This document shows, piece by piece, positions 1 to 64,000 of a stretch of 64,000 nt of DNA. The DNA is from Clostridia bacterium (GTDB lineage Bacteria; Bacillota; Clostridia; Oscillospirales; Acutalibacteraceae), in the NCBI GenBank assembly GCA_017403065.1, contig JAFQOT010000004.1, forward strand, positions 1 to 64,000, in the 5' to 3' direction. The notes under the pieces are model-generated. The model did not search any database. It saw nothing but the letters and a program-made list of their open reading frames with translations, and had not been told where the DNA came from. The position numbers were made by a program, and so were the translations under genes. Each line of letters starts with the position of its first letter. Position 1 is the stretch's first letter.

Positions 1-4
1 TTAT

Positions 5-80
5 GCGGATTTAGCTCATCTGGTAGAGCGCCACCTTGCCAAGGTGGAGGTAGCGAGTTCGAGCCTCGTAATCCGCTCCA
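5..80 (+). tRNA. tRNA-Gly (anticodon GCC)
   Basis: A complete cloverleaf is visible. The acceptor stem GCGGATT pairs with AATCCGC, the anticodon loop TTGCCAA carries GCC at 38-40, and the T-arm GAGTTCGAGCCTC is present. The CCA end is encoded at 78-80. The gene lies at the left window edge, so its promoter is not visible. A strong terminator follows directly. Confidence 0.97.
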
Positions 81-116
81 AAGGACGCTTAAAGTCATAA
101 GCGTCCTTACTTTTTA
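81..116 (+). terminator. Terminator after tRNA-Gly
   Basis: A perfect 10-bp stem, AAGGACGCTT with AAGCGTCCTT, has an 8-nt loop and is followed by ACTTTTT. It starts one base after the encoded CCA of tRNA-Gly, so the tRNA is probably the last gene of its transcript. Confidence 0.9.
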
Positions 117-137
117 ATATAATATCAATGTAAATAC

Positions 138-212
<75 letters not shown>

Positions 213-248
213 GAAAAACTCCTTGTTCGAAAGAACAAGGAGTTTTTC
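213..248 (+). terminator. Terminator after tRNA-Cys
   Basis: A long stem, AAAAACTCCTTGTTC with GAACAAGGAGTTTTT, is closed by a GAAA-type loop and starts one base after the tRNA CCA. The A-tract and T-tract make it usable in both directions. The hairpin array begins immediately after it. Confidence 0.92.
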
Positions 249-426
249 AGTTATATTCGCCTTACGGCGAGTTATATTGAGCTTCGCTCAGTTATATTTG
301 CTTCGCAAGTGATATTGCCCTTCGGGCAGTTAAGGGCGAATATAATATCACTGAAACCGCAAGGTTTCAATATCACTTTCACGGAGTGAAAATATCACTC
401 TGTGCGAAGCACAGAATATCACTAAA
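249..426. repeat. Array of small hairpins with inverted linkers (locus 1)
   Basis: At least seven short perfect hairpins stand in a row: 258-269, 278-290, 298-308, 316-328, 353-368, 377-391 and 400-414. All have tetraloop-sized loops, for example TGAGCTTCGCTCA and GCCCTTCGGGC. On the left side they are separated by AGTTATATT or AGTGATATT. On the right side they are separated by AATATCACT, the reverse complement. The linkers could pair across the centre (about 329-352), giving a long stem with hairpin side branches. The array is non-coding, and related arrays occur near 25690, 38798 and 59815. Confidence 0.85.
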
Positions 427-458
427 ACATTGCCTCCTTGTTGCTTTTATGTTATAAG

Positions 459-485
459 AAAAAGCCGTGAAATTCACGGCTTTTT
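459..485 (-). terminator. Terminator of the HTH gene
   Basis: AAAAAGCCGTGAA and TTCACGGCTTTTT form a 13-bp stem that abuts the stop codon of the HTH gene on the minus strand. The symmetric A and T tracts would also stop plus-strand read-through. Confidence 0.85.
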
Positions 486-699
486 AATTGTGTTCCATAT
501 TGTCTTCTATAAAAACTAAAATATCTTCAACTTTACAATGTAAAATATTGCAAAGGTCATTTAACGTTACTGTGCTAATGGGACGATTGTGTTTTAGTCT
601 ATCAAGTAAACTGCGACTAATTCCGTATTCATTTATCAATCTATAGGTTGAAACATCCTTTTCTTTAAGAGTTTTATATAAGGGCTCATAAGAAATCAT
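484..699 (-). CDS. XRE-family HTH transcriptional regulator, small
   Basis: A 71-residue Cro/C1-type helix-turn-helix protein made of the DNA-binding domain only. The segment TYRLINEYGISRSLLDRLKHN forms helices 2-3, and ITVTLNDLCNILHCKVEDIL-like residues follow it, as in the small single-domain XRE regulators common in Clostridia. The ATG at 699 is chosen because GAGGTG lies five bases upstream; a TTG three bases earlier is possible. It diverges from the lipoprotein genes at 816-1787 and might control them, which is inference from position only. Confidence 0.85.
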   Translation of the reverse strand: MISYEPLYKTLKEKDVSTYRLINEYGISRSLLDRLKHNRPISTVTLNDLCNILHCKVEDILVFIEDNMEHN

Positions 700-741
700 C
701 AAATCACCTCTTATATATTATGATAGATTATACTCTTTTAC

Positions 742-770
742 TTGACAATGCTCTATAAAACGAGTATAAT
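742..770 (+). promoter_or_regulatory. Sigma-A promoter of the lipoprotein genes
   Basis: A consensus TTGACA (742-747) and TATAAT (765-770) are separated by 17 bp. They lie in the divergent gap between the HTH gene and the first lipoprotein gene, whose AAGGGGGA ribosome binding site is at 803-810. The promoter is about 40 bp from the HTH start codon, so the small regulator could bind here. Confidence 0.85.
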
Positions 771-815
771 ACCATTATGCTCTTTTTGTAGAGCTTATAT
801 TCAAGGGGGAATAAT

Positions 816-1145
816 ATGAAAAAAACAATATGTCTATTTTTAGTGTTATTAGCACTTTTAATGTGTGGCTGCGGCGGTAACGAAAGCGATGATGGTACAT
901 TGAAGGCAGACCACTGGTATCACTACAAAGAACTGGATATCGTCAATGTGCAGAATTGTCTTGTTTCAGATGCCTATGTTAGAGTTGCCGGAAATGTTGC
1001 AGTTAATTATTATCCGGTATGTAAAAGCTGCCACGAAACAGGTATGTTATCTTCTACTGTTGTAGACGGAGAAAATCCGTTGTTAAAAACATATTATTGT
1101 AGTTGTGGTAAGCAAACAACTATAAAAATCAAAATAATAATATAG
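816..1145 (+). CDS. Small lipoprotein with paired CxxC motifs
   Basis: A 109-residue secreted protein. A Lys-Lys start and a hydrophobic core lead to a lipobox-like Met-Cys-Gly-Cys near residues 16-19, so it is probably lipid-anchored outside the membrane. The mature part has VCKSCH about residue 68 and YCSCGK about residue 94. Together these could form a zinc-ribbon-like site, which is unusual for a lipoprotein. It has a consensus promoter and a strong ribosome binding site. I do not recognise the family. A second lipoprotein follows after 21 bp, probably in the same transcript. Confidence 0.75.
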   Translation: MKKTICLFLVLLALLMCGCGGNESDDGTLKADHWYHYKELDIVNVQNCLVSDAYVRVAGNVAVNYYPVCKSCHETGMLSSTVVDGENPLLKTYYCSCGKQTTIKIKIII

Positions 1146-1166
1146 TTAGAGAGGAAGAAAAAAATA

Positions 1167-1787
1167 TTGAAAATTATATGTTTGATAGCAACCTTGCTGT
1201 TTCTTGTAACATCCTTTGTTGGTTGTGGTGATATAAATGATACTATCTCATCAGATGACAATATAACCGAGAAGATTTCTTCTCCAAGTGTAACTCAAAG
1301 TAATGAAGAAACAACAACACGAAACTCGACTGCTATAACCTCCCAAGATGTCTTGGATAAAGTGAATGAGTGTGCCGATATTTACGACTTTCCTATTATT
1401 TCTAACTATAAAGAGACTTTAGATAAAGAAATTAAAAATTTCACTTTTTCTTATGCACTTAGCCAATATCCTAATGATTCTTTTGGCGTAATAGGTATGG
1501 AAGATGAAAAAGGTATAAGTGCTTTACATACTACTTTTATCTTTAATAACACTGGATTTGACGGCGGAGTCGCTCTTATGTTATCCTACATACCTGCCAT
1601 AAGTTGCTACTGTCCTGAATTGGATATAGAAGAGGCGATAAATAAAACAAACACTGCGTTCCAAAATAGTACTACACAAGAAGAAAACAAAAGAGTTTTT
1701 GTAAGTGGAGAATATGAATACACATTGAATATTGGAGAAAAATTTATGTTAATAAGCGTAATAAGGAACGATATTAAAACCAACTAA
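1167..1787 (+). CDS. Putative lipoprotein, unknown function
   Basis: A 206-residue protein starting with TTG at 1167; AGAGGAAG at 1149-1156 supports this start. A signal peptide ends in the lipobox Phe-Val-Gly-Cys (Cys about residue 20). A Ser/Thr-rich linker follows to about residue 60, then a globular domain of mixed alpha/beta character. No family is recognised. It follows the 109-residue lipoprotein on the same strand and ends before a strong terminator, so the two genes probably form one unit. Confidence 0.72.
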   Translation: MKIICLIATLLFLVTSFVGCGDINDTISSDDNITEKISSPSVTQSNEETTTRNSTAITSQDVLDKVNECADIYDFPIISNYKETLDKEIKNFTFSYALSQYPNDSFGVIGMEDEKGISALHTTFIFNNTGFDGGVALMLSYIPAISCYCPELDIEEAINKTNTAFQNSTTQEENKRVFVSGEYEYTLNIGEKFMLISVIRNDIKTN

Positions 1788-1834
1788 TTATCGATAATTA
1801 TAACCGAACTTGACGGCTCACAACATTATAAAGC

Positions 1835-1872
1835 AAAAGCTCTTGAGAATCATGGTCTCAAGAGCTTTTTTA
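1835..1872 (+). terminator. Terminator of the lipoprotein operon
   Basis: AAAAGCTCTTGAGA and TCTCAAGAGCTTTT form a 14-bp perfect stem with a 7-nt loop followed by TTTTTTA. It lies between the plus-strand lipoprotein gene and the convergent pflA. Confidence 0.88.
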
Positions 1873-1909
1873 AATAATTTTTATTACTTTTCAATATATG
1901 AGTAAAAAC

Positions 1910-2662
1910 CTACTTCTTTGTGTTTTTAACTTGGTATATACCTTTTAGAATATACTCCTTAGCCTTGACCGCATGACTTATAGGTAATGCTTTTACGCCC
2001 TCTAAACGATAAGGAATATTTAATTCCTTATACTTATTGACCCCCATAGTATGATAAGGCAACACATCTAATGCGGCAAGATTTTTAAGGTCCCCGATAA
2101 ATTTGCCTAAATTGATTAAATCCTCAGGGTCATCAGTAATACCTTCAACGATTATATTTCTTATCCAAACAGGCTTTTTCATTGATTCAAGATACTTTGC
2201 AAATTGCAAAATATTCTTATTGCTCTTTCCTGTAAGCTCCCTGTGCTTTTTATCGTCAATATGCTTAATATCAAGCATTACTAAGTCGGTATAAGCTAAA
2301 AGCTTTTCTAACTTTTTTATATATTCCAAATTTTCAGGATTATAAGTTGCGCCTGAGGTGTCTATACAAGTGTGAATATTCTGCTGCTTAGCCTTTTTGA
2401 AAAGCTCTGTCACAAAATCAACCTGTAAAAGAGGCTCGCCGCCTGTAACGGTTATGCCGCCTTTAGTATAGAACTCGCGGTTTTTGTTATATTCCTTTAA
2501 AATTTCGTCAGTATCGACTTCCCTGCCCCCGTCAAAATTCCAAGTGTCAGGATTATGACAATACATACAGCGTAAGGGACAGCCCTGCATAAATACAACA
2601 TATCTTATGCCAGGACCGTCTACTGTACCAAAGCTTTCAACCGAATGAATACGTCCGGTCAT
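1910..2662 (-). CDS. pflA: Pyruvate formate-lyase activating enzyme
   Basis: A 250-residue radical-SAM enzyme that installs the glycyl radical on pyruvate formate-lyase using a [4Fe-4S] cluster and S-adenosylmethionine. The cluster motif is C28-x3-C32-x2-C35 in GCPLRCMYCHNPDTW, followed by the GGI/TVTGGEPLLQ segment about residue 70. The length matches the family (about 245-250). It starts three bases after the stop of the glycyl-radical gene, without a clear Shine-Dalgarno of its own, so translation is probably coupled. In this operon its substrate should be the separate 80-residue glycyl-radical protein. Confidence 0.96.
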   Translation of the reverse strand: MTGRIHSVESFGTVDGPGIRYVVFMQGCPLRCMYCHNPDTWNFDGGREVDTDEILKEYNKNREFYTKGGITVTGGEPLLQVDFVTELFKKAKQQNIHTCIDTSGATYNPENLEYIKKLEKLLAYTDLVMLDIKHIDDKKHRELTGKSNKNILQFAKYLESMKKPVWIRNIIVEGITDDPEDLINLGKFIGDLKNLAALDVLPYHTMGVNKYKELNIPYRLEGVKALPISHAVKAKEYILKGIYQVKNTKK

Positions 2663-2665
2663 TGA

Positions 2666-2908
2666 TTAAATCTTATCGTGGAAGGTACGGGAAATAACCT
2701 CGTCCTGCTGTTCCTTAGTGAGCTTAATAAAATTCACAGCATATCCGCTAACGCGCACTGTTAACTGAGGATACTTTTCAGGATGAGCCTGAGCATCAAG
2801 CAATGTCTCTTTTGTAAAAACATTAACATTTAAATGGTGACCGCCTTTTTTTACATAGCCGTCAAGCATAGAAACTAAATTATCTATTTGATTATTTGTA
2901 GCTGCCAT
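2666..2908 (-). CDS. Stand-alone glycyl-radical domain of pyruvate formate-lyase (GrcA-like)
   Basis: An 80-residue protein that aligns over its whole length with the last part of E. coli Pfl[29 protein letters not shown] and the radical loop RVSGYAV (Gly about residue 55) are followed by [14 protein letters not shown]. In E. coli a similar free domain, GrcA/YfiD, replaces a damaged PflB C-terminus. Here the neighbouring large subunit has no glycyl-radical loop of its own, so this protein looks like an obligatory second subunit. Its own AGGAGA site precedes the ATG at 2908. It sits between the large subunit (57 bp) and pflA (3 bp). Confidence 0.93.
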
Positions 2909-2965
2909 AATATTTTCTCCTTTTCGATAATATTTTAATTCGGTTTGAATACGGTTTAAAGCCGA

Positions 2966-5071
2966 TTATTCTTTATCGGTATCTAAACCTTCAAAAAGTG
3001 TTGGTGACATACAAGCCCCGTTAGAACAATCTAAATCAACCTCGATATCTCCAACAAAGATTTCATCATCTTTGCCAAGAGCGGCAGGAATGATAGAGAA
3101 TGTATTTGAAATACCGTCCTGAGCATCCTTAAAGGGAAGCTTTGCAACAGAGGCTAACGAAGCTACAGCACCGTGGGTGTCACGTCTGTGCATCGGGTTG
3201 GCGCCAGGAGCAAATGCCTCACCCATCTTACGTCCGTCAGGTGTTGCGCCTGTATTTTTACCGTATACAACGTTTGAAGTAATTGTAAGAATTGAGGTAG
3301 TTGGAATACCGTTGCGATAGGTACGATTTTTACGTATATGCTCCATAAACTTATGAACAATTTCATAAGCGATAGAGTCAACACGGTCATCATCGTTACC
3401 GTATTTGGGGAAATCACCCTCAACCTCGTAATCAACAACAATACCCTGCTCATTACGTATAGTTTTAACCTTAGCATATTTAATAGCAGAAAGTGAATCT
3501 GCTACAACAGAAAGTCCCGCAATGCCGGTTGCAAACCAACGTGTAACATCCTTATCGTGTAAAGCCATCTGAAGCTTTTCATAGCAGTATTTGTCGTGCA
3601 TATAGTGGATAATATTTAATGTGTTGACATAAACATTAGCCAGCCATTTCATCATTTCATCATATTTCTTCATAACCTCGTCATAATCAAGGTACTCGCT
3701 TGTGATAGGACGGTACTCCGGAGCAACCTGCTTACCTGAAATTTCATCCACACCGCCATTGATAGCATAAAGCAAGCACTTAGCCAGGTTAGCGCGTGCG
3801 CCGAAGAACTGCATTTCCTTGCCTACGCGCATTGAGGATACGCAGCAAGCGATTGCATAGTCATCACCGTGGGTGGTTCTCATCAGATCATCATTCTCGT
3901 ACTGAACAGAAGAGGTTTCAATAGAAATCTTAGCGCAGAAGCGCTTAAAGTTTTCAGGTAAATTTACAGACCATAAAACTGTAAGGTTAGGCTCTGGAGC
4001 TGCACCTAAGTTTTCAAGAGTGTGTAAATAACGGTAGGACATCTTTGTTACCATATGTCTGCCGTCAGTACCGATACCACCGATAGACTCTGTTACCCAT
4101 TGTGGATCGCCTGAGAATAAGGCGTTATATTCAGGAGTACGCGCAAACTTAATGAGGCGAAGCTTCATAATAAAATGATCAACCATTTCCTGAATTTCAC
4201 TCTCTGTATAAATACCTTTTTCAAGGTCGCGCTGAGCATAAATATCAATAAATGTTGAGGTTCTGCCCAAAGACATAGCCGCGCCGTTTTGCTCCTTAAC
4301 TGCGCCAAGATAACCAAAGTATAACCACTGAATAGCCTCCTTAGTGTCCTTAGCGGGTAAAGAAATATCAAAACCGTAGGATGCTGCCATTTTCTTTAAA
4401 TCTTCAAGCGCGCGGATTTGCTCTGAAAGCTCCTCACGATCACGGATAACCTCATAAAACATAGCAGAACGTGTGGTAGCTTTTTGCTCCATCTTGTCCT
4501 CTATCAAGCGGTCAATACCGTAAAGGGCTACACGACGGTAGTCACCGATAATACGTCCGCGTCCATAAGCGTCAGGAAGACCTGTAATAATATGGCTTGA
4601 ACGGCAGGCGCGCATTTCAGGTGTGTAAGCATCAAATACGCCAGCGTTATGAGTTTTTCTGTGGATAGTGAAAAATTCCTTAACCTCAGGGTCAATTTCA
4701 TAACCGTTATCCTTACAAGCCTTTTCTGCCATACGAATACCGCCGTAAGGCATTAAAGCGCGCTTAAAAGGTTTTTCAGTCTGAAAGCCTACGATTTTTT
4801 CAATATCCTTATTTAAATAACCCGGTCCGTGAGAAGTAATGGTTGATATAACCTTAGTATCCATATCCAAAACTCCGCCAGCTTCTCTTTCCTGCTTTGT
4901 AAGCTCCAAAACCTGATTCCAAAGTGTTATTGTATCTTTAGTTGGACCAACTAAGAAAGATTCGTCTCCGTCATAAGGTGTATAATTATGTTTTATAAAA
5001 CTTCTAACATTTATTTCTTTTTTCCAAGTTCCGTTTTCGAAACCTTGCCATCCTTCATAATTGTAATTCAC
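2966..5071 (-). CDS. pflB: Pyruvate formate-lyase catalytic subunit lacking the glycyl-radical domain
   Basis: A 701-residue protein homologous to PflB, which converts pyruvate and CoA to acetyl-CoA and formate. The N-terminus ([18 protein letters not shown]), the catalytic Cys pair in [11 protein letters not shown] about residue 410, and [14 protein letters not shown] are all present. After [18 protein letters not shown], where E. coli PflB runs into its radical domain, the sequence changes to a short Cys-containing tail and stops. Normal PflB is about 750-760 residues. The GTG at 5071 is chosen because AAGGAG lies seven bases upstream and the residues then match the family start; an upstream ATG at 5095 has no such site. 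Confidence 0.95.
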
Positions 5072-5114
5072 TATAATGCTCCTTATCATACACAATATAT
5101 ATACGTTTTAAAAC

Positions 5115-5143
5115 ATTATAACACTTTATTTGCCAAATTCCAA
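5115..5143 (-). promoter_or_regulatory. Promoter of the pfl operon
   Basis: On the minus strand, TTGGAA (5143-5138) and TATAAT (5120-5115) are 17 bp apart. They lie about 45 bp upstream of the GTG start of the large subunit. I see nothing else in the 170 bp further upstream except AT-rich sequence. Confidence 0.65.
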
Positions 5144-5315
5144 TAGGTTAATTAAAGAAATTTTAATAAATTATGTTAAAAAAATTGTTTCTTTTGACTA
5201 AACATTCAATTTTTTGTCACTACATAAAAAAATACAACTTTTTTTACCTTGTTTTATTGCATATTTAAGAGCTATATTCGTTCCGCTTTTGCAGTTGAGT
5301 GAAATACGGTTGTCA

Positions 5316-5510
5316 TCATATTTCAATATATTCTCTTTGCATTTCTGCAAATATTTCTTTTTCAGCATCTGTCATTTGAGCAACAGGTTTGCTTTCAGTT
5401 TTCATTTGCCTTTGTCTTTGTAACATCAACATTTCTTCTGCAACACTCATTCCAGTATCATCCATTACCTTGTTTAGCAATGTGTCAAGATTTTTGTTAT
5501 CCTCAGCCAT
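5316..5510 (-). CDS. Small charged protein, unknown
   Basis: A 64-residue, Met/Gln/Glu-rich, probably helical protein with no membrane segment. AAGGAGAT lies seven bases upstream of the ATG at 5510, which supports expression. I do not recognise it. It stands alone between the lysS terminator and the pfl promoter, next to tandem TGGGGTAAA repeats at 5568-5666, so it may be the residue of a mobile element. Confidence 0.55.
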   Translation of the reverse strand: MAEDNKNLDTLLNKVMDDTGMSVAEEMLMLQRQRQMKTESKPVAQMTDAEKEIFAEMQREYIEI

Positions 5511-5567
5511 ACAAAGTATCTCCTTAATGAAATTAGCAAATCCAAATATCTTTTCACGATTTGAGTA

Positions 5568-5666
5568 TGGGGTAAAATTGTTTTAAACCGGACACAAAAA
5601 AGGCATCACATTGCTGTGATGCCTATCTGTAAATCGTTTTTAAATGGGGTAAAACTGGGGTAAATA
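5568..5666. repeat. TGGGGTAAAA repeats, two in 11-bp tandem
   Basis: TGGGGTAAAAC at 5645-5655 is followed directly by TGGGGTAAATA at 5656-5666, giving a period of 11. A third copy, TGGGGTAAAAT, lies at 5568-5578. Tandem direct repeats of about 11 bp resemble arm-type binding sites of tyrosine integrases. Together with the neighbouring orphan ORF they may mark a decayed integration site. This reading is inference. Confidence 0.4.
5595..5624 (-). terminator. Terminator of greA-lysS
   Basis: On the minus strand, AGGCATCACA and TGTGATGCCT form a 10-bp stem with a 4-nt loop followed by TTTTTTG. It lies about 95 bp beyond the lysS stop codon. Confidence 0.85.
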
Positions 5667-5718
5667 CGATATTTTACTCGTTTGATACTCTGTAAACCCG
5701 CATAAATAAAGGGTTATA

Positions 5719-7221
5719 TTAATCTAACGGTTTCATCGTGGGGAACAGAATTACCTCGCGTATAGAATCGGAATTGGTAAGTAACATAACTATACGGTCA
5801 ATACCCATACCCATTCCGCCTGTTGGAGGCATTCCGTATTCCATAGCTGTAAGGAAATCCTCATCAAGCATTTCTGCCTCGTCGTCGCCTCTTTCGCGAA
5901 GCTCTAATTGCTTTTCGAAGCGCTCGCGCTGAACTATTGGGTCATTAAGCTCGGAATAAGCATTTGCAAGCTCACTTCTGCAGATAAATAATTCAAAACG
6001 CTCTGTAACCCTTGGATCCTTTGGAGAAGCCTTTGTTAAAGGTGAAACCTCAACAGGATACATTGTTATAAATGTAGGCTGAATAAGCTTTTCCTCTACC
6101 CTTTGGTCAAAGCAAGCATAAAGGGCGTTGCCCCAGGTTTTATCAGCAGTTTCGGCAATTTCAACACCGATAGCTTCAGCCGCAGCTACAGCCTCGGCAT
6201 CGTCGGTAATAGCACCGAAATCAATACCTGCATACTCTTTAACCGCATCAACCATTGTAAGTCTGCGCCAACCTGGTGTAAGGTCAATTTTTTCACCCTG
6301 CCAGTCAACCTGATAAGAGCCTAAAATCTCCTTAGCGGCGCCTGAAATTATACCCTCGGCAATATCCATCATATCGTGGAAGTCGGCATAAGCCTGATAC
6401 AGCTCAACTGTAGTAAATTCAGGGTTATGCTTAGTATCCATACCTTCGTTACGGAATATTCTGCCTATTTCGTATACTCTGTCCATTCCGCCTACAATAA
6501 GACGCTTAAGAGGTAGCTCGGTAGCAATACGCATATACATAGGTATATTAAGGGTATTGTGATGTGTAATAAAGGGACGGGCTGCCGCACCGCCTACTAT
6601 TGTATTAAGAACAGGGGTTTCTACCTCGATATAACTCATATCGTCAAGATAGTTGCGCATAAATTTAATGAACTTTGAACGAATTTCAAAATTACGCTTT
6701 ACGTTTGAATTCATTATAAGGTCAACATATCTTTGACGGAATCTTAAATCGTTATTTGTAAGTCCGTGAAATTTTTCAGGTAACGGAATCAAGGATTTAG
6801 ACAAAAGTTTTATTTCGGTAGCGTGAATAGAAATTTCACCTGTCTGGGTTTTAAAAATTGTACCCTCTACGCCAACAATATCGCCAATATCCCACTTTTT
6901 AAATGAGGCATAAACATCCTCGCCTACATCGTCGCGACGAACATATAGCTGAATATTGCCTGTTGAATCTTTAAGTCCAACAAAGCTGGCTTTACCCATT
7001 ATTCTACGAGCCATAATACGACCAGCAACCTTAACAGATTTGCCCTCAAGCCCGTCAAAATTTGCCTTTATGTTAGCCGAATCATTATTAAAATCATACT
7101 TTGTGATTTCATAAGGATTATTACCTGCCTCTTTCAAAGCGGCAAGCTTTTCGCGGCGTATTTTTAATATTTCGTTAAGATCCTGCTCCTTTGGAGCGTT
7201 ATTTACATTCTTTTCAGACAT
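5719..7221 (-). CDS. lysS: Lysyl-tRNA synthetase (class II)
   Basis: A 500-residue cytoplasmic enzyme charging tRNA-Lys. The N-terminal OB-fold anticodon domain (KVAGRIMARRIMGKASFVGL, about 65-85) is followed by the class II core: motif 1 IEVETPVLN about 198-206, motif 2 FRNEGMDTKHNPEFT about 257, and motif 3 GGMGMGIDRIVMLL near the C-terminus. The length matches the family. It lies 22 bp after greA, a common Clostridia and Bacilli gene pair, and is probably co-transcribed from the greA promoter. No T-box leader is seen. Confidence 0.97.
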   Translation of the reverse strand: MSEKNVNNAPKEQDLNEILKIRREKLAALKEAGNNPYEITKYDFNNDSANIKANFDGLEGKSVKVAGRIMARRIMGKASFVGLKDSTGNIQLYVRRDDVGEDVYASFKKWDIGDIVGVEGTIFKTQTGEISIHATEIKLLSKSLIPLPEKFHGLTNNDLRFRQRYVDLIMNSNVKRNFEIRSKFIKFMRNYLDDMSYIEVETPVLNTIVGGAAARPFITHHNTLNIPMYMRIATELPLKRLIVGGMDRVYEIGRIFRNEGMDTKHNPEFTTVELYQAYADFHDMMDIAEGIISGAAKEILGSYQVDWQGEKIDLTPGWRRLTMVDAVKEYAGIDFGAITDDAEAVAAAEAIGVEIAETADKTWGNALYACFDQRVEEKLIQPTFITMYPVEVSPLTKASPKDPRVTERFELFICRSELANAYSELNDPIVQRERFEKQLELRERGDDEAEMLDEDFLTAMEYGMPPTGGMGMGIDRIVMLLTNSDSIREVILFPTMKPLD

Positions 7222-7243
7222 TTTAACCGTCCCTACTTGTTAA

Positions 7244-7717
7244 TTATTTTGAAATTTCAGTAATCTTAAGCTTAAATTCGCCGCCGGGAGCCTCAACTGT
7301 TACCACGTCGCCTAATTTTTTGCCTAAAAGTGCCTTACCCACAGGTGATTCGTCAGAGATTTTACCTTCTCTTGGATCAGCCTCGGTAGAGCCTACAACA
7401 CGGTACTCGCTTTCGTCACCGTATTCCTCATCGAGCACCTTTACCTTAACACCGATTACTACTGTTTTGGCTTTACCCTTAACATCCTCGATTATTTCAA
7501 CATTCTTAAGCATAGCCTCGATTTCAACAATACGCGCTTCGATTTTAGCCTGCTCATTTTTAGCTTCGTCATATTCGCTGTTTTCAGAAAGGTCACCGTA
7601 GCCACGTGCTACCTTGATTTTTTCTGCAATATCTGCACGTCCTACTGTTTTAAGAGTTTCCAACTCTTGCTTAAGTTTTTTAAGCCCATCATCAGTAATT
7701 TTAATAGTTTTAGCCAT
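7244..7717 (-). CDS. greA: Transcription elongation factor GreA
   Basis: A 157-residue protein that rescues backtracked RNA polymerase by stimulating transcript cleavage. The N-terminal coiled coil carries the acidic tip ([16 protein letters not shown], about 40-55), and the C-terminal domain has the usual [14 protein letters not shown] segment. The ATG at 7717 gives the family length and follows AGTAGG; a TTG six codons upstream lacks support. It is first in a greA-lysS operon with a consensus promoter. Confidence 0.97.
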
Positions 7718-7763
7718 AAAAAGACCTACTTTCAATTATAATTACGGTATCCATATAAAGTTT

Positions 7764-7792
7764 ATTATATTATCTTTTTTATATTATGTCAA
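7764..7792 (-). promoter_or_regulatory. Sigma-A promoter of greA-lysS
   Basis: On the minus strand, TTGACA (7792-7787) and TATAAT (7769-7764) are exactly 17 bp apart, about 47 bp upstream of the greA ATG. Confidence 0.88.
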
Positions 7793-7813
7793 GTTTTGAA
7801 AATAAATTTACAA

Positions 7814-8752
7814 TTACTTGTGTAAACATTCAGGAAATGCTAAATTTTCGGTACTTCCATCTGAATAAACAAGCTGAACGTTACAGCTATTTGAGGAATT
7901 AACACTGCTTAATTGCCTTTCCCCACCTAAACAGCCTAACAAAATTATTTGCAAATATTCAGCCACAGTAATTTCATCAGCCCGTTTTTTGAGGGTTATT
8001 TTAATACTGCTCAGATTATCTGAATCCACTATATTATCAATATAATCCTGTCTTTTAAGCTCTGCCTTATATTCTACTATGCCAACAGTAAAATCTGTAA
8101 GATATACCCTATATTTCCCTGAGGTAATTGCCCTTGTAGCCGAGCCGTCACTGTTTTTACAAACCGAAATAAAGCCCGCTTCCTTAGCCTCGTCATCTAA
8201 TTCGTAGGCATAGCTTTCAAAGCTTATTCCCGAATCTTGTAAATTTGAAAGCTCGTATACATATCTTAAATAATATTCAGGCAGGGTTATATAATATATG
8301 TCACCAAGCATTTCTGTACCTATTTTATATTTATATACAGGTGTGGAGTGAGTATCGGTATTTATTGCTTCTTCCTTACTTTCTTTTTTCTCTTCTGAGG
8401 AAGTTACCTCTACCTTTTCTTCCAAATCTTTTAATACATTATCGATAGTAGATTTTTGTTTTTTATCCTCAGATTTTGCCTCATCTTTATTTTTGTTATT
8501 CGAGGGGGATTTTTTATCAGAGGCTTTATCTGTAACCGAGCTGTTTTCTGACACCGCCTCAATTTTATTATTGGGTGTATTATCATTAAGGCCCATAACA
8601 AATCCGATAACAGCCACCGTTAAAACTACCACAAAGGCAACTAACGAAGAAACCAATTTAAAATTGATTGTTACACAGCTGCATTGAGGACAGCGTGAAA
8701 GCTGCGAAGAATATTCATAATTGCATTTTCTACAATGTATCCATCTACTCAT
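7814..8752 (-). CDS. Zinc-ribbon membrane-anchored protein, unknown function
   Basis: A 312-residue protein with four parts. A short N-terminal zinc ribbon (CRKC at about 7-10, CPQC at about 21-24) lies in the cytoplasm. One membrane segment spans about 33-52. A Lys/Ser/Glu-rich disordered linker runs to about 135. The rest is a C-terminal extracellular domain with no recognised fold. AAGGAA precedes the ATG. It is last in the lepA-vanY-DUF1846 run and starts 11 bp after the DUF1846 stop. Zinc-ribbon plus single-TM proteins are frequent in Clostridia but mostly uncharacterised. Confidence 0.75.
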   Translation of the reverse strand: MSRWIHCRKCNYEYSSQLSRCPQCSCVTINFKLVSSLVAFVVVLTVAVIGFVMGLNDNTPNNKIEAVSENSSVTDKASDKKSPSNNKNKDEAKSEDKKQKSTIDNVLKDLEEKVEVTSSEEKKESKEEAINTDTHSTPVYKYKIGTEMLGDIYYITLPEYYLRYVYELSNLQDSGISFESYAYELDDEAKEAGFISVCKNSDGSATRAITSGKYRVYLTDFTVGIVEYKAELKRQDYIDNIVDSDNLSSIKITLKKRADEITVAEYLQIILLGCLGGERQLSSVNSSNSCNVQLVYSDGSTENLAFPECLHK

Positions 8753-8763
8753 AAATTTATTCC

Positions 8764-10248
8764 TTAATTATGATATAATTTTTTGGTCTGGTACTTTGGC
8801 TCACAGGTTAAATTTACGCCTAATTTTCTGAAAACATTTTCATCCACTCTTGATAAAATGACTGTGGAATGAGCCTCTAATCCTTTAAGCTTTTTGGTTT
8901 GCTCTAAGGCTTTTTTTGCAATATCGCTTGTAGCGGCGCAAATAGACAAGGCAATTAAAATTTCGTCTGTGTGAAGTCTCGGATTATGATTTCCCATAAT
9001 TTCAAGCTTTAAACGTTGAATAGGCTCGATAATAGTTGGTGAAATAAGGTTAATGTCGTCAGGTATATCAGCAAGAACCTTTAATGCGTTTAACAGCATA
9101 GATGACGATGCGCCCAAAAGGCTTGAAGTTTTACCTGTAATTATACGACCGTCTGCAAGCTGCATAGCAACTGCGGGGCCGTCTGTCTTTTCGGCTTTTT
9201 CCAACGCTGCCGCAATAACAGGTCTATCCTGTATGGTAACACCAACCTGCTTCATCAAAAGCTCAATTTTTGCAGCGTCGCTTTCTTCACCCATACCCTG
9301 ACGGGCATTTACAAGAGCGGCGTAATATCTTCTTACAATTTCCTCACAAGCTGCTTGTCTGACAGCATCATCATCGCAAATAGCAAAGCCCGCCATATTT
9401 ACACCCATATCGGTTGGGCTTTTATACGGTGACTCGCCTAATATATTTTCAAGAATTGCGTTAAGTACAGGGAAAATTTCAATATCTCTGTTATAATTAA
9501 CCGCTTTTTGAGAATAGGCATCCAAATGGAAAGGGTCTATCATATTAACGTCATTAAGGTCAGCAGTAGCTGCCTCGTAGGCTACGTTAACAGGGTGATT
9601 TAATGGGATACTCCACACAGGGAAGGTCTCGAATTTAGCATAGCCAGCCTTATTGCCCCTTTTATGCTCGTGATAAAGCTGGGACAAACAGGTTGCCATT
9701 TTACCGCTTCCTGGACCTGGGGCAGTAATTACAACCAATTTTCTTGAGGTTTCTATAAAATCGTTTTTACCAAAGCCTTCATCACTAACGATAAATGGAA
9801 TATTAGAGGGGTAATCTTTTATAGGATAATGACGGTAAACCTTTATACCTAATGAGGTTAAACGTTTTTCAAAAACCTCTGCCAAGGGCTGACCCATATA
9901 TCTTGTAATAACAACGCTGCCAACAAATAAACCTATCTGACGAAAAGCATCGATAAGTCTTAATGTATCAAGGTCATAAGTGATGCCCAAATCTCCCCTG
10001 CGCTTATTTTTTTCAATAGCATCAGCGTTAATTACAATTACAATTTCAGCCTCATCCTTAAGCTCCATAAGCATTTTAACCTTTGCATCAGGCTCGAAAC
10101 CGGGAAGCACTCTTGCTGCGTGATAATCGTCAAACAATTTGCCGCCAAATTCCATATAGAGCTTTCCGCCGAATTTATCAATTCTGTCCCTGATATTCTG
10201 TGACTGTAAGCTTATATATTTTTCATTGTCAAATCCTATTTTTTTCAT
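8764..10248 (-). CDS. DUF1846 (UPF0371) family protein
   Basis: A 494-residue protein, the usual length of the DUF1846 family of Firmicutes. Characteristic stretches include KKIGFDNEKYISLQSQNIRDR at the start, GKLYMEFGGKLFDDYHAARVLPGF, the glycine-rich TAPGPGSGKMATCLSQLYHE (a nucleotide-binding-like loop about 205-220), and MGVNMAGFAICDD. Its function is not established. The ATG at 10248 follows AGGGGT; the reading frame extends further upstream without a matching family sequence. It lies 17 bp after vanY in the same operon. Confidence 0.92.
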   Translation of the reverse strand: MKKIGFDNEKYISLQSQNIRDRIDKFGGKLYMEFGGKLFDDYHAARVLPGFEPDAKVKMLMELKDEAEIVIVINADAIEKNKRRGDLGITYDLDTLRLIDAFRQIGLFVGSVVITRYMGQPLAEVFEKRLTSLGIKVYRHYPIKDYPSNIPFIVSDEGFGKNDFIETSRKLVVITAPGPGSGKMATCLSQLYHEHKRGNKAGYAKFETFPVWSIPLNHPVNVAYEAATADLNDVNMIDPFHLDAYSQKAVNYNRDIEIFPVLNAILENILGESPYKSPTDMGVNMAGFAICDDDAVRQAACEEIVRRYYAALVNARQGMGEESDAAKIELLMKQVGVTIQDRPVIAAALEKAEKTDGPAVAMQLADGRIITGKTSSLLGASSSMLLNALKVLADIPDDINLISPTIIEPIQRLKLEIMGNHNPRLHTDEILIALSICAATSDIAKKALEQTKKLKGLEAHSTVILSRVDENVFRKLGVNLTCEPKYQTKKLYHN

Positions 10249-10265
10249 TTTTTTACCCCTAAAAG

Positions 10266-11099
10266 TCATTGTTGAGTGTTCTGTAAGTAGATAATATATT
10301 CTTCCAGACACATACCTAAATCATTGATTTCCTTAGCTTTATTTATTCCTACAAATCGCCAATGCCACGATTCAGGTATAATACCTGTTTTTTCTTGCTT
10401 TTCTGCAGTATATCTTTGAATAAAGCCGTAATCTTCAGCGTTTTCAAGCATCCATTTATAATAATCTGTAGTATCAAATTTACTGCTTGCCATATTAAAG
10501 TCTGCTGCAAGTCCCGTTTGGTGTTCGCTGGTTCCCGGTCTTGCAACAACGGTTGCGGCTTCATTTTCAGCCTGCTCTCGTGTCAGTGACGGATTGGCTT
10601 TTAAAACACGCTCTACCTTGTTTTTGAAAAGGTCTTGCTGAATTTTATATGAACGGTAGGGCGACCAAACTCTTAAATCAACCCCGTCCTTATGAGCGGC
10701 TTCAACCATCGCCTTAACATAAGGATAAACATCCTTGTGAATTTTATATACATAATCGTTATTTCGATATTTTTTATCGATTTCTACAAGATTTTCTTCA
10801 ATGTTGTAGTCATCAGACAACGGATTCCAAGGATTAACAAGCAATAAATTGCTGAAAGAAGCATCTAATGTATATTCGCCTCTTGTTACATACTCAGGTG
10901 CGCTATTTTGGGGACTCGAAGTCACAGATGACGTATTTTCATCAGACTCGCTTTTCTGACTTGAAGACATATTTTCAGACCCTGTACTGTCTTTTTGTGG
11001 AGTAAAAACCACAAATATAACAAATCCGATAAAGCCTATTACTAAGCAGATAACCGCAATACCGATTATAGAAAATATTTTTTGTTTTTTATCCTTCAT
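10266..11099 (-). CDS. D-alanyl-D-alanine carboxypeptidase, VanY family
   Basis: A 277-residue cell-wall enzyme trimming the terminal D-Ala of peptidoglycan stem peptides. It has one N-terminal membrane anchor (about 8-30), a Ser-rich linker (about 35-65) and a C-terminal peptidase M15 domain. Zinc and catalytic motifs are visible: SPYRSYKIQQDLF, TSEHQTGLAADF (H and D ligands) and SWHWRFVG (Glu/His). The ATG at 11099 gives the anchor a proper start and lies 7 bp after the lepA stop. The open frame upstream overlaps lepA and is not used. Confidence 0.92.
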   Translation of the reverse strand: MKDKKQKIFSIIGIAVICLVIGFIGFVIFVVFTPQKDSTGSENMSSSQKSESDENTSSVTSSPQNSAPEYVTRGEYTLDASFSNLLLVNPWNPLSDDYNIEENLVEIDKKYRNNDYVYKIHKDVYPYVKAMVEAAHKDGVDLRVWSPYRSYKIQQDLFKNKVERVLKANPSLTREQAENEAATVVARPGTSEHQTGLAADFNMASSKFDTTDYYKWMLENAEDYGFIQRYTAEKQEKTGIIPESWHWRFVGINKAKEINDLGMCLEEYIIYLQNTQQ

Positions 11100-11106
11100 A
11101 AACACG

Positions 11107-12912
11107 CTATTCGTCAAGCTTAAGTACAGCCATAAACGCCTCCTGCGGCACCTCAACAGTACCAAGCTTGCGCATACGCTTTTTACCTTCTTTCTGTTTT
11201 TCAAGCAGTTTCTTTTTACGTGTAATATCGCCGCCGTAGCATTTTGCAAGTACGTCCTTACGCATTGCTTTAACAGTTTCACGGGCGATTATCTTGCCTG
11301 AAACTGCAACCTGAATAGGCACCTCAAAAAGCTGACGGGGAATAAATTCCTTTAGCTTTTCAGCAATTCTTCTCGCCCTTGTATATGCGTTATCGGTATG
11401 AACTATAAAAGAAAGAGCGTCTACCACATCCCCCGCAAGCATTACGTCAAGCTTGACAAGCTTTGATTTTTCATAGCCCTTTGTTTCATAATCATAGCTT
11501 GCATACCCTTTTGTGCGGGATTTTAAGGCATCAAAAAAGTCGTAAACTATCTCGCCCATAGGCATTACATAATGTATATCAACCCTGTCGCCCATATATT
11601 TCATATCGGTATAAAAACCGCGTCGTTCTTCACAAAGCTGCATTATTGTACCTACATAATCGCTTGGGCTGTAAATATGAACATCTGCCACAGGCTCCAA
11701 AGCCTCTGCAATCTGAGCAGGGTCAGGATAGTTTGTAGGGTTGTCCACCGTTATTTCTTCGCCGTTTGTTAATACAAATTTGTATTCTACGCTTGGCGCT
11801 GTTGTTACAAGGTCAAGATTATACTCGCGTTCTAATCTTTCCTGAATAATCTCCATATGCAAAAGCCCCAAGAAGCCACAACGGAAGCCAAAGCCTAACG
11901 CGTTTGAGCTTTCAGCCTCGAAAAGCAGTGATGCATCATTAAGCTGTAATTTTTCTAAGGCTTCTCTAAGGTCGCCATACTTTGCACCGTCAGCAGGATA
12001 AATACCACAGAAAACCACAGGATTTACCTTGCGGTAGCCCTCAAGAGCCTGACTTGTAGGACAAGAGGTAAGGGTAATAGTATCACCCACCCGCGCTTCG
12101 CTTACTGTTTTAATAGAAGCCGAAAGATAACCAACCTCACCCGCTTCAAGACAATCGCAAGGTTCTAAAGACGTTGCCCTTTTTCTACCGATTTCGACGA
12201 TATCAAATTCTGCTCCTGTTGCCATCATTTTTATACGGTCGCCAGCTTTGATTTTTCCGCTGATTACACGGAAATATACTATTACACCCTTATAAGCATC
12301 ATAATACGAGTCAAAAATCAATGCCTGTAAAGGCTCGTTACTATCCCCCACAGGCGCAGGAATATGGGTGACGATTCTTTCTAAAACCTCATCAACATTT
12401 ATTCCTGTTTTAGCTGAAATCAGGGGCGCATTGTCAGCAGGAATTCCGATTACATCCTCAATTTCCTGTTTAATTCTCTCAGGCTCGGCAGAGGGTAAAT
12501 CAATTTTATTTACAACAGGTAAAATTTCAAGTCCATGGTCAACCGCTAAATAAGTATTTGCTAAGGTCTGGGCTTCTATACCCTGAGAGGCATCAACAAC
12601 CAAAACTGCTCCCTCGCAGGCGGCAAGAGAACGGGATACCTCATAATTAAAGTCAACGTGACCGGGAGTATCTATTAAATTAAGCTCGTATTCCAAACCG
12701 TCCTTAGCAGTATAATAAAGAGTAACTGCGTGAGCTTTAATAGTAATACCGCGTTCTCTTTCTAAATCCATACTGTCTAAAATTTGCTCCTCCATATCCC
12801 TTTGGGCTACAGATTGGGTTAATTCCAAAAGCCTGTCTGCCAAGGTGGATTTACCGTGGTCAATATGAGCTACAATGCAAAAATTTCTAATTCTTTCAAG
12901 CGGAAAGGACAT
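11107..12912 (-). CDS. lepA: Elongation factor 4 (back-translocating GTPase)
   Basis: A 601-residue ribosome-binding GTPase, full family length. It has the G1 loop [14 protein letters not shown] about 14-27, G2 RGITIKAH, G3 DTPGHVDF about 80, and G4 NKID about 134. The LepA-specific C-terminus ([23 protein letters not shown]) is present. It heads the lepA-vanY-DUF1846-zinc ribbon operon. In Clostridia lepA often neighbours sporulation or hemN genes; here it does not. Confidence 0.97.
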
Positions 12913-12963
12913 AAATTTCTCCTTTATTTATTAAGAGATTTTTCAAAAAACAATATATAGTGT

Positions 12964-12992
12964 ATTTTACCATAAAAAGCAACTCAATGCAA
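12964..12992 (-). promoter_or_regulatory. Promoter of the lepA operon
   Basis: On the minus strand, TTGCAT (12992-12987) and TAAAAT (12969-12964) are 17 bp apart, about 50 bp upstream of the lepA ATG. Confidence 0.65.
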
Positions 12993-13035
12993 ACATTATA
13001 TTTAAAAAATTGCCTCTTTTATTATTTAAGTTATC

Positions 13036-13062
13036 ACCTATTTTTCACTTAATCATAGTATG
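13036..13062 (+). promoter_or_regulatory. Candidate sigma-K type promoter
   Basis: AC at 13036-13037, a 16-bp spacer, then CATAgtaTG at 13054-13062 fits the known late mother-cell pattern AC-N16-CATAnnnTA except for the last base. It lies about 53 bp upstream of the cysteine-rich gene. No convincing sigma-A promoter is seen in this gap. This is inference from a short motif. Confidence 0.4.
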
Positions 13063-13114
13063 GTATTGAAGCCGGTGTCAGTCGACTTCAAATATTTTTA
13101 GGAGGCAAATATAT

Positions 13115-13933
13115 ATGGCAGAAACAACTAATGGTTGCCAATTAGACGGCAATTTTAAAGAAGCGGTATGTATAGACGCCGGCAGAGTATACGACTCTTG
13201 CTGTGACAGAGACTGTCTTGAGGATTTACGCTGCTTCTTTTTACCCGATGCCCAAGCGCTTATCAACTCGGCTTTAAGCGTAAAGCTCAGAACAGCAGAA
13301 GTACTTAATGTTTATATTGATGTAGAACCTGTAAACTTCAACAAAGGCTTTTTTTCCTGTGACCTTAACTTCTTCTTTTTATTAGGATTTGATGTTTATA
13401 CATCACCTACCACCTGTCCTTGCTTTGTTAAGGGAATTACCACATATTCTAAAAAGGTGATTTTGTACGGCAGCGACGGTAACGTTAAGCTTTTTTCCAA
13501 CACCGAGGATAGCGTTTGTAAAAACGGAAAAAACAATACCCGCCAAAGCTCTAATAATCCTAAATGCGTAGTTCAGGTTGTGGACCCGGTACCGCTTACC
13601 GCAAGAATCGGCGAAATACGCGACTGTTACGAAAACGTGTGCTGTTTACCCAGAGACATTTGCGACTGCATAGGCGGAGAGGTTGTAACCGATTCGCAAA
13701 ACGGAAATCCCACCGTATATGCAAGCATTGGATTGTTTACAATAGTTCAACTTATACGTAACGTTCAGATGTTGGTTCCTGTATACGATTTTTGCATACC
13801 TGAAAAAACCTGCTGTGACTCTGCGACCGACCAGCCCTGTGATGCATTCAGAAAAATCAAATTCCCCACCGATGACTTTTTCCCTCCCCGCTCCTTAAAT
13901 TGCGAATGTAAAGAAGAATGTGACCAAGACTAA
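13115..13933 (+). CDS. Cysteine-rich protein, probably spore-associated
   Basis: A 272-residue protein with 23 cysteines, many paired (DSCCDRDC, TTCPC, NVCCLPRDICDC, KTCCD, CECKEEC), and no signal peptide or membrane segment. Intracellular Cys-rich proteins with CC and CxC clusters are typical of spore coat or crust components cross-linked by disulfides. The motif CCDRDCLEDLR recurs in clostridial proteins I have seen as hypothetical. AGGAGG at 13100-13105 gives a strong start. The sigma-K-like promoter supports late mother-cell expression. The coat role is inference. Confidence 0.6.
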   Translation: MAETTNGCQLDGNFKEAVCIDAGRVYDSCCDRDCLEDLRCFFLPDAQALINSALSVKLRTAEVLNVYIDVEPVNFNKGFFSCDLNFFFLLGFDVYTSPTTCPCFVKGITTYSKKVILYGSDGNVKLFSNTEDSVCKNGKNNTRQSSNNPKCVVQVVDPVPLTARIGEIRDCYENVCCLPRDICDCIGGEVVTDSQNGNPTVYASIGLFTIVQLIRNVQMLVPVYDFCIPEKTCCDSATDQPCDAFRKIKFPTDDFFPPRSLNCECKEECDQD

Positions 13934-13940
13934 AATAAAT

Positions 13941-13966
13941 CCCGAGTAGTTCTCTACTCGGGAATA
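13941..13966 (+). terminator. Terminator after the cysteine-rich gene
   Basis: CCCGAGTAG and CTACTCGGG form a 9-bp stem with a TTCT loop, followed by AATATTT. It lies between the plus-strand gene and the convergent 39-residue gene and can serve both. Confidence 0.75.
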
Positions 13967-13974
13967 TTTAAAAA

Positions 13975-14094
13975 TTAACCAAAAAAATAGCTTGCGGTAT
14001 AAAAACCTATTACCCATAAAGCTATCGCTGCGGCAGTATAAACCATAGATTTTAAAAATATTTTGCCGCTTTGGGAGCTTTTTTTATTATTCAA
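13975..14094 (-). CDS. 39-residue single-span membrane peptide
   Basis: A short frame starting with TTG at 14094, six bases after GAGGTG (complement of 14101-14106). It encodes a basic N-terminus (NNKKSSQSGK) and then a long hydrophobic aromatic segment (SMVYTAAAIALWVIGFYTAS) before Phe-Phe-Gly and stop. Charge pattern, length and ribosome site all fit a real small membrane protein. Its function is unknown. It is convergent with the Cys-rich gene and divergent from the mecA-like gene. Confidence 0.6.
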   Translation of the reverse strand: MNNKKSSQSGKIFLKSMVYTAAAIALWVIGFYTASYFFG

Positions 14095-14155
14095 ACCCAA
14101 CACCTCAAGCTTATTATTATCAATTTTTCAATATTTTAATCAGGAGTGACCGTTA

Positions 14156-14701
14156 ATGCAGGTATCAGAAATAAGCCAAAACAAAATAAAAATAACCCTT
14201 ACAGATACCGAAGTTCTTTGCTGCTTTAATTCGTATGAAAAGCTATACCGTATGAACGGTCAGACAAAATTTCTTCTTAAAGCTATTGTACGTGAAATTG
14301 TAGAAGAAAAATTTTCGAATAAAAATTCTGATAAAATAATAGCCTTAATAAAAATTGCAAAAAACAAGGGCTTAACTATTATTTTAACGGTTGACAAGGT
14401 GGAAAAGGAGTATGAATACGCCTTTGCATTTGAAAATTTTGAGGATTTGCTCAGTGCACTTCCCTATTTACTCAAAAGACAATATATTATTAAAAACAGT
14501 CAGCTTTTTAAACTTAAAAAAACATATATGCTTGTTATAAGCTTTAAGAATAAACCTATATTTTTAAATTCTATTAAAGAATTTAACTGTATTTACTTTG
14601 ATGATGAAATTAAGAAAGAGTATATAAAAGAATACGGTATTCCCGTAATTTACGAGAACACCGTAGAAAAATTAGTAAAAAGCTTTATTAAAGATTTTTA
14701 A
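14156..14701 (+). CDS. MecA-like adaptor protein
   Basis: A 181-residue protein whose N-terminus (MQVSEISQNKIKITLTDTEV) and C-terminal half (YAFAFENFEDLLSALPYL) resemble MecA. MecA proteins deliver substrates to the ClpC-ClpP protease. It is somewhat shorter and more divergent than Bacillus MecA (about 218), typical of clostridial versions. AGGAG lies upstream. Its 3' end overlaps the convergent rpe by 14 bp. The substrate is not predictable from sequence. Confidence 0.75.
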   Translation: MQVSEISQNKIKITLTDTEVLCCFNSYEKLYRMNGQTKFLLKAIVREIVEEKFSNKNSDKIIALIKIAKNKGLTIILTVDKVEKEYEYAFAFENFEDLLSALPYLLKRQYIIKNSQLFKLKKTYMLVISFKNKPIFLNSIKEFNCIYFDDEIKKEYIKEYGIPVIYENTVEKLVKSFIKDF

Positions 14702-15332
14702 GATAGTTAGTGCGTTTTTCCATTTCGTCACAGAAAAGATAACTGCCTGCAACCAACACATTAGCTCCTGCGGCCACTGCTAAGGGGGCTGTTTCGGCGT
14801 TTATTCCGCCATCAACCTCTAAATCTATATTAAGTCCCCTCTTTTCGCATTCGCTTCTTAGCTTGGTTAATTTATCTAATGCAGAAGGCATAAAGCTTTG
14901 TCCCCCAAAGCCTGGTTCTACCGACATTACAAGCACCATATCGCAAAGAGGCAAAAATTCAAAAATCTCCTCAGGCTGAGTGCAAGGCTTTATTGTTAAA
15001 CAGGATTTACAGCCTAACTTTCTAATTTCCTTTAATGTTTCGGCAACATCGCTTCCCGCTTCATAATGAAAGCCTAAAATATCTGCTACCTGAGCAAATT
15101 CTTTAATATATCTATGGGGTCTGTCAATCATTAAATGAACGTCTAAAGGTACATTAGAATGCTTTTTTATCGCCTTTATCACAGGCACACCAAAGGAAAT
15201 GTTGGGTACAAAAATACCGTCCATAACATCAAGATGAAGCATATCTATACCTGCTTTTTCAAGACGTTTTATATCTTGGCTAAGGGTTAAAAAATCTGCG
15301 GTTAAAACAGATGGTGAAACTTTAATCGACAT
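14688..15332 (-). CDS. rpe: Ribulose-phosphate 3-epimerase
   Basis: A 214-residue TIM-barrel metal enzyme interconverting ribulose-5-phosphate and xylulose-5-phosphate in the pentose phosphate pathway. Signature segments are SPSVLTADF, the metal ligands in LHLDVMDG(I/H)FVPN and LDVHLMI, MSVEPGFGGQSF, and EVDGGIN. Full length. GAGGTG precedes the ATG. In many Firmicutes rpe follows rsgA; here it stands alone. Confidence 0.96.
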   Translation of the reverse strand: MSIKVSPSVLTADFLTLSQDIKRLEKAGIDMLHLDVMDGIFVPNISFGVPVIKAIKKHSNVPLDVHLMIDRPHRYIKEFAQVADILGFHYEAGSDVAETLKEIRKLGCKSCLTIKPCTQPEEIFEFLPLCDMVLVMSVEPGFGGQSFMPSALDKLTKLRSECEKRGLNIDLEVDGGINAETAPLAVAAGANVLVAGSYLFCDEMEKRTNYLKNL

Positions 15333-15430
15333 TTTTGCACCTCGAAATAATTTATATATTGATTTTATAGCATATACATATATTTGTCAAACAATAATTA
15401 TAAATTACCATATCACAAGACTTGTGTCTA

Positions 15431-18169
15431 TTACCTGTCTCTTATAGCGTCAATCGGCTTTTTAGAAGCTATACGCTTTACAGGTATATAGCTTGCCATA
15501 AAGGCTACTAAAATGCTTACAGCAAAAAGAAGTAATATTTGACGCGGTCCAAAGGTCAATACGGTGACAAGCAGACCTAAACGGTCGCGTATAAAATCAT
15601 TGATTACTGCTGTAGCTACACCCACAGCTGTTGCCGAAAGAATAAAGTTAATCATAGCAATCAAAAAGCTTTCGGCAAAAAAGATGCGGAAAACATCATT
15701 ACTTCTTGAGCCTATAGCCCTTAGTATTCCTATCTCCTGTTTTCTATGGGAAATACTTATTCCTATAAAGTTAGCAAGCATTAAAGAGGCAAACAAAGCA
15801 AAGCCCAGGCCTATGTACAGGAATATTTTTGAGCACATTTTAAGGGCTTCATTTATAGAATCAAGCTCAAAGGTTACTGAATTTTGAATTTGATAGCGTA
15901 TACTATTATCCTCACGGTAACAGTAGCTTACAAGCTTCTTTATATCTGCCTTTTTATCAGGCATTGCGCCTACGCAAAATGTGTAAATATTATCATTGCT
16001 TTCGGCAAGGGTTTTAAAAAGAGTATCAGAGCATACCGCCGCCTGTGACAATTTTGAATTACCCTCTTGTGAAATAATAACACCTACTATTTTATAGCCT
16101 TCCTCATTCTTCTGCTCATCCTCTGAAAAGATGTTTATAAAAGCGGTAAAATCGTTTTTATCCTTAAGCATTGTTCTATAATAATCTTCTAAGTTTTCAC
16201 TTTGATTTTCATATTCATCAGTATAACGCATAAGGCAGTCGGTGGTTACAATTATCTCCTTTTCGCCTAAAACCTGCTTTTCGCCATCAATCCAAACTAT
16301 TTTCTCACCGCTTATATCTGAAAGCTTAGAGAGATTACTAAAATCCACACCCATATCATCACGGTAAAAGCTTATAAATCCCTCGCTCATCTGGGTCATA
16401 GGGGATTTTTGCGATATCAGTTTATCCAGCAAATCACCGCCCACCATAGCAATAGACGAATACGAATAGCCCTGAGATGAGGAAAACTCGCTGTAAAGAA
16501 GCATATCAACAAGCTGTTGAGCATTGGTTTTATGCTCTTTCTTTTCAGTTAATCTTTCATATCTTTCAATATCAAAATTGGTATCTATTACTGCAGTAAC
16601 CGTATAATCTACATTCAAAAGCTTAAGCTTTTTGCCTATCATATCCTCGTAAGAATTGATTTCATCATAAACATAGTTGTTTCTGCCGTTAGAATATGTC
16701 ATAGCCGAGCCATCAGTATAGCTTGCCTTTTTGAACACCTCAAAAATATATTCACTAATAGCTATTTCATTTTTACTGCCATCAGGCAAAGCCCCTGCAA
16801 GAATTTTAAAGTTCATATCTTTTAAAATATTATCGTCAATCTGGGCAAAGCCTGTAAAATAGGGGTTATATATAGCATACTCCGTTTCAGAAAGCTTTAT
16901 ATCTGTGTTAATATGGTTTGTAAATCCGAGCTCAGCATTATATGGAATATAAACCCCATGCATTGTAACATCGGTTTTTTCTTTTATTTCTTTAAGGTCA
17001 GATTCAGAAAGCTTATAGCCGTAATCTCTCCAATATCCGTCTATTCCCTCGCCTATATACTTGGATTTTGCGGTAGCAACATACTTAAAACCGCTGTCAA
17101 TAAGCGAGTTGGTACAGGTTTCAATATGGTTATATGCTCCAAAGGTGTCTGCAAGACCGAAAAGTCCAAAAGAAATACAGGATAGCAAAATGGTTATAAC
17201 CAAACGAATTTTCTTGTATTTTAAGCTTCCCGCACCTATTTTAAAAGCATTTTTAAGGGGAAGCTTTGATTTTATCAGATTAAAAACCTTATCAGTACTA
17301 ATTATTTTGCTTTGGTCTGTGGGTATGAATCTTTTATTAGTAATTTCTGAGTTCAAGCTTATACTCGCCGAAGAATTAAGCTTTTGTATGTATTTGTTTA
17401 TGGCCTTTCGGTCTTCCTCGGTTATATGATAGCCTGCAGGTACATTTATATTGTTGCCCTCAAAAGACAGCTCCTGTGAAGTTTTCTTTGCCACGTCGTC
17501 CAGTTGAACATCGCTTATAACCCGACCGTCTGCTAATTCTATTATACGGTCAGCGTAAGCTTCTGCAAATTCACGGTCGTGAGAAACTACTATAACAAGC
17601 CTGTTTTTTGAAAGCTTTTTAAGTGTGTCAAAAATAGCCTTGCCTGTGTTAGAATCAAGCGCTCCTGTAGGCTCATCTGCCATAATTATCTGAGGTCTTT
17701 TAACTAATGCTCTGGCTATAGCAACCCTTTGCTTCTGACCGCCTGACAGCTCGTTAGGCTTTCTCGTTCCAAAGCCTTCAAGGTCTACCTCTTTTAAAAT
17801 TTCGTTTACTTCACTGTCGGTTGCCTTTCGGTTTTGAAGCTCTATTGCAAGGGCTATGTTTGCGCCTACGGTAAAATCGTCAAGAAGATTATATTCCTGA
17901 AAAATAAAGCCAACATAGGTGTTTCGGTAGCTGTCAAAATGCTTTTGCTTGAAATCCTTTGAAGAAACGCCCTTTATAATAATTTCTCCGCTTTGATAAC
18001 CGTCAAGACCACCTAAAAGATTTAAAAGGGTGGATTTTCCGCTTCCCGATTTACCAAGTAAAAAAACCATTCCCTTTTCAGAAAATTTAAGCGAAACCTT
18101 ATCAAGCGCTGTTACAGCAACACCCTTTTTGGTCTTATAAACTTTGGTTAATTCTCTGGTTTCTAACAT
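15431..18169 (-). CDS. ABC transporter ATPase fused to FtsX-type permease (MacB-like)
   Basis: A 912-residue fusion. Residues 1-225 are an ABC ATPase with Walker A GKSGSGKS, signature LSGGQKQRVAIARAL, Walker B IIMADEPTGALD and H-loop VVSHD. One membrane segment (about 325-345) is followed by a roughly 440-residue extracellular region. Three C-terminal membrane helices with the FtsX pattern (ISHRKQEIGILRAIGSRSNDVFRIF) complete it. Proteins of this type are mechanotransmitters for lipoprotein or antimicrobial-peptide handling. It is last in the two-component, amidase and VTT operon, which suggests envelope defence. Confidence 0.92.
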   Translation of the reverse strand: MLETRELTKVYKTKKGVAVTALDKVSLKFSEKGMVFLLGKSGSGKSTLLNLLGGLDGYQSGEIIIKGVSSKDFKQKHFDSYRNTYVGFIFQEYNLLDDFTVGANIALAIELQNRKATDSEVNEILKEVDLEGFGTRKPNELSGGQKQRVAIARALVKRPQIIMADEPTGALDSNTGKAIFDTLKKLSKNRLVIVVSHDREFAEAYADRIIELADGRVISDVQLDDVAKKTSQELSFEGNNINVPAGYHITEEDRKAINKYIQKLNSSASISLNSEITNKRFIPTDQSKIISTDKVFNLIKSKLPLKNAFKIGAGSLKYKKIRLVITILLSCISFGLFGLADTFGAYNHIETCTNSLIDSGFKYVATAKSKYIGEGIDGYWRDYGYKLSESDLKEIKEKTDVTMHGVYIPYNAELGFTNHINTDIKLSETEYAIYNPYFTGFAQIDDNILKDMNFKILAGALPDGSKNEIAISEYIFEVFKKASYTDGSAMTYSNGRNNYVYDEINSYEDMIGKKLKLLNVDYTVTAVIDTNFDIERYERLTEKKEHKTNAQQLVDMLLYSEFSSSQGYSYSSIAMVGGDLLDKLISQKSPMTQMSEGFISFYRDDMGVDFSNLSKLSDISGEKIVWIDGEKQVLGEKEIIVTTDCLMRYTDEYENQSENLEDYYRTMLKDKNDFTAFINIFSEDEQKNEEGYKIVGVIISQEGNSKLSQAAVCSDTLFKTLAESNDNIYTFCVGAMPDKKADIKKLVSYCYREDNSIRYQIQNSVTFELDSINEALKMCSKIFLYIGLGFALFASLMLANFIGISISHRKQEIGILRAIGSRSNDVFRIFFAESFLIAMINFILSATAVGVATAVINDFIRDRLGLLVTVLTFGPRQILLLFAVSILVAFMASYIPVKRIASKKPIDAIRDR

Positions 18170-18200
18170 AATGTCCCTTCCCTTTTAAAATGAAAATTTC

Positions 18201-18908
18201 TCACCTTTTATGTCTGCGCTTTATTATTTTGTTGTATATTAACAGTCCTATAAAGCTCAGTAACACGGTTACAGCAAAAACAATAATTGCCGTTTTGTAT
18301 TCAGCCACCCCTAATGCGCTGCCGCCGATAGTAGAGGTTACAACCGAGGGCAGTCTTGCAAATGCTGCCAAAACAATAAAATCTGCCACCTTAATATCAG
18401 TAAGACCTGCAAAATAGGTTATTAAATCCTTAGGTGTACCGGGCAATAGAAATACCAAAACCATTAGTATTTTTCTTTTTTTAGAGCTTTTGAGGATTTT
18501 AAGACTTTTTATTTTTTCAATAGAGAAAAACAGCTCTACAAAACGAAAGCCAAGCTTTTTAACAAGCGAAAAAACAATAACGCTGCCCAAGGTTATTCCT
18601 ATAATGCAAAGCATTGTTCCCTCTACCGCGCCAAAAGCGTAGCCTGCGCCTATTTCCAAAGGCTCTCCGGGAACTAAAGCAATAATAACCTGAAAAATCA
18701 TCATACCGATAAAAGCGATTCTTCCCCAGATACCTTTACTTTGCACCCACAAACGAAAATCCTCAGGCTTGGATACAAATTCTATCATAGGCTTGCCTAT
18801 AAACCAACCCACCAAGCCGCAAAAAAGCAAGAATAAAAGAAATATCCCTATACCTATTAGATTTTTTTGCTTTTTAGAAAAAGCTTCTATTCTGTTCTTT
18901 GTATTCAT
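18201..18908 (-). CDS. VTT-domain membrane protein (TVP38/TMEM64, DedA-related)
   Basis: A 235-residue polytopic membrane protein with the VTT core: the G(E)P-L-E-I-G-A-G-Y-A-F-G motif in ALVPGEPLEIGAGYAFGA about 78-95 and LLPGTPKDLITYFAGL about 155. VTT proteins are implicated in lipid scrambling or undecaprenyl-phosphate recycling. The start overlaps the amidase gene by 35 bp, so translation is probably coupled. It lies 31 bp before the ABC gene. Confidence 0.9.
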   Translation of the reverse strand: MNTKNRIEAFSKKQKNLIGIGIFLLFLLFCGLVGWFIGKPMIEFVSKPEDFRLWVQSKGIWGRIAFIGMMIFQVIIALVPGEPLEIGAGYAFGAVEGTMLCIIGITLGSVIVFSLVKKLGFRFVELFFSIEKIKSLKILKSSKKRKILMVLVFLLPGTPKDLITYFAGLTDIKVADFIVLAAFARLPSVVTSTIGGSALGVAEYKTAIIVFAVTVLLSFIGLLIYNKIIKRRHKR

Positions 18909-19629
18909 TTATCTTTTCTTCAACATCCTTTTTGAAAAGTTCCCAGTCATCCTGGTTTTCCACATAATACTTAGGACAGATTTTCTCTGTAATATCATAA
19001 TGCCTTATAACATCATTTTCGTCAAGTGAAAAATTGTTACAAAGATATGCCGTAAGATTTACAAGGGTCTTATAAGTTTCGTTATTAAATTTGCCTGTTT
19101 CATCAGGATGACAAACCTCTATAGATATAGTATCCTTGTTCCTGTAATTGCTCGCGGCAGACCTTTCATAAAGGGGTACGCACTGAATTACCTCACCCTC
19201 AAGCCCTACAACAAAATGTGAGCTTACCGTAGTATCTACCTTATCAAAATAATTTCTGTTGTTTTGGGCTGTGGTATCAGGATTTCCTACGTAATGTATA
19301 ACAATATTTTTAATATCGTTAAGATAAAAGCCCGTTCTGGCGGTAGTATGCTTGTGAATAAGCTGTACATCTATCCAGTCAGGTAGCTGTAGTTCTTTTG
19401 CTTTTTTCACCTTTTTTGAAATATTACTGCCAAAAGGCGACGGCACAAATCCGTTATCATAAACCGAGGGGTTAAACAAACCGATTATAAAAACGCCTCC
19501 CACTATTAACATTGCTGTAATAACAGTTGTTAAAGCGCACCACCATAAGCCCCTTTTAAGATTTTTGCGTCTTTTTCTGACCCTCTTTTTATAAGTCACA
19601 GCCTTGGAATTACAATCTCTTTTTTGCAT
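18874..19629 (-). CDS. N-acetylmuramoyl-L-alanine amidase, membrane-anchored (amidase_2)
   Basis: A 251-residue peptidoglycan amidase. A very basic N-terminus (KKRVRKRRKNLKRG) is followed by one membrane segment (about 30-52) and the extracellular amidase_2 domain. Zinc ligands are probably His in IVIHYVG, His in VIRHYDIT and Cys in KICPKYY; the fold is supported by SSHFVVGLEGEVIQCVP and SIEVCHP. It lies 10 bp after the sensor kinase gene in the envelope operon. Confidence 0.92.
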   Translation of the reverse strand: MQKRDCNSKAVTYKKRVRKRRKNLKRGLWWCALTTVITAMLIVGGVFIIGLFNPSVYDNGFVPSPFGSNISKKVKKAKELQLPDWIDVQLIHKHTTARTGFYLNDIKNIVIHYVGNPDTTAQNNRNYFDKVDTTVSSHFVVGLEGEVIQCVPLYERSAASNYRNKDTISIEVCHPDETGKFNNETYKTLVNLTAYLCNNFSLDENDVIRHYDITEKICPKYYVENQDDWELFKKDVEEKINEYKEQNRSFF

Positions 19630-19639
19630 TTTTATTCAC

Positions 19640-21538
19640 CTAAACAATATCAAACACAACCGTAGCTTTAAACAAATCACCGTCTACACAAAGCTCCAGA
19701 CAGCCGCCTTGCAGTTCTGCCAGACTTTTTGCTATAGAAATACCAAGACCGCTTCCCTCGGTATTGCGTGATTCATCTCCTCTGACGAAACGTTCCATAA
19801 GCTCATCTGCCGTTACATTCAGTTCAAATTCAGAAATATTTCTAAAGGTAATTACAGCCTTATTTGATTTTCTTTTTACATCAATATAAACTCTTGTGCC
19901 TTTAAGGGCATATTTGCATACATTACTCATCAAATTGTCAAAAATACGCCACAAATGTCTTCCATCAGCCAAAATTTTTACAGACTCTTTGGGAATATTT
20001 ATAACAGTGGATAACTGTCTTTTGTTTAATTTGTCCTCAAATTCTCCCAAAGTCTGTGTCAAAAGCACACCCACATCGCAAGGACTTAAATTCACAGGCA
20101 AGGTCCCTGAGGATGCTTTTGAGGCTTCTACCAAATCCTCTACTAATTTTTTAAGTCTTGCTGATTGGCGGTCAAGAACCTCTATATACTGACGCACATC
20201 CTCGTTTTCAGGCTGCTGTTTTTTAATTAAATCTACATAATTTATAATCGAAGTGAGCGGGGTTTTTATATCGTGAGATACATTTGTTATAAGCTCGGTT
20301 TTAAACCGCTCGCTCTTCATTTTTTCATTTACAGCGGTTTGAAGTCCGTCGTTTATATTGTTAAGACTATTTGCAAAGCTTTTAAAATCTCCCACCATAT
20401 ATTCAGTACTAATTTTATATTGAAGGTCGCCTTGGGATATACGCTCTCCGCCCGTCTTAATTTTCTGCATTATTACAGCCAAATACAAAGCCCCTAATAT
20501 AAGGACAAAATTCACCCAAATAATTGCAAAAAATAATATTTCAGACCTAATATAATACACCGTATTTATAATAAAAATCAAAGCAATTATTTCAACTATT
20601 ACTGCCCCTGCTATTATAATAAGGGTTTTATAAATCAAGGAAATATTAGAAAATATATATTTAAACCAATTCAAAACCTTTTTGAGTTTTTTTGAAATAA
20701 AGCTTAAAACATAATAAATAACTGTATTTTTCAAAAGCGTACGTGTTTTTACACGTGTGGCAAAGCTCATTGTATATCCTAAAGCTACAAAATAGTCTAT
20801 ACTTCCTATAAGTGTAATATATATAATTGCTGTGGTTAAATCGTATACTAATCCGTCAAGCGCCAATAAGCTTACATAGGCGATTATTATAACTGTAGCA
20901 GTAATAATATCAAAAGGTATCATATCAAGATAATTTCGTCTTATAACACCACCCTGATCATGTCCTGAGGCGCAGAAAAGATAGCAAAGAAGAAAAACCT
21001 CTAACGCTAAAGAAATTAAAACTATAAATACCATAGCGTACCTTAAGCTGTACCCTATTTCAATTATCTTACTTGTTACAGAAAATATATCGTTTTTGTC
21101 CATATTTTCTGCAACAAAGACCTCAATAGTGCCTATGTGAATTTCTGTTTGAGTCCAGCGCTTAATACCATTATCATCCTCATAATAATTTTCCTCATAT
21201 TTGTAGTACTCAGATGATTCGGTGGCAATATACGGCTCGTTATTATAATTGGTAACCACATTACCCGAATCAAGATAGGTTATCCTGTAAAAAACATTTT
21301 TATCCTTATAATAATTATCAAGGTCGGTTTCTTTGCCTAAAAGACTATGTATATAATAAGCCTCGCTTTTTGCCATATCGGTGAGTATTTCCTTTTTAAC
21401 AGTATCCTCACTGCTGAAATAAAATTTATAATATCCCATCACAACCGTAGCCGTCAGGCTGAAGGCAAGCACAATTATCATAACATAAGAAAATATAATC
21501 GCTGCTATTTTGGCAGAAAGACTTTCCTTAAGCTTCAT
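19640..21538 (-). CDS. Sensor histidine kinase with multi-span N-terminus
   Basis: A 632-residue kinase. An N-terminal membrane helix and an extracellular region of about 110 residues are followed by at least six further membrane helices (about 165-355). A HAMP-like linker leads to the dimerisation/phosphoacceptor segment NVSHDIKTPLTSIINYVDL (His about 425). The C-terminal ATPase has an N-box (DNLMSNVCKYAL), a G1-like segment and GSGLGISIAKSLAEL. The extra membrane bundle is unusual. It lies 3 bp after its response regulator. Confidence 0.93.
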   Translation of the reverse strand: MKLKESLSAKIAAIIFSYVMIIVLAFSLTATVVMGYYKFYFSSEDTVKKEILTDMAKSEAYYIHSLLGKETDLDNYYKDKNVFYRITYLDSGNVVTNYNNEPYIATESSEYYKYEENYYEDDNGIKRWTQTEIHIGTIEVFVAENMDKNDIFSVTSKIIEIGYSLRYAMVFIVLISLALEVFLLCYLFCASGHDQGGVIRRNYLDMIPFDIITATVIIIAYVSLLALDGLVYDLTTAIIYITLIGSIDYFVALGYTMSFATRVKTRTLLKNTVIYYVLSFISKKLKKVLNWFKYIFSNISLIYKTLIIIAGAVIVEIIALIFIINTVYYIRSEILFFAIIWVNFVLILGALYLAVIMQKIKTGGERISQGDLQYKISTEYMVGDFKSFANSLNNINDGLQTAVNEKMKSERFKTELITNVSHDIKTPLTSIINYVDLIKKQQPENEDVRQYIEVLDRQSARLKKLVEDLVEASKASSGTLPVNLSPCDVGVLLTQTLGEFEDKLNKRQLSTVINIPKESVKILADGRHLWRIFDNLMSNVCKYALKGTRVYIDVKRKSNKAVITFRNISEFELNVTADELMERFVRGDESRNTEGSGLGISIAKSLAELQGGCLELCVDGDLFKATVVFDIV

Positions 21539-21541
21539 AAA

Positions 21542-22234
21542 CTATACTCCCTTTTCCATTTTATATCCGTGCGCCCAAACAACCTTTAAATATCTCGGCT
21601 CAGCGGGGTTTATTTCTATTTTTTCACGTAAATGCCTTATATGTACAGCCACAGTACTTTCTGCTCCGTAGGCTTGGTCATTCCATACCTTTCGGTAAAT
21701 ATCCTTTGGGCTGAGTACCGTTCCCGCATTAGTCATAAGAAGCTTTAAAATTTCAAATTCGGTAGGTGTAAGAGAGACTGTTTCCCCGTCTACCTTAACC
21801 TGTTTTGATTTATCATCAAGCTGAATATTGCCTATTGAAAGTATAGTTTTTTCTGTAAGCTTACCGCCAAGCTGGGTAAAGCGTCTAAGTTGTGAACGCA
21901 CACGAGCCACCACCTCAACAGGATTAAAGGGCTTTGTTATATAGTCGTCTGCCCCTACATTAAGACCTAATATTTTATCGGTATCTTCACTCTTGGCAGT
22001 AAGAAGTATTACAGGTATATTCGAGCTTTCCCTGAGCTTAATCATTGCGGAAATCCCATCTGTATGAGGCATCATTATATCCATAAGCACAAGATGTACC
22101 TCGTTTTCGGAAATAACCTTTAATGCTTCATCACCGTTATAGGCACAAAGGGTGTTGTATCCCTCTGCTGTTAGATATATTTTAAGTGCCGATACAATAT
22201 CTTTTTCATCATCACATATAAGTATGTTATACAT
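21542..22234 (-). CDS. OmpR/PhoB-family response regulator
   Basis: A 230-residue regulator. The receiver domain has the acidic pair D9-D10, the phospho-acceptor Asp in VLMDIMMPHTDG (about 53), and Lys in LLTAKSEDTDKI. A winged-helix DNA-binding domain follows (LTPTEFEILKLLMTNAG, then VWNDQAYGAESTVAVHIRHLREKIE). It is first in a five-gene operon with the kinase, amidase, VTT protein and ABC fusion. Repeats upstream suggest autoregulation. Confidence 0.95.
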   Translation of the reverse strand: MYNILICDDEKDIVSALKIYLTAEGYNTLCAYNGDEALKVISENEVHLVLMDIMMPHTDGISAMIKLRESSNIPVILLTAKSEDTDKILGLNVGADDYITKPFNPVEVVARVRSQLRRFTQLGGKLTEKTILSIGNIQLDDKSKQVKVDGETVSLTPTEFEILKLLMTNAGTVLSPKDIYRKVWNDQAYGAESTVAVHIRHLREKIEINPAEPRYLKVVWAHGYKMEKGV

Positions 22235-22274
22235 CCTTTACCCCTCCTGTTTTACTAATTATAGCAAAATGAAT

Positions 22275-22332
22275 TTTAAGAAAAAATACCGTAATTTATT
22301 AAGATTTCTTTAAGATTGAAATTTTTAAGATT
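22275..22332 (-). promoter_or_regulatory. TTAAGATT repeats, likely response-regulator binding sites
   Basis: TTAAGATT occurs at 22299, 22310 and 22325, and a related TTTTAAGAA near 22275. The first two are 11 bp apart, the spacing typical of OmpR-family dimers on direct repeats. They lie between the divergent response regulator and recombinase genes. Assignment to this regulator is inference. Confidence 0.4.
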
Positions 22333-22376
22333 TAGTGATATTATTATAATACAATAATACTAACGGAGTTGCAATT

Positions 22377-23360
22377 ATGAAGCTTGAAGTTTTGCAAAAT
22401 TGCCCGCCTATAATAAGAGATTTCTTAACCTATAACGAAACTATAAGGGGCAAATCCTCGCGCTCGGTAGAGGGGTATTTTATTGATCTTCAAAATTTTT
22501 TCAGATATTTACTAATAGCCCGCGGTTTAGTTGATAAAAAGACCGAATTTGAAGAAATCAACATATCCCCTGTCAATTTAGAGCTTATCAAAACGGTTAC
22601 TATTTCCGACCTTTATGCATATCTGGTTTTTTGTAAAAACGAAAGGGGCAACGGCACTGCAACAAGGGCTAGAAAAACCTCTACCTTAAGAATTTTTTTC
22701 AAATATCTATCCTCTCAGACGCATCAGATTGAAAATAATCCCGCCTTGATGCTGGAATCTCCAAAGGTTAAACAAGCCCTTCCAAAGCACCTAACGTTAG
22801 AGGATTCCTACCAGCTTTTAAGCTCGGTTGAAGGACCTAACAAAGAAAGAGATTACTGTATATTAGTGCTTTTTTTAAACTGCGGACTTCGTCTTTCGGA
22901 AATGTGCGCCCTTAATTTAAACAGCATTTCCTCTGACTCGACCCTGACCGTTATAGGTAAAGGTAATAAAGAGCGAATGGTTTATTTAAATGAAGCCTGC
23001 GTTAATGCTATAGCTGATTATCTGAAGGTAAGACCCAATAACAATATTCCAATAACCGACAAAAACGCACTCTTTATAAGCCGAAACCACAGGCGAATAA
23101 GTCCCAAAACTATACAGCACATTGTTAAAACATATCTTGCAAAATCGGGACTCGGTAATATGGGCTATTCAACCCACAAGCTCCGTCATACAGCGGCTAC
23201 CCTTATGTACCAGCACGGTAATGTTGACATACGTGTTTTAAAGGATATTTTAGGTCACGAAAATTTAGGTACCACCCAGATTTACACCCACGTTTCAAAC
23301 AGGCAGATTAAAAACGCTATTGATGCAAACCCGTTGTCTAATTTTAAAAACAAAAAATAG
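22377..23360 (+). CDS. XerC/D-like tyrosine recombinase
   Basis: A 327-residue site-specific recombinase. The N-terminal SAM-like core-binding domain (TYNETIRGKSSRSVEGYFIDLQNF) is followed by the catalytic domain. Catalytic residues are visible: Arg in CGLRLSEMCAL, Lys in VIGKGNKER, His-x-x-Arg in HKLRHTAATL, His in LGHENLGTTQ, and Tyr in IYTHV. It resembles chromosomal Xer enzymes more than phage integrases, but its N-terminus is slightly longer. GGAG precedes the ATG. No excisionase or att site is obvious next to it. Confidence 0.92.
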   Translation: MKLEVLQNCPPIIRDFLTYNETIRGKSSRSVEGYFIDLQNFFRYLLIARGLVDKKTEFEEINISPVNLELIKTVTISDLYAYLVFCKNERGNGTATRARKTSTLRIFFKYLSSQTHQIENNPALMLESPKVKQALPKHLTLEDSYQLLSSVEGPNKERDYCILVLFLNCGLRLSEMCALNLNSISSDSTLTVIGKGNKERMVYLNEACVNAIADYLKVRPNNNIPITDKNALFISRNHRRISPKTIQHIVKTYLAKSGLGNMGYSTHKLRHTAATLMYQHGNVDIRVLKDILGHENLGTTQIYTHVSNRQIKNAIDANPLSNFKNKK

Positions 23361-23362
23361 CA

Positions 23363-23398
23363 AAACTCCTATGAAATATTTTTCATAGGAGTTTATCT
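23363..23398. terminator. Bidirectional terminator between recombinase and GH35 genes
   Basis: AAACTCCTATGAAA and TTTCATAGGAGTTT form a 14-bp perfect stem with a TATT loop, followed by ATCTTTT. It serves the convergent genes on both sides. Confidence 0.88.
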
Positions 23399-23402
23399 TT
23401 TG

Positions 23403-25544
23403 TTATCTGTCTGAAATTGTAAGCTTATCAATTCCTGCAACCTGTTTTACAGGAATATCAACATAAATATCTTTAGTATATTCTGCAATTACAAGAACTA
23501 TCTTTTTGCCTTGTAAATCCTTAACAGGTACAATCCAGGAAATACCTGTATAGAAATTATCATCATACATTTCACCGTCAAGGTAAAGCTGCGCACTGTC
23601 ACCTGAATAGTCAATATATAAATATCCGTCATTACCCTCTGCTATTTCGATTTCATAGTAATGAAGCTTTCTTCTGCAATCACGTTTTTTACACATATTA
23701 TGTAAAGACCATAAATGAACAGGATTGATAACAGCTGTAGATACTTCCTTGTATGTTACAGACGCAGGTGCATTGTATTCACCCTTTACCTCGGTATGAA
23801 CAAACTCGCCATCGATATACTCGTAATAAGCGAAATCACCCATATTGCAGGCTAATATTTCTTCACCCTTCATAAGAAGGTCGCATCCATCACCCATAAA
23901 TGTACGGTTGCCGAACTGACAAAGGTATTTAGCCTCTTCTATTTTAAGTGTGATAAAGGTTTGACCGTCTAAAACAAAGCCGTTTTCTTTACCTAACTGC
24001 GCCTTGATTTCCTCTTTGCCCTGGAATTTGTAAACAGGCTCTACACCCTCAATTTCAACAAAGAAATAAGTGTCGCCGTGCTTACAAAGAGGCTGGGCAG
24101 TAGTATATTCTGCAGTCAGATTACCATAATTGATGTTAAAAGGTATAAAGAAAGAAACACTTTCTTTAACGTTTATAGGGGTTGCAGGGATAACTGTACC
24201 GTCATGAAGCTGGAACTGAACGTCATTAACAGCCTTTTTATCAAGAAGATGAACGTGGTTATTAACAAATATATATCCTGATTTACCATCGGTACGCATA
24301 GCGTAACGAAGCTTTTCAGCATCATCTTTTTCAACCTGCTCGGCCTGTAAAACAGCCTGCATAGGTGCCAGCTGCTCACCGTAAGTGTTAGTGAAAAGGT
24401 TTAAAAGTCTTAAATATCTGTAGCTATCCTTAAGATTGCCGTATTCACCTACAGGAGCTTCAAAGTCATAATTGAAAATCGGATATGTTCTGGCTGTAGG
24501 ACTTAACGAACTGTTAGACCAGTTAAGTGTATAACCCGGTCCCATAGCGTTTTTACCGCCGGCGAACAAATAGTAACCCGGTAAGTTATTACCGCATCCA
24601 AGCTTAACCAAAGCAAAAGCATAGTTATCATAGTCGGTAATTACAGGTCTTCTCATTTTAGAGGTAGGAATACCTGTTCCTAATTCAGCGAATAAATAGG
24701 GATAACGGTCATCAGGAAGATTTATTACTATATCTCCCGTTTGAATCTGGTCATTACCGATATCAGAAGAAGAACGCTCGCTGCAGAATCTGTAATGTCC
24801 GTAAAAATTGATTGGATCAATATGGTCAACCCAAGGCTTTGCAGCGTATCCGCCCCACACGGGAACCATTTCATCCTTAGGTAACAGCGCTCCGCCCTTC
24901 ATATTCCAGCCTGTAGCTGTATATATAGGAGCAGAAAAACCGATTTCCAACGCCATATCCTTTAACTTCTGCAAATATTCAGGTCTGTTAACAATTTCAT
25001 TATCAAACTGAAACATTATTATGTTTCCGCCGTCGCGGAACATAAAATCCTTAACCTGCTCGTAAATAGCCTTGTACCAACGGTATGTATAATATAAAAA
25101 CTGTTCATCATTCTGACGAATCGGAATACCCTTTAAATAAATCCATTCAGGAAGTCCGCCGTTGCGACATTCAGCTGTAATCCAAGGTCCAAGACGTAAA
25201 GCACAGTACATACCGTGCTTTTGGCACAGCTCGACAAAATAACGAATGTCATTATCCCCTGTGAAATCAAACTGACCCTCAACAGGCTCGTGCTTAATCC
25301 AGAAAAGATAGGAAGAAACAACATTAATGCCATTTGCCTTCATTTTCAAGATACGGTCTTCCCACTGGTCTCTTTTGATACGGGCATAATGCATTTCAGC
25401 CATTACAGGAAAAAACGGCTTACCGTTTTTGGTGATATAAAGATTGTTTATATCAATAGTGTCACCGTTTTTAGAGGTTTCCCCCATTTTCAAATGTCCT
25501 TCTAATAAATCAAATGGTTTGTATTCTGAAAATTTATAATTCAT
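23403..25544 (-). CDS. Glycoside hydrolase family 35 (beta-galactosidase type)
   Basis: A 713-residue cytoplasmic enzyme without a signal peptide. The N-terminal GH35 barrel shows FFPVMAEMHYARI, SSYLFWIKHEP, LRLGPWITAECRNGGLPEWI and the acid/base Glu in IIMFQFDNEIVN. The probable nucleophile Glu lies in FAELGTGIP. C-terminal beta-sandwich domains follow. The ATG at 25544 follows AAGGGTG; the longer open frame upstream lies in the promoter region. It is monocistronic, with no sugar transporter beside it, so the substrate is uncertain beyond beta-linked galactose or a related sugar. Confidence 0.9.
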   Translation of the reverse strand: MNYKFSEYKPFDLLEGHLKMGETSKNGDTIDINNLYITKNGKPFFPVMAEMHYARIKRDQWEDRILKMKANGINVVSSYLFWIKHEPVEGQFDFTGDNDIRYFVELCQKHGMYCALRLGPWITAECRNGGLPEWIYLKGIPIRQNDEQFLYYTYRWYKAIYEQVKDFMFRDGGNIIMFQFDNEIVNRPEYLQKLKDMALEIGFSAPIYTATGWNMKGGALLPKDEMVPVWGGYAAKPWVDHIDPINFYGHYRFCSERSSSDIGNDQIQTGDIVINLPDDRYPYLFAELGTGIPTSKMRRPVITDYDNYAFALVKLGCGNNLPGYYLFAGGKNAMGPGYTLNWSNSSLSPTARTYPIFNYDFEAPVGEYGNLKDSYRYLRLLNLFTNTYGEQLAPMQAVLQAEQVEKDDAEKLRYAMRTDGKSGYIFVNNHVHLLDKKAVNDVQFQLHDGTVIPATPINVKESVSFFIPFNINYGNLTAEYTTAQPLCKHGDTYFFVEIEGVEPVYKFQGKEEIKAQLGKENGFVLDGQTFITLKIEEAKYLCQFGNRTFMGDGCDLLMKGEEILACNMGDFAYYEYIDGEFVHTEVKGEYNAPASVTYKEVSTAVINPVHLWSLHNMCKKRDCRRKLHYYEIEIAEGNDGYLYIDYSGDSAQLYLDGEMYDDNFYTGISWIVPVKDLQGKKIVLVIAEYTKDIYVDIPVKQVAGIDKLTISDR

Positions 25545-25687
25545 ACAAATCACCCTTTCCCTAATCAGTCGCTGACTGTCATTTATAATTAAGATACCAT
25601 ACAAGTAGCTGAAAATCAATACTTTTTTGGCATTTGATAGCAAATAATAAACACTAAGACTAACTATATTTTTGTAAATGTAATAGT
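25545..25687. other. AT-rich leader and promoter region of the GH35 gene
   Basis: The stretch upstream of the GH35 start holds AT-rich sequence and candidate -10 boxes on the minus strand but no convincing promoter pair. No operator repeat is seen. The degenerate hairpin array begins just beyond it. Confidence 0.4.
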
Positions 25688-25830
25688 CATATTTTGCACT
25701 TCGCACAAAGTGATATTATGCCTTGCGACAGAGTGTTTTTTACTAATGCAAAGGTGTTATTGAAACCTTGCGGTTTCGGCGTTACTTTATTCGCCACCAA
25801 AACTCGCGAAGCAAGTATAACAGTTTTAAA
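25688..25830. repeat. Degenerate hairpin array (locus 4)
   Basis: Small hairpins such as GAAACCTTGCGGTTTC are mixed with linkers AAGTGATATT, GGTGTTATT and GCGTTACTTT. The segment ACCAAAACTCGCGAAGC near 25795 also occurs near 59932, so this locus and locus 3 share ancestry. The inverted-linker symmetry is blurred here, suggesting decay. Confidence 0.6.
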
Positions 25831-25892
25831 AGAGATAACAAAAAATGCCCTGCATACCAAAGGTCGCCTCATTGGTGACAAGTCAACCAATC

Positions 25893-26060
25893 CTACATAG
25901 CACTCGGATTAAGATTGACGATACCTCCGTTTTTCGCTTGGACATTTCCATTCATTTCAAAATGGTGATACGGTTTTGACCTCATCAGGTCAAATGTTTC
26001 TTTTGTAATTCCACCTTCATATATTTTCCTTATGTGTGTATTTGTTTTATTCCTCCTTCT
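25893..26060 (-). pseudogene. Orphan small ORF with strong SD but no start codon
   Basis: AGAAGGAGG (complement of 26052-26060) is a near-perfect ribosome site. The frame behind it, reading IYEGGITKETFDLMR and then HHFEMNGNVQAKNGG, looks protein-like and runs about 50 codons to a stop at 25893. No ATG, GTG or TTG lies at a usable distance; ATA codons are present instead. It may be a small gene that has lost its start. I do not recognise the peptide. Confidence 0.35.
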
Positions 26061-26313
26061 TAAATTTAAAAGTAACAATTAAACAATATTTAGATTTGTT
26101 TTTTATTTCAAGTAATCTTCTTATAATGCTAAAACAATCAAAAGGATTCTTTATTCTTTTGTAAGTCTCATAACCCTAATTACTCTATGTTTAAGACAAA
26201 GACTCATAATGCTTATATTAATCATAATGATTAATATAGAGTCTTATATAAAGAAAAAGAGTCATAAAGATTCTAGTAAGAATCGTTATAACTCGTAAAG
26301 ATTGCATTTTCTC
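26061..26313. other. AT-rich gap with near-repeated TCATAA motifs and a palindrome
   Basis: No gene is seen in this stretch. It contains recurring motifs (TCTCATAA, ACTCATAA, AGTCATAA near 26167, 26204 and 26262) and the 25-bp palindrome at 26214-26238. Its extreme AT content is unlike the surrounding core genome and suggests an acquired segment or a complex control region. Confidence 0.5.
26214..26238. repeat. Perfect 12-bp inverted repeat
   Basis: TATATTAATCAT and ATGATTAATATA are perfect inverted copies around a single A. The repeat is about 100 bp upstream of the zinc-ribbon gene's promoter and has no T-tract, so an operator is more likely than a terminator. Confidence 0.6.
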
Positions 26314-26342
26314 TTGTGTTTTTGTTTGTAAAGCGATATAAT
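26314..26342 (+). promoter_or_regulatory. Promoter of the zinc-ribbon gene
   Basis: TTGTGT (26314-26319) and TATAAT (26337-26342) are 17 bp apart, about 50 bp upstream of the ATG, which itself follows AAAAGGAGAA. Confidence 0.6.
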
Positions 26343-26394
26343 TAACGATACAGATGTATTCAAAAACTAAGAATATTTTAAAAGGAGAATTAAA

Positions 26395-27384
26395 ATGGCT
26401 TTAATTAAGTGTCCCGAATGTGGAAAAGAAATATCAGATAAAGCACCTGCTTGTATTCATTGCGGATTACCTCTTAAAGAGTGTATTAATAACACGGATG
26501 ATACAGTTTTAGAAAATACTATAGACATTAGTAATGAAGTAAATCAAATCACAATGCAATTTGAAAATTATAGAATTAGAATGGCAGCTTTTTACTATCA
26601 AACAGCCCGATTTACTTATGATGCCTTTTATACTGATGTAAGCATTGAGAAAATTCAAAAAGCAGTGAATTGCAACGAAGGAAATTTAGGTCCATATGAA
26701 GTTATTGATTATCTAGTTAGCAATTCCAAAAGAGTAGATGACCTATGTAAAGATTCCCCAAATTATAAAAATTATGAAAATTATATTATCGAAATAAGTT
26801 TTCTAATGAAAAATCCCAGATATGATTTCTTGTCTTTTGGATGTTGGACATATTGGCTTAAAAATTTAAATTATGAAAAAATCAGTAAAGAAACTTTAAA
26901 AACATTGGCAAAAATAATTGCAAGTGGTAACTTTACTTTTTGGACAAAAGGTGAGCTCAATGTTTTATTTGAAAGAATGACTTTTTCTGAACAAGTTGAA
27001 TGTATGCAATATTGGGGAGAAAAGAGCAAATCAGATATTGTTAAAGCAAAAATAAATAGTGAAGGATTATATGATTTTTGGCTTGAATGTAAAAACAACG
27101 GACAAGAATTTGACCGAAATAAAATCAACGATTATAAGGGTACAGACATTGGAAATATTATTTTGCCAGAGGTTGAAAATAAAACGGCACTGCATGCAAT
27201 ACATAACAGTTCCATTCCATCTAACATTGTAACCTCGCCGAAAATCCCCAAGTGTCCAAAATGTGGTTCTACATCCATAGCCACTATAAACAGAGGTTAT
27301 TCTATTGTATGGGGATTTTTAGGAAGTGGTAAACCCGTGAATGTTTGTCAATCTTGTGGGCATAAATTCAAGCCTGGAACTTAA
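26395..27384 (+). CDS. Protein with zinc ribbons at both ends, unknown function
   Basis: A 329-residue soluble protein. The N-terminal ribbon is CPEC-x11-CIHC (about 6-23). A helical middle region of about 220 residues has no recognised fold. The C-terminal ribbon is CPKC-x(n)-CQSC (about 285-322), interrupted by a hydrophobic [10 protein letters not shown] loop. It lies alone between element-like AT-rich sequence and TTTGCACCAA repeats, and its AT content is higher than that of its neighbours. It is probably accessory cargo. Confidence 0.7.
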
Positions 27385-27434
27385 ATAAAAATTGACAATA
27401 TACCATAGATAAAGTTTTACAATGTTATTAAATA

Positions 27435-27456
27435 TTTGCACCAAGTTTGCACCAAA
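27435..27456. repeat. Tandem TTTGCACCAA repeat, 11-bp period
   Basis: TTTGCACCAAG at 27435-27445 is followed directly by TTTGCACCAAA at 27446-27456. The 11-bp period matches the TGGGGTAAA tandem at 5645-5666. Both tandems lie just outside the 3' end of a housekeeping gene and near the shared 11-mer ATACTCTGTAA (5685-5695 and 27514-27524). Confidence 0.45.
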
Positions 27457-27476
27457 GCATAAAACAAGGCATAAAG

Positions 27477-27511
27477 AAAACCCCGAAAACCGTGATGGTT
27501 TCGGGGTTTTT
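27477..27511. terminator. Bidirectional terminator before rpsI
   Basis: AAAACCCCGAAAAC and GTTTCGGGGTTTT pair with a 7-nt loop, flanked by A and T tracts. It serves the plus-strand zinc-ribbon gene and the convergent rplM-rpsI operon. Confidence 0.88.
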
Positions 27512-27533
27512 GAATACTCTGTAAGATAAGTGA

Positions 27534-27932
27534 TTATCTCTTTGAGAACTGTGGTGCACGACGAGCGCCCTTGAGACCGTATTTCTTTCTTTCCTTCATA
27601 CGTGGGTCACGTGTAAGGAAGCCAGCCTTTTTAAGTGAAGCTCTGAGCTCTGCATCATACTGAAGAAGAGCACGTGAAATACCGTGGCGGATAGCGCCGG
27701 CCTGACCGGTAACACCGCCGCCTGCTACGCGGCAAACAATATCAAACTTTTCGTTGGTACCTGTAAGACTTAAAGGCTGACGAACGATAACCTTTAAGGT
27801 CTCAAGACCGAAATAATCATCAATATCTCTGTCGTTAATAGTGATTTTTCCTGTACCGTTATATACGCGAACACGGGCAACAGAACTTTTTCTTCTGCCT
27901 GTTCCGTAGAAATAAGGCTTTTCATTAAACAT
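27534..27932 (-). CDS. rpsI: 30S ribosomal protein S9
   Basis: A 132-residue protein with the S9 signature [13 protein letters not shown] at the start, [19 protein letters not shown] in the middle and the basic C-terminus ([17 protein letters not shown]) that reaches the ribosomal P site. It lies 17 bp after rplM, the usual two-gene operon. Confidence 0.98.
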
Positions 27933-27949
27933 AATTTCTGTCTCCCTTC

Positions 27950-28378
27950 TTAAAATTCGTAAACCTCAGGCTTCTGAGCAACCTGTGCATACTCAGTACC
28001 GCTGTAAACGTGAAGTCTTGTAAGAGCTTTACGGCCGATAGTTGTATCAGGAATCATACCCTTAACAGCTAATTCCATAGCAAGCTCAGGACGGGTGTTC
28101 ATAAGGGTAGCATATTTTACTTCCTTAAGACCGCCTACATAACCTGTATGACGACGATAAAATTTGTTTTCAAGCTTCTTACCTGTTAAAATTGCCTTGT
28201 CAGCGTTGATAACTACAACGTGATCTCCGCAATCAACATGAGGTGTAAATTCAGGTTTAATTTTACCTCTGAGAATGTCAGCAACCTTTGTAGCTGTACG
28301 ACCGAGTGGTCTGTTAGCTGCATCGATTATATACCATTTACGCTGAATTTCAGCAGGCTTTGCCATAAATGTTGACAT
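27950..28378 (-). CDS. rplM: 50S ribosomal protein L13
   Basis: A 142-residue protein with [25 protein letters not shown]-type N-terminus (seen in shorter pieces as [11 protein letters not shown]), [18 protein letters not shown] and [17 protein letters not shown] precedes the ATG at 28378. It is first in rplM-rpsI, with a promoter and structured leader upstream that may mediate autogenous control. Confidence 0.98.
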
Positions 28379-28389
28379 AATTCATATCC

Positions 28390-28440
28390 TCCGTAATATT
28401 TATAATCTGCAAAGGGCATAAAAATCCCTCGCAACTCAGC
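28390..28440 (-). promoter_or_regulatory. Structured leader upstream of rplM (L13-leader candidate)
   Basis: The short leader between promoter and rplM folds into a hairpin: TGCGAGGG pairs with CCCTTTGCA with one bulge, around an ATTTTTATG loop. L13 leaders that bind the protein and repress the operon are known in Firmicutes. Whether this sequence matches that family needs a covariance-model search. Confidence 0.45.
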
Positions 28441-28446
28441 CCGATT

Positions 28447-28475
28447 ATAATACCACACCGAAAAACCAATGTCAA
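28447..28475 (-). promoter_or_regulatory. Promoter of rplM-rpsI
   Basis: On the minus strand, TTGACA (28475-28470) and TATTAT (28452-28447) are 17 bp apart. A TATAAT three bases further on gives a less favourable spacing. Confidence 0.8.
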
Positions 28476-28566
28476 CATATTTTTTCGAAAATTTTAATTT
28501 ACAATTTCAAAGCTCGCTTTTTCTTCGATTTGCTCTGTTTTTCTTTAATTTGCTCACTTTCTATTT

Positions 28567-29262
28567 TTAAAATTTTTCTATTTGTTTTTTAAGTTTTGAA
28601 ATAATACGCTTTTCAAGACGTGAAATATATGACTGTGAAATACCTAAAGTATCTGCCACCTCTTTTTGAGTGTATTCATTATATCCATTCATACCAAATC
28701 GCATTTCCATAATCTGACGCTCTCTCAAAGGAAGCCTTAACACAAAGGAGTTTAAAAGCATTTTTTCATCCTCTATTTCTACCCCTCTGCCTATCTCGTC
28801 CCCGTCGCTGCCCAAAACATCAGACAGTAAAAGCTCGTTTCCGTCCCAATCTACATTCAAAGGCTCATCAATAGAAATTTCATTTTTTTGGGAAGCATTT
28901 TTTCTCAAATACATCAAAATTTCGTTTTCTATACAACGCGAGGCGTAGGTAGCAAGCTTTATATTTCTGTCAGGACAAAAAGTATTTACACCCTTAATAA
29001 GACCTATTGTACCTATAGAAATCAAATCCTCTAAATTTACTCCTGCATTGTCAAATTTTCTTGCTATATAAACCACAAGCCGTAAATTATGAACTATAAG
29101 ATTATCCCTTGCAGAGTCGGTGTTTTTTCTAAGAAGAGCCTGTTCCTCCTCAATACTTAAGGGCTCAGGCAAGGTTTCGGGTCCGTTTATGTAAAAAACA
29201 GGTGAAATAAAGCCTAATTTAAAAAGAATATTACCTACCGCTTGTTTTAATTTTGCTAACAT
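28567..29262 (-). CDS. sigE: RNA polymerase sporulation sigma factor SigE (pro-form)
   Basis: A 231-residue sigma factor of the early mother cell. The N-terminal pro-sequence (about 1-27, [18 protein letters not shown]) ends before [14 protein letters not shown], where SpoIIGA cleaves in the known system. Region 2 ([48 protein letters not shown]) and region 4 ([22 protein letters not shown]) are nearly as in B. subtilis. It overlaps spoIIGA by 32 bp. The usual sigG is not next to it. Confidence 0.97.
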
Positions 29263-30118
29263 TTTTACCAGCCACCATTTGAAAAATTTTAGGATTTATA
29301 ATTGCAGAATATTCATCTGTGAAATTTGTTTTTGCTACCGCAAGAACAGGTTTATCAATTAAGTATTCCTTTTGATTGTAGTCAATCCTTGCCCAGTCAC
29401 ATCTGAAACCGTCCAGCATATCCGCTCCCGAAACTGTGCCACAGGGTATAACCCTGTATCTGTTTTTAATTTGGGAATTATTTTCTATATTTATGTCCCC
29501 AAATAACCTTTGGGCGACCCTTTTATCAGCAATTATTATCTCTGAATTACCGAATACATCCCGCACCGAGTTTCCTGTATCTATAACACCCATAATGGTT
29601 ATTTTGTTACTGTCTGCCGAGATTTCTATTTCACACTTTTCGGCATATTTTCCGCTTTTAGAAAATATTTTTGCAAAGGCTGAAAATATAAAGTAAAAAA
29701 CAACCGTACAGCCTATAAGTGATATAGCAGAAATATCAAAATAAACCACAGAATTATTTATAACCATACCCTCAGGCTTAAATATTTTAAAGAGGGCGGT
29801 CATTGCCCCTGCATACATAAAGGTTATACCGAAAAACAAAGCAGACGATTTTAAGTAAAGCTTTAAGCTTTTTATACCGAATGCTACAAAGCAAATAATT
29901 AAGGACATTAAAATCCTTACCAAAAGCTCCACCGCAACTTTTGATTGGGGTAAAAATATGTATAGGGAGAATAATCCCCCTAAAAAACCCGAAAAAACCA
30001 ATTTAGGCAATGCCGTTTTTACCCCTAAAATTTTAGAAGTAGCAAGCAATAAAAAGAAATCTACAATTAAATTTAAAATTATCAATATATCTGCATAAAC
30101 AATCAATGCCATCTCCAC
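29231..30118 (-). CDS. spoIIGA: Sigma-E processing peptidase SpoIIGA
   Basis: A 295-residue aspartic protease in the sporulation septum. Five hydrophobic N-terminal segments (about 1-160) are followed by a soluble domain with the catalytic Asp in [11 protein letters not shown] (about 185) and CGTVSG. It activates pro-SigE, encoded next. The GTG at 30118 is the annotated start; an ATG two codons later (30112) has GGAG touching it and is less likely. A Spo0A-type promoter lies upstream. Confidence 0.95.
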
Positions 30119-30133
30119 ACTTTCACTTTCTTT

Positions 30134-30167
30134 ATTTTACATTAAGGAAAGTGAAAAAATTGTCGAA
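30134..30167 (-). promoter_or_regulatory. Spo0A-type promoter of spoIIGA-sigE
   Basis: TGTCGAA (30161-30167, plus strand) is a perfect core 0A box. Its complement also supplies TCGACA as a -35 element, with TAAAAT (30139-30134) as -10 and an extended 21-bp spacer. The B. subtilis spoIIG promoter is known for an over-long spacer with 0A boxes near -35. The similarity is seen in the sequence; regulation is inferred. Confidence 0.55.
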
Positions 30168-30188
30168 AACCGCACATAAAATAAATTA

Positions 30189-31430
30189 TTATTTAAGCTC
30201 GTTTTCTATTAACAAAAGCCTGTTATATTTAGCTACTCTGTCTGTTCTGCAGGGCGCTCCGGTTTTTATCTGACCCGCACCCGTAGCTACCGCAAGGTCA
30301 GCTATAGTTGTGTCCTCGCTTTCGCCTGAACGGTGTGAAATTACCGCCTTGTATCCGTTTTCTTTGGCAAGAGCTATTACATCCAAGGTTTCGGTTAATG
30401 TTCCTATTTGATTAGGTTTTATTAAAATTGCATTACCAGCTTTGTTTGCTATTCCTTTTTTGAGTCTTGCGGTATTTGTTACAAACAAATCATCCCCCAC
30501 AAGCTGAATTTTTTTGCCTATTCTCTCGGTAAGACGCGACCAGGCAGGCCAATCCTCCTCGGCAACGCCATCCTCGATAGACACAATAGGATACTTTTCT
30601 ACTAAGCCCTCATAGTAGTTAATAAGTCCCTCAGCCGTTATCTGACGTTTTCTTTTAGGCATATGGTAGACACCGTCCTTGTACCATTCGCTTGATGCTA
30701 CGTCTAAAGCAATTTTAATTTCGTCTGTGTTGTAGCCTGCTTGGTTTATTGCCTGAATTATAAGCTTTATAGCCTCCTCGTCCCCTGATAAATCAGGCGC
30801 AAATCCGCCTTCGTCGCCAACCCCTGTGGCTTTGCCGTTTTCCTTTAAAATACCGCCCAGTGTGTGATAGATTTCACTGCACATACGAAGCCCCTCTGAA
30901 AAATCGGTCATTTTAACAGGCATAATCATAAATTCCTGAATATCAATATTATTTGACGCATGGGCGCCCCCGTTTAAAATATTCATCATAGGCACAGGCA
31001 TTTTAAGATGAGAAATACCCCCTAAATATCTGTAAAGGGGCATTTGGTAAGACTTGGCGCAGGCCTTGGCATAGGCCAGAGAAACCGCCAGTATTGCGTT
31101 AGCGCCCAAACGGGATTTACTTTGGGTTGAGTCTATTTTTATCAGCAACTCGTCCAATTTTCTTTGATTTAAGCTTTTAGCCTTTAACAAATTTTCGGCT
31201 ATTTCACCGTTAATACCTTCAACTGCACTTTTTACGCCTTTGCCGCCGTATCTTGTTTTGTCGCCGTCACGCTTTTCGTGAGCCTCAAACTCACCTGTAG
31301 AAGCACCCGAGGGAGATATGGCAAATCCCTCGCTTGAATCTGTCAGGATTACCCTTGCAGCCACAGTCGGATTGCTTCTTGAATCCAAAACCTCAAAGCC
31401 TTCAACCTTAGCAATATTACAATTTTTCAT
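30189..31430 (-). CDS. eno: Enolase
   Basis: A 413-residue glycolytic enzyme converting 2-phosphoglycerate to phosphoenolpyruvate. It has [39 protein letters not shown], the metal ligands in [10 protein letters not shown] and [22 protein letters not shown], the catalytic Lys in [10 protein letters not shown], and [18 protein letters not shown]. The ATG at 31430 follows GGAGG; an upstream ATG is not supported. It is monocistronic. Confidence 0.97.
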
Positions 31431-31512
31431 AAAATTACCTCCAAAATTAGTTTTTATCAATTTTTTTCTATTATTTATAAAATTTACTATTTCATTTAAT
31501 AAAAGATTATGA

Positions 31513-31518
31513 TATAAT
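31513..31518 (+). promoter_or_regulatory. -10 element of the rlmB-luxS operon promoter
   Basis: TATAAT at 31513-31518 lies between the divergent eno and rlmB genes. The matching -35 region is weak (TTTCAT about 31490). The first ATG at 31524 falls at the expected transcript start, which argues for translation from the later GTG. Confidence 0.5.
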
Positions 31519-31553
31519 TTATTATGTATAAATATGCTAAGGACGTGAAAAAC

Positions 31554-32309
31554 GTGGAAAATATAGATAAGGATAAAAATTCCAATATTATTTGCGGCAG
31601 AAACCCTGTTTTAGAGGCTGTGCGTTCAGGAAGAGAAATTGACCGTTTGCTTGTAGCCCATGGTATAAGCGGAGGTTCTGTTACAGCAATAATTGCTAAA
31701 TGCAACCAAAGAGGAATTTTAATCAAAGAAGTAAGCCCTCAAAAGCTTGATTATTACTGCGGCGGCGCTAACCATCAAGGTGTTGCGGTTATGTTTGCTT
31801 CACAGGAATATTCAACCCCCGAAGAAATTTTAGAGCTTGCGGCAGAAAGAAAAGAAAACCCGTTTATTATAATTTGCGATGAAATTGAGGACCCTCATAA
31901 TCTTGGTGCTATCATCCGTACTGCAGAAGCCTGCGGTGTTCACGGAATTATAATTCCCAAAAGACGAAGCGCCTCGCTTAATGCTACTGTTGCAAAATCA
32001 GCCAGCGGAGCATTGGAATATATGAAGGTTGCCCGTGTTACAAATATTTCAAACACTATTGACTTTTTAAAGGAAAAGGGTGTTTGGGTTTTCGGTGCTG
32101 ATATGGATGGCGAGGATTATTCAAAGGTAGACTTTAATATGCCTTGCGCCTTGGTTATTGGCAACGAGGGACGTGGAATAGGCAAATTAACAGCTAAAAA
32201 ATGTGACCGTATTGTAAGCTTGCCTATGTGCGGAAAAATAAATTCTCTTAATGCTTCTGTTGCAGCAGGCGTTCTTATGTATGAAGCATTACGCTGTAGG
32301 AGGAAATAA
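31554..32309 (+). CDS. rlmB: 23S rRNA 2'-O-methyltransferase, TrmH/RlmB family
   Basis: A 251-residue SPOUT methyltransferase. The N-terminal substrate-binding domain starts at [16 protein letters not shown]. The knotted C-terminal domain has [30 protein letters not shown] and [20 protein letters not shown]. The GTG at 31554 is preferred because AAGGA lies ten bases upstream; an ATG at 31524 coincides with the likely transcript start. It is first in a six-gene operon, and its stop overlaps the next start (TAATG). Confidence 0.9.
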
Positions 32310-34828
32310 TGAAAAAATTCAAGAATAATAAAGATGAAGATTTTTTCACAATAATTGAGGAATCAGATGAAAAAACCGAGCGTGCAACCGCCCCTCACAC
32401 ATTAACCGCCGAGGAGGTTTTAAGCTCTGGCGCAAACCAAAACAGAAAAAACTTTTATAACAGTCATAACGCGTTGGATTCTTTGAGAAAACGAATGACC
32501 AAGGCGGTGGAAGAATTAGAAGAGAAAACTGTTATTACCAAAAAAGAAGAAACAGAAGATAAAAGCTTAAAAGAAAAAGACGCTTTTACTAAAAGCTCAC
32601 TTTACGATAAATGCCACCCATATTTAATTGATGAGGACGGTACAGAGGCCGAAATAAACAGCGAGCCCTTGTACAAGCTTCAAAGCGTTGCTGAAATTTT
32701 AAAAAGCGACAGTCAAAAAACCCTTGAAAGACTTTCTAAAAATTACGATATATCCTTTGATGATTTGGGAAATTCTCCTATGTTTTCCTTTAAAACTGAG
32801 CTAACGGATGTAAAGCCTGATGAGATAAGCTTACAGCCCAAGCCCATCCAAGAGCCAAAGGAAGAAATTAAGGAAGTGCCTAAAAAAATAATTTCGGATA
32901 TAGATACGCCTATAACCGAAATTAAAAAGCCTGAAAACGACCTTATTTACAATACCGCAACAATAACCTTTACTCCTGTTACGGATGATGAAAATGATAA
33001 AAAAATCAACATTATCACACAAACAAAGCCTATCAATCTTACAGGCGAGCTTACAAAGGTTGCTGTAGATAATAGTTCAGAAAATACGGCAGATATTAAG
33101 CTTGAAAAGGACGAATTTGAGGAATATCTGCCAAAAGCTGAGATTAACGATGAAAAGGATGCCCGACGGCTTTTAAGAAAAACCTCTATAAAAAAGCGTA
33201 ACTATTTTATATCTACTGTTTTGTCCTTTACAATAACGGTAATTCTTGCCTTTACGCTTTTACCCTTTATGCAAGGTATATTATTAGCAGGCTCTTCTGT
33301 TTTGATGGCTGTTATATTGTGTTTGGCGTCGGTTGTTATATTACTTAACATAGACTGTTTCACCCGTATAGGAAAAATTACAGGAAACGACTCTTGTCCC
33401 GATGTTTTAGCGGCTCTTTCTTGTGTTTGGGTAATTTTATATGCTGTGTTTGGTATTATATATAAAGAGAATATAACCCATCTGCTTGTTTTGTTAAGCT
33501 TTACACTATCTGTTCGTTCTTTAGGGCGCTTTTTGAAATCGTCTTATACCCTTAACAATCTGAAGATAGCTCTATCCCCTAATGCGAAAAACACACTAAA
33601 GCTTATAAAGGACCAATCAATAACTCTTGCTATGACCGAAAATTCTATTGATGGCGACGTGCTTATTGCTGACACACAGGCCGCAGGTAAAATAAATGAT
33701 TTTATGAAGTACTCTACCTACGGCGCCTTTTTGGGCGGAAAGCTACCCATCATACTGATTATTTCTGTACTGCTTTCAATTTTAACAGGTGTTATCTGCG
33801 GTTTTTACTTTGACGGTATTTTTTACGGTATTTATGCTGCGGCGGCAATTCAGTGTATTTCTTGTTTGCCCAATCTGTTTTTAATTGACAATTTACCCTT
33901 ATTTGCAAGCAGTAAAAAATTAAAGAAAAAAGGTGCTATGATTTTAGGCAAGGCAGGGGCAGAATTTGCAGAAAAAGCAAATGCAGTAGTTATAAATTCA
34001 GATAGCATTTTCCCAAAGGGAAGCATTATCTTAAATCAGATGCAGGCGTTATCACCCAACAATTTAGAGGATACTATTATAAGGGCTGCTTCCCTGACAG
34101 AATGTCTGTCAAGCACCTTGGCACCTATATTCAAAGAAATTGCCGGTACAGGAGATGTAACCGCCTTACCCGATTCAGACACTGTTAAATATGAAGACAA
34201 AATGGGAATTTCGGGTTGGGTAGATAACCGATTGCTGTTTATCGGCAACCGTACCCTTTTAGAAACCCACGGGATACCCGCTCCCCCGTTAGAGCTTGAC
34301 CGTAAAATATTACGTCAGGGCTATTTCCCTGTATATGTGGCTACTCAGGACAAGGCATGCGCTTTACTTGTTATAAAGTACAACGTACGGGCTGATATTG
34401 CCAAAGAGCTAAGACAGCTTACCGATTCAGGTGTTGACCTGCTGATAAGCAGCTGCGACCCAAACCTGACAGAGGAAATGATTTGCGATTATTTCGGACT
34501 GTATGACGACTCTGTAAAGGTTATGTCTGCGGCTGGCAGGCATACCCACAGAAACGTTACAGCGGCAGTTAATTCAGTATCAACACCTGCTGTTTGCGGC
34601 AAAAATAATGTGGGTATTGCATCGGTATTAAATTCTGCTTTAAGAATTAAGCAATCCAACACTCTTTTAACTATAAGCTATATAATTTTTGCTATGCTGG
34701 GAGCCATAATTTTCACCTACAGTTCTCTTTCAGCAACAGGCTCGCTTTTGAGCGAGGCGACTGTTCTTTTATACGGACTAATTAGTACAGTTATTTCATT
34801 TTTATCCTATTTATTAAGGAAACCTTAG
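32309..34828 (+). CDS. P-type-ATPase-like pseudoenzyme with long disordered N-terminus
   Basis: An 839-residue protein. A charged, low-complexity cytoplasmic region (1-290) is followed by a membrane region (about 300-540) and a C-terminal region that matches P1B-ATPase P and N domains segment by segment. However, the catalytic DKTGT is replaced by N563-S-D-S-I567 (context VVINSDSIFPKG). The TGDN motif is replaced by SSCDPN, and the HP motif after the N-domain start is lost. GWVDNRLLFIGNRTLLETHGI and GYFPVYVATQD keep the family pattern. It cannot form the phospho-aspartate and is probably a scaffold or sensor. It sits between rlmB and metG. Confidence 0.82.
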   Translation: MKKFKNNKDEDFFTIIEESDEKTERATAPHTLTAEEVLSSGANQNRKNFYNSHNALDSLRKRMTKAVEELEEKTVITKKEETEDKSLKEKDAFTKSSLYDKCHPYLIDEDGTEAEINSEPLYKLQSVAEILKSDSQKTLERLSKNYDISFDDLGNSPMFSFKTELTDVKPDEISLQPKPIQEPKEEIKEVPKKIISDIDTPITEIKKPENDLIYNTATITFTPVTDDENDKKINIITQTKPINLTGELTKVAVDNSSENTADIKLEKDEFEEYLPKAEINDEKDARRLLRKTSIKKRNYFISTVLSFTITVILAFTLLPFMQGILLAGSSVLMAVILCLASVVILLNIDCFTRIGKITGNDSCPDVLAALSCVWVILYAVFGIIYKENITHLLVLLSFTLSVRSLGRFLKSSYTLNNLKIALSPNAKNTLKLIKDQSITLAMTENSIDGDVLIADTQAAGKINDFMKYSTYGAFLGGKLPIILIISVLLSILTGVICGFYFDGIFYGIYAAAAIQCISCLPNLFLIDNLPLFASSKKLKKKGAMILGKAGAEFAEKANAVVINSDSIFPKGSIILNQMQALSPNNLEDTIIRAASLTECLSSTLAPIFKEIAGTGDVTALPDSDTVKYEDKMGISGWVDNRLLFIGNRTLLETHGIPAPPLELDRKILRQGYFPVYVATQDKACALLVIKYNVRADIAKELRQLTDSGVDLLISSCDPNLTEEMICDYFGLYDDSVKVMSAAGRHTHRNVTAAVNSVSTPAVCGKNNVGIASVLNSALRIKQSNTLLTISYIIFAMLGAIIFTYSSLSATGSLLSEATVLLYGLISTVISFLSYLLRKP

Positions 34829-34839
34829 GAGGAATCACT

Positions 34840-36762
34840 ATGTCAGAAAAGAAAAAGTTTTATATTACCACAGCTATTGCCTATACATCGCGAAAGCCAC
34901 ATATAGGCAATGCTTACGATATCGTTTTGGCTGATATGATAGCCCGATATAAAAAGCAAATGGGATTTGACGTATTTTTGATGACAGGCTCTGATGAACA
35001 CGGTCAGAAAATCGAAGAATACGCTAAAAATTCGGGTATTTCTCCTAAAGAATATGTTGATAATATTTCAAATGAAATCAAAGGTGTATGGAACAGCCTT
35101 AATACAAGCTATGATAAATTTATACGCACTACAGACGAAGACCACAAAAAATGCGTTCAAAAGATATTTAAAAAGCTTTACGATCAAGGCGATATATATA
35201 AGGGTCACTACGAAGGCAAATACTGTGTACCCTGTGAATCCTTTTTCACTGCATCTCAGCTGGTAGACGGAAAATGCCCCGACTGTTCACGTGAGGTAAT
35301 TGATTCTAAGGAAGAAGCATATTTCTTAAGATTAAGCAAATATCAAGATAAATTATTGGAATATTACCAACAAAATCCTGATTTTATCAAGCCTGAATCA
35401 CGCAAAAATGAAATGATAAATAACTTCTTAAAGCCAGGCCTTTCAGACCTTTGTGTTTCCCGTTCTTCATTCAAATGGGGTATTCCCGTTCCTTTTGATG
35501 ACGGACACGTGGTATATGTATGGATAGACGCCCTTTCAAATTATATTACAGGTATTGGCTACGATCCTGACGGTAGCAGTGAAAAATTCAACAGTCTATG
35601 GCCTGCAGATTTGCACGTTATCGGTAAGGATATTGTACGTTTCCACACAATTTATTGGCCAATTATTCTTATGGCATTAGGACTGCCATTACCTAAACAG
35701 GTATTAGGTCATCCTTGGGTGCTTGTTGGGGAAGATAAAATGTCTAAATCTAAGGGTAATGTAATTTATGCAGACGATTTAGCAAAACGTTTCGGCGTTG
35801 ATGCGGTACGCTATTATCTTCTTTCTGAAATTCCCTACGCGCAGGACGGTACTATAACCTACGAAAGTTTTATAAACAAATTCAATACCGACCTCGCTAA
35901 TACCTTAGGTAACCTTGTTAACCGTTCTGTCGCTATGACTAACAAATATTTCTCTGGCAAGGTTTCAAAGGGTGAAATCTGTGAAGAATGTGACAAAAAT
36001 CTTATTAAAGCTGCCGACCAATGCATTAAGGATTTTTATGAAAAAATGGATTCTTATCACAATGCTGATGCAGTTGAATCTGTTATTAACCTTGCAAAGC
36101 GCTGTAATAAATATATTGACGAAACAACGCCCTGGGCTTTAGCCAAGGACGAAGAAAACCGCGACAGGATTTCAGCCGTTCTTTATAATTTACTTGAATG
36201 CATTCGTCTTTTAGGAATTATGCTTTCCCCGATTATGCCTGAAAGCTGCGACAGTATAAGAGCTCAGCTTAAGGAAAACAACACCACCTTAAAATTTGGC
36301 GAGGTGACAGAATACTCTGTAGACGAGGCTAAACCATTGTTTGCAAGAATAGATACCGAAAAGGTCTTAGCTGAAATTGCCGCCGAGCAAGAGGCAGCAA
36401 AGAAAGCTTCGGAAGCTGAAAATGTAGCCACTATAGAACAAATCACTATTGACGATTTTGCCAAGGTGGAATTAAAGGCTGCTAAAATAACAGCCTGTGA
36501 AGCTGTACCAAAGGCTAAAAAGCTATTAAAGCTTACCTTAGATGATGGCAGCGGCGCAGAAAAAACCGTAGCCTCCGGTATTGCAAAATGGTATAAGCCT
36601 GAGGATTTAATAGGTCATACAGTTATCCTTGTATCCAACCTTAAGCCTGCAAAGCTTTGCTCTGTTGAATCCCAAGGTATGATTTTAGCTGCTGACTGCA
36701 GCGAGGACGATGTTAAGGTATTATTTATTGATAATATACCTGCAGGCAGCAAGATAAGATGA
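34840..36762 (+). CDS. metG: Methionyl-tRNA synthetase with C-terminal tRNA-binding domain
   Basis: A 640-residue class I synthetase. The HIGH-type motif KPHIGNAYDIVLAD lies about 18-31. The zinc knuckle (CVPC about 129, CPDC about 147) and KMSKSKGN about 302-309 follow. The C-terminal EMAP/OB domain (DDFAKVELKAAKITACEAVP to the end) improves tRNA binding. AGGAGG precedes the ATG. It lies 11 bp after the pseudo-ATPase gene and its stop overlaps tatD (ATGA). Confidence 0.97.
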   Translation: MSEKKKFYITTAIAYTSRKPHIGNAYDIVLADMIARYKKQMGFDVFLMTGSDEHGQKIEEYAKNSGISPKEYVDNISNEIKGVWNSLNTSYDKFIRTTDEDHKKCVQKIFKKLYDQGDIYKGHYEGKYCVPCESFFTASQLVDGKCPDCSREVIDSKEEAYFLRLSKYQDKLLEYYQQNPDFIKPESRKNEMINNFLKPGLSDLCVSRSSFKWGIPVPFDDGHVVYVWIDALSNYITGIGYDPDGSSEKFNSLWPADLHVIGKDIVRFHTIYWPIILMALGLPLPKQVLGHPWVLVGEDKMSKSKGNVIYADDLAKRFGVDAVRYYLLSEIPYAQDGTITYESFINKFNTDLANTLGNLVNRSVAMTNKYFSGKVSKGEICEECDKNLIKAADQCIKDFYEKMDSYHNADAVESVINLAKRCNKYIDETTPWALAKDEENRDRISAVLYNLLECIRLLGIMLSPIMPESCDSIRAQLKENNTTLKFGEVTEYSVDEAKPLFARIDTEKVLAEIAAEQEAAKKASEAENVATIEQITIDDFAKVELKAAKITACEAVPKAKKLLKLTLDDGSGAEKTVASGIAKWYKPEDLIGHTVILVSNLKPAKLCSVESQGMILAADCSEDDVKVLFIDNIPAGSKIR

Positions 36763-37544
36763 TAGAATACCTTGACATAACCCCTTTAAAAGAGCCTTTG
36801 ATTTTTGACAGCCACGCTCATTATTACGATGAAAAATTTGATGGCTTTCGCCATAAGCTTTTAGAGGGTATGAAGAAAAGCGGCGTAGGAAAGATTATAA
36901 ATTGCGGCTGTGATTTACAGTCGTGCAAAGACTCAATATTCCTTAGTGAAAAATATGATTACTGCTACTTTGCAGTAGGATATCATCCTGAAAATTTAGA
37001 AAATACCGACCTTAACCCAATTAAAGAAATGGCAACACACGAAAAGTGTGTTGCCATTGGTGAAATCGGTCTTGACTATTATTGGACACAGGATAACAAG
37101 GCTCTTCAGAAAAAAATCTTTGAAGAACAGATAATCTTGGCAAAAGAGCTTGATTTGCCTATAATTGTTCACGACAGGGATGCCCACGCCGACACCTTGG
37201 AAATTTTAAAAAAGCACAAGCCTAAGGGAGTTCTTCATAGCTTTTCGGGAAGTGTGGAAATGGCGCGGGAAATACTTAAAATAGGTATGTATATCGGTAT
37301 AGGGGGAGTTATAACCTTTAAAAATTCAAAGAAGCTTCCTGAAGTTGTAAAAATGCTTCCTGAGGATAAAATTCTTTTAGAAACCGATGCCCCATACCTT
37401 ACACCTGTTCCCTACCGCTCTAAAGTAAATAATTCAGCAATGATATATTTAACCGCCGAAAAAATTGCTCAGCTAAGAGAAACAAAAACTGAGGAAATTC
37501 TAAAAATCACTTACGCTAATGCCAGTCGACTTTTTGGAATTTAA
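36759..37544 (+). CDS. tatD: TatD-family metal-dependent DNase
   Basis: A 261-residue TIM-barrel hydrolase. Metal-site motifs are visible: FDSHAHYYD near the N-terminus, GEIGLDYYW, IIVHDRDAHADT, LHSFSGSVEMA and ETDAPYLTPVPYR. It overlaps metG by 4 bp, a common metG-tatD pairing in Firmicutes, so translation is coupled. Confidence 0.95.
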   Translation: MIEYLDITPLKEPLIFDSHAHYYDEKFDGFRHKLLEGMKKSGVGKIINCGCDLQSCKDSIFLSEKYDYCYFAVGYHPENLENTDLNPIKEMATHEKCVAIGEIGLDYYWTQDNKALQKKIFEEQIILAKELDLPIIVHDRDAHADTLEILKKHKPKGVLHSFSGSVEMAREILKIGMYIGIGGVITFKNSKKLPEVVKMLPEDKILLETDAPYLTPVPYRSKVNNSAMIYLTAEKIAQLRETKTEEILKITYANASRLFGI

Positions 37545-37552
37545 ATAATTTT

Positions 37553-38128
37553 ATGGGTAAAAAAATGAAATGGTTTAAATTTGATATTAGAAATTTATCT
37601 GATGATGAATATTTTATGTATTACTCAACTCTTTCCTCAGACAGATTAGAGAAAATCGACTCTCTTAAAAACAACAAAGATAAAAAGCTTTCTTTAGCGG
37701 GGGAAATTTTGGCAAAAAAAGCCGTAAGCGAAATTTTAAGTTTAAATAAAGAAGAATTGCAAATAAAAAATCTGCCTGACGGTAAACCCTATCTTGAAAA
37801 TATATCATTAAATTTAAGCATAAGTCATTCGGGAGATTTCGCTGTCTGCGCTGTAAGTAAAAAGCCTGTAGGAATTGATATTCAATTAAAAAGAGATATC
37901 AGTTTAGAGGTTGCAAAAAAGTTTTGTAACCAAGATGAATTAAACTATATCAATTCCTCAAACACTAAAAACGAACAGCAAAACCGTTTTTACGAAATTT
38001 GGACAGCCAAAGAAGCGGGATTTAAATGCGGTATAGCAAAAAGCTTTAAGAATATAAATACCTTAGCGTTAAATAAAGAATATCACGATTTTGAAAATTA
38101 TAAAGTATGCATTGTAAAAGGAAAATAA
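37553..38128 (+). CDS. 4'-phosphopantetheinyl transferase, Sfp type
   Basis: A 191-residue enzyme that attaches phosphopantetheine to carrier proteins. The core is SLNLSISHSGDFAVCAVSKK, VGIDIQ (metal Asp) and FYEIWTAKEAGFKC (Glu and Lys). It is shorter than B. subtilis Sfp (224). It lies between tatD and luxS in the operon. No NRPS or PKS is in the window, so the fatty-acid acyl carrier protein or an unseen pathway may be the target. ATG 37565 is an alternative start. Confidence 0.88.
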   Translation: MGKKMKWFKFDIRNLSDDEYFMYYSTLSSDRLEKIDSLKNNKDKKLSLAGEILAKKAVSEILSLNKEELQIKNLPDGKPYLENISLNLSISHSGDFAVCAVSKKPVGIDIQLKRDISLEVAKKFCNQDELNYINSSNTKNEQQNRFYEIWTAKEAGFKCGIAKSFKNINTLALNKEYHDFENYKVCIVKGK

Positions 38129-38130
38129 AT

Positions 38131-38595
38131 ATGGAAAAAATACAAAGCTTTAAAATAGACCATTTAAAATTGATGCCAGGTCTTTACGTATCAAGAAAAG
38201 ATATAAAGGATACGGTTACCGTAACCACCTTTGATATGCGAATTACCGCGCCTAACCGCCAGCCTGTAATCGATATGCCGGCGCTTCACACTATTGAGCA
38301 TCTTGGCGCTACATTTTTGCGTAACAGCAACGTAAGTGAAGATATAGTTTATTTCGGACCTATGGGATGCCGAACCGGTTTTTATATTGTTATGTTCGGT
38401 GATTTGAAATCCGAGGATGTATATCCCCTTGTGTCGCAAATGTGTGATTTTATTATTGATTATCAGGGCGAGATACCAGGCGCGACACCTGCAGAATGCG
38501 GTAATTTCAGCGAACAAAACTTAAATATGGCTAAATATTATATATCGGCATATAAGAGTGAATTAACACAAAATAAACGTTTTAAATACGACTAA
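38131..38595 (+). CDS. luxS: S-ribosylhomocysteine lyase (LuxS)
   Basis: A 154-residue enzyme of the activated methyl cycle that splits S-ribosylhomocysteine and yields the AI-2 precursor. Metal ligands are HTIEH (about 54-58) and Cys in PAECGNF (about 125). The catalytic Cys lies in GPMGCRTGFY. The ATG at 38131 follows AAAGGA and lies 3 bp after the PPTase stop; the earlier frame start overlaps that gene. It is last in the operon. Confidence 0.96.
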   Translation: MEKIQSFKIDHLKLMPGLYVSRKDIKDTVTVTTFDMRITAPNRQPVIDMPALHTIEHLGATFLRNSNVSEDIVYFGPMGCRTGFYIVMFGDLKSEDVYPLVSQMCDFIIDYQGEIPGATPAECGNFSEQNLNMAKYYISAYKSELTQNKRFKYD

Positions 38596-38628
38596 AATTA
38601 AAAAAATTGTAAAAAAATAAAATAATGC

Positions 38629-38657
38629 TTGATTTTATCATTTAGTTGTGATATTAT
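38629..38657 (+). promoter_or_regulatory. Promoter of tRNA-Arg
   Basis: TTGATT (38629-38634) and TATTAT (38652-38657) are 17 bp apart, about 30 bp upstream of the tRNA. Confidence 0.7.
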
Positions 38658-38686
38658 ACTATGGCAGTCAAAAAAAGACTGCATTT

Positions 38687-38763
38687 GCGCTGATAGCTCA
38701 GCTGGATAGAGCGTCTGGCTACGGACCAGAAGGTCGGGAGTTCGAATCTTCTTCAGCGCGCCA
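38687..38763 (+). tRNA. tRNA-Arg (anticodon ACG)
   Basis: The acceptor stem GCGCTGA (38687-38693) pairs with TCAGCGC (38753-38759). The anticodon loop CTACGGA carries ACG at 38721-38723; its A34 should be edited to inosine. CCA is encoded at 38761-38763. A terminator and the second hairpin array follow. Confidence 0.97.
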
Positions 38764-38764
38764 G

Positions 38765-38797
38765 AAAAACCGACTTGTTTCGACAAGTCGGTTTTTC
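38765..38797 (+). terminator. Terminator after tRNA-Arg
   Basis: AAAAACCGACTTGT and ACAAGTCGGTTTTT form a 14-bp stem with a TTCG loop starting two bases after the tRNA CCA. Confidence 0.92.
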
Positions 38798-38942
38798 AAT
38801 GAAATTCGTCTTGCGGCGAGTGAAATAGCTTCGCTATGAAATACGTTATGCGTATGAAATACTTGCTTCGCAAATGTTTAAGAGGCGAATTTCATAATCC
38901 GTAAGGATTATTTCATATTTTTCGCAAGAAAAATATTTCATT
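38798..38942. repeat. Hairpin array with inverted linkers (locus 2)
   Basis: The architecture matches locus 1 but the linker differs. On the left, TGAAAT or ATGAAATA separates hairpins such as AGCTTCGCT, TACGTTATGCGTA and TTGCTTCGCAA. On the right, ATTTCAT separates AATCCGTAAGGATT and ATTTTTCGCAAGAAAAAT. Left and right linkers are reverse complements around about 38877-38890. Like locus 1, it begins directly after a tRNA terminator. No coding potential. Confidence 0.85.
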
Positions 38943-39011
38943 AAAAACATGTAGGGGTTTGAACCCATAGGTAAATAATTCAAATGGGTATTAAATTTGT
39001 GCACCCTTTTC
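38943..39011. other. Short non-coding gap between array 2 and the copA terminator
   Basis: No gene is seen. On the minus strand, GGGTTCAAACCCC (complement of about 38952-38964) resembles a tRNA T-arm, but no acceptor or anticodon stem accompanies it. Confidence 0.3.
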
Positions 39012-39042
39012 AAAAAACCAAGTCTTCGGACTTGGTTTTTTT
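39012..39042 (-). terminator. Terminator of copA
   Basis: AAAAAACCAAGTC and GACTTGGTTTTTT form a 13-bp stem with a TTCG loop, ending 6 bp after the copA stop codon. Confidence 0.9.
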
Positions 39043-39047
39043 ATAAC

Positions 39048-39257
39048 TCAAATAATATCCGTAACCTTAAAATCCTTAGCCTCAACAGCTTGCTTTAAAA
39101 TCTCGTCATTAACCTCAAAGCTTAAAGTGATTTGAGCTATACCCTCTTTATGACTTACGTCAGCCTGAGCCACACCGTCAATGCCCTCTAAAGCTTTTTT
39201 AACAGTAGCTTCGCAATGAGGACACATCATACCCTCTATTTTAATTGTCTTTTTCAT
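39048..39257 (-). CDS. Possible free CopZ-like chaperone from an internal start in copA
   Basis: Within the 3' end of copA, an in-frame ATG at 39257 follows AAGGGTG (complement of 39267-39273) at a suitable distance. Translation from here would give a 69-residue copper chaperone (MKKTIKIEGMMCPHC and so on), matching free CopZ in length. The copA frame runs through without a stop, so both a fused and a free domain are possible. This is inference. Confidence 0.35.
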   Translation of the reverse strand: MKKTIKIEGMMCPHCEATVKKALEGIDGVAQADVSHKEGIAQITLSFEVNDEILKQAVEAKDFKVTDII

Positions 39258-41522
39258 AATTTTTTTCACCCTTTTATGTCTGATTTTTTTATCTCTTTTA
39301 GAATTGTAAATCTTTATAAAATTTAACCTTAGCGCATTTGATACCACAAAAAAGCTTGAAAAGCTCATACAAGCGGCGGCAAACATTGGGTTTAATTCTA
39401 ACCTTAGGTTATTTATAAATAATCCTGCCGCTAAAGGTATGCCGATCAAATTATAACCAAACGCCCAGAATAAATTTTGCTTTATATTTGTAAGCACCCT
39501 TCTGCTAAGTCTGATTGCCGCTGCAACGTCAGTAAGGCGGCTTTTCATAACAACTACATCAGCAGCATCTATAGCAACATCGGCGCCCGTTCCAATAGCT
39601 ATTCCCATATCAGCTACTGTCAGGGCAGGAGCATCGTTTATACCGTCCCCCACCATCGTAACCTTGCCCTTTTGCTGAAGGTTTTTGATTATATTTCCTT
39701 TATCCTGGGGCTTGGTGTCAGCATATACCTCGTCAACGCCGGCAATTTTGCCTATTGCATTGGCAGTCCTTTCATTATCCCCCGTAAGCATAACAACCTT
39801 TATTCCCATATTTTTCATCTGCTCTATCGCCTGACTGCTGTCTTGCTTAACGGTATCTGCCACAGCAATTATTCCCAAAAGCTTATCGTTTTCAGCAAAA
39901 TACAGGGGTGTTTTTCCCTGGCTTGCCAAACTGTTCGCAATATTTAAAAGGTCGCTTGGTATAGTAATGTTTTCTGACACAAATTGGGCATTACCGCCAT
40001 AAATCAGGCTATCATTCAATAACCCCTTGAGCCCGTTGCCCGAAACGGATTTAAAATTTTCGATTTCTAAAGGTTTGACGCCCTTTTCTTTGGAATATTC
40101 TGTTATGGCTTTAGCCAATGGATGCTCGCTGTTTTTTTCAAGGCTAACTGCTACCGAAATAAGCCTTTCTTTTTCCTCATAAGCAGGAATAACATCTGTA
40201 ACCTTTGGAAGACCAAGGGTTATAGTTCCCGTTTTATCTAGGGCAATAATCTGTGTTTTACCAACCGCCTCTAAGGAAGCTGCTGTTTTAAAAAGTATCC
40301 CGTTTTTAGCACCTACACCGCTTCCAACCATAATAGCAACAGGGGTAGCAAGCCCTAAAGCACAGGGACAGCTTATCACAAGTACAGATATTGCTCTTGC
40401 CAAAGCAAAGCCAAAGCTTTGACCCAGCATAAACCATACAAAAAATGTTATTAAAGCTAATATAATTACTACAGGTACAAAAACACCTGAAACCTTATGG
40501 GCAATTTTTGCAATAGGAGCCTTTGTTGCGGCAGCGTCGCTTACGATTTTTATTATTTGGGAAAGGGTAGTATCCTCACCTACCCGCAATGCTTTACAAT
40601 AAAGCACACCCGACTGGTTTATAGTGCCTGATGATACATTATCCCCTGTTTTTTTGTCTACAGGGATACTCTCTCCCGTGAGGGATGACTCATCAACTGC
40701 GCTTTCTCCCTTTGTGACAATACCGTCTACAGCAATACTTTCACCTGGGCGTACTATAAATATATCCCCTATTTTTACATCAGTGGCCACAACGCTTATT
40801 TCTTCACCTTCGCGCAAAACATTAGCCGTTTTAGGCGCTAAAGCTATCAGGCTTTTTATAGCATTTGTTGTTTTTCCTTTAGATTTTTCTTCTAACAGCT
40901 TACCTACTGTAACAAGGGTAAGCACCATTGCGGCTGACTCAAAGTACAAATCATGTAGCTGATGAAAGGCAGAACTGGTTTCCCCCGCTATAAGCAGACT
41001 ACTCATAGAAAACAAGGCCCAACAGCTGTAAATAAAGGCTGCCGCAGACCCTAACGCCACCAAAGTATCCATATTAGGCGAACGGTTAATCAATCCCTTA
41101 AATCCGTTTATAAAAAACTTTTGATTGATTACCATTATTAAAGCAGAAAGCAAAAGCTGTATAAGACCTATAGACATAGGATTTTTAGATAACGCATCGG
41201 GTAACCTAAATCCCCACATTGTATGCCCCATAGAAAAGTACATTAAAATTACAAGTAATATTACCGACCATATAAGCCTTATTTTAATACCCTTGAATTT
41301 ATCTTTTTCATTTACATTTTCACTATTAACAGATTTTGTCTCACCTTTTATATTGGCAGAATACCCCGCCTTTTTAACCGCATTTATTATATCCTCCGAA
41401 GACGCTGTACCCTCAACACCCATAGAATTTGTCAACAGATTTACCGAACAGGAGGTCACACCCTCTACCTTAGATACAGCAGACTCTACACGTGCGCTAC
41501 AGGCAGCGCAGCTCATTCCCAA
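39048..41522 (-). CDS. copA: Copper-translocating P-type ATPase with N- and C-terminal HMA domains
   Basis: An 824-residue P1B copper exporter. The N-terminal metal-binding domain has GMSCAACSARV. Eight membrane segments include the copper motif SCPCALGLATP, followed by DKTGTITLG, SEHPLAKAI, LTGDNERTA and VGDGINDAPALTVADMG. A second metal-binding domain, EGMMCPHCEATVKKAL, closes the C-terminus. The start is uncertain. The listed TTG at 41522 is too far from GGAGGG (41552-41547). The family-like N-terminus (KRFDVLGMSC) would start at an ATA at 41540, six bases after that site. Confidence 0.93.
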   Translation of the reverse strand: MGMSCAACSARVESAVSKVEGVTSCSVNLLTNSMGVEGTASSEDIINAVKKAGYSANIKGETKSVNSENVNEKDKFKGIKIRLIWSVILLVILMYFSMGHTMWGFRLPDALSKNPMSIGLIQLLLSALIMVINQKFFINGFKGLINRSPNMDTLVALGSAAAFIYSCWALFSMSSLLIAGETSSAFHQLHDLYFESAAMVLTLVTVGKLLEEKSKGKTTNAIKSLIALAPKTANVLREGEEISVVATDVKIGDIFIVRPGESIAVDGIVTKGESAVDESSLTGESIPVDKKTGDNVSSGTINQSGVLYCKALRVGEDTTLSQIIKIVSDAAATKAPIAKIAHKVSGVFVPVVIILALITFFVWFMLGQSFGFALARAISVLVISCPCALGLATPVAIMVGSGVGAKNGILFKTAASLEAVGKTQIIALDKTGTITLGLPKVTDVIPAYEEKERLISVAVSLEKNSEHPLAKAITEYSKEKGVKPLEIENFKSVSGNGLKGLLNDSLIYGGNAQFVSENITIPSDLLNIANSLASQGKTPLYFAENDKLLGIIAVADTVKQDSSQAIEQMKNMGIKVVMLTGDNERTANAIGKIAGVDEVYADTKPQDKGNIIKNLQQKGKVTMVGDGINDAPALTVADMGIAIGTGADVAIDAADVVVMKSRLTDVAAAIRLSRRVLTNIKQNLFWAFGYNLIGIPLAAGLFINNLRLELNPMFAAACMSFSSFFVVSNALRLNFIKIYNSKRDKKIRHKRVKKIMKKTIKIEGMMCPHCEATVKKALEGIDGVAQADVSHKEGIAQITLSFEVNDEILKQAVEAKDFKVTDII

Positions 41523-41562
41523 AACATCGAACCGTTTTATTTTTATCCCTCCAAAAAAGAGA

Positions 41563-41592
41563 AGTTATGGTTAGCCAAAGCTAACCATAACT
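41563..41592 (-). promoter_or_regulatory. Copper-type operator: 13-bp perfect inverted repeat
   Basis: AGTTATGGTTAGC and GCTAACCATAACT are perfect inverted copies around CAAA. The repeat starts one base downstream of the copA -10 box and covers the transcript start, the classical place for a repressor. No CsoR or CopY gene lies nearby, so the repressor is unknown. The repeat could also fold in the mRNA just before the ribosome site. Confidence 0.7.
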
Positions 41593-41621
41593 ATGATAAT
41601 CCTTTTTTAAATTTTTGTCAA
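41593..41621 (-). promoter_or_regulatory. Sigma-A promoter of copA
   Basis: On the minus strand, TTGACA (41621-41616) and TATCAT (41598-41593) are 17 bp apart, immediately upstream of the inverted repeat. The -35 box lies only 4 bp beyond the last gene of the phage module. Confidence 0.8.
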
Positions 41622-41625
41622 GTTT

Positions 41626-41877
41626 TCATTGAGATGAATCCAAGTATCCGTAGTTGTATTTTTCTTGTTTTTCTATATGTTGAATTCTGCGGTTAATATT
41701 GCTTATTTTTTCTTCTAAAACAGGAATTTTAGAGGAAATTACATTCTGGCTGTCGACCTTTTTTTCCAACTGTTCAAGTCGGTACTGAGTCAATTTACTT
41801 GAGGCGATAATGCCCCCTGCCGTACCCACAAGAGTGCCTAAAAAAGAAATTATTGCCACTACCACTGTGCTTTCCAT
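41626..41877 (-). CDS. Phage holin/XhlA-like small membrane protein
   Basis: An 83-residue protein with one N-terminal hydrophobic segment (VVVAIISFLGTLVGTAGGIIAS) followed by a coiled-coil-like heptad region. This resembles phage XhlA or holin-accessory proteins. It is the last gene of the phage module. No endolysin accompanies it, so a lysis role is uncertain; it may be a membrane anchor or structural part. Confidence 0.55.
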   Translation of the reverse strand: MESTVVVAIISFLGTLVGTAGGIIASSKLTQYRLEQLEKKVDSQNVISSKIPVLEEKISNINRRIQHIEKQEKYNYGYLDSSQ

Positions 41878-41881
41878 AAAA

Positions 41882-43903
41882 CTATTCCTCTAATTCAGAA
41901 TAAAAGACATCTATTTCGCCTACCCACAACGGCTTTTGACTTGATATTTTTAAAAATACCGAATTAAACTTTTTTAAAGAAGGAATGATTGAAAATTTCT
42001 TTAATTTATCTTGTGTGTTTTTATCAATAGTTGTCTTTACTGTTTTATCGCCGTTGCTTATTTCTACAACTGTTCTGCCTTTGAGATTTAATTGTAAATA
42101 TATTTTATCCAATCTCTTTCGGAAATTTACTCCCTTTGCAGAATACTCCTTTGTAACTAAAAAGCTGTTTACATCCTGTTCGTTTGCCCCTTCGTTAGTT
42201 ACTATACAATCTTTTATACCGTCAAGAGTTGCAGTATAACCTATATCACCGTTTTTGCAAATAATTATAGGCGACTTTTCACCCTCGAAGCCCCCTATAA
42301 TCTCTACTTCTTGAGGAAATTCCCAATAAAACCAGCCCTCGCCCTTATTCCAATTAAACCTATTTATAACAACGGCCTTGTTACCTAAAGCAAACATTAT
42401 ATATGCTCCGTAATTTATTGTAATTATATCTTGGCTCTCGGTTTTAGATATTTTATTTTGAATATTTGTGGATATATTGGCTATTCCCCTTTGAGTCAAC
42501 CCCGAAATCATATATACGTTACTGTCATTGCCCATAAAAACAGCTTCCGACAAATACTGGTTTACAGACCCCTTTTTCATACAACCTAAGCTGTTGCTTA
42601 TACAGTATGTACTGAAGCTATAGTCACCGTAAAAGATTTTGTCGTTATCCATTAAAAGTGAAATAGTGTTAATCGCCTTTGCATTTTGCACCTTAACAGA
42701 ATATATTTCATTTTCCTTAAAGGCTATGATTTTATCATCCTGTACCGCTAAATTGAGTACTTCAGAATTAGGATTTCCCACCTGTTGAATACTGTTTTCA
42801 GGAAAATAGAGTGGGTTTTGGTAGCTTGTGGTATAAATTTTATTTTTACCCCTTCCGCCTGAGAGAAAAATTCCTGAACCGTAGTTTACAGTACATTTAG
42901 ATGATACCACATTAGCAAAACTGTCAGCTATTTCTTTTCTTGCAAAAATTTTTATATTATTTTCCCTGTACTGATCCATTAAGGGCACCGAATAATCCCC
43001 TGCGGGACATATAAAATAAAAAATGCCCTTTTCTCTGTCAACATTAAAGGTTATATCCACATCAAAAAGCTTATTTGTGGCTGAGGTTTCGTTTGCAAGG
43101 ACTCTCCACTCAACATACTTGCTACTGCTGATATGCACCGTGCATATTACGGTAGTATTAGCAATCTTAGCATAGGGCAATCTAAAGCTGTTAGATGCCC
43201 CGTCAGACGAATAATAAGAATAAAAGCTTCCGTCAAGTAAATTCAAGGACTCTAAAAACGTAGGTTTTCCTGTGAAAACCTGTCCCGTTGACAGCATACT
43301 TTCATATTTATTACCTCTGCCGTTTATATAAACTATAGGGGTATAATAATCATAAATCGGTGTCCAGCCTGAAAAATCAGAATTAAGCTCATATATTTCG
43401 TATATCTTTTCTTGTGGATTTTCCATATTTTCTAAAGAAAGCAATGCAAATATTCCAAAGCCGTTCTCTGATTTTCCTTGATAAAAGGTTATATTAGAGG
43501 GTACAAAAAATGTATCGTCTGTTACTCTTGACCTTAATATATTGCCCGAATATATAGTCTCAGCCTCTTTTGAAATAAAGAATATATGGCTAAAGTGAAA
43601 GGATACTCCGTCACCACAGGACTTTACTAATATTCGGTAAGGCTTTTTATCAATAATCACCTGTGTATCTATATATTCATAGCTTATATTTTCCACAGAT
43701 TCATCATCAGTTTCAAATACATTATTATTAGCATTGATTGCGGGTCGTGTTTTATAAGCACCGTCTGAAAAATACATATTTAGCCCGTCTGCAATAAAGC
43801 CTTTATCAATATAAAGAGGTGAATTTGCTAAATCGAGGCCCTTGTTTTCAGGTATAATTTTAAAGCTCTTTTGTGTGTTTTCTTTTAAAGAGGGATACCT
43901 CAT
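41882..43903 (-). CDS. Phage structural protein, possibly P22 gp10-like head-closure protein
   Basis: A 673-residue, beta-rich protein that begins MRYPSLKENTQKSFKIIPE. Recurrent segments such as DDKIIAFKENEIYSVKV suggest a beta-propeller. Size, composition and position after a small connector gene resemble the DNA-stabilisation protein gp10 of P22-type podoviruses. No signal peptide. It abuts the connector stop and is followed 4 bp later by the small membrane protein gene. The gp10 comparison is a judgement by eye. Confidence 0.5.
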   Translation of the reverse strand: MRYPSLKENTQKSFKIIPENKGLDLANSPLYIDKGFIADGLNMYFSDGAYKTRPAINANNNVFETDDESVENISYEYIDTQVIIDKKPYRILVKSCGDGVSFHFSHIFFISKEAETIYSGNILRSRVTDDTFFVPSNITFYQGKSENGFGIFALLSLENMENPQEKIYEIYELNSDFSGWTPIYDYYTPIVYINGRGNKYESMLSTGQVFTGKPTFLESLNLLDGSFYSYYSSDGASNSFRLPYAKIANTTVICTVHISSSKYVEWRVLANETSATNKLFDVDITFNVDREKGIFYFICPAGDYSVPLMDQYRENNIKIFARKEIADSFANVVSSKCTVNYGSGIFLSGGRGKNKIYTTSYQNPLYFPENSIQQVGNPNSEVLNLAVQDDKIIAFKENEIYSVKVQNAKAINTISLLMDNDKIFYGDYSFSTYCISNSLGCMKKGSVNQYLSEAVFMGNDSNVYMISGLTQRGIANISTNIQNKISKTESQDIITINYGAYIMFALGNKAVVINRFNWNKGEGWFYWEFPQEVEIIGGFEGEKSPIIICKNGDIGYTATLDGIKDCIVTNEGANEQDVNSFLVTKEYSAKGVNFRKRLDKIYLQLNLKGRTVVEISNGDKTVKTTIDKNTQDKLKKFSIIPSLKKFNSVFLKISSQKPLWVGEIDVFYSELEE

Positions 43904-44257
43904 TTAAATACCCCCGCTTCTCACACTTGGTAAAACATCTTCTTTTTTTGCTTTTTGGGATAATACAGATGCTCTTTTAGCGTTATAAATTGCAGTAAAA
44001 ATCTGGTTTTTACCGCTATCGCCCTCTGTTAAAGCCAAAAGCATTGCGCACCCACAGCAAAGCGCATCAATTTTAGCCTCGTTAATATTTATTTTTTCTG
44101 AAAGGCTGAAAATCTGAGGAATTTTCAAATCCAAAGCTATTTGATTTATAATATCGGGCATACGGTTAATAAGGGTTTTATTATCCACCACCTCATTACT
44201 TTCGGGCGAATAACCCAAAAGCACCATACATCTTTTAAAAACGTCAAAACCTGTCAT
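43904..44257 (-). CDS. Phage head-completion connector protein (gp4/gp6-like)
   Basis: A 117-residue helical protein. Its pattern (TGFDVFKRCMVLLGYSPE, MPDIINQIALDL, ALCCGCAMLLAL) and its place after the portal fit head-tail connector or DNA-stabilisation proteins. It overlaps the portal gene by 4 bp (ATGA) and abuts the next gene, showing tight translational coupling. Confidence 0.6.
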   Translation of the reverse strand: MTGFDVFKRCMVLLGYSPESNEVVDNKTLINRMPDIINQIALDLKIPQIFSLSEKININEAKIDALCCGCAMLLALTEGDSGKNQIFTAIYNAKRASVLSQKAKKEDVLPSVRSGGI

Positions 44258-45834
44258 TGATTATCCTCCTTTTCTGCTAAAAGCCCGTCAATATCAGGTA
44301 TAACTCCCTTAGGCATTCTTATTAGTAACTGCTTACGGTCAATAATACCCTTTTCGTAAAGAGTCATTAAGGTAGATAAGCATTCCCTTTCGTTGTATTC
44401 TGTACTGTTACCTATATCAACCCTGGCAGATATAATTAAATTCTTATACCTTTCTCCGTTAAAGTTTATATATCCGCTTGAATCGGAAAGTTTGATCTCT
44501 CTTACACCGTAATAGGTTATCCAGAAATCTGCCCAAATACGTGATAATTCCTCAATAAAATTATAAAATCTTCGCTTAACCGATTTCAACGGCATTAAAG
44601 CCGCATCACGCATAGCCGCAAGAGCAGTAGCGTTTTCTGCCTTACTGTCACCTAATGCTACCTCATTAGCTCCGCTTTGGGTTAAAGTATTGTTTATTAA
44701 GGAATTTATGCTTTCGTCAAAATCCTTCATAAAAGACGGCGGCGATACATATTTCACAGCCCCCGCCACATCCTCATTGCTGCCAAACACCTTGATTATC
44801 TGGCCTGGGTCGTTAGTTATGTTTTCTGTAACGGTATCCCCGTTTACAAGCATTATAGGCATTCCGTTAGACATGGCCGACCATACGTTAGCAGTAATCA
44901 TTCGGTTTATGGCGATTTGATTTGGTATAAGATATGTGATTTCACTGTCGCCATAGGCTGAGTTGTTTCTGGTTTCCCAACAAAATACCGTTATAGGATA
45001 GAGAGATAAGCCTGTATCAAACTCCCCTCTGACAATAGCGTTTTCAGTGATTTTTATACCCTTAACAGTAAAGCTTCCGTCCGGTTTATAGCTTTTAAAA
45101 AGCTTAGTTATCAAATTGATTTTACCGTCCTCTGCCGACTGAGAAATCAAATCCAGAGTTTTGATATCTGCCCCATATAGCCTTGCCTGTCTTAAAACCT
45201 CGTCCGCTTCCTTGCGGCTTGAAATTATAATATATGGTTGATTTTGAACATTTTCACAGTATGGGTCACCAAAAACCACATCTTCAATATCCAAAACTTC
45301 ACAGCCTATGTCACCTTTTATATGAATTTTTTTATTTTTATCGGCAAAAAGTCCTGTAGGTACAGAAGAATCCCAATAGGTATACAGCACCGAGCTTCCT
45401 GTAATATAAGCGTTTTTAAGAGCCTTTTCCTTTAAAGCGTCAAGATTTACCCTTTCGGCAGTAGTATTAAAATAATCCCCTAAAACCGACATTAAAAGGT
45501 TTATATCCTCTCGCTCAAGACCTGTAGGATAGTTGTAATCATTTATTTCAGTATAAACGTTATTATCAAAATCTGTAGGTACTCCATCAGCAGAAAACTT
45601 AACCGATATAGGTGTATTTAAAACCTGTGACATTTTATAATCGCCGATTCTTTTGATTACATTGTGTCTTACAAGAGGTCGGTCATTACCGCATTTTGCC
45701 CCATGCCATTGGTCGCCTATATAAAATCTTTCGTTAATTTTGTTTTGCTCGAATAAGCCCTTATTACCTAAAGCTATTTTAAAATTTATCCCGTCAAGAT
45801 ACTCTTTGAAAACAATTTTCGGTAAATTTTTCAT
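44254..45834 (-). CDS. Phage portal protein
   Basis: A 526-residue portal candidate, the dodecameric ring through which DNA enters the head. It has the typical start ERFYIGDQWHGAKCGNDRP, NVIKRIGDYKMSQVLNTPI, a long central alpha/beta region, and TLTQSGANEVALGDSKAENATALAAMRDA near 400. The length is typical. It lies downstream of the capsid gene, whereas in most head modules the portal precedes it. A terminator-like hairpin separates it from the capsid gene. Confidence 0.8.
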   Translation of the reverse strand: MKNLPKIVFKEYLDGINFKIALGNKGLFEQNKINERFYIGDQWHGAKCGNDRPLVRHNVIKRIGDYKMSQVLNTPISVKFSADGVPTDFDNNVYTEINDYNYPTGLEREDINLLMSVLGDYFNTTAERVNLDALKEKALKNAYITGSSVLYTYWDSSVPTGLFADKNKKIHIKGDIGCEVLDIEDVVFGDPYCENVQNQPYIIISSRKEADEVLRQARLYGADIKTLDLISQSAEDGKINLITKLFKSYKPDGSFTVKGIKITENAIVRGEFDTGLSLYPITVFCWETRNNSAYGDSEITYLIPNQIAINRMITANVWSAMSNGMPIMLVNGDTVTENITNDPGQIIKVFGSNEDVAGAVKYVSPPSFMKDFDESINSLINNTLTQSGANEVALGDSKAENATALAAMRDAALMPLKSVKRRFYNFIEELSRIWADFWITYYGVREIKLSDSSGYINFNGERYKNLIISARVDIGNSTEYNERECLSTLMTLYEKGIIDRKQLLIRMPKGVIPDIDGLLAEKEDNQ

Positions 45835-45853
45835 ATTGTCACTCCTTTTTTAC

Positions 45854-45882
45854 AAAAAGCCCGAACAAAAAGCTCGGGCTTT
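45854..45882 (-). terminator. Terminator or attenuator between capsid and portal genes
   Basis: On the minus strand, AAAGCCCGA and TCGGGCTTT (9 bp) flank an 8-nt loop followed by TTTTTG. It would cut most transcripts after the capsid gene, giving more capsid than portal protein, as assembly needs (415 to 12 copies in a typical head). Confidence 0.8.
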
Positions 45883-45896
45883 AAGATTTGCTTTAA

Positions 45897-47069
45897 TTAA
45901 GCTACTGTAACAGTTGCAACCTTTGAATTTACGCCTGCGATTCCGTCAACGATTACCTTTACGAAATAATGGTAATTTCCGGCTTCAAGGTCAGTAGGAA
46001 TTGTTAAAGTATCTGTGTTGGCGCCTGCCACCTTCACAGGATAGCTTCCGTTTTCATTACAAGAGTACCACTGATATGTAAGCTCTCCTTCGCTTTGAGC
46101 AGCAACAGTTAAGCTGCCATCAATTTCACCCTCAAAAACCTCTGTGTCTTCAGGCTGAGCAGTAATGCTTACTGCAGGGGAAACCCAAGCCCAGATAGCA
46201 TCAAGACCGCTTTTGTTTACAAATACATCGTAGTAAATACGGTAATCAAATTTGTATGCATCAGCGTCTATATTCTGTTCAGGTGTGAAAATACGCATAT
46301 TTTCTGTCTTCTTAACAAGATGTGCGCTGCGCTTAGGACAAACAAGCATATAAATTTCACGTGCATTGTCACCTGGTATAAAACCGCCTGCGCCTTCGTT
46401 ATTAAATACATAAGCGGTTTTCATTCTTTCTGATACAACAGGAATAATTGCAACCCCGTTTATAGATTTAACCTTCAAGCTGATATCGCCCTGCTTAAAA
46501 TCTGAAACTGTAATCATTTTAGAAATTTCAGCAGAATTTTGAAGCGCTGCAAACATATAGCTGTCAACAAAGGCAACAAGCTCCTCGTCATAGCCTGCTA
46601 CAGACTGTACCTCATTAATAAGCTGGCATAAAGCCTCAAATGGCTTTTTAGTATCACCATCAACAGTATTTGAACGTGTAACAGCTAAGCCGGCAAGCTT
46701 TGAAAGTACATAAGCGTCACATTCAGGAACAACCTTAGTACGAACATATTCGCCTAAAATTTTGCCTGCAAGATTTGCAACGCCTGTCTCGGTCATATCC
46801 TCGCGGTCAATCTGCAAAGAGCGTGCGCGGTCCATTGCCATTGTATAAGAGGTGTTAGAAACTGTGATAGCGCCTCTTGTAAAGCCTGTATCACGGTCGT
46901 AATCTGCTAAGCCCTGAAAATCAACATCAGGAATAATTACAGTCTTAGCACCTACGAATTTTGTAGCAAGCGCATTATCTGCAAAGAAGCCTGTTGCGCT
47001 TTTTTGAGCAAACATTTTGTCAAGCTCGGTTGAATATTTTGTTGCGTTTTCAATAGAATTTATAGACAT
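45897..47069 (-). CDS. Major capsid protein with C-terminal Ig-like domain
   Basis: A 390-residue protein. Residues 1-300 have the HK97-fold coat pattern seen in P22-like and related phages (MAMDRARSLQIDREDMTETGV, LGEYVRTKVVPECDAYVL, FVDSYMFAALQ). Residues about 302-390 form an Ig-like surface domain (AQPEDTEVFEGE, LTYQWYSCNENGSYP, GNYHYFVKV). Surface Ig domains on heads are known for adhesion to cells or mucus. The gene is intact, with a strong ribosome site (AAAGGA) and a terminator after it. Confidence 0.82.
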   Translation of the reverse strand: MSINSIENATKYSTELDKMFAQKSATGFFADNALATKFVGAKTVIIPDVDFQGLADYDRDTGFTRGAITVSNTSYTMAMDRARSLQIDREDMTETGVANLAGKILGEYVRTKVVPECDAYVLSKLAGLAVTRSNTVDGDTKKPFEALCQLINEVQSVAGYDEELVAFVDSYMFAALQNSAEISKMITVSDFKQGDISLKVKSINGVAIIPVVSERMKTAYVFNNEGAGGFIPGDNAREIYMLVCPKRSAHLVKKTENMRIFTPEQNIDADAYKFDYRIYYDVFVNKSGLDAIWAWVSPAVSITAQPEDTEVFEGEIDGSLTVAAQSEGELTYQWYSCNENGSYPVKVAGANTDTLTIPTDLEAGNYHYFVKVIVDGIAGVNSKVATVTVA

Positions 47070-47086
47070 ATTATTTTATCCTTTCT

Positions 47087-47731
47087 TTATTTCCAAAGTC
47101 CCTTTAAAAACTGTTCTGTTTCGGGACTTATGCTCCCCACCTTATTTATTTGGGAGCCAATGCTTAAATTTTCTGCCTTTTCCTGACTTTTTTTAAGACT
47201 TTTTTCCCGCTTTTCCTGTAATGCTCTGTATCTTAAAAATTCGTCAAGCAAAAGGGTGCCTTTGATTTTAGAATTTTCTAAAACCTTTTGAGGTAAATCC
47301 TCTAAGGTTTTTATTTCGGGAAACAGATTTTTAAGCTCATCAAAGCCGTTTGAATTATTAAAATTCTCACTTTCAAGCCTTAAAATATGCTCCGCAAAAT
47401 CACTGTCGCCGCCGCATTTTTCAGTTAATTGCCTTTTTCTGTTTTCAATTTGCATTTCATTTAAATCAGATAAGAATTTAGGAACGCTTTTATTTTCCTT
47501 TTGGGCTAATTCCTTTAATTGCTCATAATCTTTTTGAATAACCTCATATTTCATTCCCTTTTGAGCTAAGGAAGCAGCCTCTTTAATGCCGAGATTTCTG
47601 ATTTCTTTGTTGTATTTAACCGGAATAATAATTTCGTTTTCCTCCGGTGTGGTATCCGTATTTTGAATTATTTCATCTTGTGTTTCAGAGCCTGGTACTT
47701 CTGAAACTTTAGTTTCGAAATTTTCTTTCAT
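47087..47731 (-). CDS. Phage scaffolding protein candidate
   Basis: A 214-residue acidic, strongly helical, Glu/Lys-rich protein with no globular core, directly before the capsid gene. This composition and position are the hallmarks of phage scaffold proteins. No maturation protease is present in the module, so the scaffold would have to leave intact, as in P22. Confidence 0.65.
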   Translation of the reverse strand: MKENFETKVSEVPGSETQDEIIQNTDTTPEENEIIIPVKYNKEIRNLGIKEAASLAQKGMKYEVIQKDYEQLKELAQKENKSVPKFLSDLNEMQIENRKRQLTEKCGGDSDFAEHILRLESENFNNSNGFDELKNLFPEIKTLEDLPQKVLENSKIKGTLLLDEFLRYRALQEKREKSLKKSQEKAENLSIGSQINKVGSISPETEQFLKGLWK

Positions 47732-47753
47732 AAATTATTTTCCTTTCCTTACT

Positions 47754-47942
47754 TTATGGCTGCTCACTGCCATCGTAGTTTAAAAAATTTTCGTATTCTC
47801 GCCTTAGCTTTTGTATCTCTGCCCTTTTTAACTTTTCTTTAGGCGATATAAAGATATTTTTTTCAAAGCTTCCCATTAAAAAGCCCACAAAAAAGGCTAA
47901 AATACAAAGCAAAATTATTATCAAATACATTAAGCGTCCCAT
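47754..47942 (-). CDS. Small single-span membrane protein in the phage module
   Basis: A 62-residue protein. An N-terminal hydrophobic helix (LIIILLCILAFFVGFLMGSF) is followed by a charged helical tail (KLKRAEIQKLRREYENFLN). It overlaps the terminase gene by 13 bp. A membrane protein between terminase and scaffold is unusual; its role is unknown. Confidence 0.6.
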   Translation of the reverse strand: MGRLMYLIIILLCILAFFVGFLMGSFEKNIFISPKEKLKRAEIQKLRREYENFLNYDGSEQP

Positions 47943-49234
47943 CCCTTATTTAAATCTTTACCGTATATTCCGCTTTGTGTTGATATTTCCCTTTGCACAG
48001 CTTGAGGATGAAAAAATTTCACATCAGCAAAGGCATATCTCAGCGCATCGCATAAATGGTTATCACAATCCTTTGGATACCGAAGCCCATTTTCTCCCGC
48101 TTTGTCATCATAAACATAGCTGGAAAGCTCCCGAATCATATTGGTGCAATCAGGATGCACTGTGATTTTATATTCATTGATTGCGGCAATTCCGTTTAAA
48201 ATGCTGTCCCTACCTTTAAGCGAGGGTGTAATTCTGCCAATTCCTAACCGTCTTAAATCGTCATTAGACTTAGGCTCAGCGCAGTCTGCGCGTATTCTTT
48301 CCTTGCTAAAGCCCAATTCCTTTATTTTTTCTGCAATATGACAGTTAAGCATTCGCTTCTGATAAAATTCCTTGTAAATGTAAATTTCCTTTTCAACAGG
48401 ATTAGCCATAAAAGCCACAAATGCGGTTGGGTCATTTGTGTAGCCGTAATCCAGACCGAAAAAGCTTTTCCATTTATATAAATCATTTTTAGGAATTTCT
48501 ATTTTTCCAACACTCCAATTTTCAAAAACCAGACCCTCTGAAATTCCCCAATTACCTAAGCCTGCAACCTCATATTTGCGGCGGTTAGTTTTTTTCATTC
48601 TTTCAAAAACCAAACGGTCGGTATCATCAAGAAATTCATTTATAAGATAGTTTGTTGAAAAAACATCTGTGTTTTCGGCTTTAGTGTCAAAAAAACGTTT
48701 TTTTAGCCAGTGTCCCTCACTCCAAGGATTAAAGGTAATAGTGGTTTGCTTGTAAAGCGGCGGCGGTATTTTTCCTCTCGGAACCGAAAGGTCAAGCTTA
48801 TCAAAGTCGGCTTCATTTGATATTTCAAATGCTTCTTCTATCCATACGAAATTTAAATATCCTTTAGATACTGTAGTAGAAGCCAGCTTCAGTACATCAT
48901 CAAAGCCTCTGAAAATAATCTTTTGTCCTGTAGGCTTATAAACCATTTCTAATGGCGATACCGTATTGTGCCAAAAGTGTTCAACACCTAATCTTTCCTG
49001 AGCCCACTTAAGCTGAGCATAGGTAGAATCTCTGTGTGTGTTCATAACCTGACGCACTACTAAAAGATTAGTTTCTTTTTCCTTCATAAGCCTGAAAATA
49101 AAATTCAGCGCCGTTGTAGCGGATTTTTTCGAAGCCTTTCCGCCCTTTAAAACACGGTAGCGTTTTTTAGAGCTCCAAAAGTCATCGTAACCTCCGCCTA
49201 CTATTTCCGACATCTTAATTTCCGATGTCGTCAA
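47930..49234 (-). CDS. Phage terminase large subunit (PBSX/XtmB type)
   Basis: A 434-residue packaging motor. The N-terminal ATPase has an atypical Walker A (KGGKASKKSA, about 28-37), Walker B FVWIEEAFE and the coupling motif TITFNPWSEGHW. The C-terminal RNase-H-fold nuclease keeps its acidic residues: Asp in FGLDYGYTNDPTAF, Asp/Glu in RADCAEPKSNDDLRRLG and Asp in DNHLCDALRYAF. All catalytic residues appear intact. It overlaps the small subunit by 20 bp. Confidence 0.92.
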   Translation of the reverse strand: MTTSEIKMSEIVGGGYDDFWSSKKRYRVLKGGKASKKSATTALNFIFRLMKEKETNLLVVRQVMNTHRDSTYAQLKWAQERLGVEHFWHNTVSPLEMVYKPTGQKIIFRGFDDVLKLASTTVSKGYLNFVWIEEAFEISNEADFDKLDLSVPRGKIPPPLYKQTTITFNPWSEGHWLKKRFFDTKAENTDVFSTNYLINEFLDDTDRLVFERMKKTNRRKYEVAGLGNWGISEGLVFENWSVGKIEIPKNDLYKWKSFFGLDYGYTNDPTAFVAFMANPVEKEIYIYKEFYQKRMLNCHIAEKIKELGFSKERIRADCAEPKSNDDLRRLGIGRITPSLKGRDSILNGIAAINEYKITVHPDCTNMIRELSSYVYDDKAGENGLRYPKDCDNHLCDALRYAFADVKFFHPQAVQREISTQSGIYGKDLNKGWDA

Positions 49235-49484
49235 TAATCATCACCGCCTTGCCACCGGTACGGGTTTCTTCATTTTTTTCACTTACGATAGAACGTAGCT
49301 CCTTTATAGCCGAAAGATCACCCGAAGCCGCTTTCTTGTAAAGAGCAATCATAACCGCAGTCTTTCTTGTGGGATTTTTAATTTCATATCCCTCTTCCTT
49401 AAGCGTTTGAACCTCTGCGTCCGATAGTCTTTCATTAAGAAGTGATTTCAAGGTTTTATAAAGTAGCTTGTCATTTTCTTTCAT
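49215..49484 (-). CDS. Phage terminase small subunit candidate
   Basis: An 89-residue protein directly before the terminase large subunit and overlapping it. The stretch NPTRKTAVMIALYKKAASGDLSAIKELRSIV resembles small terminase or helix-turn-helix packaging proteins. It is shorter than most small subunits. A hairpin at 49493-49512 could mask its ribosome site. Confidence 0.65.
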   Translation of the reverse strand: MKENDKLLYKTLKSLLNERLSDAEVQTLKEEGYEIKNPTRKTAVMIALYKKAASGDLSAIKELRSIVSEKNEETRTGGKAVMIIDDIGN

Positions 49485-49492
49485 AGTAAAAT

Positions 49493-49512
49493 ATCCTCCT
49501 CGGCAAGAGGAT
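49493..49512 (-). promoter_or_regulatory. Hairpin covering the ribosome site of the first phage gene
   Basis: On the minus strand, ATCCTC and GAGGAT pair across TTGCCGAG. The second arm contains the AGGAGG-type site of the small terminase gene. Translation of the first gene of the module could thus be kept low or be conditional. I see no good promoter just upstream. Confidence 0.45.
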
Positions 49513-49551
49513 AATACACCAATAAAAAGTGGACATTCACCGACATAAAGA

Positions 49552-49584
49552 AAACCGATAGACTCAAATTGAATCTATCGGTTT
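49552..49584 (-). terminator. Terminator between ABC exporter and phage module
   Basis: AAACCGATAGA and TCTATCGGTTT form an 11-bp stem with an 11-nt loop, right after the ABC exporter stop. It isolates the phage module from upstream transcription. Confidence 0.8.
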
Positions 49585-49588
49585 AAAA

Positions 49589-51256
49589 TTATTCTTTTAT
49601 TGTACTGATTTTTTTAGTATTTATATGTATTATCTTATCGCAAACCTTAAGGCTTGTATTTCTATGGGTTACAAATAGCACCGTTTTATCATTCATATCC
49701 TTTATGTTGGCTAAAACCTTTGTTTCGGTTGCTTCATCTAAAGCCGAGGTAGCTTCATCTAAGAGCAATATAGGAGCTTGGGTTAAAAGGGCTCTGGCAA
49801 TAGAAATTCTTTGTGCTTGTCCCTCTGAAAGACCGCCGCCTCTTTCCGAAATCACCGTATCAAAGCCATCAGGCATACTTTTTATTAAATCGTATATTTC
49901 GGCAGCTTTAGCAGCTTTAATAATGTCTTCCTCGCTCACATTATCATTACAAAGTGTGATGCTTTCTCTTATAGTGCCTGACAGCACCATATTTGATTGA
50001 GGTACATAAGCAAACAATCCTCTTAAAGAAGTGTCAAGCTTTATTCCGTCATTAACTGTAATTGCACCCTTTTCAAGCCGATAAAGCCCTAAAATCAGCT
50101 TGAAAATTGTACTTTTTCCACTTCCCGATTCACCTGTAATAGCAGTGATTTTCCCTTTTTCTGCCTCAAATGAACAATTTTCAAGAACTGTTTCCTTATT
50201 GTAAGCAAAGGTTATATCATCTACCCTCAAGCCCGAAAATTCACTCGCTATTTTTTCAAGCTTGTCATTGTCTACAGGAGGTAAATCGTCCTCCCCAGTT
50301 TCTATTTCCATCAGTCTTTCAGCCGATGCTATTGTAGAGTAATATCTAGGCATTATTCCAGATATATTCTGTAATGGGGCTCTCAGTTGAGAAATAAGCT
50401 GTAAAAATGCCATAAGGGTTCCATAGGTTATAAAGCCGCCCGCTATTTTGTTTGCGCCCCAAATTAAAATACAATAATATCCTATTGTGAAAAAATAATA
50501 AAGACTTAAATTGATAACGGTTGAAATCTTAGCCCTTTTTATTTTATATTTGTAGTTTTGGTTCATAATCTTTTCAAGCTTTGCAGAAAATGGCGCTTCG
50601 CTTACAAAGGTTTTAATAACTACTATATTTTCAATACACTCCTGTAAAAAAGACCTTGCTTCACCCTCTGTTTCCTGACATTTTTTATGCAAGGCTTTAT
50701 ATCTTTTGTTTATCATTCTTCCCACAGCAGGAACCAATACTCCAAGCACAAGAATAATAATAGCTATCTGCCAGTTAAGAACAATAAGGGCAGAAACCCC
50801 GCCGATTATTCTTGCAACCATTGAAGTAATGCTTGGAATCATACCAACTATACCGTTTACCACAACATCGGTATCAGAAGTAAATCTGTTTAATAAATCC
50901 CCTGAATGATAATTTGAAATCTTAGAATATTTTTTTCTTGAAACAAGAGAAAACAGATAATTTCTTATAGATATCGTAAGCTTGGCATTTGTATATGTAT
51001 TTAAAAGATTATGGGCAAATAAAAGTACGATTTGCACAGCTATAACAATAAAGAGTAAAAGACTGGATGTTAAAAAGCTACCGTTGACGCTTGAGGTTGC
51101 AGTATCTAAAATATTTTTAGAAATCAGCGCTAATGCCACATAGCTTAAAGAATCAACCGCTGCTATACCCGACATAATGAAAATTAAGGGAAGATATTTT
51201 TTACTCCTTAAATAAATCCATAAAACTGCCTTTGTGTTGTTTTCCTTTTTATTCAA
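49589..51256 (-). CDS. ABC exporter, fused permease-ATPase
   Basis: A 555-residue half-transporter. Six membrane helices (about 15-300) are followed by an ABC domain with Walker A TGESGSGKSTIF, Q-loop, signature LSEGQAQRISIARAL, Walker B ILLLDEATSALD and H-loop FVTHR. No peptidase C39 domain is present, so any leader would need another protease. It overlaps the PqqD-like gene by 8 bp, which links it to peptide export. Confidence 0.92.
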   Translation of the reverse strand: MNKKENNTKAVLWIYLRSKKYLPLIFIMSGIAAVDSLSYVALALISKNILDTATSSVNGSFLTSSLLLFIVIAVQIVLLFAHNLLNTYTNAKLTISIRNYLFSLVSRKKYSKISNYHSGDLLNRFTSDTDVVVNGIVGMIPSITSMVARIIGGVSALIVLNWQIAIIILVLGVLVPAVGRMINKRYKALHKKCQETEGEARSFLQECIENIVVIKTFVSEAPFSAKLEKIMNQNYKYKIKRAKISTVINLSLYYFFTIGYYCILIWGANKIAGGFITYGTLMAFLQLISQLRAPLQNISGIMPRYYSTIASAERLMEIETGEDDLPPVDNDKLEKIASEFSGLRVDDITFAYNKETVLENCSFEAEKGKITAITGESGSGKSTIFKLILGLYRLEKGAITVNDGIKLDTSLRGLFAYVPQSNMVLSGTIRESITLCNDNVSEEDIIKAAKAAEIYDLIKSMPDGFDTVISERGGGLSEGQAQRISIARALLTQAPILLLDEATSALDEATETKVLANIKDMNDKTVLFVTHRNTSLKVCDKIIHINTKKISTIKE

Positions 51257-51515
51257 TTATTCCATTCTCCCTCATAGTTCTGATAAAAACATCTATATCT
51301 CCAAGAGCTAAAACGGTTGAAATATTAAAGTTATCCAAAACCGCTTCCAACATTTCGGTTTTAGTAACCTCTTTTTCCTTTAAAAGCCTCCACAAAAAAG
51401 CGGCTGTTTCGGTTAAAACAATGTAACTTCCTGATTGCATACCGTTTTTTTCTTTTTTAATAACAACATTTTGACCGCTACGGTTTACAAGCTCAAAACC
51501 TTCTTTAATTTTCAA
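51249..51515 (-). CDS. PqqD-family protein (stand-alone RiPP recognition element)
   Basis: An 88-residue protein with the PqqD winged-helix pattern. An N-terminal beta-hairpin (FELVNRSGQNVVIKKE) is followed by LTETAAFLWRLLKE, a helix, NISTVLALGDIDVFIRTMRENGI and stop. Known PqqD-like domains bind leader peptides of ribosomally made, modified peptides. The TTG at 51515 follows AGAGGTG by six bases; a GTG at 51524 is possible. The gene overlaps the ABC exporter. No radical-SAM enzyme or precursor is visible nearby. Confidence 0.82.
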   Translation of the reverse strand: MKIKEGFELVNRSGQNVVIKKEKNGMQSGSYIVLTETAAFLWRLLKEKEVTKTEMLEAVLDNFNISTVLALGDIDVFIRTMRENGIIE

Positions 51516-51645
51516 CCTTAACACCTCTATTTAAAAGTTAATAAATTATAAATTATTATACAATAAAGTAAAAAATATTGCAATACCTATAGATTTTGTT
51601 GTATAATACAAATAAATTATATTACATATTCTCAGGAGTTATGAC

Positions 51646-52158
51646 ATGGATACTTTTTTTGAGCAAATCGTTTCAATAAGAAAAAATGCACTCACCCGAT
51701 TAGCTATAATAGGACTTTGGGTTTTAGCCGCACTTTTAACAGTTTTTCTTTTAATGGTTAATTTATTAGGGGCTTTAACTGTATTTGCAGTTATAGGTAT
51801 TGTTTACGGCGCATACACCCTTACAGGTATGACAAATATTGAGTATGAATATATTATAACCAACGGCACTATGGATATTGATAAAATAATAAATAAAAGC
51901 TCGCGCAAAAGAATTGCATCCTTTGAGCTTTCACAAGTTTCACGCCTTGAAAAATTCAGCAGCGAAAAAATTGTTAATATAGATAAAAAATATCTCGTTG
52001 TTGCTTGTAACCAAAACGACCCACAGGCATATTATATGGTTTGCGAGCGCGAAGGCAAGGGTGCGCTTCACGTTGTATTCGCACCGGAAGAACGTATTAA
52101 GGGCGCGGTTTTAAAATTTGTTCCTAAATTTATAGCAAATAATGCATTTAAAGATTAA
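51646..52158 (+). CDS. DUF6106-like membrane protein
   Basis: A 170-residue protein. Two N-terminal membrane helices (about 18-62) are followed by a cytoplasmic beta-rich domain (NIEYEYIITNGTMDIDKIINKSSRKRI). I recall this as a family of unknown function conserved in Clostridia (DUF6106). A TTGCAA-18-TATAAT promoter lies at about 51580-51610, and CAGGAG precedes the ATG. It is followed 6 bp later by nnr. Confidence 0.75.
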   Translation: MDTFFEQIVSIRKNALTRLAIIGLWVLAALLTVFLLMVNLLGALTVFAVIGIVYGAYTLTGMTNIEYEYIITNGTMDIDKIINKSSRKRIASFELSQVSRLEKFSSEKIVNIDKKYLVVACNQNDPQAYYMVCEREGKGALHVVFAPEERIKGAVLKFVPKFIANNAFKD

Positions 52159-52164
52159 GAGTGT

Positions 52165-53625
52165 ATGAGTATGAATATTTTAGATAAGTCACTTATTAAA
52201 AAATCTGAGGAAAGCGCTGTTCAAAACGGCGTTTTTTCGTATTTAGAATTGATGGAAAACGCAGGAAGCAAAGCGGCTGAAATTATAAATAATACCATTG
52301 ACTGCAGAAGTAAAAAGGTGGCAGTTCTTTGCGGAAAGGGCAACAATGGCGGCGACGGTTTCGTAATAGCCCGTAAGCTTTTTGAATACGGCGCAGAAGT
52401 TACGGTAGTCACCCCTTTTGGTAAGCCTTGCAGTAATAATGCCAAATACTATTATGACCGACTTGAGCTTATTGAAAAAACCGATACCTTCTGTAAGGAT
52501 ATAAATTACGATATTATCATTGACTCCCTATTTGGAATCGGCTTTGACCGTCAGCCTGATGACCAAACACTTTGCCTGTTTGAAAATATAAATTCCCATA
52601 AAGCAGTTAAATTTTCTATTGACCTTCCAAGCGGAGTATCTGCCGATAGCGGAAGGGTTTATACAACTGCAGTAAAGGCTGATTATACTATAACCTTTAT
52701 TGCTCTTAAGCCTTGTTTTGTCCTGCCAGACGGATTAGACTACTGCGGCGAGGTTACAGTTGCCGATATTGGTGTTAAGCCATTGGGATATACATATAAA
52801 ACAACCGAAAAGCCCGTATTTAAAAAACGCAAGGTCAACTCTCATAAAGGTGATTACGGCACCGCTTTGATCCTCTGCGGCAGCTATGGTATGGCAGGTG
52901 CGGCAATTTTAGCCACCAAAGCGGCATTAAAATCCGGTTTAGGTATTGCTAAATGCGGCTTGTGTGAAAGTATTTATCTCCCCTTAACTGTGGCTTGTCC
53001 AGAGGCGGTTTGCCTGCCACTGAAGCAAACCAGAAAAGGCGGCTTAAAAAACAGTAAAACCGATATACAACTTTTGTCACAAAAATGCAAGGCAATTCTT
53101 TTTGGCTGCGGCGTAGGTAAAGGAAAGGATATACAGAAAATTTTAAAAAGATTAGTCCTTACCTCAAAGCTTCCTTTAGTAATCGATGCCGATGGTATAA
53201 ATGCCTTGTCCTACAGCATAGATATATTAAAGAAAACCAAAGCTCCTATAATTCTTACCCCTCACCCTGCCGAAATGGCGCGGCTTTGCGGTAAAACCAC
53301 AGCCGAAGTAGAAAAAAACCGTGTTAAAACTACCTCCGACTTTGCCAAGGCTTATAATTGCACCGTAGTTTTAAAGGGCGCAAGAACTATTATTGCAGAT
53401 AAAAACGGATATGTTTTCTTTAATCTCAACGGCAATTCAGGAATGGCAACAGGCGGAAGCGGCGATGTGCTTTCAGGAATTATCGTTTCCTTGTTGGCTC
53501 AAGGCCTTGACCCATTAAGCGCCGCAAAAGCAGGTGTTTTTCTTCACGGAGAAGCGGGCGATAAAGCCGACTCCAAGCTTGGCGAAAGAGGTATGCTCCC
53601 ATCAGATATTATAGCAGAGCTTTAA
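52165..53625 (+). CDS. nnr: Bifunctional NAD(P)H-hydrate repair enzyme
   Basis: A 486-residue fusion. The N-terminal YjeF epimerase domain (AVLCGKGNNGGDGFVIARKL, IDSLFGIGFDRQ, SIDLPSGVSADSG) repairs R- and S-forms of hydrated NAD(P)H. The C-terminal ribokinase-like dehydratase (SHKGDYGTALILCGS, GCGVGKGKD, ILTPHPAEMARLCG, TGGSGDVLSG) converts them back to NAD(P)H using ADP. Full length. An ATG at 52171 is an alternative start. Confidence 0.96.
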   Translation: MSMNILDKSLIKKSEESAVQNGVFSYLELMENAGSKAAEIINNTIDCRSKKVAVLCGKGNNGGDGFVIARKLFEYGAEVTVVTPFGKPCSNNAKYYYDRLELIEKTDTFCKDINYDIIIDSLFGIGFDRQPDDQTLCLFENINSHKAVKFSIDLPSGVSADSGRVYTTAVKADYTITFIALKPCFVLPDGLDYCGEVTVADIGVKPLGYTYKTTEKPVFKKRKVNSHKGDYGTALILCGSYGMAGAAILATKAALKSGLGIAKCGLCESIYLPLTVACPEAVCLPLKQTRKGGLKNSKTDIQLLSQKCKAILFGCGVGKGKDIQKILKRLVLTSKLPLVIDADGINALSYSIDILKKTKAPIILTPHPAEMARLCGKTTAEVEKNRVKTTSDFAKAYNCTVVLKGARTIIADKNGYVFFNLNGNSGMATGGSGDVLSGIIVSLLAQGLDPLSAAKAGVFLHGEAGDKADSKLGERGMLPSDIIAEL

Positions 53626-53650
53626 TCCCTTTCAAAAAGGATGCTCTTTT

Positions 53651-54145
53651 ATGAAAAAAACCATTTATATCTTAATTTGCTTTGCAATTTTTTTAACAGG
53701 ATGTAACCAAAAAAGCTCCGAGGTGACTGCCGTCACAACGGGGCTTTCTTTTACTGCCGAAATTACCGAAAAAAACTCAACCTATAAATGTACCGCCGTT
53801 ATTAAGTCGAATGGGGATACAACCTTTAAAATATTAAAGCCTGAAAAAATCAAGGGCTTAACCTTTAATTTTTCTAAAAACTCCTACTCTATGGAATTTT
53901 TAGATTTAAAATCAAACCGCCCGTCACAATTTGACAATACTTCGCTAAATTTAATTTATAAGGCTTTTTTAACAGCTAATAATAAAAATGAAGTGACTTT
54001 TGAAAAAGATAAATTTATTTTAAATGGCAATACCGAAAATCATAATTTCATCTTTACTTTAGGCGAAAGCGGGCTGCCTTTAAGCCTTGAATTTCCAAAT
54101 AATGATTTAAAGATTATTTTTAAAAATTGCTCAATAAATAACTAA
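53651..54145 (+). CDS. Small lipoprotein, unknown function
   Basis: A 164-residue lipoprotein. The signal peptide ends in the lipobox Leu-Thr-Gly-Cys (Cys about 18), followed by a beta-rich domain of about 140 residues with alternating charged strands. No family is recognised. It follows nnr by 25 bp with AAAGGATG as ribosome site and ends 6 bp before the convergent spoVT stop. Confidence 0.75.
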   Translation: MKKTIYILICFAIFLTGCNQKSSEVTAVTTGLSFTAEITEKNSTYKCTAVIKSNGDTTFKILKPEKIKGLTFNFSKNSYSMEFLDLKSNRPSQFDNTSLNLIYKAFLTANNKNEVTFEKDKFILNGNTENHNFIFTLGESGLPLSLEFPNNDLKIIFKNCSINN

Positions 54146-54151
54146 CCGATT

Positions 54152-54685
54152 TTAACATTCCATATGCTTGCCTAAAAAGCTTGCCGCCACACTTGCAAGC
54201 TTAATATCAGCCTCTGTCGGATTTGTACCGCTATCATCAGAAATTAAAACAACCGCTCCGCTTACATCGCCTGCATTCAGTATTGGCGAGCTTACGCGAA
54301 TTGCCCTATTTATCCCCTCTAAAGCGGGATTAGAATCGCTTTCATAGCTTACGCTGCGCCTTTGCTCCATAATATCCTCCAAAAAAGGCGTAACACGTCT
54401 TTCTATAACCTCTTTTTTTGAAATCCCCGCAGCTGCAATACAGTGGTCCCTGTCGCAAATTATAACCGGCAACGCAGTAGCCTGACCTAAAGCCTCAGCA
54501 TAAATAGTGGCAAATTCAGATAATTCCCCTATTGGCGAATACTTTTTAAAAATAACCTCGCCGCCTGTGTTGGTAAAAATTTCCAACGGGTCGCCTTCAC
54601 GAATCCGCATCGTTCTTCTAATTTCTTTCGGAATAACCACCCTTCCCAAATCGTCTATTCTACGAACAATTCCTGTTGCTTTCAT
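54152..54685 (-). CDS. spoVT: Stage V sporulation protein T
   Basis: A 177-residue forespore regulator. The N-terminal AbrB swapped-hairpin DNA-binding domain (MKATGIVRRIDDLGRVVIP, then RIREGDPLEIF) is followed by a GAF-type domain (ALPVIICDRDHCIAAAG, GAVVLISDDSG). The length equals the B. subtilis protein (178). The ATG at 54685 follows AAAGGAGAA; the frame extends upstream without family similarity. Its 5' end, including the promoter, is present twice more downstream of the window position (about 55631 and 57709). Confidence 0.96.
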   Translation of the reverse strand: MKATGIVRRIDDLGRVVIPKEIRRTMRIREGDPLEIFTNTGGEVIFKKYSPIGELSEFATIYAEALGQATALPVIICDRDHCIAAAGISKKEVIERRVTPFLEDIMEQRRSVSYESDSNPALEGINRAIRVSSPILNAGDVSGAVVLISDDSGTNPTEADIKLASVAASFLGKHMEC

Positions 54686-54719
54686 ATATAAATTCTCCTT
54701 TAATTTCAAATCGTGATAC

Positions 54720-54748
54720 TATTATTTGTAACTCGTGGGAATTTATAC
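54720..54748 (-). promoter_or_regulatory. Candidate forespore (sigma-G/F) promoter of spoVT
   Basis: On the minus strand, GTATA (54748-54744) and AATAATA (54726-54720) are 17 bp apart, close to the sigma-G pattern GnATR-N17/18-CATnnTA. SpoVT is known to be sigma-G dependent in Bacillus. Both partial copies keep the motif (GTATA-N17-AATACTA at 55726-55698 and GAATA-N16-AATATTA at 57906-57879). Confidence 0.5.
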
Positions 54749-54806
54749 TGTGAGAATTTACTTTTTGGTGTCTTTGTGTTATGATAAATAAAAAGGCGGT
54801 GAAGAT

Positions 54807-55484
54807 ATGATTTACATAACCGGAGATACGCATATACCGGTAGATATATCAAAACTGAATTCAAAGCGTTTTCCTGACCAAAAGAATTTATCAAAAAACG
54901 ATTTATTAATTATCTGCGGTGATTTTGGTGGCGTTTGGAATAACGATAATGAAGAAATATATTGGAGAAAGTGGCTTGAACAAAAAAGATTCACAACTCT
55001 TTTTATAGATGGAAACCACGAGAATTTCAAATTACTGAATGAATTTGAAATTGTTGATTTTCACGGCGGAAAAGCTCATAAAATATCAAATAGTATTTAT
55101 CATTTGATGAGAGGGCAAATTTATGAAATAGACGGAAAACGAATTTTTACTTTTGGTGGAGCAAGTTCTCACGATAAAGAGTATCGTACAAAAGATAAAA
55201 ACTGGTGGGAGGAAGAATTACCATCAAATCAAGAACTTGAAACAGCAATTTCAAATTTTGAAGTAAATGAGTGGAATGTTGATTGCATAATAACACACTG
55301 TGCACCGTCGTCTGTTCAAGAGAAGATAAGCTTAAAATATAGTAAAGATATTCTTACTGATTTTTTTGAAGAAATAAAAAACAAAACAACATTTACTAAA
55401 TGGTTTTTTGGTCATTATCATGTAGATGTAGAGATTGATGATAAATTTTATTGTGTGTTCAATAATATCGAGAAATTGTTTTAA
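54807..55484 (+). CDS. Metallophosphoesterase (calcineurin-like)
   Basis: A 225-residue hydrolase. Metal-binding motifs in order are Asp-x-His in ITGDTHIPV (about 4-12), GDFGGVW (about 38), GNHENFKLL (about 72), His in CIITHCAPSS and GHYH in WFFGHYHVDV. The substrate is unknown. It lies between the true spoVT start and the first partial spoVT copy and is transcribed away from spoVT, so it looks like inserted cargo. A terminator follows. Confidence 0.9.
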   Translation: MIYITGDTHIPVDISKLNSKRFPDQKNLSKNDLLIICGDFGGVWNNDNEEIYWRKWLEQKRFTTLFIDGNHENFKLLNEFEIVDFHGGKAHKISNSIYHLMRGQIYEIDGKRIFTFGGASSHDKEYRTKDKNWWEEELPSNQELETAISNFEVNEWNVDCIITHCAPSSVQEKISLKYSKDILTDFFEEIKNKTTFTKWFFGHYHVDVEIDDKFYCVFNNIEKLF

Positions 55485-55509
55485 AAGCGAGGTGAAATTC
55501 ACCTCGCTT
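55485..55509 (+). terminator. Terminator after the metallophosphoesterase gene
   Basis: AAGCGAGGTGAA and TTCACCTCGCTT form a 12-bp stem, starting right after the stop codon. There is only a weak T-tract. A similar stem, GAGGTGAA with TTCACCTC, follows the SPFH gene at 59657-59674. Confidence 0.6.
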
Positions 55510-55550
55510 GTGCTATGTATAAAAACTATCGAAAACCCGTTTTCGACACC

Positions 55551-55628
55551 AATGCGTTCAATGGGGCAAACCAGCAAAACCCTAGTGTTTATGCGGGTTT
55601 CAGGCGGGTTGCCCTATTATAACGCATT
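55551..55628. mobile_element. Small inverted-repeat element (MITE-like, 78 bp)
   Basis: The ends AATGCGTTCAATGGGGCAA and TTGCCCTATTATAACGCATT are imperfect inverted copies. The interior has further short inverted pieces (GCGGGTTT, CAGGCGGG). It encodes nothing and abuts the partial spoVT copy at codon 11. It is probably a small non-autonomous element. Confidence 0.5.
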
Positions 55629-55630
55629 CC

Positions 55631-55748
55631 TCTATTCTTCTCACAATCCCTGTTGCTTTCATATATACATTTCTCCTTAAATTACAAATTGTGTTGTTAG
55701 TATTTGTTAAAGGTGGTGATTTATACTGTAAAGTTTCTGTTTTGTGTA
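55631..55748 (-). repeat. Partial copy B of the spoVT 5' region
   Basis: On the minus strand this holds a promoter, a ribosome site (AAGGAGAAATG-type) and an ATG at about 55662. The first codons encode MKATGIVRRI, identical to SpoVT, before the frame runs into the 78-bp element. The upstream part aligns with 54654-54780 at roughly 70% by eye. It is a truncated, non-functional gene start. Confidence 0.75.
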
Positions 55749-55855
55749 AAAAATACCACTTGAATTTTTAGGTAACAATTATTATAATATATTTGTAAAA
55801 AATTCCCTAAAAAGAGTTCAAAAGGAAAAGGGAACAGCGGAAGGAAGGAAATCTT

Positions 55856-57478
55856 ATGAGCAACGTAAGCTTATACACCGAAAGAGTATCACCTAAAAAA
55901 GATCGCCGTAAAAATGAAGGAACCGCATATTTTGAATATTTGCATTTCAGAGATGCAGATTTGTTTACCGTGGTTTGTTTACCGCAAAAAAACGGTAAAT
56001 TTCCCACCGTGGTTATACGTCATCCTTATGTGGATGCGGCTGAAAACATGAATGAAGAAATCATTACAAAAAATCGCTTGACTGAATTCCAGCCGTGGAT
56101 CAAGGGCGGGTATGCCGTTGTGTTTCAGCACTGCAGAGGACGTGGAAAGAGCAGCGGTGACTTTATTCCCTATATCAATGAGAGGGAGGACGGGCTGTTT
56201 CTACAGGAATGGATTCGCCACTGCCCTTTTTATAACGGGGAACTGTTCCTGTACGGCAGCAGTTATACGGCGGAGGTGCATTTCGTCACAGCCCCCTTTG
56301 CCCCTGATATCAAGGGCGCGGTGCTTCAAGTGAAGGATACCGAGCGATATTCGGGTAACTATCGCAACGGCTTTTTCAAAATGGGGCTTCACGGGCGTTG
56401 GTATGTGAATATGTATAAGAAAAAAACCATGAAAAAAAAGAATTACACCACGGAAAGTTTTCATATGTTGCCATTATCGGATTTTTCCAAACAGGTTTTC
56501 GGGGAAACGGCGGAAGATTTTGACGAGATTTTAAAGCATCCCGATCCCAAGGACGATTTTTGGAATACCCGCTACGGCGGCGGCGAGTCCCGCAAAGCCT
56601 TGGAAAATGCCAACATTCCCATTCTGTTGACAACTGCCTTTTACGATATCTTTAACGAAGGCGTTTTTAAAATGTGGCGTGGGCTTGACACCGAAACCAA
56701 AAAAAAATGCGCCCTGGTGGTTCACCCCTTCAACCACACTTGCAACGGAGAGATAGAACCAATCAATTTTGAGAACGGAGATTACGTGAATGAGTTTCCC
56801 AACTTTCGGGTAAAATGGATGGATTATGCCCGCGGAAAGGGGGAAGCACCGTTCGAAACAGGTAAGGTCACCTATTATAAACTTTTTGATAACAAATGGT
56901 GCTGTGATGATTTTGAACAGCCCCAAGATAATATTAAATTTGTTTTGGGAGAGGGAGAGGTCTCTTATCAGTACGACCCTCGTAATCCTGCAAGCTTCAA
57001 AGGAGGTCTTTCTGCCACTTTCGGCGGCAATGACTGGCAGGATCCGCCCAACCTCCGCAGTGATATCATCACCCTTTACACCCCCGAATTTCAGGAGAAT
57101 ACCTTTGTAAAGGGAAAAATGAGGGCACAGCTTAAGGTGAAAAGCGATTGCGAGGATACCTGCTTTTATATGCGTGTTATGCTTTGCAAGGAGCAAGGCG
57201 ATTACGGAATTCGGGATGATATCAATCAGATTTCAAATTTCTGCGAGGAATACGTTCCAAACCATGAAATCACTATGGATTTTTCCTTTGATGACCACGC
57301 CTTTGTCATTCAGAAGGGCGAAAAGCTTCGGATCGACATTTCCTCCTCTGCATTCCCGCACTATGTTCGGCACACCAACAATAAGGGTCTTTTTTCTCAA
57401 CAGACCGATACCAAAATTGCGCAGAACACCGTCATTTTGAAGGATTCCTATCTTGAAATCCCCGTCAGCAAAGAATAA
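55856..57478 (+). CDS. CocE/NonD-family hydrolase (peptidase S15 type)
   Basis: A 540-residue alpha/beta hydrolase. The oxyanion region is IRHPYVDAAE, followed by FQHCRGRGKSSGDF, the nucleophile Ser in LYGSSYTAEVHF (about 147), a catalytic Asp probably in FYDIFNEG and His in HPFNHTC. A C-terminal jelly-roll domain (KGKMRAQLKVKSDCEDTC onward) is typical. The family cleaves acyl esters or X-Pro peptides. Its GC content is clearly higher than that of its neighbours, indicating recent transfer. It lies between partial spoVT copies B and C. Confidence 0.88.
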   Translation: MSNVSLYTERVSPKKDRRKNEGTAYFEYLHFRDADLFTVVCLPQKNGKFPTVVIRHPYVDAAENMNEEIITKNRLTEFQPWIKGGYAVVFQHCRGRGKSSGDFIPYINEREDGLFLQEWIRHCPFYNGELFLYGSSYTAEVHFVTAPFAPDIKGAVLQVKDTERYSGNYRNGFFKMGLHGRWYVNMYKKKTMKKKNYTTESFHMLPLSDFSKQVFGETAEDFDEILKHPDPKDDFWNTRYGGGESRKALENANIPILLTTAFYDIFNEGVFKMWRGLDTETKKKCALVVHPFNHTCNGEIEPINFENGDYVNEFPNFRVKWMDYARGKGEAPFETGKVTYYKLFDNKWCCDDFEQPQDNIKFVLGEGEVSYQYDPRNPASFKGGLSATFGGNDWQDPPNLRSDIITLYTPEFQENTFVKGKMRAQLKVKSDCEDTCFYMRVMLCKEQGDYGIRDDINQISNFCEEYVPNHEITMDFSFDDHAFVIQKGEKLRIDISSSAFPHYVRHTNNKGLFSQQTDTKIAQNTVILKDSYLEIPVSKE

Positions 57479-57685
57479 TCACCTTTGCGAAAGAAAAAAT
57501 ATCACTTACAATCTCCTTGCTTTACAAAGCTAAACTTTTGGTATTTGTAAAACAAGGAGATTTATACTTTGTATGATTACAAATTTTAGTTTATTTATGC
57601 CTTTTCATTTTCTTCCTCCTAAAAATATCCCATAGGCTTTGATATCAGAATACCAAAACCCATAGGATAAAAAGAGGACGTAGAA
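57479..57685. other. Non-coding gap with an imperfect long stem
   Basis: AATCTCCTTG (about 57510) and CAAGGAGATT (about 57555) with the inner TTTACAAA and TTTGTAAA could form a stem downstream of the hydrolase gene. CCCATAGG and CCTATGGG-like pieces near 57630-57665 may form another. No gene is seen. Confidence 0.35.
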
Positions 57686-57711
57686 CAGCGGAGTGAATTT
57701 TCACTCCGCTG
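57686..57711 (-). terminator. Hairpin CAGCGGAGTGA/TCACTCCGCTG
   Basis: An 11-bp perfect stem with an ATTT loop, placed at codon 5 of the truncated spoVT copy C. The T-tract is weak. It may be the end of the inserted segment or a terminator. Confidence 0.5.
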
Positions 57712-57906
57712 TTGCTTTCATATATAAATCAATTTCCTTTAACAAAAGGCCCCTTTGTGTAAAGGGGGCTGTCGCCGTAGGCGACTGGGGGATTATTTTT
57801 TACAATCCTTCCACCGCAAGCGGTCCCCCTCCCTTTGCACAAGGGAAGCTCTATTTTAAAAATTTCAAATTGTGATGTTAATATTTGTTATTAAATAAAT
57901 TTATTC
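57709..57906 (-). repeat. Partial copy C of the spoVT 5' region, interrupted by a MITE
   Basis: Two pieces match the spoVT 5' region. At 57709-57741, ATATATGAAAGCAACAG on the minus strand gives the start codon and MKAT. At 57859-57906, CACAATTTGAAATT is joined to a GAATA-N16-AATATTA promoter-like pair. The element at 57742-57858 separates them. Confidence 0.7.
57742..57858. mobile_element. MITE-like palindromic element
   Basis: About 117 bp with imperfect inverted ends (GGCCCCTTTGTGTAAAGGGG and CCCTCCCTTTGCACAAGGG) and two inner hairpins (GTCGCCGTAGGCGAC, CCGCAAGCGG). It encodes nothing. I recall near-identical CCCTTTGTG-type elements scattered in many gut Clostridia. TTTAA at both borders may be the target duplication. 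Confidence 0.65.
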
Positions 57907-57959
57907 TACTCGTAATTTTGTTTTAAAATTTGTATGTATTATCAAATTATATTATTACT

Positions 57960-58478
57960 TTAGAATTCATCATAAAACACAACTTCGTTCATAGGGCGAA
58001 ACTGATTATGCAAATCAAGTGGTTTGGCATCCTCTGAAGGATATCCCATCACAAGGAGTGCAACAGGTTCAACGTTATCGGGGATATTGAAAGTTTCACT
58101 CATTGCAGCAGGGTCAAAATGCATCACCCAGCAACAACCGACCCCATAATTATGTGCCGCAAGCATCATATGTGTAGTAACTATAACAGCATCCACCGGA
58201 GAGGAAAGTGCACCGTCGTATTTTCTTACCCAACTTTCGTCCTTATTATGACAAACAAGCATTGCCGCCTGCGCATTAAAATGACACTTGGTGCAATTTT
58301 TAAGCTTGGTGATTGACTCATCGTTATTAAGCACAAGAATTCTTTGCGGTTGATAATTGCAGCCTGTCGGTGCTTTGTGTCCCGCATCAAGAATTTTATC
58401 AATAACCTCTTGTGGCAGATGTTCAGGTTTAAAGTTTCTTACAGAATATCGTTCGGTGATAAGTTTTTCAAAATCCAT
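57960..58478 (-). CDS. Nitroreductase-family FMN protein
   Basis: A 172-residue flavoprotein. The FMN phosphate motif ERYSVRNFKPE lies at the start, followed by the substrate loop KAPTGCNYQPQRI and NYGVGCCWVMHFD. Its Cys content (KNCTKCHFN) is unusual and could bind metal. The substrate is unknown. It has its own region between the spoVT copy C and the divergent SPFH gene. Confidence 0.9.
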   Translation of the reverse strand: MDFEKLITERYSVRNFKPEHLPQEVIDKILDAGHKAPTGCNYQPQRILVLNNDESITKLKNCTKCHFNAQAAMLVCHNKDESWVRKYDGALSSPVDAVIVTTHMMLAAHNYGVGCCWVMHFDPAAMSETFNIPDNVEPVALLVMGYPSEDAKPLDLHNQFRPMNEVVFYDEF

Positions 58479-58634
58479 TGTAATACCTCATATAGAATTA
58501 AGTTGCATAAAATCAGTTGTATTTTCAATATATATTATATAATACACATAGTTGTTAGTCAAATAAATGATTTACGTGATTACGATAAACCCATAAAAAT
58601 TTGATATTTTAATGCTATTGTAAAGTTAAAAATA

Positions 58635-58663
58635 TTGAATATAGACTTTTATTGTGCTATAAT
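58635..58663 (+). promoter_or_regulatory. Promoter of the SPFH gene
   Basis: TTGAAT (58635-58640) and TATAAT (58658-58663) are 17 bp apart, about 35 bp upstream of the ATG, which follows AAAAGGAGAA. Confidence 0.75.
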
Positions 58664-58698
58664 AAATATACAATCCATTTTAAAAGGAGAATTTAAAA

Positions 58699-59643
58699 AT
58701 GATAGCAATTATTCTACTCACAGCAATTTTAGTAATCATCATTGCAAACATCAGAATTGTTCCTCAGGCGCACGAGTTTGTTATTGAGCTTCTCGGCAAG
58801 TACAAAACAACCTGGTCGGCGGGCATTCATATTAAAATTCCGCTTATTGAGCGTATTTCAAAAAAAGTTACTCTTAAAGAACAGGTGCTTGATTCTCCTC
58901 CTCAACCAGTAATTACAAAAGATAACGTTACAATGCAAATTGATACTGTTATTTATTATGCTGTTTACGATGCCAAGCTTTATGCTTACGGCGCAGTAAA
59001 TCCTATTTCTGCCCTTTCAAACCTTGCGGCAACAACTCTTCGTAATATTGTAGGTGAGCTTGAGCTTGACGGTACTCTCACCTCTCGCGACACCATCAAT
59101 GCAAAAATGACCGAAATCCTTGATGAAGCCACAGATAAGTGGGGTATCAAGGTAAACCGTGTTGAGCTTAAAAACATTATTCCTCCCGCAGAAATTCAGA
59201 ACGCAATGGAAAAACAAATGAAGGCAGAGCGTGACCGCCGTGAAACCTTGCTTCAGGCAGAGGGTCACAAGGCGGCTGCCATTACACGCGCCGAAGGCGA
59301 TAAGCAGGCAATGATTCTTGCTGCTGAGGGTGAGCGCGACGCAAGAATTGCGCGGGCTGAAGGCGAGGCAAAGGCCATCTATCTTTCTAAAAAAGCAGAG
59401 GCTGACGGTCTTCGTGAACTAAAGAATGCTCAGGTAGATTCAGCAGTTCTTGAAATGAAAAAGTACGAGGCTCTTATTGCTCTATCAAACGGCAAAGCAT
59501 CAAAAATTATAATACCAAGCGATGCTGTAGATATGACAAAGTCAAATGTTATATTTTCTGAAACAGCAGGTATCGGAGACACAACCTCTCCTGCACCTGA
59601 TATGCCAGCACCCAAGAAAAAAAGCGACCCCTGTTGCGAATAG
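58699..59643 (+). CDS. SPFH/band-7 (stomatin-like) membrane protein
   Basis: A 314-residue scaffold protein. One N-terminal membrane helix (1-16) is followed by the SPFH domain (VPQAHEFVIELLGKY, GIHIKIPLIERISKKV, NVTMQIDTVIYYAVYD). A helical region carries AEGDKQAMILAAEGERDARIARAEGEA-type Ala/Glu repeats (about 190-240), and the tail ends in PCCE. The family organises membrane microdomains or assists proteases. The usual NfeD partner gene is absent next to it. Confidence 0.93.
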   Translation: MIAIILLTAILVIIIANIRIVPQAHEFVIELLGKYKTTWSAGIHIKIPLIERISKKVTLKEQVLDSPPQPVITKDNVTMQIDTVIYYAVYDAKLYAYGAVNPISALSNLAATTLRNIVGELELDGTLTSRDTINAKMTEILDEATDKWGIKVNRVELKNIIPPAEIQNAMEKQMKAERDRRETLLQAEGHKAAAITRAEGDKQAMILAAEGERDARIARAEGEAKAIYLSKKAEADGLRELKNAQVDSAVLEMKKYEALIALSNGKASKIIIPSDAVDMTKSNVIFSETAGIGDTTSPAPDMPAPKKKSDPCCE

Positions 59644-59656
59644 TTAACCCAAAAGC

Positions 59657-59716
59657 GAGGTGAATATTCACCTCATAAAGATGATAAAAACCACGATGGA
59701 TTTCATCGTGGTTTTT
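59657..59716 (+). terminator. Two successive terminators after the SPFH gene
   Basis: GAGGTGAATATTCACCTC (59657-59674) is an 18-bp palindrome. It is followed by AAAAACCACGATG and CATCGTGGTTTTT (59686-59716) with a GATTT loop and a T-tract. The second is a strong intrinsic terminator. Confidence 0.85.
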
Positions 59717-59807
59717 CTTGTGTTTATCAGATAGAACCAGCATCGCATTTGTAAGTACAAATGCTTTTTGGGTGATACCCAAACCCTTTTACAACAAAGC
59801 AAAAAAG

Positions 59808-60030
59808 TAAGTGATATTCTGTGCTGACACACAGAGTGATATTTTCTTTTGAAAATTCCTCGCCTATGGCGAGATATTTCAAAAAGAAAGTGCTATTACT
59901 CCCTTTAGTCGCAGTGATATTTTATTCGTCACCAAAACTCGCGAAGCGAATACCACTCGGCGTTAGCCGAATATCACTGCGTAGCAATAGAACTCACCGC
60001 AAGGCGAATAAAACTGCGAGACTTCTTTAA
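59808..60030. repeat. Hairpin array (locus 3)
   Basis: Small hairpins such as CTCGCCTATGGCGAG, CGGCGTTAGCCG and TCGCGAAGCGA alternate with linkers AGTGATATT on the left and AATATCACT or AATACCACT on the right. The array is longer and less regular than loci 1 and 2, and it ends with GAAGTCTTGC pairing with GCGAGACTTC. It lies between the SPFH terminators and gtrA and shares a long segment with locus 4. Confidence 0.75.
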
Positions 60031-60092
60031 TGGAAGTCTTGCAATTCACCTCGCTTTTTATATATTTTTTATTTCTAAAAACAAAATTATAT

Positions 60093-60506
60093 TTAATTTT
60101 GTGTTTTAGGTTTGTATATAAATAGCTTTCTAACCAAGAAATTGAAAATAAAAACCATAGCGGTAGCGGCTATTTTAGAAAACATTTTTTCAAAGGTAAA
60201 CATCCCAACCAAAATCCACATAATAACAAGATTTAATAGTAATCCCACAATACTTGCTATATAAATTTCTGAAATTTCCTTTAAAACTGTTTGTCGGTTG
60301 GCTTTAAACACCAAAATCCGTCCTGCAAGCCAATTAACAAAGGTTGATAAAACATAAGCAATTACGGTTACTAATGTGTAGTGCAACGCTGTCTTATTAA
60401 GAAGAAAAAACAATACCCATTCTGTAACAGTTGCAATAGCCCCTACAATTAAATACAACAAAAAATCTTTTGTATTACTTTTTATCATAATCTTCTGTTC
60501 GCTCAC
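60093..60506 (-). CDS. GtrA-family membrane protein
   Basis: A 137-residue protein with four membrane helices and the GtrA pattern (FLLYLIVGAIATVTEWVLFFLLN, YVLSTFVNWLAGRILVF, KIAATAMVFIFNFLVRKLFIY). GtrA proteins are thought to flip undecaprenyl-linked sugars. It overlaps the GT2 gene by 32 bp, so both should act on the same lipid-linked sugar. Confidence 0.93.
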   Translation of the reverse strand: MSEQKIMIKSNTKDFLLYLIVGAIATVTEWVLFFLLNKTALHYTLVTVIAYVLSTFVNWLAGRILVFKANRQTVLKEISEIYIASIVGLLLNLVIMWILVGMFTFEKMFSKIAATAMVFIFNFLVRKLFIYKPKTQN

Positions 60507-61434
60507 TAATTATATATCTGGGGCGTTCCTTTACTTCCATATATATTTTGCCTATATATTCGCCTATAATACCGATACAAATCAGTTGTATGGAAGAAAG
60601 CAAGCAAATTGCTGCCACAATACTTGCCCATCCGGTTACAGTAAAGCCCAAAAATTTAGAAAAAATTGCCCACACTAAACCTGCAATACTCACAACCGAC
60701 ATAATTATACCGATTGAAGAAATTAACCTTAGCGGTTTAATGGAAAGACTTGTTATACCGTCAATAGCTAATGCAAATATTTTGCTTAATGGGTAATGGG
60801 TTTCCCCTGCTAATCTTTCTTTTCGTTCATAATAAACGCTGCTTGATTTAAATCCAACCAAAGGTACCATTCCGCGTAAGAACAAATTAACCTCTTTAAA
60901 GTTTGCAAATTCTTTTAAAACCCTGGCAGAAATCAGGCGGTAATCTGCATGGTTGAAAACAACCTCAGCACCCATCAGATTTAAAAATTTATAAAAGCCC
61001 TCTGCAGAAGCTCTCTTAAAAAATGTATCTGTTTTACGGTTGCTTCTCACACCATAAACTACTTGCGAGCCTGATAAATATTCCTCAACCATTTGTGTCA
61101 TAACCGAAATATCATCTTGTCCGTCACAGTCTATAGAAATCGTAATGTCGCATTTGTCCTTGGCCTCCATAAGTCCCGCTAAAACAGCATTCTGATGTCC
61201 CCTGTTACGACTTTGAGAAATACCCATAATAGACTTATTTTCAGCCGCCAGACCTTTAATTATATCCCAAGTGTTGTCTTTGCTTCCATCGTTTACGAAC
61301 ATTATTTTACTTTCATCAGATATTAACTCTTTGGTTTGCATATACCTTAACTGTTCCAAAAAGAGAGGCGCTGTAATCGGTAACACCTTTTCCTCATTAT
61401 AACAGGGTATAACTATATATAATGTTGGTTTCAT
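60475..61434 (-). CDS. Family 2 glycosyltransferase (GtrB/DPM1-like, polyprenyl-phosphate)
   Basis: A 319-residue enzyme. The GT2 catalytic domain (YIVIPCYNEEKVLP, MFVNDGSKDNTWDII, SIDCDGQDDISVM with the DxD-like metal site) is followed by two C-terminal membrane helices. The family loads a sugar onto polyprenyl phosphate for decoration of surface polymers. It is encoded with gtrA. The acceptor-modifying enzyme is not in the window. Confidence 0.94.
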   Translation of the reverse strand: MKPTLYIVIPCYNEEKVLPITAPLFLEQLRYMQTKELISDESKIMFVNDGSKDNTWDIIKGLAAENKSIMGISQSRNRGHQNAVLAGLMEAKDKCDITISIDCDGQDDISVMTQMVEEYLSGSQVVYGVRSNRKTDTFFKRASAEGFYKFLNLMGAEVVFNHADYRLISARVLKEFANFKEVNLFLRGMVPLVGFKSSSVYYERKERLAGETHYPLSKIFALAIDGITSLSIKPLRLISSIGIIMSVVSIAGLVWAIFSKFLGFTVTGWASIVAAICLLSSIQLICIGIIGEYIGKIYMEVKERPRYIISERTEDYDKK

Positions 61435-61648
61435 ATTTTTTTATCCTTTCAACCCGTTTTATGCGAGGTGCAAAATTACACACTTATATTTTTACAAAAC
61501 AATAATAAACTATAATTATTTAAAAATTTTATCATATTCCTCCTTTAAAATCAAGATTTATGCAAAAACACAAAGCCACTTAACTTGTAAAAAGTTATTA
61601 TATATAAAAAAATTTCTTTTATATATTTAATATTAGCAAATATAATTC
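61435..61648. other. AT-rich upstream region of the GT2-gtrA operon
   Basis: No gene is visible. AAAGGATAAAAAAATATG on the minus strand gives the GT2 ribosome site and start. The rest is very AT-rich, without clear repeats. Confidence 0.5.
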
Positions 61649-61677
61649 TTGACAATATAATAAAATACAAATATAAT
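61649..61677 (+). promoter_or_regulatory. Promoter of tRNA-Ser
   Basis: TTGACA (61649-61654) and TATAAT (61672-61677) are 17 bp apart, about 45 bp upstream of the tRNA. Confidence 0.85.
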
Positions 61678-61722
61678 TACTATTGTTTCTTAAATGTACG
61701 TATATTATCATTTAATATATAC

Positions 61723-61814
61723 GGAGATGTACCCAAGTGGTTGAAGGGTCCGGATTCGAAATCCGGTAGGTCGGCTCTGCCGGCGCAAGAGTTCAAATCT
61801 CTTCATCTCCGCCA
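61723..61814 (+). tRNA. tRNA-Ser (anticodon CGA)
   Basis: A class II tRNA with the acceptor stem GGAGATG (61723-61729) pairing with CATCTCC (61804-61810). The anticodon loop TTCGAAA carries CGA at 61757-61759. The long variable arm contains TCGGCTCTGCCGG. CCA is encoded at 61812-61814. Confidence 0.97.
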
Positions 61815-61850
61815 AAAAGCCTTGAAAACTTAGTGTTTTCAAGGCTTTTG
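61815..61850 (+). terminator. Terminator after tRNA-Ser
   Basis: AAAAGCCTTGAAAAC and GTTTTCAAGGCTTTT form a 15-bp stem with a 5-nt loop, directly after the tRNA CCA. It faces the convergent spoIIE end and can serve both. Confidence 0.9.
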
Positions 61851-61889
61851 TTATATAATCTTAAAATATTTTTAAATTTCCCTTTCTAT

Positions 61890-64000
61890 TTATACAGCCC
61901 TTTCTAAAATAGCCGCAATTACAGTAATATCATCCTCATGCTCGTCGTTTCTCCTTCTTTTAGCGCATTCGCAAATATGCTCTGCAAGACTTTGCGCTGA
62001 GCCGTCACGCCAGGCTTCAATTTCGGTACGAATCCAATCAATACCGCTTCCTGTAGCCCCGTCTGACATAAGTACTATTATGTCCCCTACTCTGCATTTT
62101 ACGGCGGCCTGGTCAAAGCCTATTTCCCGCAAAATCCCTGCAGGTAAAGATTTGCTTTCTGCCTTACCCGTTTTTCCTGAACGTCTGATTATTGTGGGGG
62201 CAGCGCCCGCTTTGTAAAGTCGGGTCTGACCTGTAAATAAATCTATGCTTGCCACATCTACGGTGGCTAAGGATTCATCAGTAGATTTGAAAAGCATTGA
62301 CGAATTGAGTATCCTTAATGAACAGTTGTATCCGAACCCGGCTTTTATAAGCCTTGCCATCAATCCTGAAGCCATAGCTCCGTCTACGGCAGCTCTTCCG
62401 CCTGTACCCATACCGTCGCTTAATATCATTGTAAAATGACCTCTGCCGTCATAAAAGTACTTGTATGCATCACCGCACATATTAGACCCATTGGCGCATA
62501 TTTGCTCCACCCCTATATCCACCTTTATTTCAGCATGCTCATTCAGTACAATAAATATATCACCGCCTACCTCGCTTACATTAGGCACGTCAAATTCTTT
62601 TTCACAGGTTACAGACAAAAGCTTCATTATCTGAAGCTTATTTATTACGGTTTCGGGTGACTTTTTAATCTTAAATTCAAGGGTCATCCTTCCGTATTTG
62701 TCTATTCGGCTGCTGGCTTCGTCCACCCTTATATCTAAATTTTTAAGAGCAGCTGCCGCATTTTCTGCCGCCACGTTATCAAATCTTTCATCATTGTTAA
62801 AATCCAAAGCCAAATCGTGTAACATATCAGAAATACCGTTAAACTGATCCGATACTACAGAGCGTACCTCGTCGATGCGGTTTTCTGCGGCAATACGGCT
62901 TGTATACTCAGAATATCTTTTATATGTGGCATTTCCGATACGTGAAAGCCTCGAACATCTTCCCCTAAACTCTGTAGGAGCTGAATCTTCGGGAGAGCAG
63001 TCCCCCGTTTTAATAGCCTTTGTCATTTCAATAACGGCATTAACCGTATCATTACGCTTGTTTTCCCAACAATGCACCCTTAACTTACAGCCCGCGCAAG
63101 CATCTTGTTCAACAGCGGTTATAACCCTGTCAAAATCAGGAGCGTTGATTTTTGAAAGCTCGCTTGAAACGTGCTCAACCGTTTCAGAAACATCTCTAAG
63201 GGCATTTGATGCAAGCTCCAACCTCATTGTCAGGGATTTTTTAAACCCTATGGGTATAGCCAACTGAGGATGAGCAGAAAACAGCTTGCCCATAAATACG
63301 CCCAAAGGCTTGGGTAAAGTTATAAATACAATAGAGGCTAAGGTAGCTTCAATTACCGTTTTAGAAATTATTTCTATATTGCCTGTAGGTACTGTTCCTA
63401 TAAAGCTGAATAAAAGTAATAATCCTATCTGGGCATACTTTCCTAAAGGGGTGAAAATTCCTGACATTAAGCCCCCAAAGGCGAATGCAATACTTAAAGC
63501 TGCATCCTCGCCGCCTAAGGTCAAGGTCAAAGCTACTGCTATGCCGCTTACTGCCCCTGATACTATACCGCCGTATTTAGAGGCTATCAATATAAGCAAA
63601 AAGCCTAATATTTTTCCTAAAGATATTCCATTTAAGGCAACACCGTTAAGGCCCATCAACATTATAGATACAATAATTAAAAGCGCTGACAGCTCGTCCA
63701 CCGAAAGACCTGAAATATTTTTAGCAAAGGAATTAAAGGCTCTGGCAATAAAAAATGTAGCAATAAGGCAAAGCAAGGATTCGGTAACTACATTTAATAG
63801 GGTGATTTCCTCGCCTCTTAAAGAAACCGCCGAGGTTAAAATGGAAGATAAAAATGCAATAAAGGATAAGAAAAAGGGATTTCTTACAATCTTTTTATAA
63901 TTACTGACCAATAATTTTACAGCCAAAACAGCAAAAAGCGCGGCTATATACCTGAATCCCCCGTTGCCCACAGCAGGTATAAAGTATCCTATAAAGACAC
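61890..64000 (-). CDS. spoIIE: Stage II sporulation protein E (5' end outside window)
   Basis: At least 703 residues are visible; the frame stays open to the right window edge, so the N-terminus is missing (B. subtilis SpoIIE is 827). Up to ten membrane helices are followed by a central region with two Cys pairs (CAGCKLRVHC) and the PP2C-type phosphatase domain (SDGMGTGGRAAVDGAMASGLMARL-type core, LMSDGATGSG, DDITVIAAI). It dephosphorylates SpoIIAA to activate sigma-F and acts in septum formation. GTG 63971 is internal. Confidence 0.95.
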   Translation of the reverse strand, partial: VFIGYFIPAVGNGGFRYIAALFAVLAVKLLVSNYKKIVRNPFFLSFIAFLSSILTSAVSLRGEEITLLNVVTESLLCLIATFFIARAFNSFAKNISGLSVDELSALLIIVSIMLMGLNGVALNGISLGKILGFLLILIASKYGGIVSGAVSGIAVALTLTLGGEDAALSIAFAFGGLMSGIFTPLGKYAQIGLLLLFSFIGTVPTGNIEIISKTVIEATLASIVFITLPKPLGVFMGKLFSAHPQLAIPIGFKKSLTMRLELASNALRDVSETVEHVSSELSKINAPDFDRVITAVEQDACAGCKLRVHCWENKRNDTVNAVIEMTKAIKTGDCSPEDSAPTEFRGRCSRLSRIGNATYKRYSEYTSRIAAENRIDEVRSVVSDQFNGISDMLHDLALDFNNDERFDNVAAENAAAALKNLDIRVDEASSRIDKYGRMTLEFKIKKSPETVINKLQIMKLLSVTCEKEFDVPNVSEVGGDIFIVLNEHAEIKVDIGVEQICANGSNMCGDAYKYFYDGRGHFTMILSDGMGTGGRAAVDGAMASGLMARLIKAGFGYNCSLRILNSSMLFKSTDESLATVDVASIDLFTGQTRLYKAGAAPTIIRRSGKTGKAESKSLPAGILREIGFDQAAVKCRVGDIIVLMSDGATGSGIDWIRTEIEAWRDGSAQSLAEHICECAKRRRNDEHEDDITVIAAILERAV

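Follow-up and report, generated by a model that had tools for sequence, protein, structure and literature searches.

A Gut-1 hairpin array behind a tRNA-Arg terminator is a copy of a dispersed palindromic repeat with a probable PF05635 partner

The hairpin array at positions 38797–38942 of the window (the 64,000-nucleotide stretch of a Clostridia bacterium genome analysed here) is one copy of a repeat that is dispersed, has a sharp insertion boundary, targets terminators, covaries between its two sides, and stands in a clade-matched partnership with genes of the PF05635 family. The reading that we favour, with some reserve, is that the arrays are mostly non-autonomous dispersed palindromic repeats partnered with PF05635, as REPINs are with RAYTs, and working without an HUH nuclease. 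That PF05635 moves the arrays, or enables their movement, is what we infer from this partnership. Loci and genomes are referred to by L and G numbers.

Structure of the array and its place in the Gut-1 family

The array is made up of short hairpins between four TGAAAT and three ATTTCAT linkers (Table 1), the linker pair that had been read in the first-pass annotation, and starts one base past the terminator of tRNA-Arg(acg), in agreement with the placement directly behind a tRNA terminator given there. From 38687 to 39046, the order is tRNA-Arg(acg), terminator, four TGAAAT linkers with their hairpins, central strand, three ATTTCAT linkers with two hairpins, R3 module, and a second terminator-like hairpin; the central strand takes in the first right linker. 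Compared with dinucleotide-preserving shuffles, the array region folded with a z of -4.7 as RNA and -4.5 as DNA, and 0 of 200 shuffles were as good. The array is not a simple palindrome: linker 1 with the 5′ arm of hairpin 1 can pair either with the arm's own 3′ partner or with the central strand. The R3 module, also present at L080, L104, and L105, has within it a palindrome resembling a T-arm (GRGTTCGAAYYC), and some copies can be read as a short open frame (EFEFIRKNGKNTFFVAHS). R3 may have arisen by decay of part of a gene, or it may mimic a tRNA.

Table 1. Features of the array at 38797–38942 and its surroundings, and the other array copies in the window
Feature	Position	Strand	Evidence or remark
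tRNA-Arg (acg), array sits behind	38687..38763	+	ARAGORN; Rfam tRNA
Terminator hairpin (hairpin 0), GAAAAACCGACTTGT-TTCG-ACAAGTCGGTTTTTC	38764..38797	+	arms 38764-38778 / 38783-38797, perfect
Gut-1 match (RF01706), left half of array	38797..38865	+	57.4 bits, gathering cut-off 50
Linker 1 and 5′ arm of first hairpin, ATGAAATTCGTCT	38799..38811	+	two alternative partners; covariation
Left linkers TGAAAT	38800, 38821, 38837, 38855	+	sequence
Hairpin 1, TCGTC-TTGC-GGCGA	38806..38819	+	sequence; Gut-1 alignment
Hairpin 2, TAGC-TTC-GCTA	38826..38836	+	shortest hairpin; GAA triloop on bottom strand; sequence, loop statistics
Hairpin 3, TACG-TTATG-CGTA	38842..38854	+	sequence
Hairpin 4, TTGC-TTC-GCAA	38863..38873	+	sequence
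Central strand, AGGCGAATTTCAT	38883..38895	+	complement of linker 1 and hairpin-1 5′ arm
Right linkers ATTTCAT	38889, 38910, 38935	+	sequence
Hairpin 5, AATCC-GTAA-GGATT	38896..38909	+	GNNA loop on top strand
Hairpin 6, ATATTTTTC-GCAA-GAAAAATAT	38915..38936	+	right linkers 38910-38916 and 38935-38941
Right module R3 (ATGTAGGGGTTTGAACCCATA...AAATTTGTGCACCC)	38948..39006	+	common to other copies behind tRNAs
Right terminator-like hairpin, AAAAAACCAAGTC-TTCG-GACTTGGTTTTTT	39007..39046	.	similar hairpin in L043, L080
Second copy, GTGATATT linker family	248..422	+	directly behind tRNA-Cys terminator (213-248)
Third copy (L021)	about 59651..60058	-	inside terminator-like inverted repeat (AAAAAGCGAGGTGAAT / ATTCACCTCGCTTTT)

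Over its left half, the array matches the Rfam family Gut-1 at full length, with a score above the curated cut-off. Weinberg et al. (2010, PMC2864571) reported Gut-1 from human-gut environmental sequence alone and took it for a probable noncoding RNA; Rfam files it as an sRNA, its function being unexplained there. The Rfam model covers only 77 nt of one arm; in the genomes studied here, that arm belongs to a larger repeat that has two arms, is linked to a terminator, and is partnered by a gene family. The array behind tRNA-Cys also matches Gut-1 (248–320, 59.7 bits, cut-off 50), and the third copy scores 42.3 bits, with an outer repeat score of 18. Two arrays thus stand behind tRNA terminators, as counted in the first-pass annotation, among three arrays found in the window and not the four loci listed there.

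The source genome (1.24 Mb, 99.6% complete) has 39 Gut-1 matches, which come to about 26 arrays once matches to the two arms of one array, a frequent case, are merged. Since only the best candidates were scored, counts of genomes with Gut-1 are lower bounds: at least 53 of 70 in the genus, at least 152 of 394 in the order (78 of 168 genera), and at least 4 of 398 in a phylum-wide sample, including the source genome and one other of the order. Contigs often end within or beside arrays (L011, L012, L159–L161, L169), and copy numbers from draft genomes are therefore probably underestimates.

The differing linker pair of the window array marks membership of another repeat family, and arrays of the TGAAAT family were found behind tRNA-Arg(ccg) in two relatives (G024 and G009). 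The window copy at 38797–38942 is probably an orphan or relic, because the genome's only PF05635 gene belongs to the GTGATATT family. The earlier expectation that linkers would be uniform within loci and different between them holds only loosely, linker type being a family property common to many loci; uniformity is only rough, the first left linker departing from the inner ones in many copies. One array of this genome (L002, G000 contig C8, about 2569–2747) is a chimera whose left linkers are GTGATATT and whose right linkers are ATTTCAT, which points to recombination between arrays. The right end of L002 is common to the neighbouring array L001.

Insertion sites and pairing between the two sides

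Arrays from the source genome and related genomes (163 in total) were oriented. A tRNA or tmRNA gene ended upstream on the same strand in 69 of the 163, with 17 kinds of tRNA as well as tmRNA represented, and 67 of these 69 arrays lay 30–47 nt from the gene, the length of one terminator hairpin. Upstream of many other arrays stood only the final bases of a tRNA, which is what insertion of a larger island between tRNA and array would leave. Near-copies occur in unlike surroundings: L003, L007, and L008 have 91–94% identity over 354–377 bp and differing flanks, and in G423, a genome from another family of the order, arrays 98–100% identical over about 115 nt lie behind tRNA-Gly, tRNA-Tyr, and two tRNA-Leu genes. 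These four tRNA genes have three different terminators (two in common, two others), and where the terminators differ, similarity begins right past the terminator. The 33-nt terminator of the window array also stands behind tRNA-Gly and tRNA-Tyr in G423.

Among 287 similar pairs, similarity began just past the terminator in 110, and another group began at the terminator itself. Because many pairwise similarities begin exactly there, the junction between terminator and array is a real boundary, and because identical terminators stand behind different tRNAs, the terminator sometimes travels too. Targeted insertion behind tRNA terminators, which the first-pass annotation had proposed, is strongly supported by these placements and this boundary.

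By eye, 15 of 25 own-genome arrays examined fell outside the tRNA-terminator class. A TCCTTAAGGA-like centre is frequent in the first hairpin of these non-tRNA arrays, and many of the arrays are flanked by copy-specific inverted repeats resembling protein-gene terminator arms, e.g. AAAAAGATGGTTCGGA ... TCCGAACCATCTTTTT. An outer inverted repeat with a score of at least 14 was present in 10 of 50 non-tRNA arrays, against 2 of 105 in a null with left and right flanks drawn from different loci (p = 7.5e-6), and none was found in tRNA-class arrays tested in the same way. Non-tRNA copies often sit inside protein-gene terminator loops.

Neither a clean empty site nor a target duplication was found. 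At tRNA-Arg(acg), the relatives are too distant to give a clean empty site, though no other relative with a readable locus has a Gut-1 array there. In G007, the same site (L034) carries a very similar terminator and R3 with only the remnant of a different, GATGATATA-like array. This suggests turnover of arrays at a fixed site. Blocks of GAAGATTCGAAC ... AATCTTCTTCAGCGCGCCA, seen behind tRNA-Arg (L033, L037, L045, L051) and before arrays (L061, L078, L111), begin with the tRNA T-arm copied in inverted orientation, followed by an insert and a repeated tRNA 3′ end, and look like another element family using tRNA 3′ ends.

In Gut-1 arrays, the 5′ arm of hairpin 1 scored 6.39 against its own central strand and 4.99 against those of other loci (p = 6.5e-31), and in tandem-repeat relatives the central strand matched the tRNA's own CCA end and terminator arm (11.3, against 6.5 for other loci, p = 8e-9), both p-values being optimistic in that the sequences are related. 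Among 24 GTGATATT-family arrays, position 4 of linker 1 and its central partner were A-T, T-A, or C-G with zero exceptions, and pairing reached 95.8%, where shuffling gave at most 94.4%. Change on both sides is real, and left linker and central strand covary. The idea that both sides change together, put forward from the window alone, thus survives in a more specific form, with arm and linker 1 set against the central strand; copying by palindrome-forming replication, also offered there, is conjectural.

Loops were read from the centre outwards, i.e. on the bottom strand to the left and on the top strand to the right. On this outward strand, GNA made up 129 of 227 triloops and GNNA 112 of 196 tetraloops, against a window background of 16–17%; YNMG tetraloops on the opposite strand reached only 5%. 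Since the third GNNA base is often T or C (48 of 112, 43%), the loops are not of the RNA GNRA class. GNA and GNNA loops give unusually stable DNA mini-hairpins, and the loop pattern favours folded single-stranded DNA over RNA.

The PF05635 partner gene

Behind some arrays, no more than about 100 nt away and on the same strand, lies a gene for a four-helix bundle, which is PF05635, the 23S rRNA-intervening-sequence protein (E 1e-27 for the own-genome gene). Exactly one such gene is present in the source genome, directly behind a GTGATATT array, and the window array itself has none. Clustering of the first gene downstream gave no recurrent family besides PF05635, except for one group of three, which are repeat-rich and secreted-protein-like, and some pairs. 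The PF05635 model (pLDDT 92) matched the structures 2rld (Z 20) and 2gsc (Z 17.7), as well as Avd (8ub8, Z 15.4, rmsd 1.8 over 110 residues; 4dwl, Z 14.8). An alignment of 21 PF05635 proteins had 16 invariant columns, many of them polar (Q37, T43, S44, N48, E51, D60, K64, K70, E71, E74); a mere scaffold would seemingly require fewer, and the protein may therefore have an activity that has escaped recognition.

The genus sample comprised 90 PF05635 genes. A 7-mer in at least four copies was present upstream of 56 of 87, against 1 of 47 control genes (p = 4e-16), and with an equal-length intergenic control and at least three copies, the counts were 64 of 86 and 2 of 30 (p = 7e-11). A separate scan of other phyla (Bacteroidota, Campylobacterota, Treponema, Ignavibacteriales, and some Bacillota) gave at least three upstream repeats for 58 of 80 PF05635 genes (p = 2e-10), a sample biased to Bacteroidota because the scan began from one Bacteroides sequence. 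PF05635 genes are mostly preceded by an array or a tandem-repeat form, both in the genus and in other phyla. An upstream tRNA was on the same strand for 40 of 85 genus genes and on the opposite strand for 1, and the AAGTAATA clade sits behind nine tRNA genes of eight kinds. Genes of the GCGTAATTCG-repeat clade lie directly past the stop codon of seemingly the same upstream gene (L202, L204, L205, L216, L218, L231), and since they occupy apparently the same place in several genomes, this lineage may be domesticated or vertically inherited.

Linkers were read by eye and assigned to 18 regular-expression types, with four labels (L209, L232, L216, L217) corrected from the DNA before the tree was made. 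On the PF05635 protein tree, in which columns are few, many forks are weak, and near-copies add to clustering, linker type took 18 changes (minimum 17), against about 70 for shuffled labels and 76 for the genome label. Different genomes have linker and clade in common, and several clades, with several linkers, can coexist in a single genome; what linker type tracks is PF05635 clade, not genome.

Mean Gut-1 copies per genome were 10.8 with a cognate-type PF05635 gene, 3.8 with another type, and 1.1 with none, in means that come from incomplete sampling, ignore kinship, and include the gene's neighbouring array; up to five arrays were present in some genomes in which no PF05635 gene was detected. 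At L069, in a genome with no PF05635 match (G040), the promoter and ribosome-site region is as before the cognate gene L222 and is followed by an early stop; judged from its sequence, this locus looks like an internal-deletion derivative. As a general feature, a promoter right past the array was weak (16 of 133, against 8.5 shuffled).

Mechanism, rival explanations, and relation to known systems

As proposed here, an element would run from a terminator hairpin through linker-hairpin units, a central strand, and reverse-complement linker-hairpin units to a short right module. Each linker family would have its cognate PF05635 gene, the few copies with the gene directly behind the array being the likely autonomous form, and most copies, being gene-free, would spread in trans and settle past tRNA or tmRNA terminators or inside terminator loops, where harm would be small. 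With its Avd-like fold, PF05635 would bind the outward strand of hairpins and linkers as single-stranded nucleic acid (DNA or RNA) and would be needed for movement, while host enzymes or some unrecognised PF05635 activity would carry out the cutting and copying. To our knowledge, PF05635 has no known nuclease or recombinase activity, which counts against a role as mobiliser, and the match of linker to clade could reflect array and gene travelling as one linked unit, with no specific recognition between them. More tentatively, PF05635 may define a new class of mobile element in several phyla, in which each clade would recognise its own array as folded single-stranded DNA (GNA- or GNNA-loop hairpins) and, with no need of an HUH, DDE, or reverse-transcriptase enzyme, would insert or copy this array past tRNA terminators or inside terminator loops, the rRNA intervening sequences being one branch.

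Gut-1 might be a genuine small noncoding RNA, or a tRNA trailer or attenuator for host regulation, with PF05635 as its RNA-binding partner and mobility incidental. Such a role would agree with its Rfam class of sRNA gene (Weinberg et al. 2010, PMC2864571), with the two mutually exclusive folds and their covariation, and with the closeness of PF05635 (Z 15) to Avd, part of an RNA-protein complex. It is made unlikely by outward-strand GNNA loops with T or C at the third position, unlike RNA GNRA, by halves that are mirror copies on opposite strands, and by about 26 copies in a small genome behind unrelated genes, with presence and absence varying between species. We give rather less credence to growth in place at terminators, through replication slippage and template switching at hairpins and with no transposition: near-identical arrays lie at different tRNA genes in one genome, and 350-bp copies have unrelated flanks, so that movement or gene conversion is needed, even though the palindromic design, the tandem-repeat variants, the L002 chimera, and the degenerate remnant at the tRNA-Arg site of G007 would all suit growth in place.

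An ordinary enzyme, either an IS200-like Y1 transposase or a tRNA-site integrase, could also move the arrays, with PF05635 as a passenger. Single-strand transposases do recognise hairpins, RAYTs are the presumed movers of REPINs (PMC3116915), and one Y1 gene is present in the source genome. This gene (L229, G000 contig C4:187-543, at a contig end) is an ordinary IS200-like Y1 transposase gene in an ordinary setting, and since no array flanks it, the Y1 transposase was set aside as the mover; PF05635, by contrast, is the family that repeatedly adjoins arrays and whose clades linker type follows, which leaves a transposase improbable. The Avd fold of PF05635 would accord with reverse transcription, PF05635 acting like Avd beside a reverse transcriptase, and this we consider very improbable. 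RVT_1 is present in only 17 of 70 genus genomes, and no RVT_1 (PF00078) match was found in the source genome, for all its completeness, or in the array-rich G045, G019, G009, and G064. An encoded PF00078-type reverse transcriptase is largely refuted as the mover by this absence from the source genome and its most array-rich relatives, and is therefore not the engine.

The partnership with PF05635 that we favour resembles the REPIN-RAYT system in several respects: the arrays are dispersed, non-autonomous, extragenic palindromic doublets with compensatory changes, cognate genes are few per genome, arrays cluster beside the gene, and repeat type follows gene clade. They differ in having no GTAG/CGTC tag (the linkers being TGAAAT, GTGATATT, TGATGT, and others), in their partner, which is PF05635 and not a Y1 HUH transposase, the sole Y1 gene having no array at its ends, and in being many-hairpinned and targeted to tRNA terminators. 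With the 23S rRNA intervening sequences (IVSs) that carry the S23 ORF, they have the protein family PF05635 in common, and as IVSs replace an rRNA hairpin loop, so non-tRNA arrays occupy terminator loops. Unlike IVSs, the arrays lie behind tRNAs or in protein-gene terminators and not in a 23S rRNA helix, a multi-hairpin array stands upstream of the gene, and most copies are gene-free. Avd of diversity-generating retroelements has the same four-helix-bundle fold as PF05635, at the Z scores given above, but only 13% identity, and the source genome has no PF00078 match. Like MITEs and the repeats ERIC, NEMIS, and BIME, the arrays are short, gene-free, multi-copy, and intergenic, but their flanking inverted repeats differ per copy and resemble host terminator arms, and the gene paired with them is no known transposase.

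What rRNA intervening sequences and PF05635 do, and whether they move, has been a question for more than 25 years, and a 2016 paper treated IVSs as possible transposition remnants, or as mobile elements that depend on their ORF in order to move (PMC4990558). A literature search covering papers outside subscription gave none tying PF05635 to repeats or arrays; the Gut-1 family is known, but its nature and its tie to PF05635 appear undescribed in the literature searched. With the association between PF05635 and arrays, each protein brings its own candidate DNA substrate, in many genomes, and the clade-matched specificity is directly testable. The Rfam "sRNA" Gut-1 is recast as one arm of a dispersed repeat, and a partner is offered for the short tandem repeats (such as AATTGACAATTGAC) that precede PF05635 genes in Bacteroidota.

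What the first reader, a model, noticed from the sequence alone, without database searches (positions are those of the whole stretch)
41626..49484. Compact intact phage-head module without tail, lysis, replication or integrase genes
Nine tightly packed genes encode terminase small and large subunits, scaffold, capsid with Ig domain, portal, connector, a large beta-rich structural protein and two small membrane proteins. All frames are intact and the terminase keeps its catalytic residues. There is no integrase, repressor, tail or endolysin. The set is flanked by a terminator and by the copA promoter. Random decay would not leave only the DNA-packaging head intact. It may be a domesticated particle, a gene-transfer-agent-like system or a satellite.
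Basis: partly seen in the sequence, partly recalled or inferred. Interest (0 to 1): 0.78.

Follow-up and report, generated by a model that had tools for sequence, protein, structure and literature searches.

The report
Domesticated phage particle, GTA-like, genus-wide
A tiny-genomed gut bacterium and most of its genus have inherited, instead of a virus, a set of phage genes for making a small DNA-packing particle, kept intact by selection and apparently switched on together with fibre, lysis and toxin genes scattered round the chromosome, which points to a built-in machine for moving DNA (or toxins) between cells.

Summary
The nine genes at 41626-49484 are real, intact and co-oriented. Two readings change. 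First, a tail is present: the 117-aa and 673-aa proteins fold like the P22-type adaptor and the podophage tail nozzle, so the operon encodes a nearly complete short-tailed particle core. Second, this is not a local oddity: the colinear operon occurs in 55 of 70 species genomes of the genus, almost always once. Its tree follows the species tree (24 of 33 splits; shuffles average 0.24), and its core genes have dN/dS 0.01-0.09, like rpoB. Integrase-bearing relatives also exist as ordinary prophages; compared with them the cassette's TerS has lost its DNA-binding domain.

A box, TGTCGGTGAATGTC plus a -10, precedes TerS in nearly all cassettes. Across the genus the same box precedes unlinked tail fibres, holin/endolysin genes and MuF/barnase-barstar toxin genes. 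A CI-like repressor, a zinc-ribbon protein and a phage-type late activator beside dinB co-occur with the cassette (P about 2e-9, not phylogenetically corrected). The window genome has this switch and tail fibres on other contigs.

Best reading: a decentralised, podovirus-type gene-transfer-agent-like element. Closest known is FpGTA of Faecalibacterium (2026). DNA packaging and transfer are not shown.

The parts
49552..49584 (-). intrinsic terminator of the upstream ABC gene, insulating the cassette
   Evidence: 15-bp stem followed by T tract
49532..49545 (-). promoter box TGTCGGTGAATGTC (direct repeat TGTC-N6-TGTC)
   Evidence: found with at most 2 mismatches upstream of TerS in 45 of 48 cassettes; the only exact copy in the window genome
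49511..49516 (-). -10 hexamer TATTAT, 15 nt after the box
   Evidence: 14-15 nt spacing in 39 of 45 cassettes
49215..49484 (-). g1: small terminase-like protein (89 aa) without HTH domain
   Evidence: no HTH in the window copy or 6 other cassettes, HTH_Tnp_1_2 at 1e-17 to 1e-19 in 4 of 4 prophage TerS; profile match only to their C-terminal 40 columns (E 3.5e-4)
47930..49234 (-). g2: large terminase, ATPase and nuclease residues intact
   Evidence: dN/dS 0.03-0.05 in four close species pairs
47754..47942 (-). g3: 62-aa protein with N-terminal membrane segment, conserved position after TerL
   Evidence: cassette position also held by membrane proteins in prophages
47087..47731 (-). g4: scaffold (by position and composition; conserved C-terminus)
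   Evidence: no database hit for function
45897..47069 (-). g5: major capsid protein with C-terminal Ig domain
   Evidence: phrog_422 E 3e-74; Ig_3; dN/dS 0.01-0.07 in close pairs
44254..45834 (-). g6: portal
   Evidence: phrog_156 E 4e-25; tree separates it from prophage portals
43904..44257 (-). g7: head-tail adaptor, P22 gp4 / Sf6 gp7-like fold
   Evidence: TM 0.63-0.68, probability 0.94-1.0 for the best four hits, E 0.15-0.6
41882..43903 (-). g8: short-tail nozzle (T7 gp12 / P22 gp10-like)
   Evidence: pLDDT 92; best 30 PDB hits are phage tail or portal-tail proteins, nearly all of short-tailed phages
41626..41877 (-). g9: small membrane/coiled-coil protein, holin-like, lysis-associated
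   Evidence: phrog_1863; same family as the amidase-linked protein of L238
41563..41592 (-). hairpin plus T tract after the cassette, before copA

Best explanation
The operon is the structural and packaging core of a host-owned, podovirus-type, gene-transfer-agent-like element that this genus inherits vertically. When a CI-like repressor is inactivated, an unlinked phage-type late activator switches on a shared promoter box. The box drives the head/packaging/short-tail operon and, in many species, unlinked tail-fibre, holin/endolysin and toxin-immunity genes. The particle would fill with host DNA non-specifically, because TerS has lost its DNA-recognition domain, and would be released by lysis. 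Shown by sequence here: parts, conservation, selection, shared box, co-occurrence of the switch. Inferred: that the activator binds the box, that the repressor controls the activator, that the particle forms, that it packages host DNA and that it delivers it.
For: Single-copy colinear operon in 55 of 70 genus genomes, intact frames. Recurring host neighbourhoods in subclades. Cassette tree matches rpoB tree: 24/33 splits against a shuffle mean of 0.24 and maximum of 2; distance r 0.87. dN/dS of TerL, MCP and portal 0.007-0.085 in four close pairs, rpoB 0.02-0.06. Intact related prophages with integrase form a separate clade. Cassette TerS lacks the HTH of phage TerS. Box upstream of TerS in 45/48 cassettes. 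56 box-plus--10 sites in the genus against 0 for the reversed control; half lie outside the cassette, mostly at fibre, lysis or toxin genes. A near-identical late promoter (GTCAGTGAATGTC) lies between activator and TerS in some related prophages. Repressor/zinc-ribbon/activator locus beside dinB in 54 genomes, co-occurring with the cassette (51/4/3/12, P 6e-8; 47/2/1/11, P 2e-9 at 80% completeness or more). Window genome has the switch (C10) and tail fibres (C14) unlinked. FpGTA, of the same architecture, makes particles with host DNA (PMC12946183).
Against: No particle, packaging or transfer data for this genus. All genomes are draft assemblies, the named ones MAGs. The box is absent upstream of the tail-fibre gene in the window genome, and no endolysin was located there. 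Toxin genes under the box fit a killing role as well as gene transfer. The Fisher tests treat related species as independent. The activator-box link rests on co-occurrence and on the prophage arrangement.
Confidence: 0.74

Rival explanations
1. The particle is mainly a weapon: a phage-derived, tail-nozzle particle that carries or accompanies MuF-linked RNase toxins into competitors, with immunity proteins protecting the makers. DNA packaging is incidental, as in PBSX of Bacillus subtilis.
For: Eight box-driven loci in the genus encode Cys-rich, MuF-type proteins with toxin ends and neighbouring small immunity-like proteins, three of them barnase-like with barstar. MuF domains belong to virion packaging modules (PMC5576092). 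The nozzle is the fastest-evolving structural gene in three of four close pairs.
Against: Terminase ATPase and nuclease residues and portal are under as strong a constraint as the capsid. Toxin loci are patchy and none was found under the box in the window genome.
Confidence: 0.13
2. Ordinary prophages or remnants of one phage family that integrate repeatedly; the shared order reflects phage descent, not host inheritance.
For: Full prophages of the same family exist in the genus, with integrase, repressor and large polyvalent proteins. Some MAGs hold both.
Against: Congruence with the species tree, shared host flanks, no integrase at cassettes, separate portal clade, distinct TerS, and no widespread decay.
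Confidence: 0.05
3. A phage satellite or a defence module that poisons incoming phages of the same family with its own capsid parts.
For: Capsid, scaffold and portal are related to those of co-resident prophages (capsids 45-66% identical), so interference is conceivable.
Against: No integrase, attachment site, primase or capsid-redirecting gene; the terminase is kept; fibre and lysis genes share its promoter.
Confidence: 0.05
4. A host-owned particle whose packaging has been lost or repurposed for storage or signalling.
For: Nothing direct; TerS divergence would allow loss of packaging.
Against: TerL catalytic residues are invariant.
Confidence: 0.03

Closest known systems
FpGTA of Faecalibacterium (Borodovich et al. 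2026, PMC12946183)
   Same: Gut Clostridia; about 10-kb operon with TerS lacking an obvious DNA-binding domain, TerL, portal, scaffold and capsid; podovirus-like; second unlinked operon with tail fibre, receptor-binding protein, holin and endolysin; present in all 12 Faecalibacterium genomes examined
   Different: Sequence homology could not be tested with named Faecalibacterium sequences. That paper's text has no mention of promoter, repressor, activator, regulator or toxin; here a shared promoter box, an unlinked repressor/activator switch beside dinB, box-driven MuF/RNase toxins and a GHL10 lipoprotein gene are seen. FpGTA has particles and packaged DNA shown; this has not.
Caulobacter CcGTA / Rhodobacter RcGTA
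   Same: Vertically inherited phage-derived cluster, unlinked peripheral genes, repressor controlling an activator pair that acts on many promoters (PMC11150451)
   Different: Siphovirus-like (own knowledge), alphaproteobacterial, unrelated regulators (RogA, GafY/GafZ)
PBSX of Bacillus subtilis
   Same: Domesticated Gram-positive phage particle that packages host DNA
   Different: Long-tailed (own knowledge), kills rather than injects DNA (as summarised in PMC12946183); one locus
P22/T7-like podophages
   Same: Adaptor and nozzle folds, portal, HK97-type capsid
   Different: No replication, integration or ejection genes in the cassette
MuF polymorphic toxins of temperate Firmicutes phages (PMC5576092)
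   Same: Phage_Mu_F domain fused to a toxin with adjacent immunity
   Different: Reported as exclusively in phages and prophages; here stand-alone chromosomal loci under the cassette's promoter box

Membership tests
Gene transfer agent | Phage-derived structural and terminase genes fixed in the host lineage, inherited vertically | tested here: met
Gene transfer agent | Genes maintained by selection, not decaying | tested here: met
   dN/dS and intact frames; one deletion remnant (G029)
Gene transfer agent | No integrase, excision or replication genes with the cluster | tested here: met
Gene transfer agent | TerS without specific DNA recognition | tested here: met
   (sequence level only)
Gene transfer agent | Host-encoded regulation and unlinked peripheral genes | tested here: met
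   regulatory action inferred
Gene transfer agent | Particles package random host DNA | not testable with these tools
   needs particle DNA sequencing
Gene transfer agent | Particles deliver DNA to recipients | not testable with these tools
   needs transfer assay
FpGTA | Sequence homology of capsid, portal and nozzle to the Faecalibacterium operon | not tested
   named Faecalibacterium sequences could not be fetched; nozzle profile finds distant relatives in several other families of the order
Short-tailed (podovirus-type) particle | Portal, adaptor and nozzle | tested here: met
   adaptor by fold shape, weak E-value
Complete temperate prophage | Integrase, repressor, replication, ejection proteins at the locus | tested here: not met
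Capsid-forming PICI satellite | Integrase, AlpA-type regulator, primase, redirecting genes, mobile insertion | tested here: not met
MuF polymorphic toxin (unlinked loci of relatives) | MuF domain plus toxin domain plus immunity gene | tested here: met
   Phage_Mu_F 1e-7, Ribonuclease 2e-11, Barstar 2e-20 in L220; the DUF6883 type lacks a significant MuF hit

The most novel reading that the evidence does not exclude
A dispersed, genus-wide, podovirus-type gene-transfer agent in which one promoter box couples particle production and lysis to particle-borne MuF nuclease toxins with immunity, so that the same particle both moves DNA among relatives and kills cells lacking the immunity gene. Box copies near dnaA in six species would additionally tie it to replication.
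Probability: 0.22. Interest if true: 0.93.

Novelty: new variant of a known kind. Interest (0 to 1): 0.82.

Why it matters
Few gene-transfer agents are known outside Alphaproteobacteria, and the podovirus type was first reported in 2026 from one genus. This gives a second gut genus with a deep (more than 50 species), vertically inherited set, and names a candidate switch, a promoter and the unlinked parts. That makes regulation, toxin coupling and host benefit directly testable, and it persists in a genome of only 1.24 Mb, where useless DNA should be lost.

Tried and rejected
Prophage remnant, satellite and independent insertions: rejected on tree congruence, flanks, dN/dS and absence of mobility genes. 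Direct search for regulon members in the window genome by the box: only the TerS site is exact; the three other hits with up to 2 mismatches fall inside coding genes (recF, his operon, ruvB) and are taken as chance. Solved-structure search by sequence profile for nozzle and adaptor: nothing, so fold comparison was used. Capsid search in phage records: best 36%. Viral contigs with close Ig-capsids are 5-6 kb pieces, whose origin was not resolved; the 31-35 kb ones are 48-58% identical phages. Two family searches failed on wrong coordinates and one more; they were repeated correctly. The nozzle and capsid census in the order shows distant relatives in other families but cannot name Faecalibacterium. 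Box hits at G011:C40, G091:C23 and the G023/G032 C39 pair were judged likely chance or unrelated; G017:C270 was not examined.
Full report
Observation. The nine ORFs exist as described on the minus strand, 41626-49484. TerL, portal and an Ig-bearing capsid are supported by profile searches. The 673-aa protein was modelled at pLDDT 92 from an alignment of 54 relatives. Its best 30 PDB matches are phage tail or portal-tail proteins, nearly all from short-tailed phages: Pa223 2.7e-19, T7 gp12 5e-15, P22 gp10 1e-13. The 117-aa protein has the P22 gp4 / Sf6 gp7 adaptor shape (TM 0.63-0.68, weak E-values of 0.15-1, all the best hits being adaptors or tail components). So the operon runs TerS, TerL, small membrane protein, scaffold, capsid, portal, adaptor, nozzle, small holin-like protein. 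'No tail' was wrong.

Distribution. The window lies in a 1.24-Mb, 99.6% complete draft genome with one TerL. In the first 36 congeneric genomes 32 have it, mostly 66-82% identical. In all 70 held genomes of the genus, 63 have a related capsid, of which 55 belong to the colinear cassette. Named records that match are Oscillospiraceae or Clostridia MAGs from ruminants and horse. Among 394 genomes drawn from the order, close Ig-capsids occur only in this genus; one other genus of the same family has an analogous cassette with a 48% capsid, a different TerL, an NlpC/P60-like gene, g9 and a holin-like gene.

Inheritance and selection. Cassette neighbours recur within subclades: the nnrD/pqqD/ABC region of the window, a UPF0210/ACT-domain region in about 13 genomes, the ribosomal alpha operon, and glgB/glgC-type genes. 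For 36 complete sets the TerL+capsid+portal tree shares 24 of 33 splits with rpoB (shuffles: mean 0.24, maximum 2); the distance correlation is 0.87 and only two well-supported splits conflict. The genomes without the cassette are mostly one clade of nine plus a few single species. dN/dS in four close pairs is 0.03-0.05 for TerL, 0.01-0.07 for capsid, 0.03-0.09 for portal, and 0.1-0.2 for nozzle and GHL10; rpoB is 0.02-0.06.

Relation to live phages. Related prophages occur in the genus. They have a different TerS, often a non-Ig capsid, and after the nozzle a 250-390-aa protein and a giant polyvalent protein. At least two contigs also carry an integrase, repressor and fibres, and fibre and endolysin genes follow in a third. 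Their portals form a separate clade with support 1.0. Their TerS has an HTH domain (4 of 4, about 1e-17 to 1e-19); cassette TerS does not (window copy plus 6 of 6), and profile alignment joins only the C-terminal region.

Promoter box. Upstream of TerS in 45 of 48 cassettes lies TGTCGGTGAATGTC or a near copy, followed 14-15 nt later by a TATAAT-like hexamer in 39. In the window it is at 49532-49545 with TATTAT at 49511-49516. The pattern with -10 occurs at 56 distinct places in 38 of 70 genomes; the reversed control occurs nowhere. My sorting of the 56 sites: 26 at cassettes, 6 at tail-fibre genes (three followed by holin and amidase genes), 4 at lysis genes, 8 at toxin-immunity genes, 6 near dnaA, 6 other. 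Independently, fibre genes found by profile occur in 47 of 70 genomes; of the 22 loci first parsed 13 have a strong box, 12 of them within about 80 nt of the fibre start, where the null 99th percentile score is 9.4 and these score 17.7-26.7. In the prophages of the cassette-less clade the related sequence GTCAGTGAATGTC lies between a late activator gene and TerS, so the box is probably a captured phage late promoter.

Switch. A profile of that activator reached a 105-aa protein in the window genome at E 0.01. It sits with a zinc-ribbon protein and a divergent CI-like repressor next to dinB. The zinc-ribbon gene is found in 54 genomes at E below 1e-14; in most of the 30 loci examined the activator gene follows it, and often the repressor lies on its other side, sometimes with an ImmA-type protease. 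Profiles support the identities: HTH_26, phrog_36/248 late activators, Sigma70_r4-like, Peptidase_M78. Presence agrees with the cassette in 63 of 70 genomes (P 6e-8; at 80% completeness or more 58 of 61, P 2e-9). The test ignores phylogeny. In the window genome the tail fibres are on contig 14 without a recognisable box, and no endolysin was located.

Interpretation. The parts match a gene-transfer agent more closely than any other kind: vertical host element, intact terminase, TerS without DNA recognition, podovirus-type particle, dispersed fibre and lysis genes, host-held repressor/activator. FpGTA in Faecalibacterium is the same kind and has been shown to make particles of about 40 nm with about 9 kb of host DNA (PMC12946183). 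What is added here is the second genus, the depth of inheritance, the promoter box, the switch and the toxin loci. Caulobacter's RogA-GafYZ control of about 18 GTA-related promoters (PMC11150451) is a functional parallel with unrelated proteins. The toxins leave a weapon role open; both may hold. Particle formation, packaging and transfer remain untested.

Noticed in passing
L239 (G006:C4), L237 (G085:C13), L217, L229, L230, L297: The same promoter box lies 166-177 bp upstream of dnaA in two species, and about 1.1 kb upstream of it, inside the start of a spoIIP-like gene, in four others. Unexplained.
   Followed up: partly
L050, L058, L100, L055: In the clade without the cassette, a compact related prophage with repressor and activator sits beside the same sugar-kinase gene in four species; possibly another domesticated element or a preferred insertion site.
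   Followed up: partly
L031-L056 between g8 and g9: Most relatives carry a lipoprotein-like GHL10 glycosyl-hydrolase gene inside the cassette; the window and a few related species lack it.
   Followed up: partly
L056 (G029): A cassette reduced by internal deletion to TerS, truncated TerL and partial GHL10, while regulatory and fibre genes remain.
   Followed up: no
L291 (G403:C12): A different genus of the same family has an analogous cassette with a replaced large terminase and its own lysis-type genes, inside host genes.
   Followed up: partly
L050:10393-13821, L098:1-4824: The related prophages encode giant polyvalent proteins with metalloprotease, ADP-ribosyltransferase or nuclease-like ends after or near the capsid genes.
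   Followed up: partly
window 49589-51524: A PqqD-like protein and an ABC exporter-like protein overlap next to the cassette and are conserved with it in one subclade; a peptide-export pair without visible precursor.
   Followed up: no
L234 (G088:C99): A box-preceded serine-protease-like gene directly after an amidase and holin-like pair.
   Followed up: no
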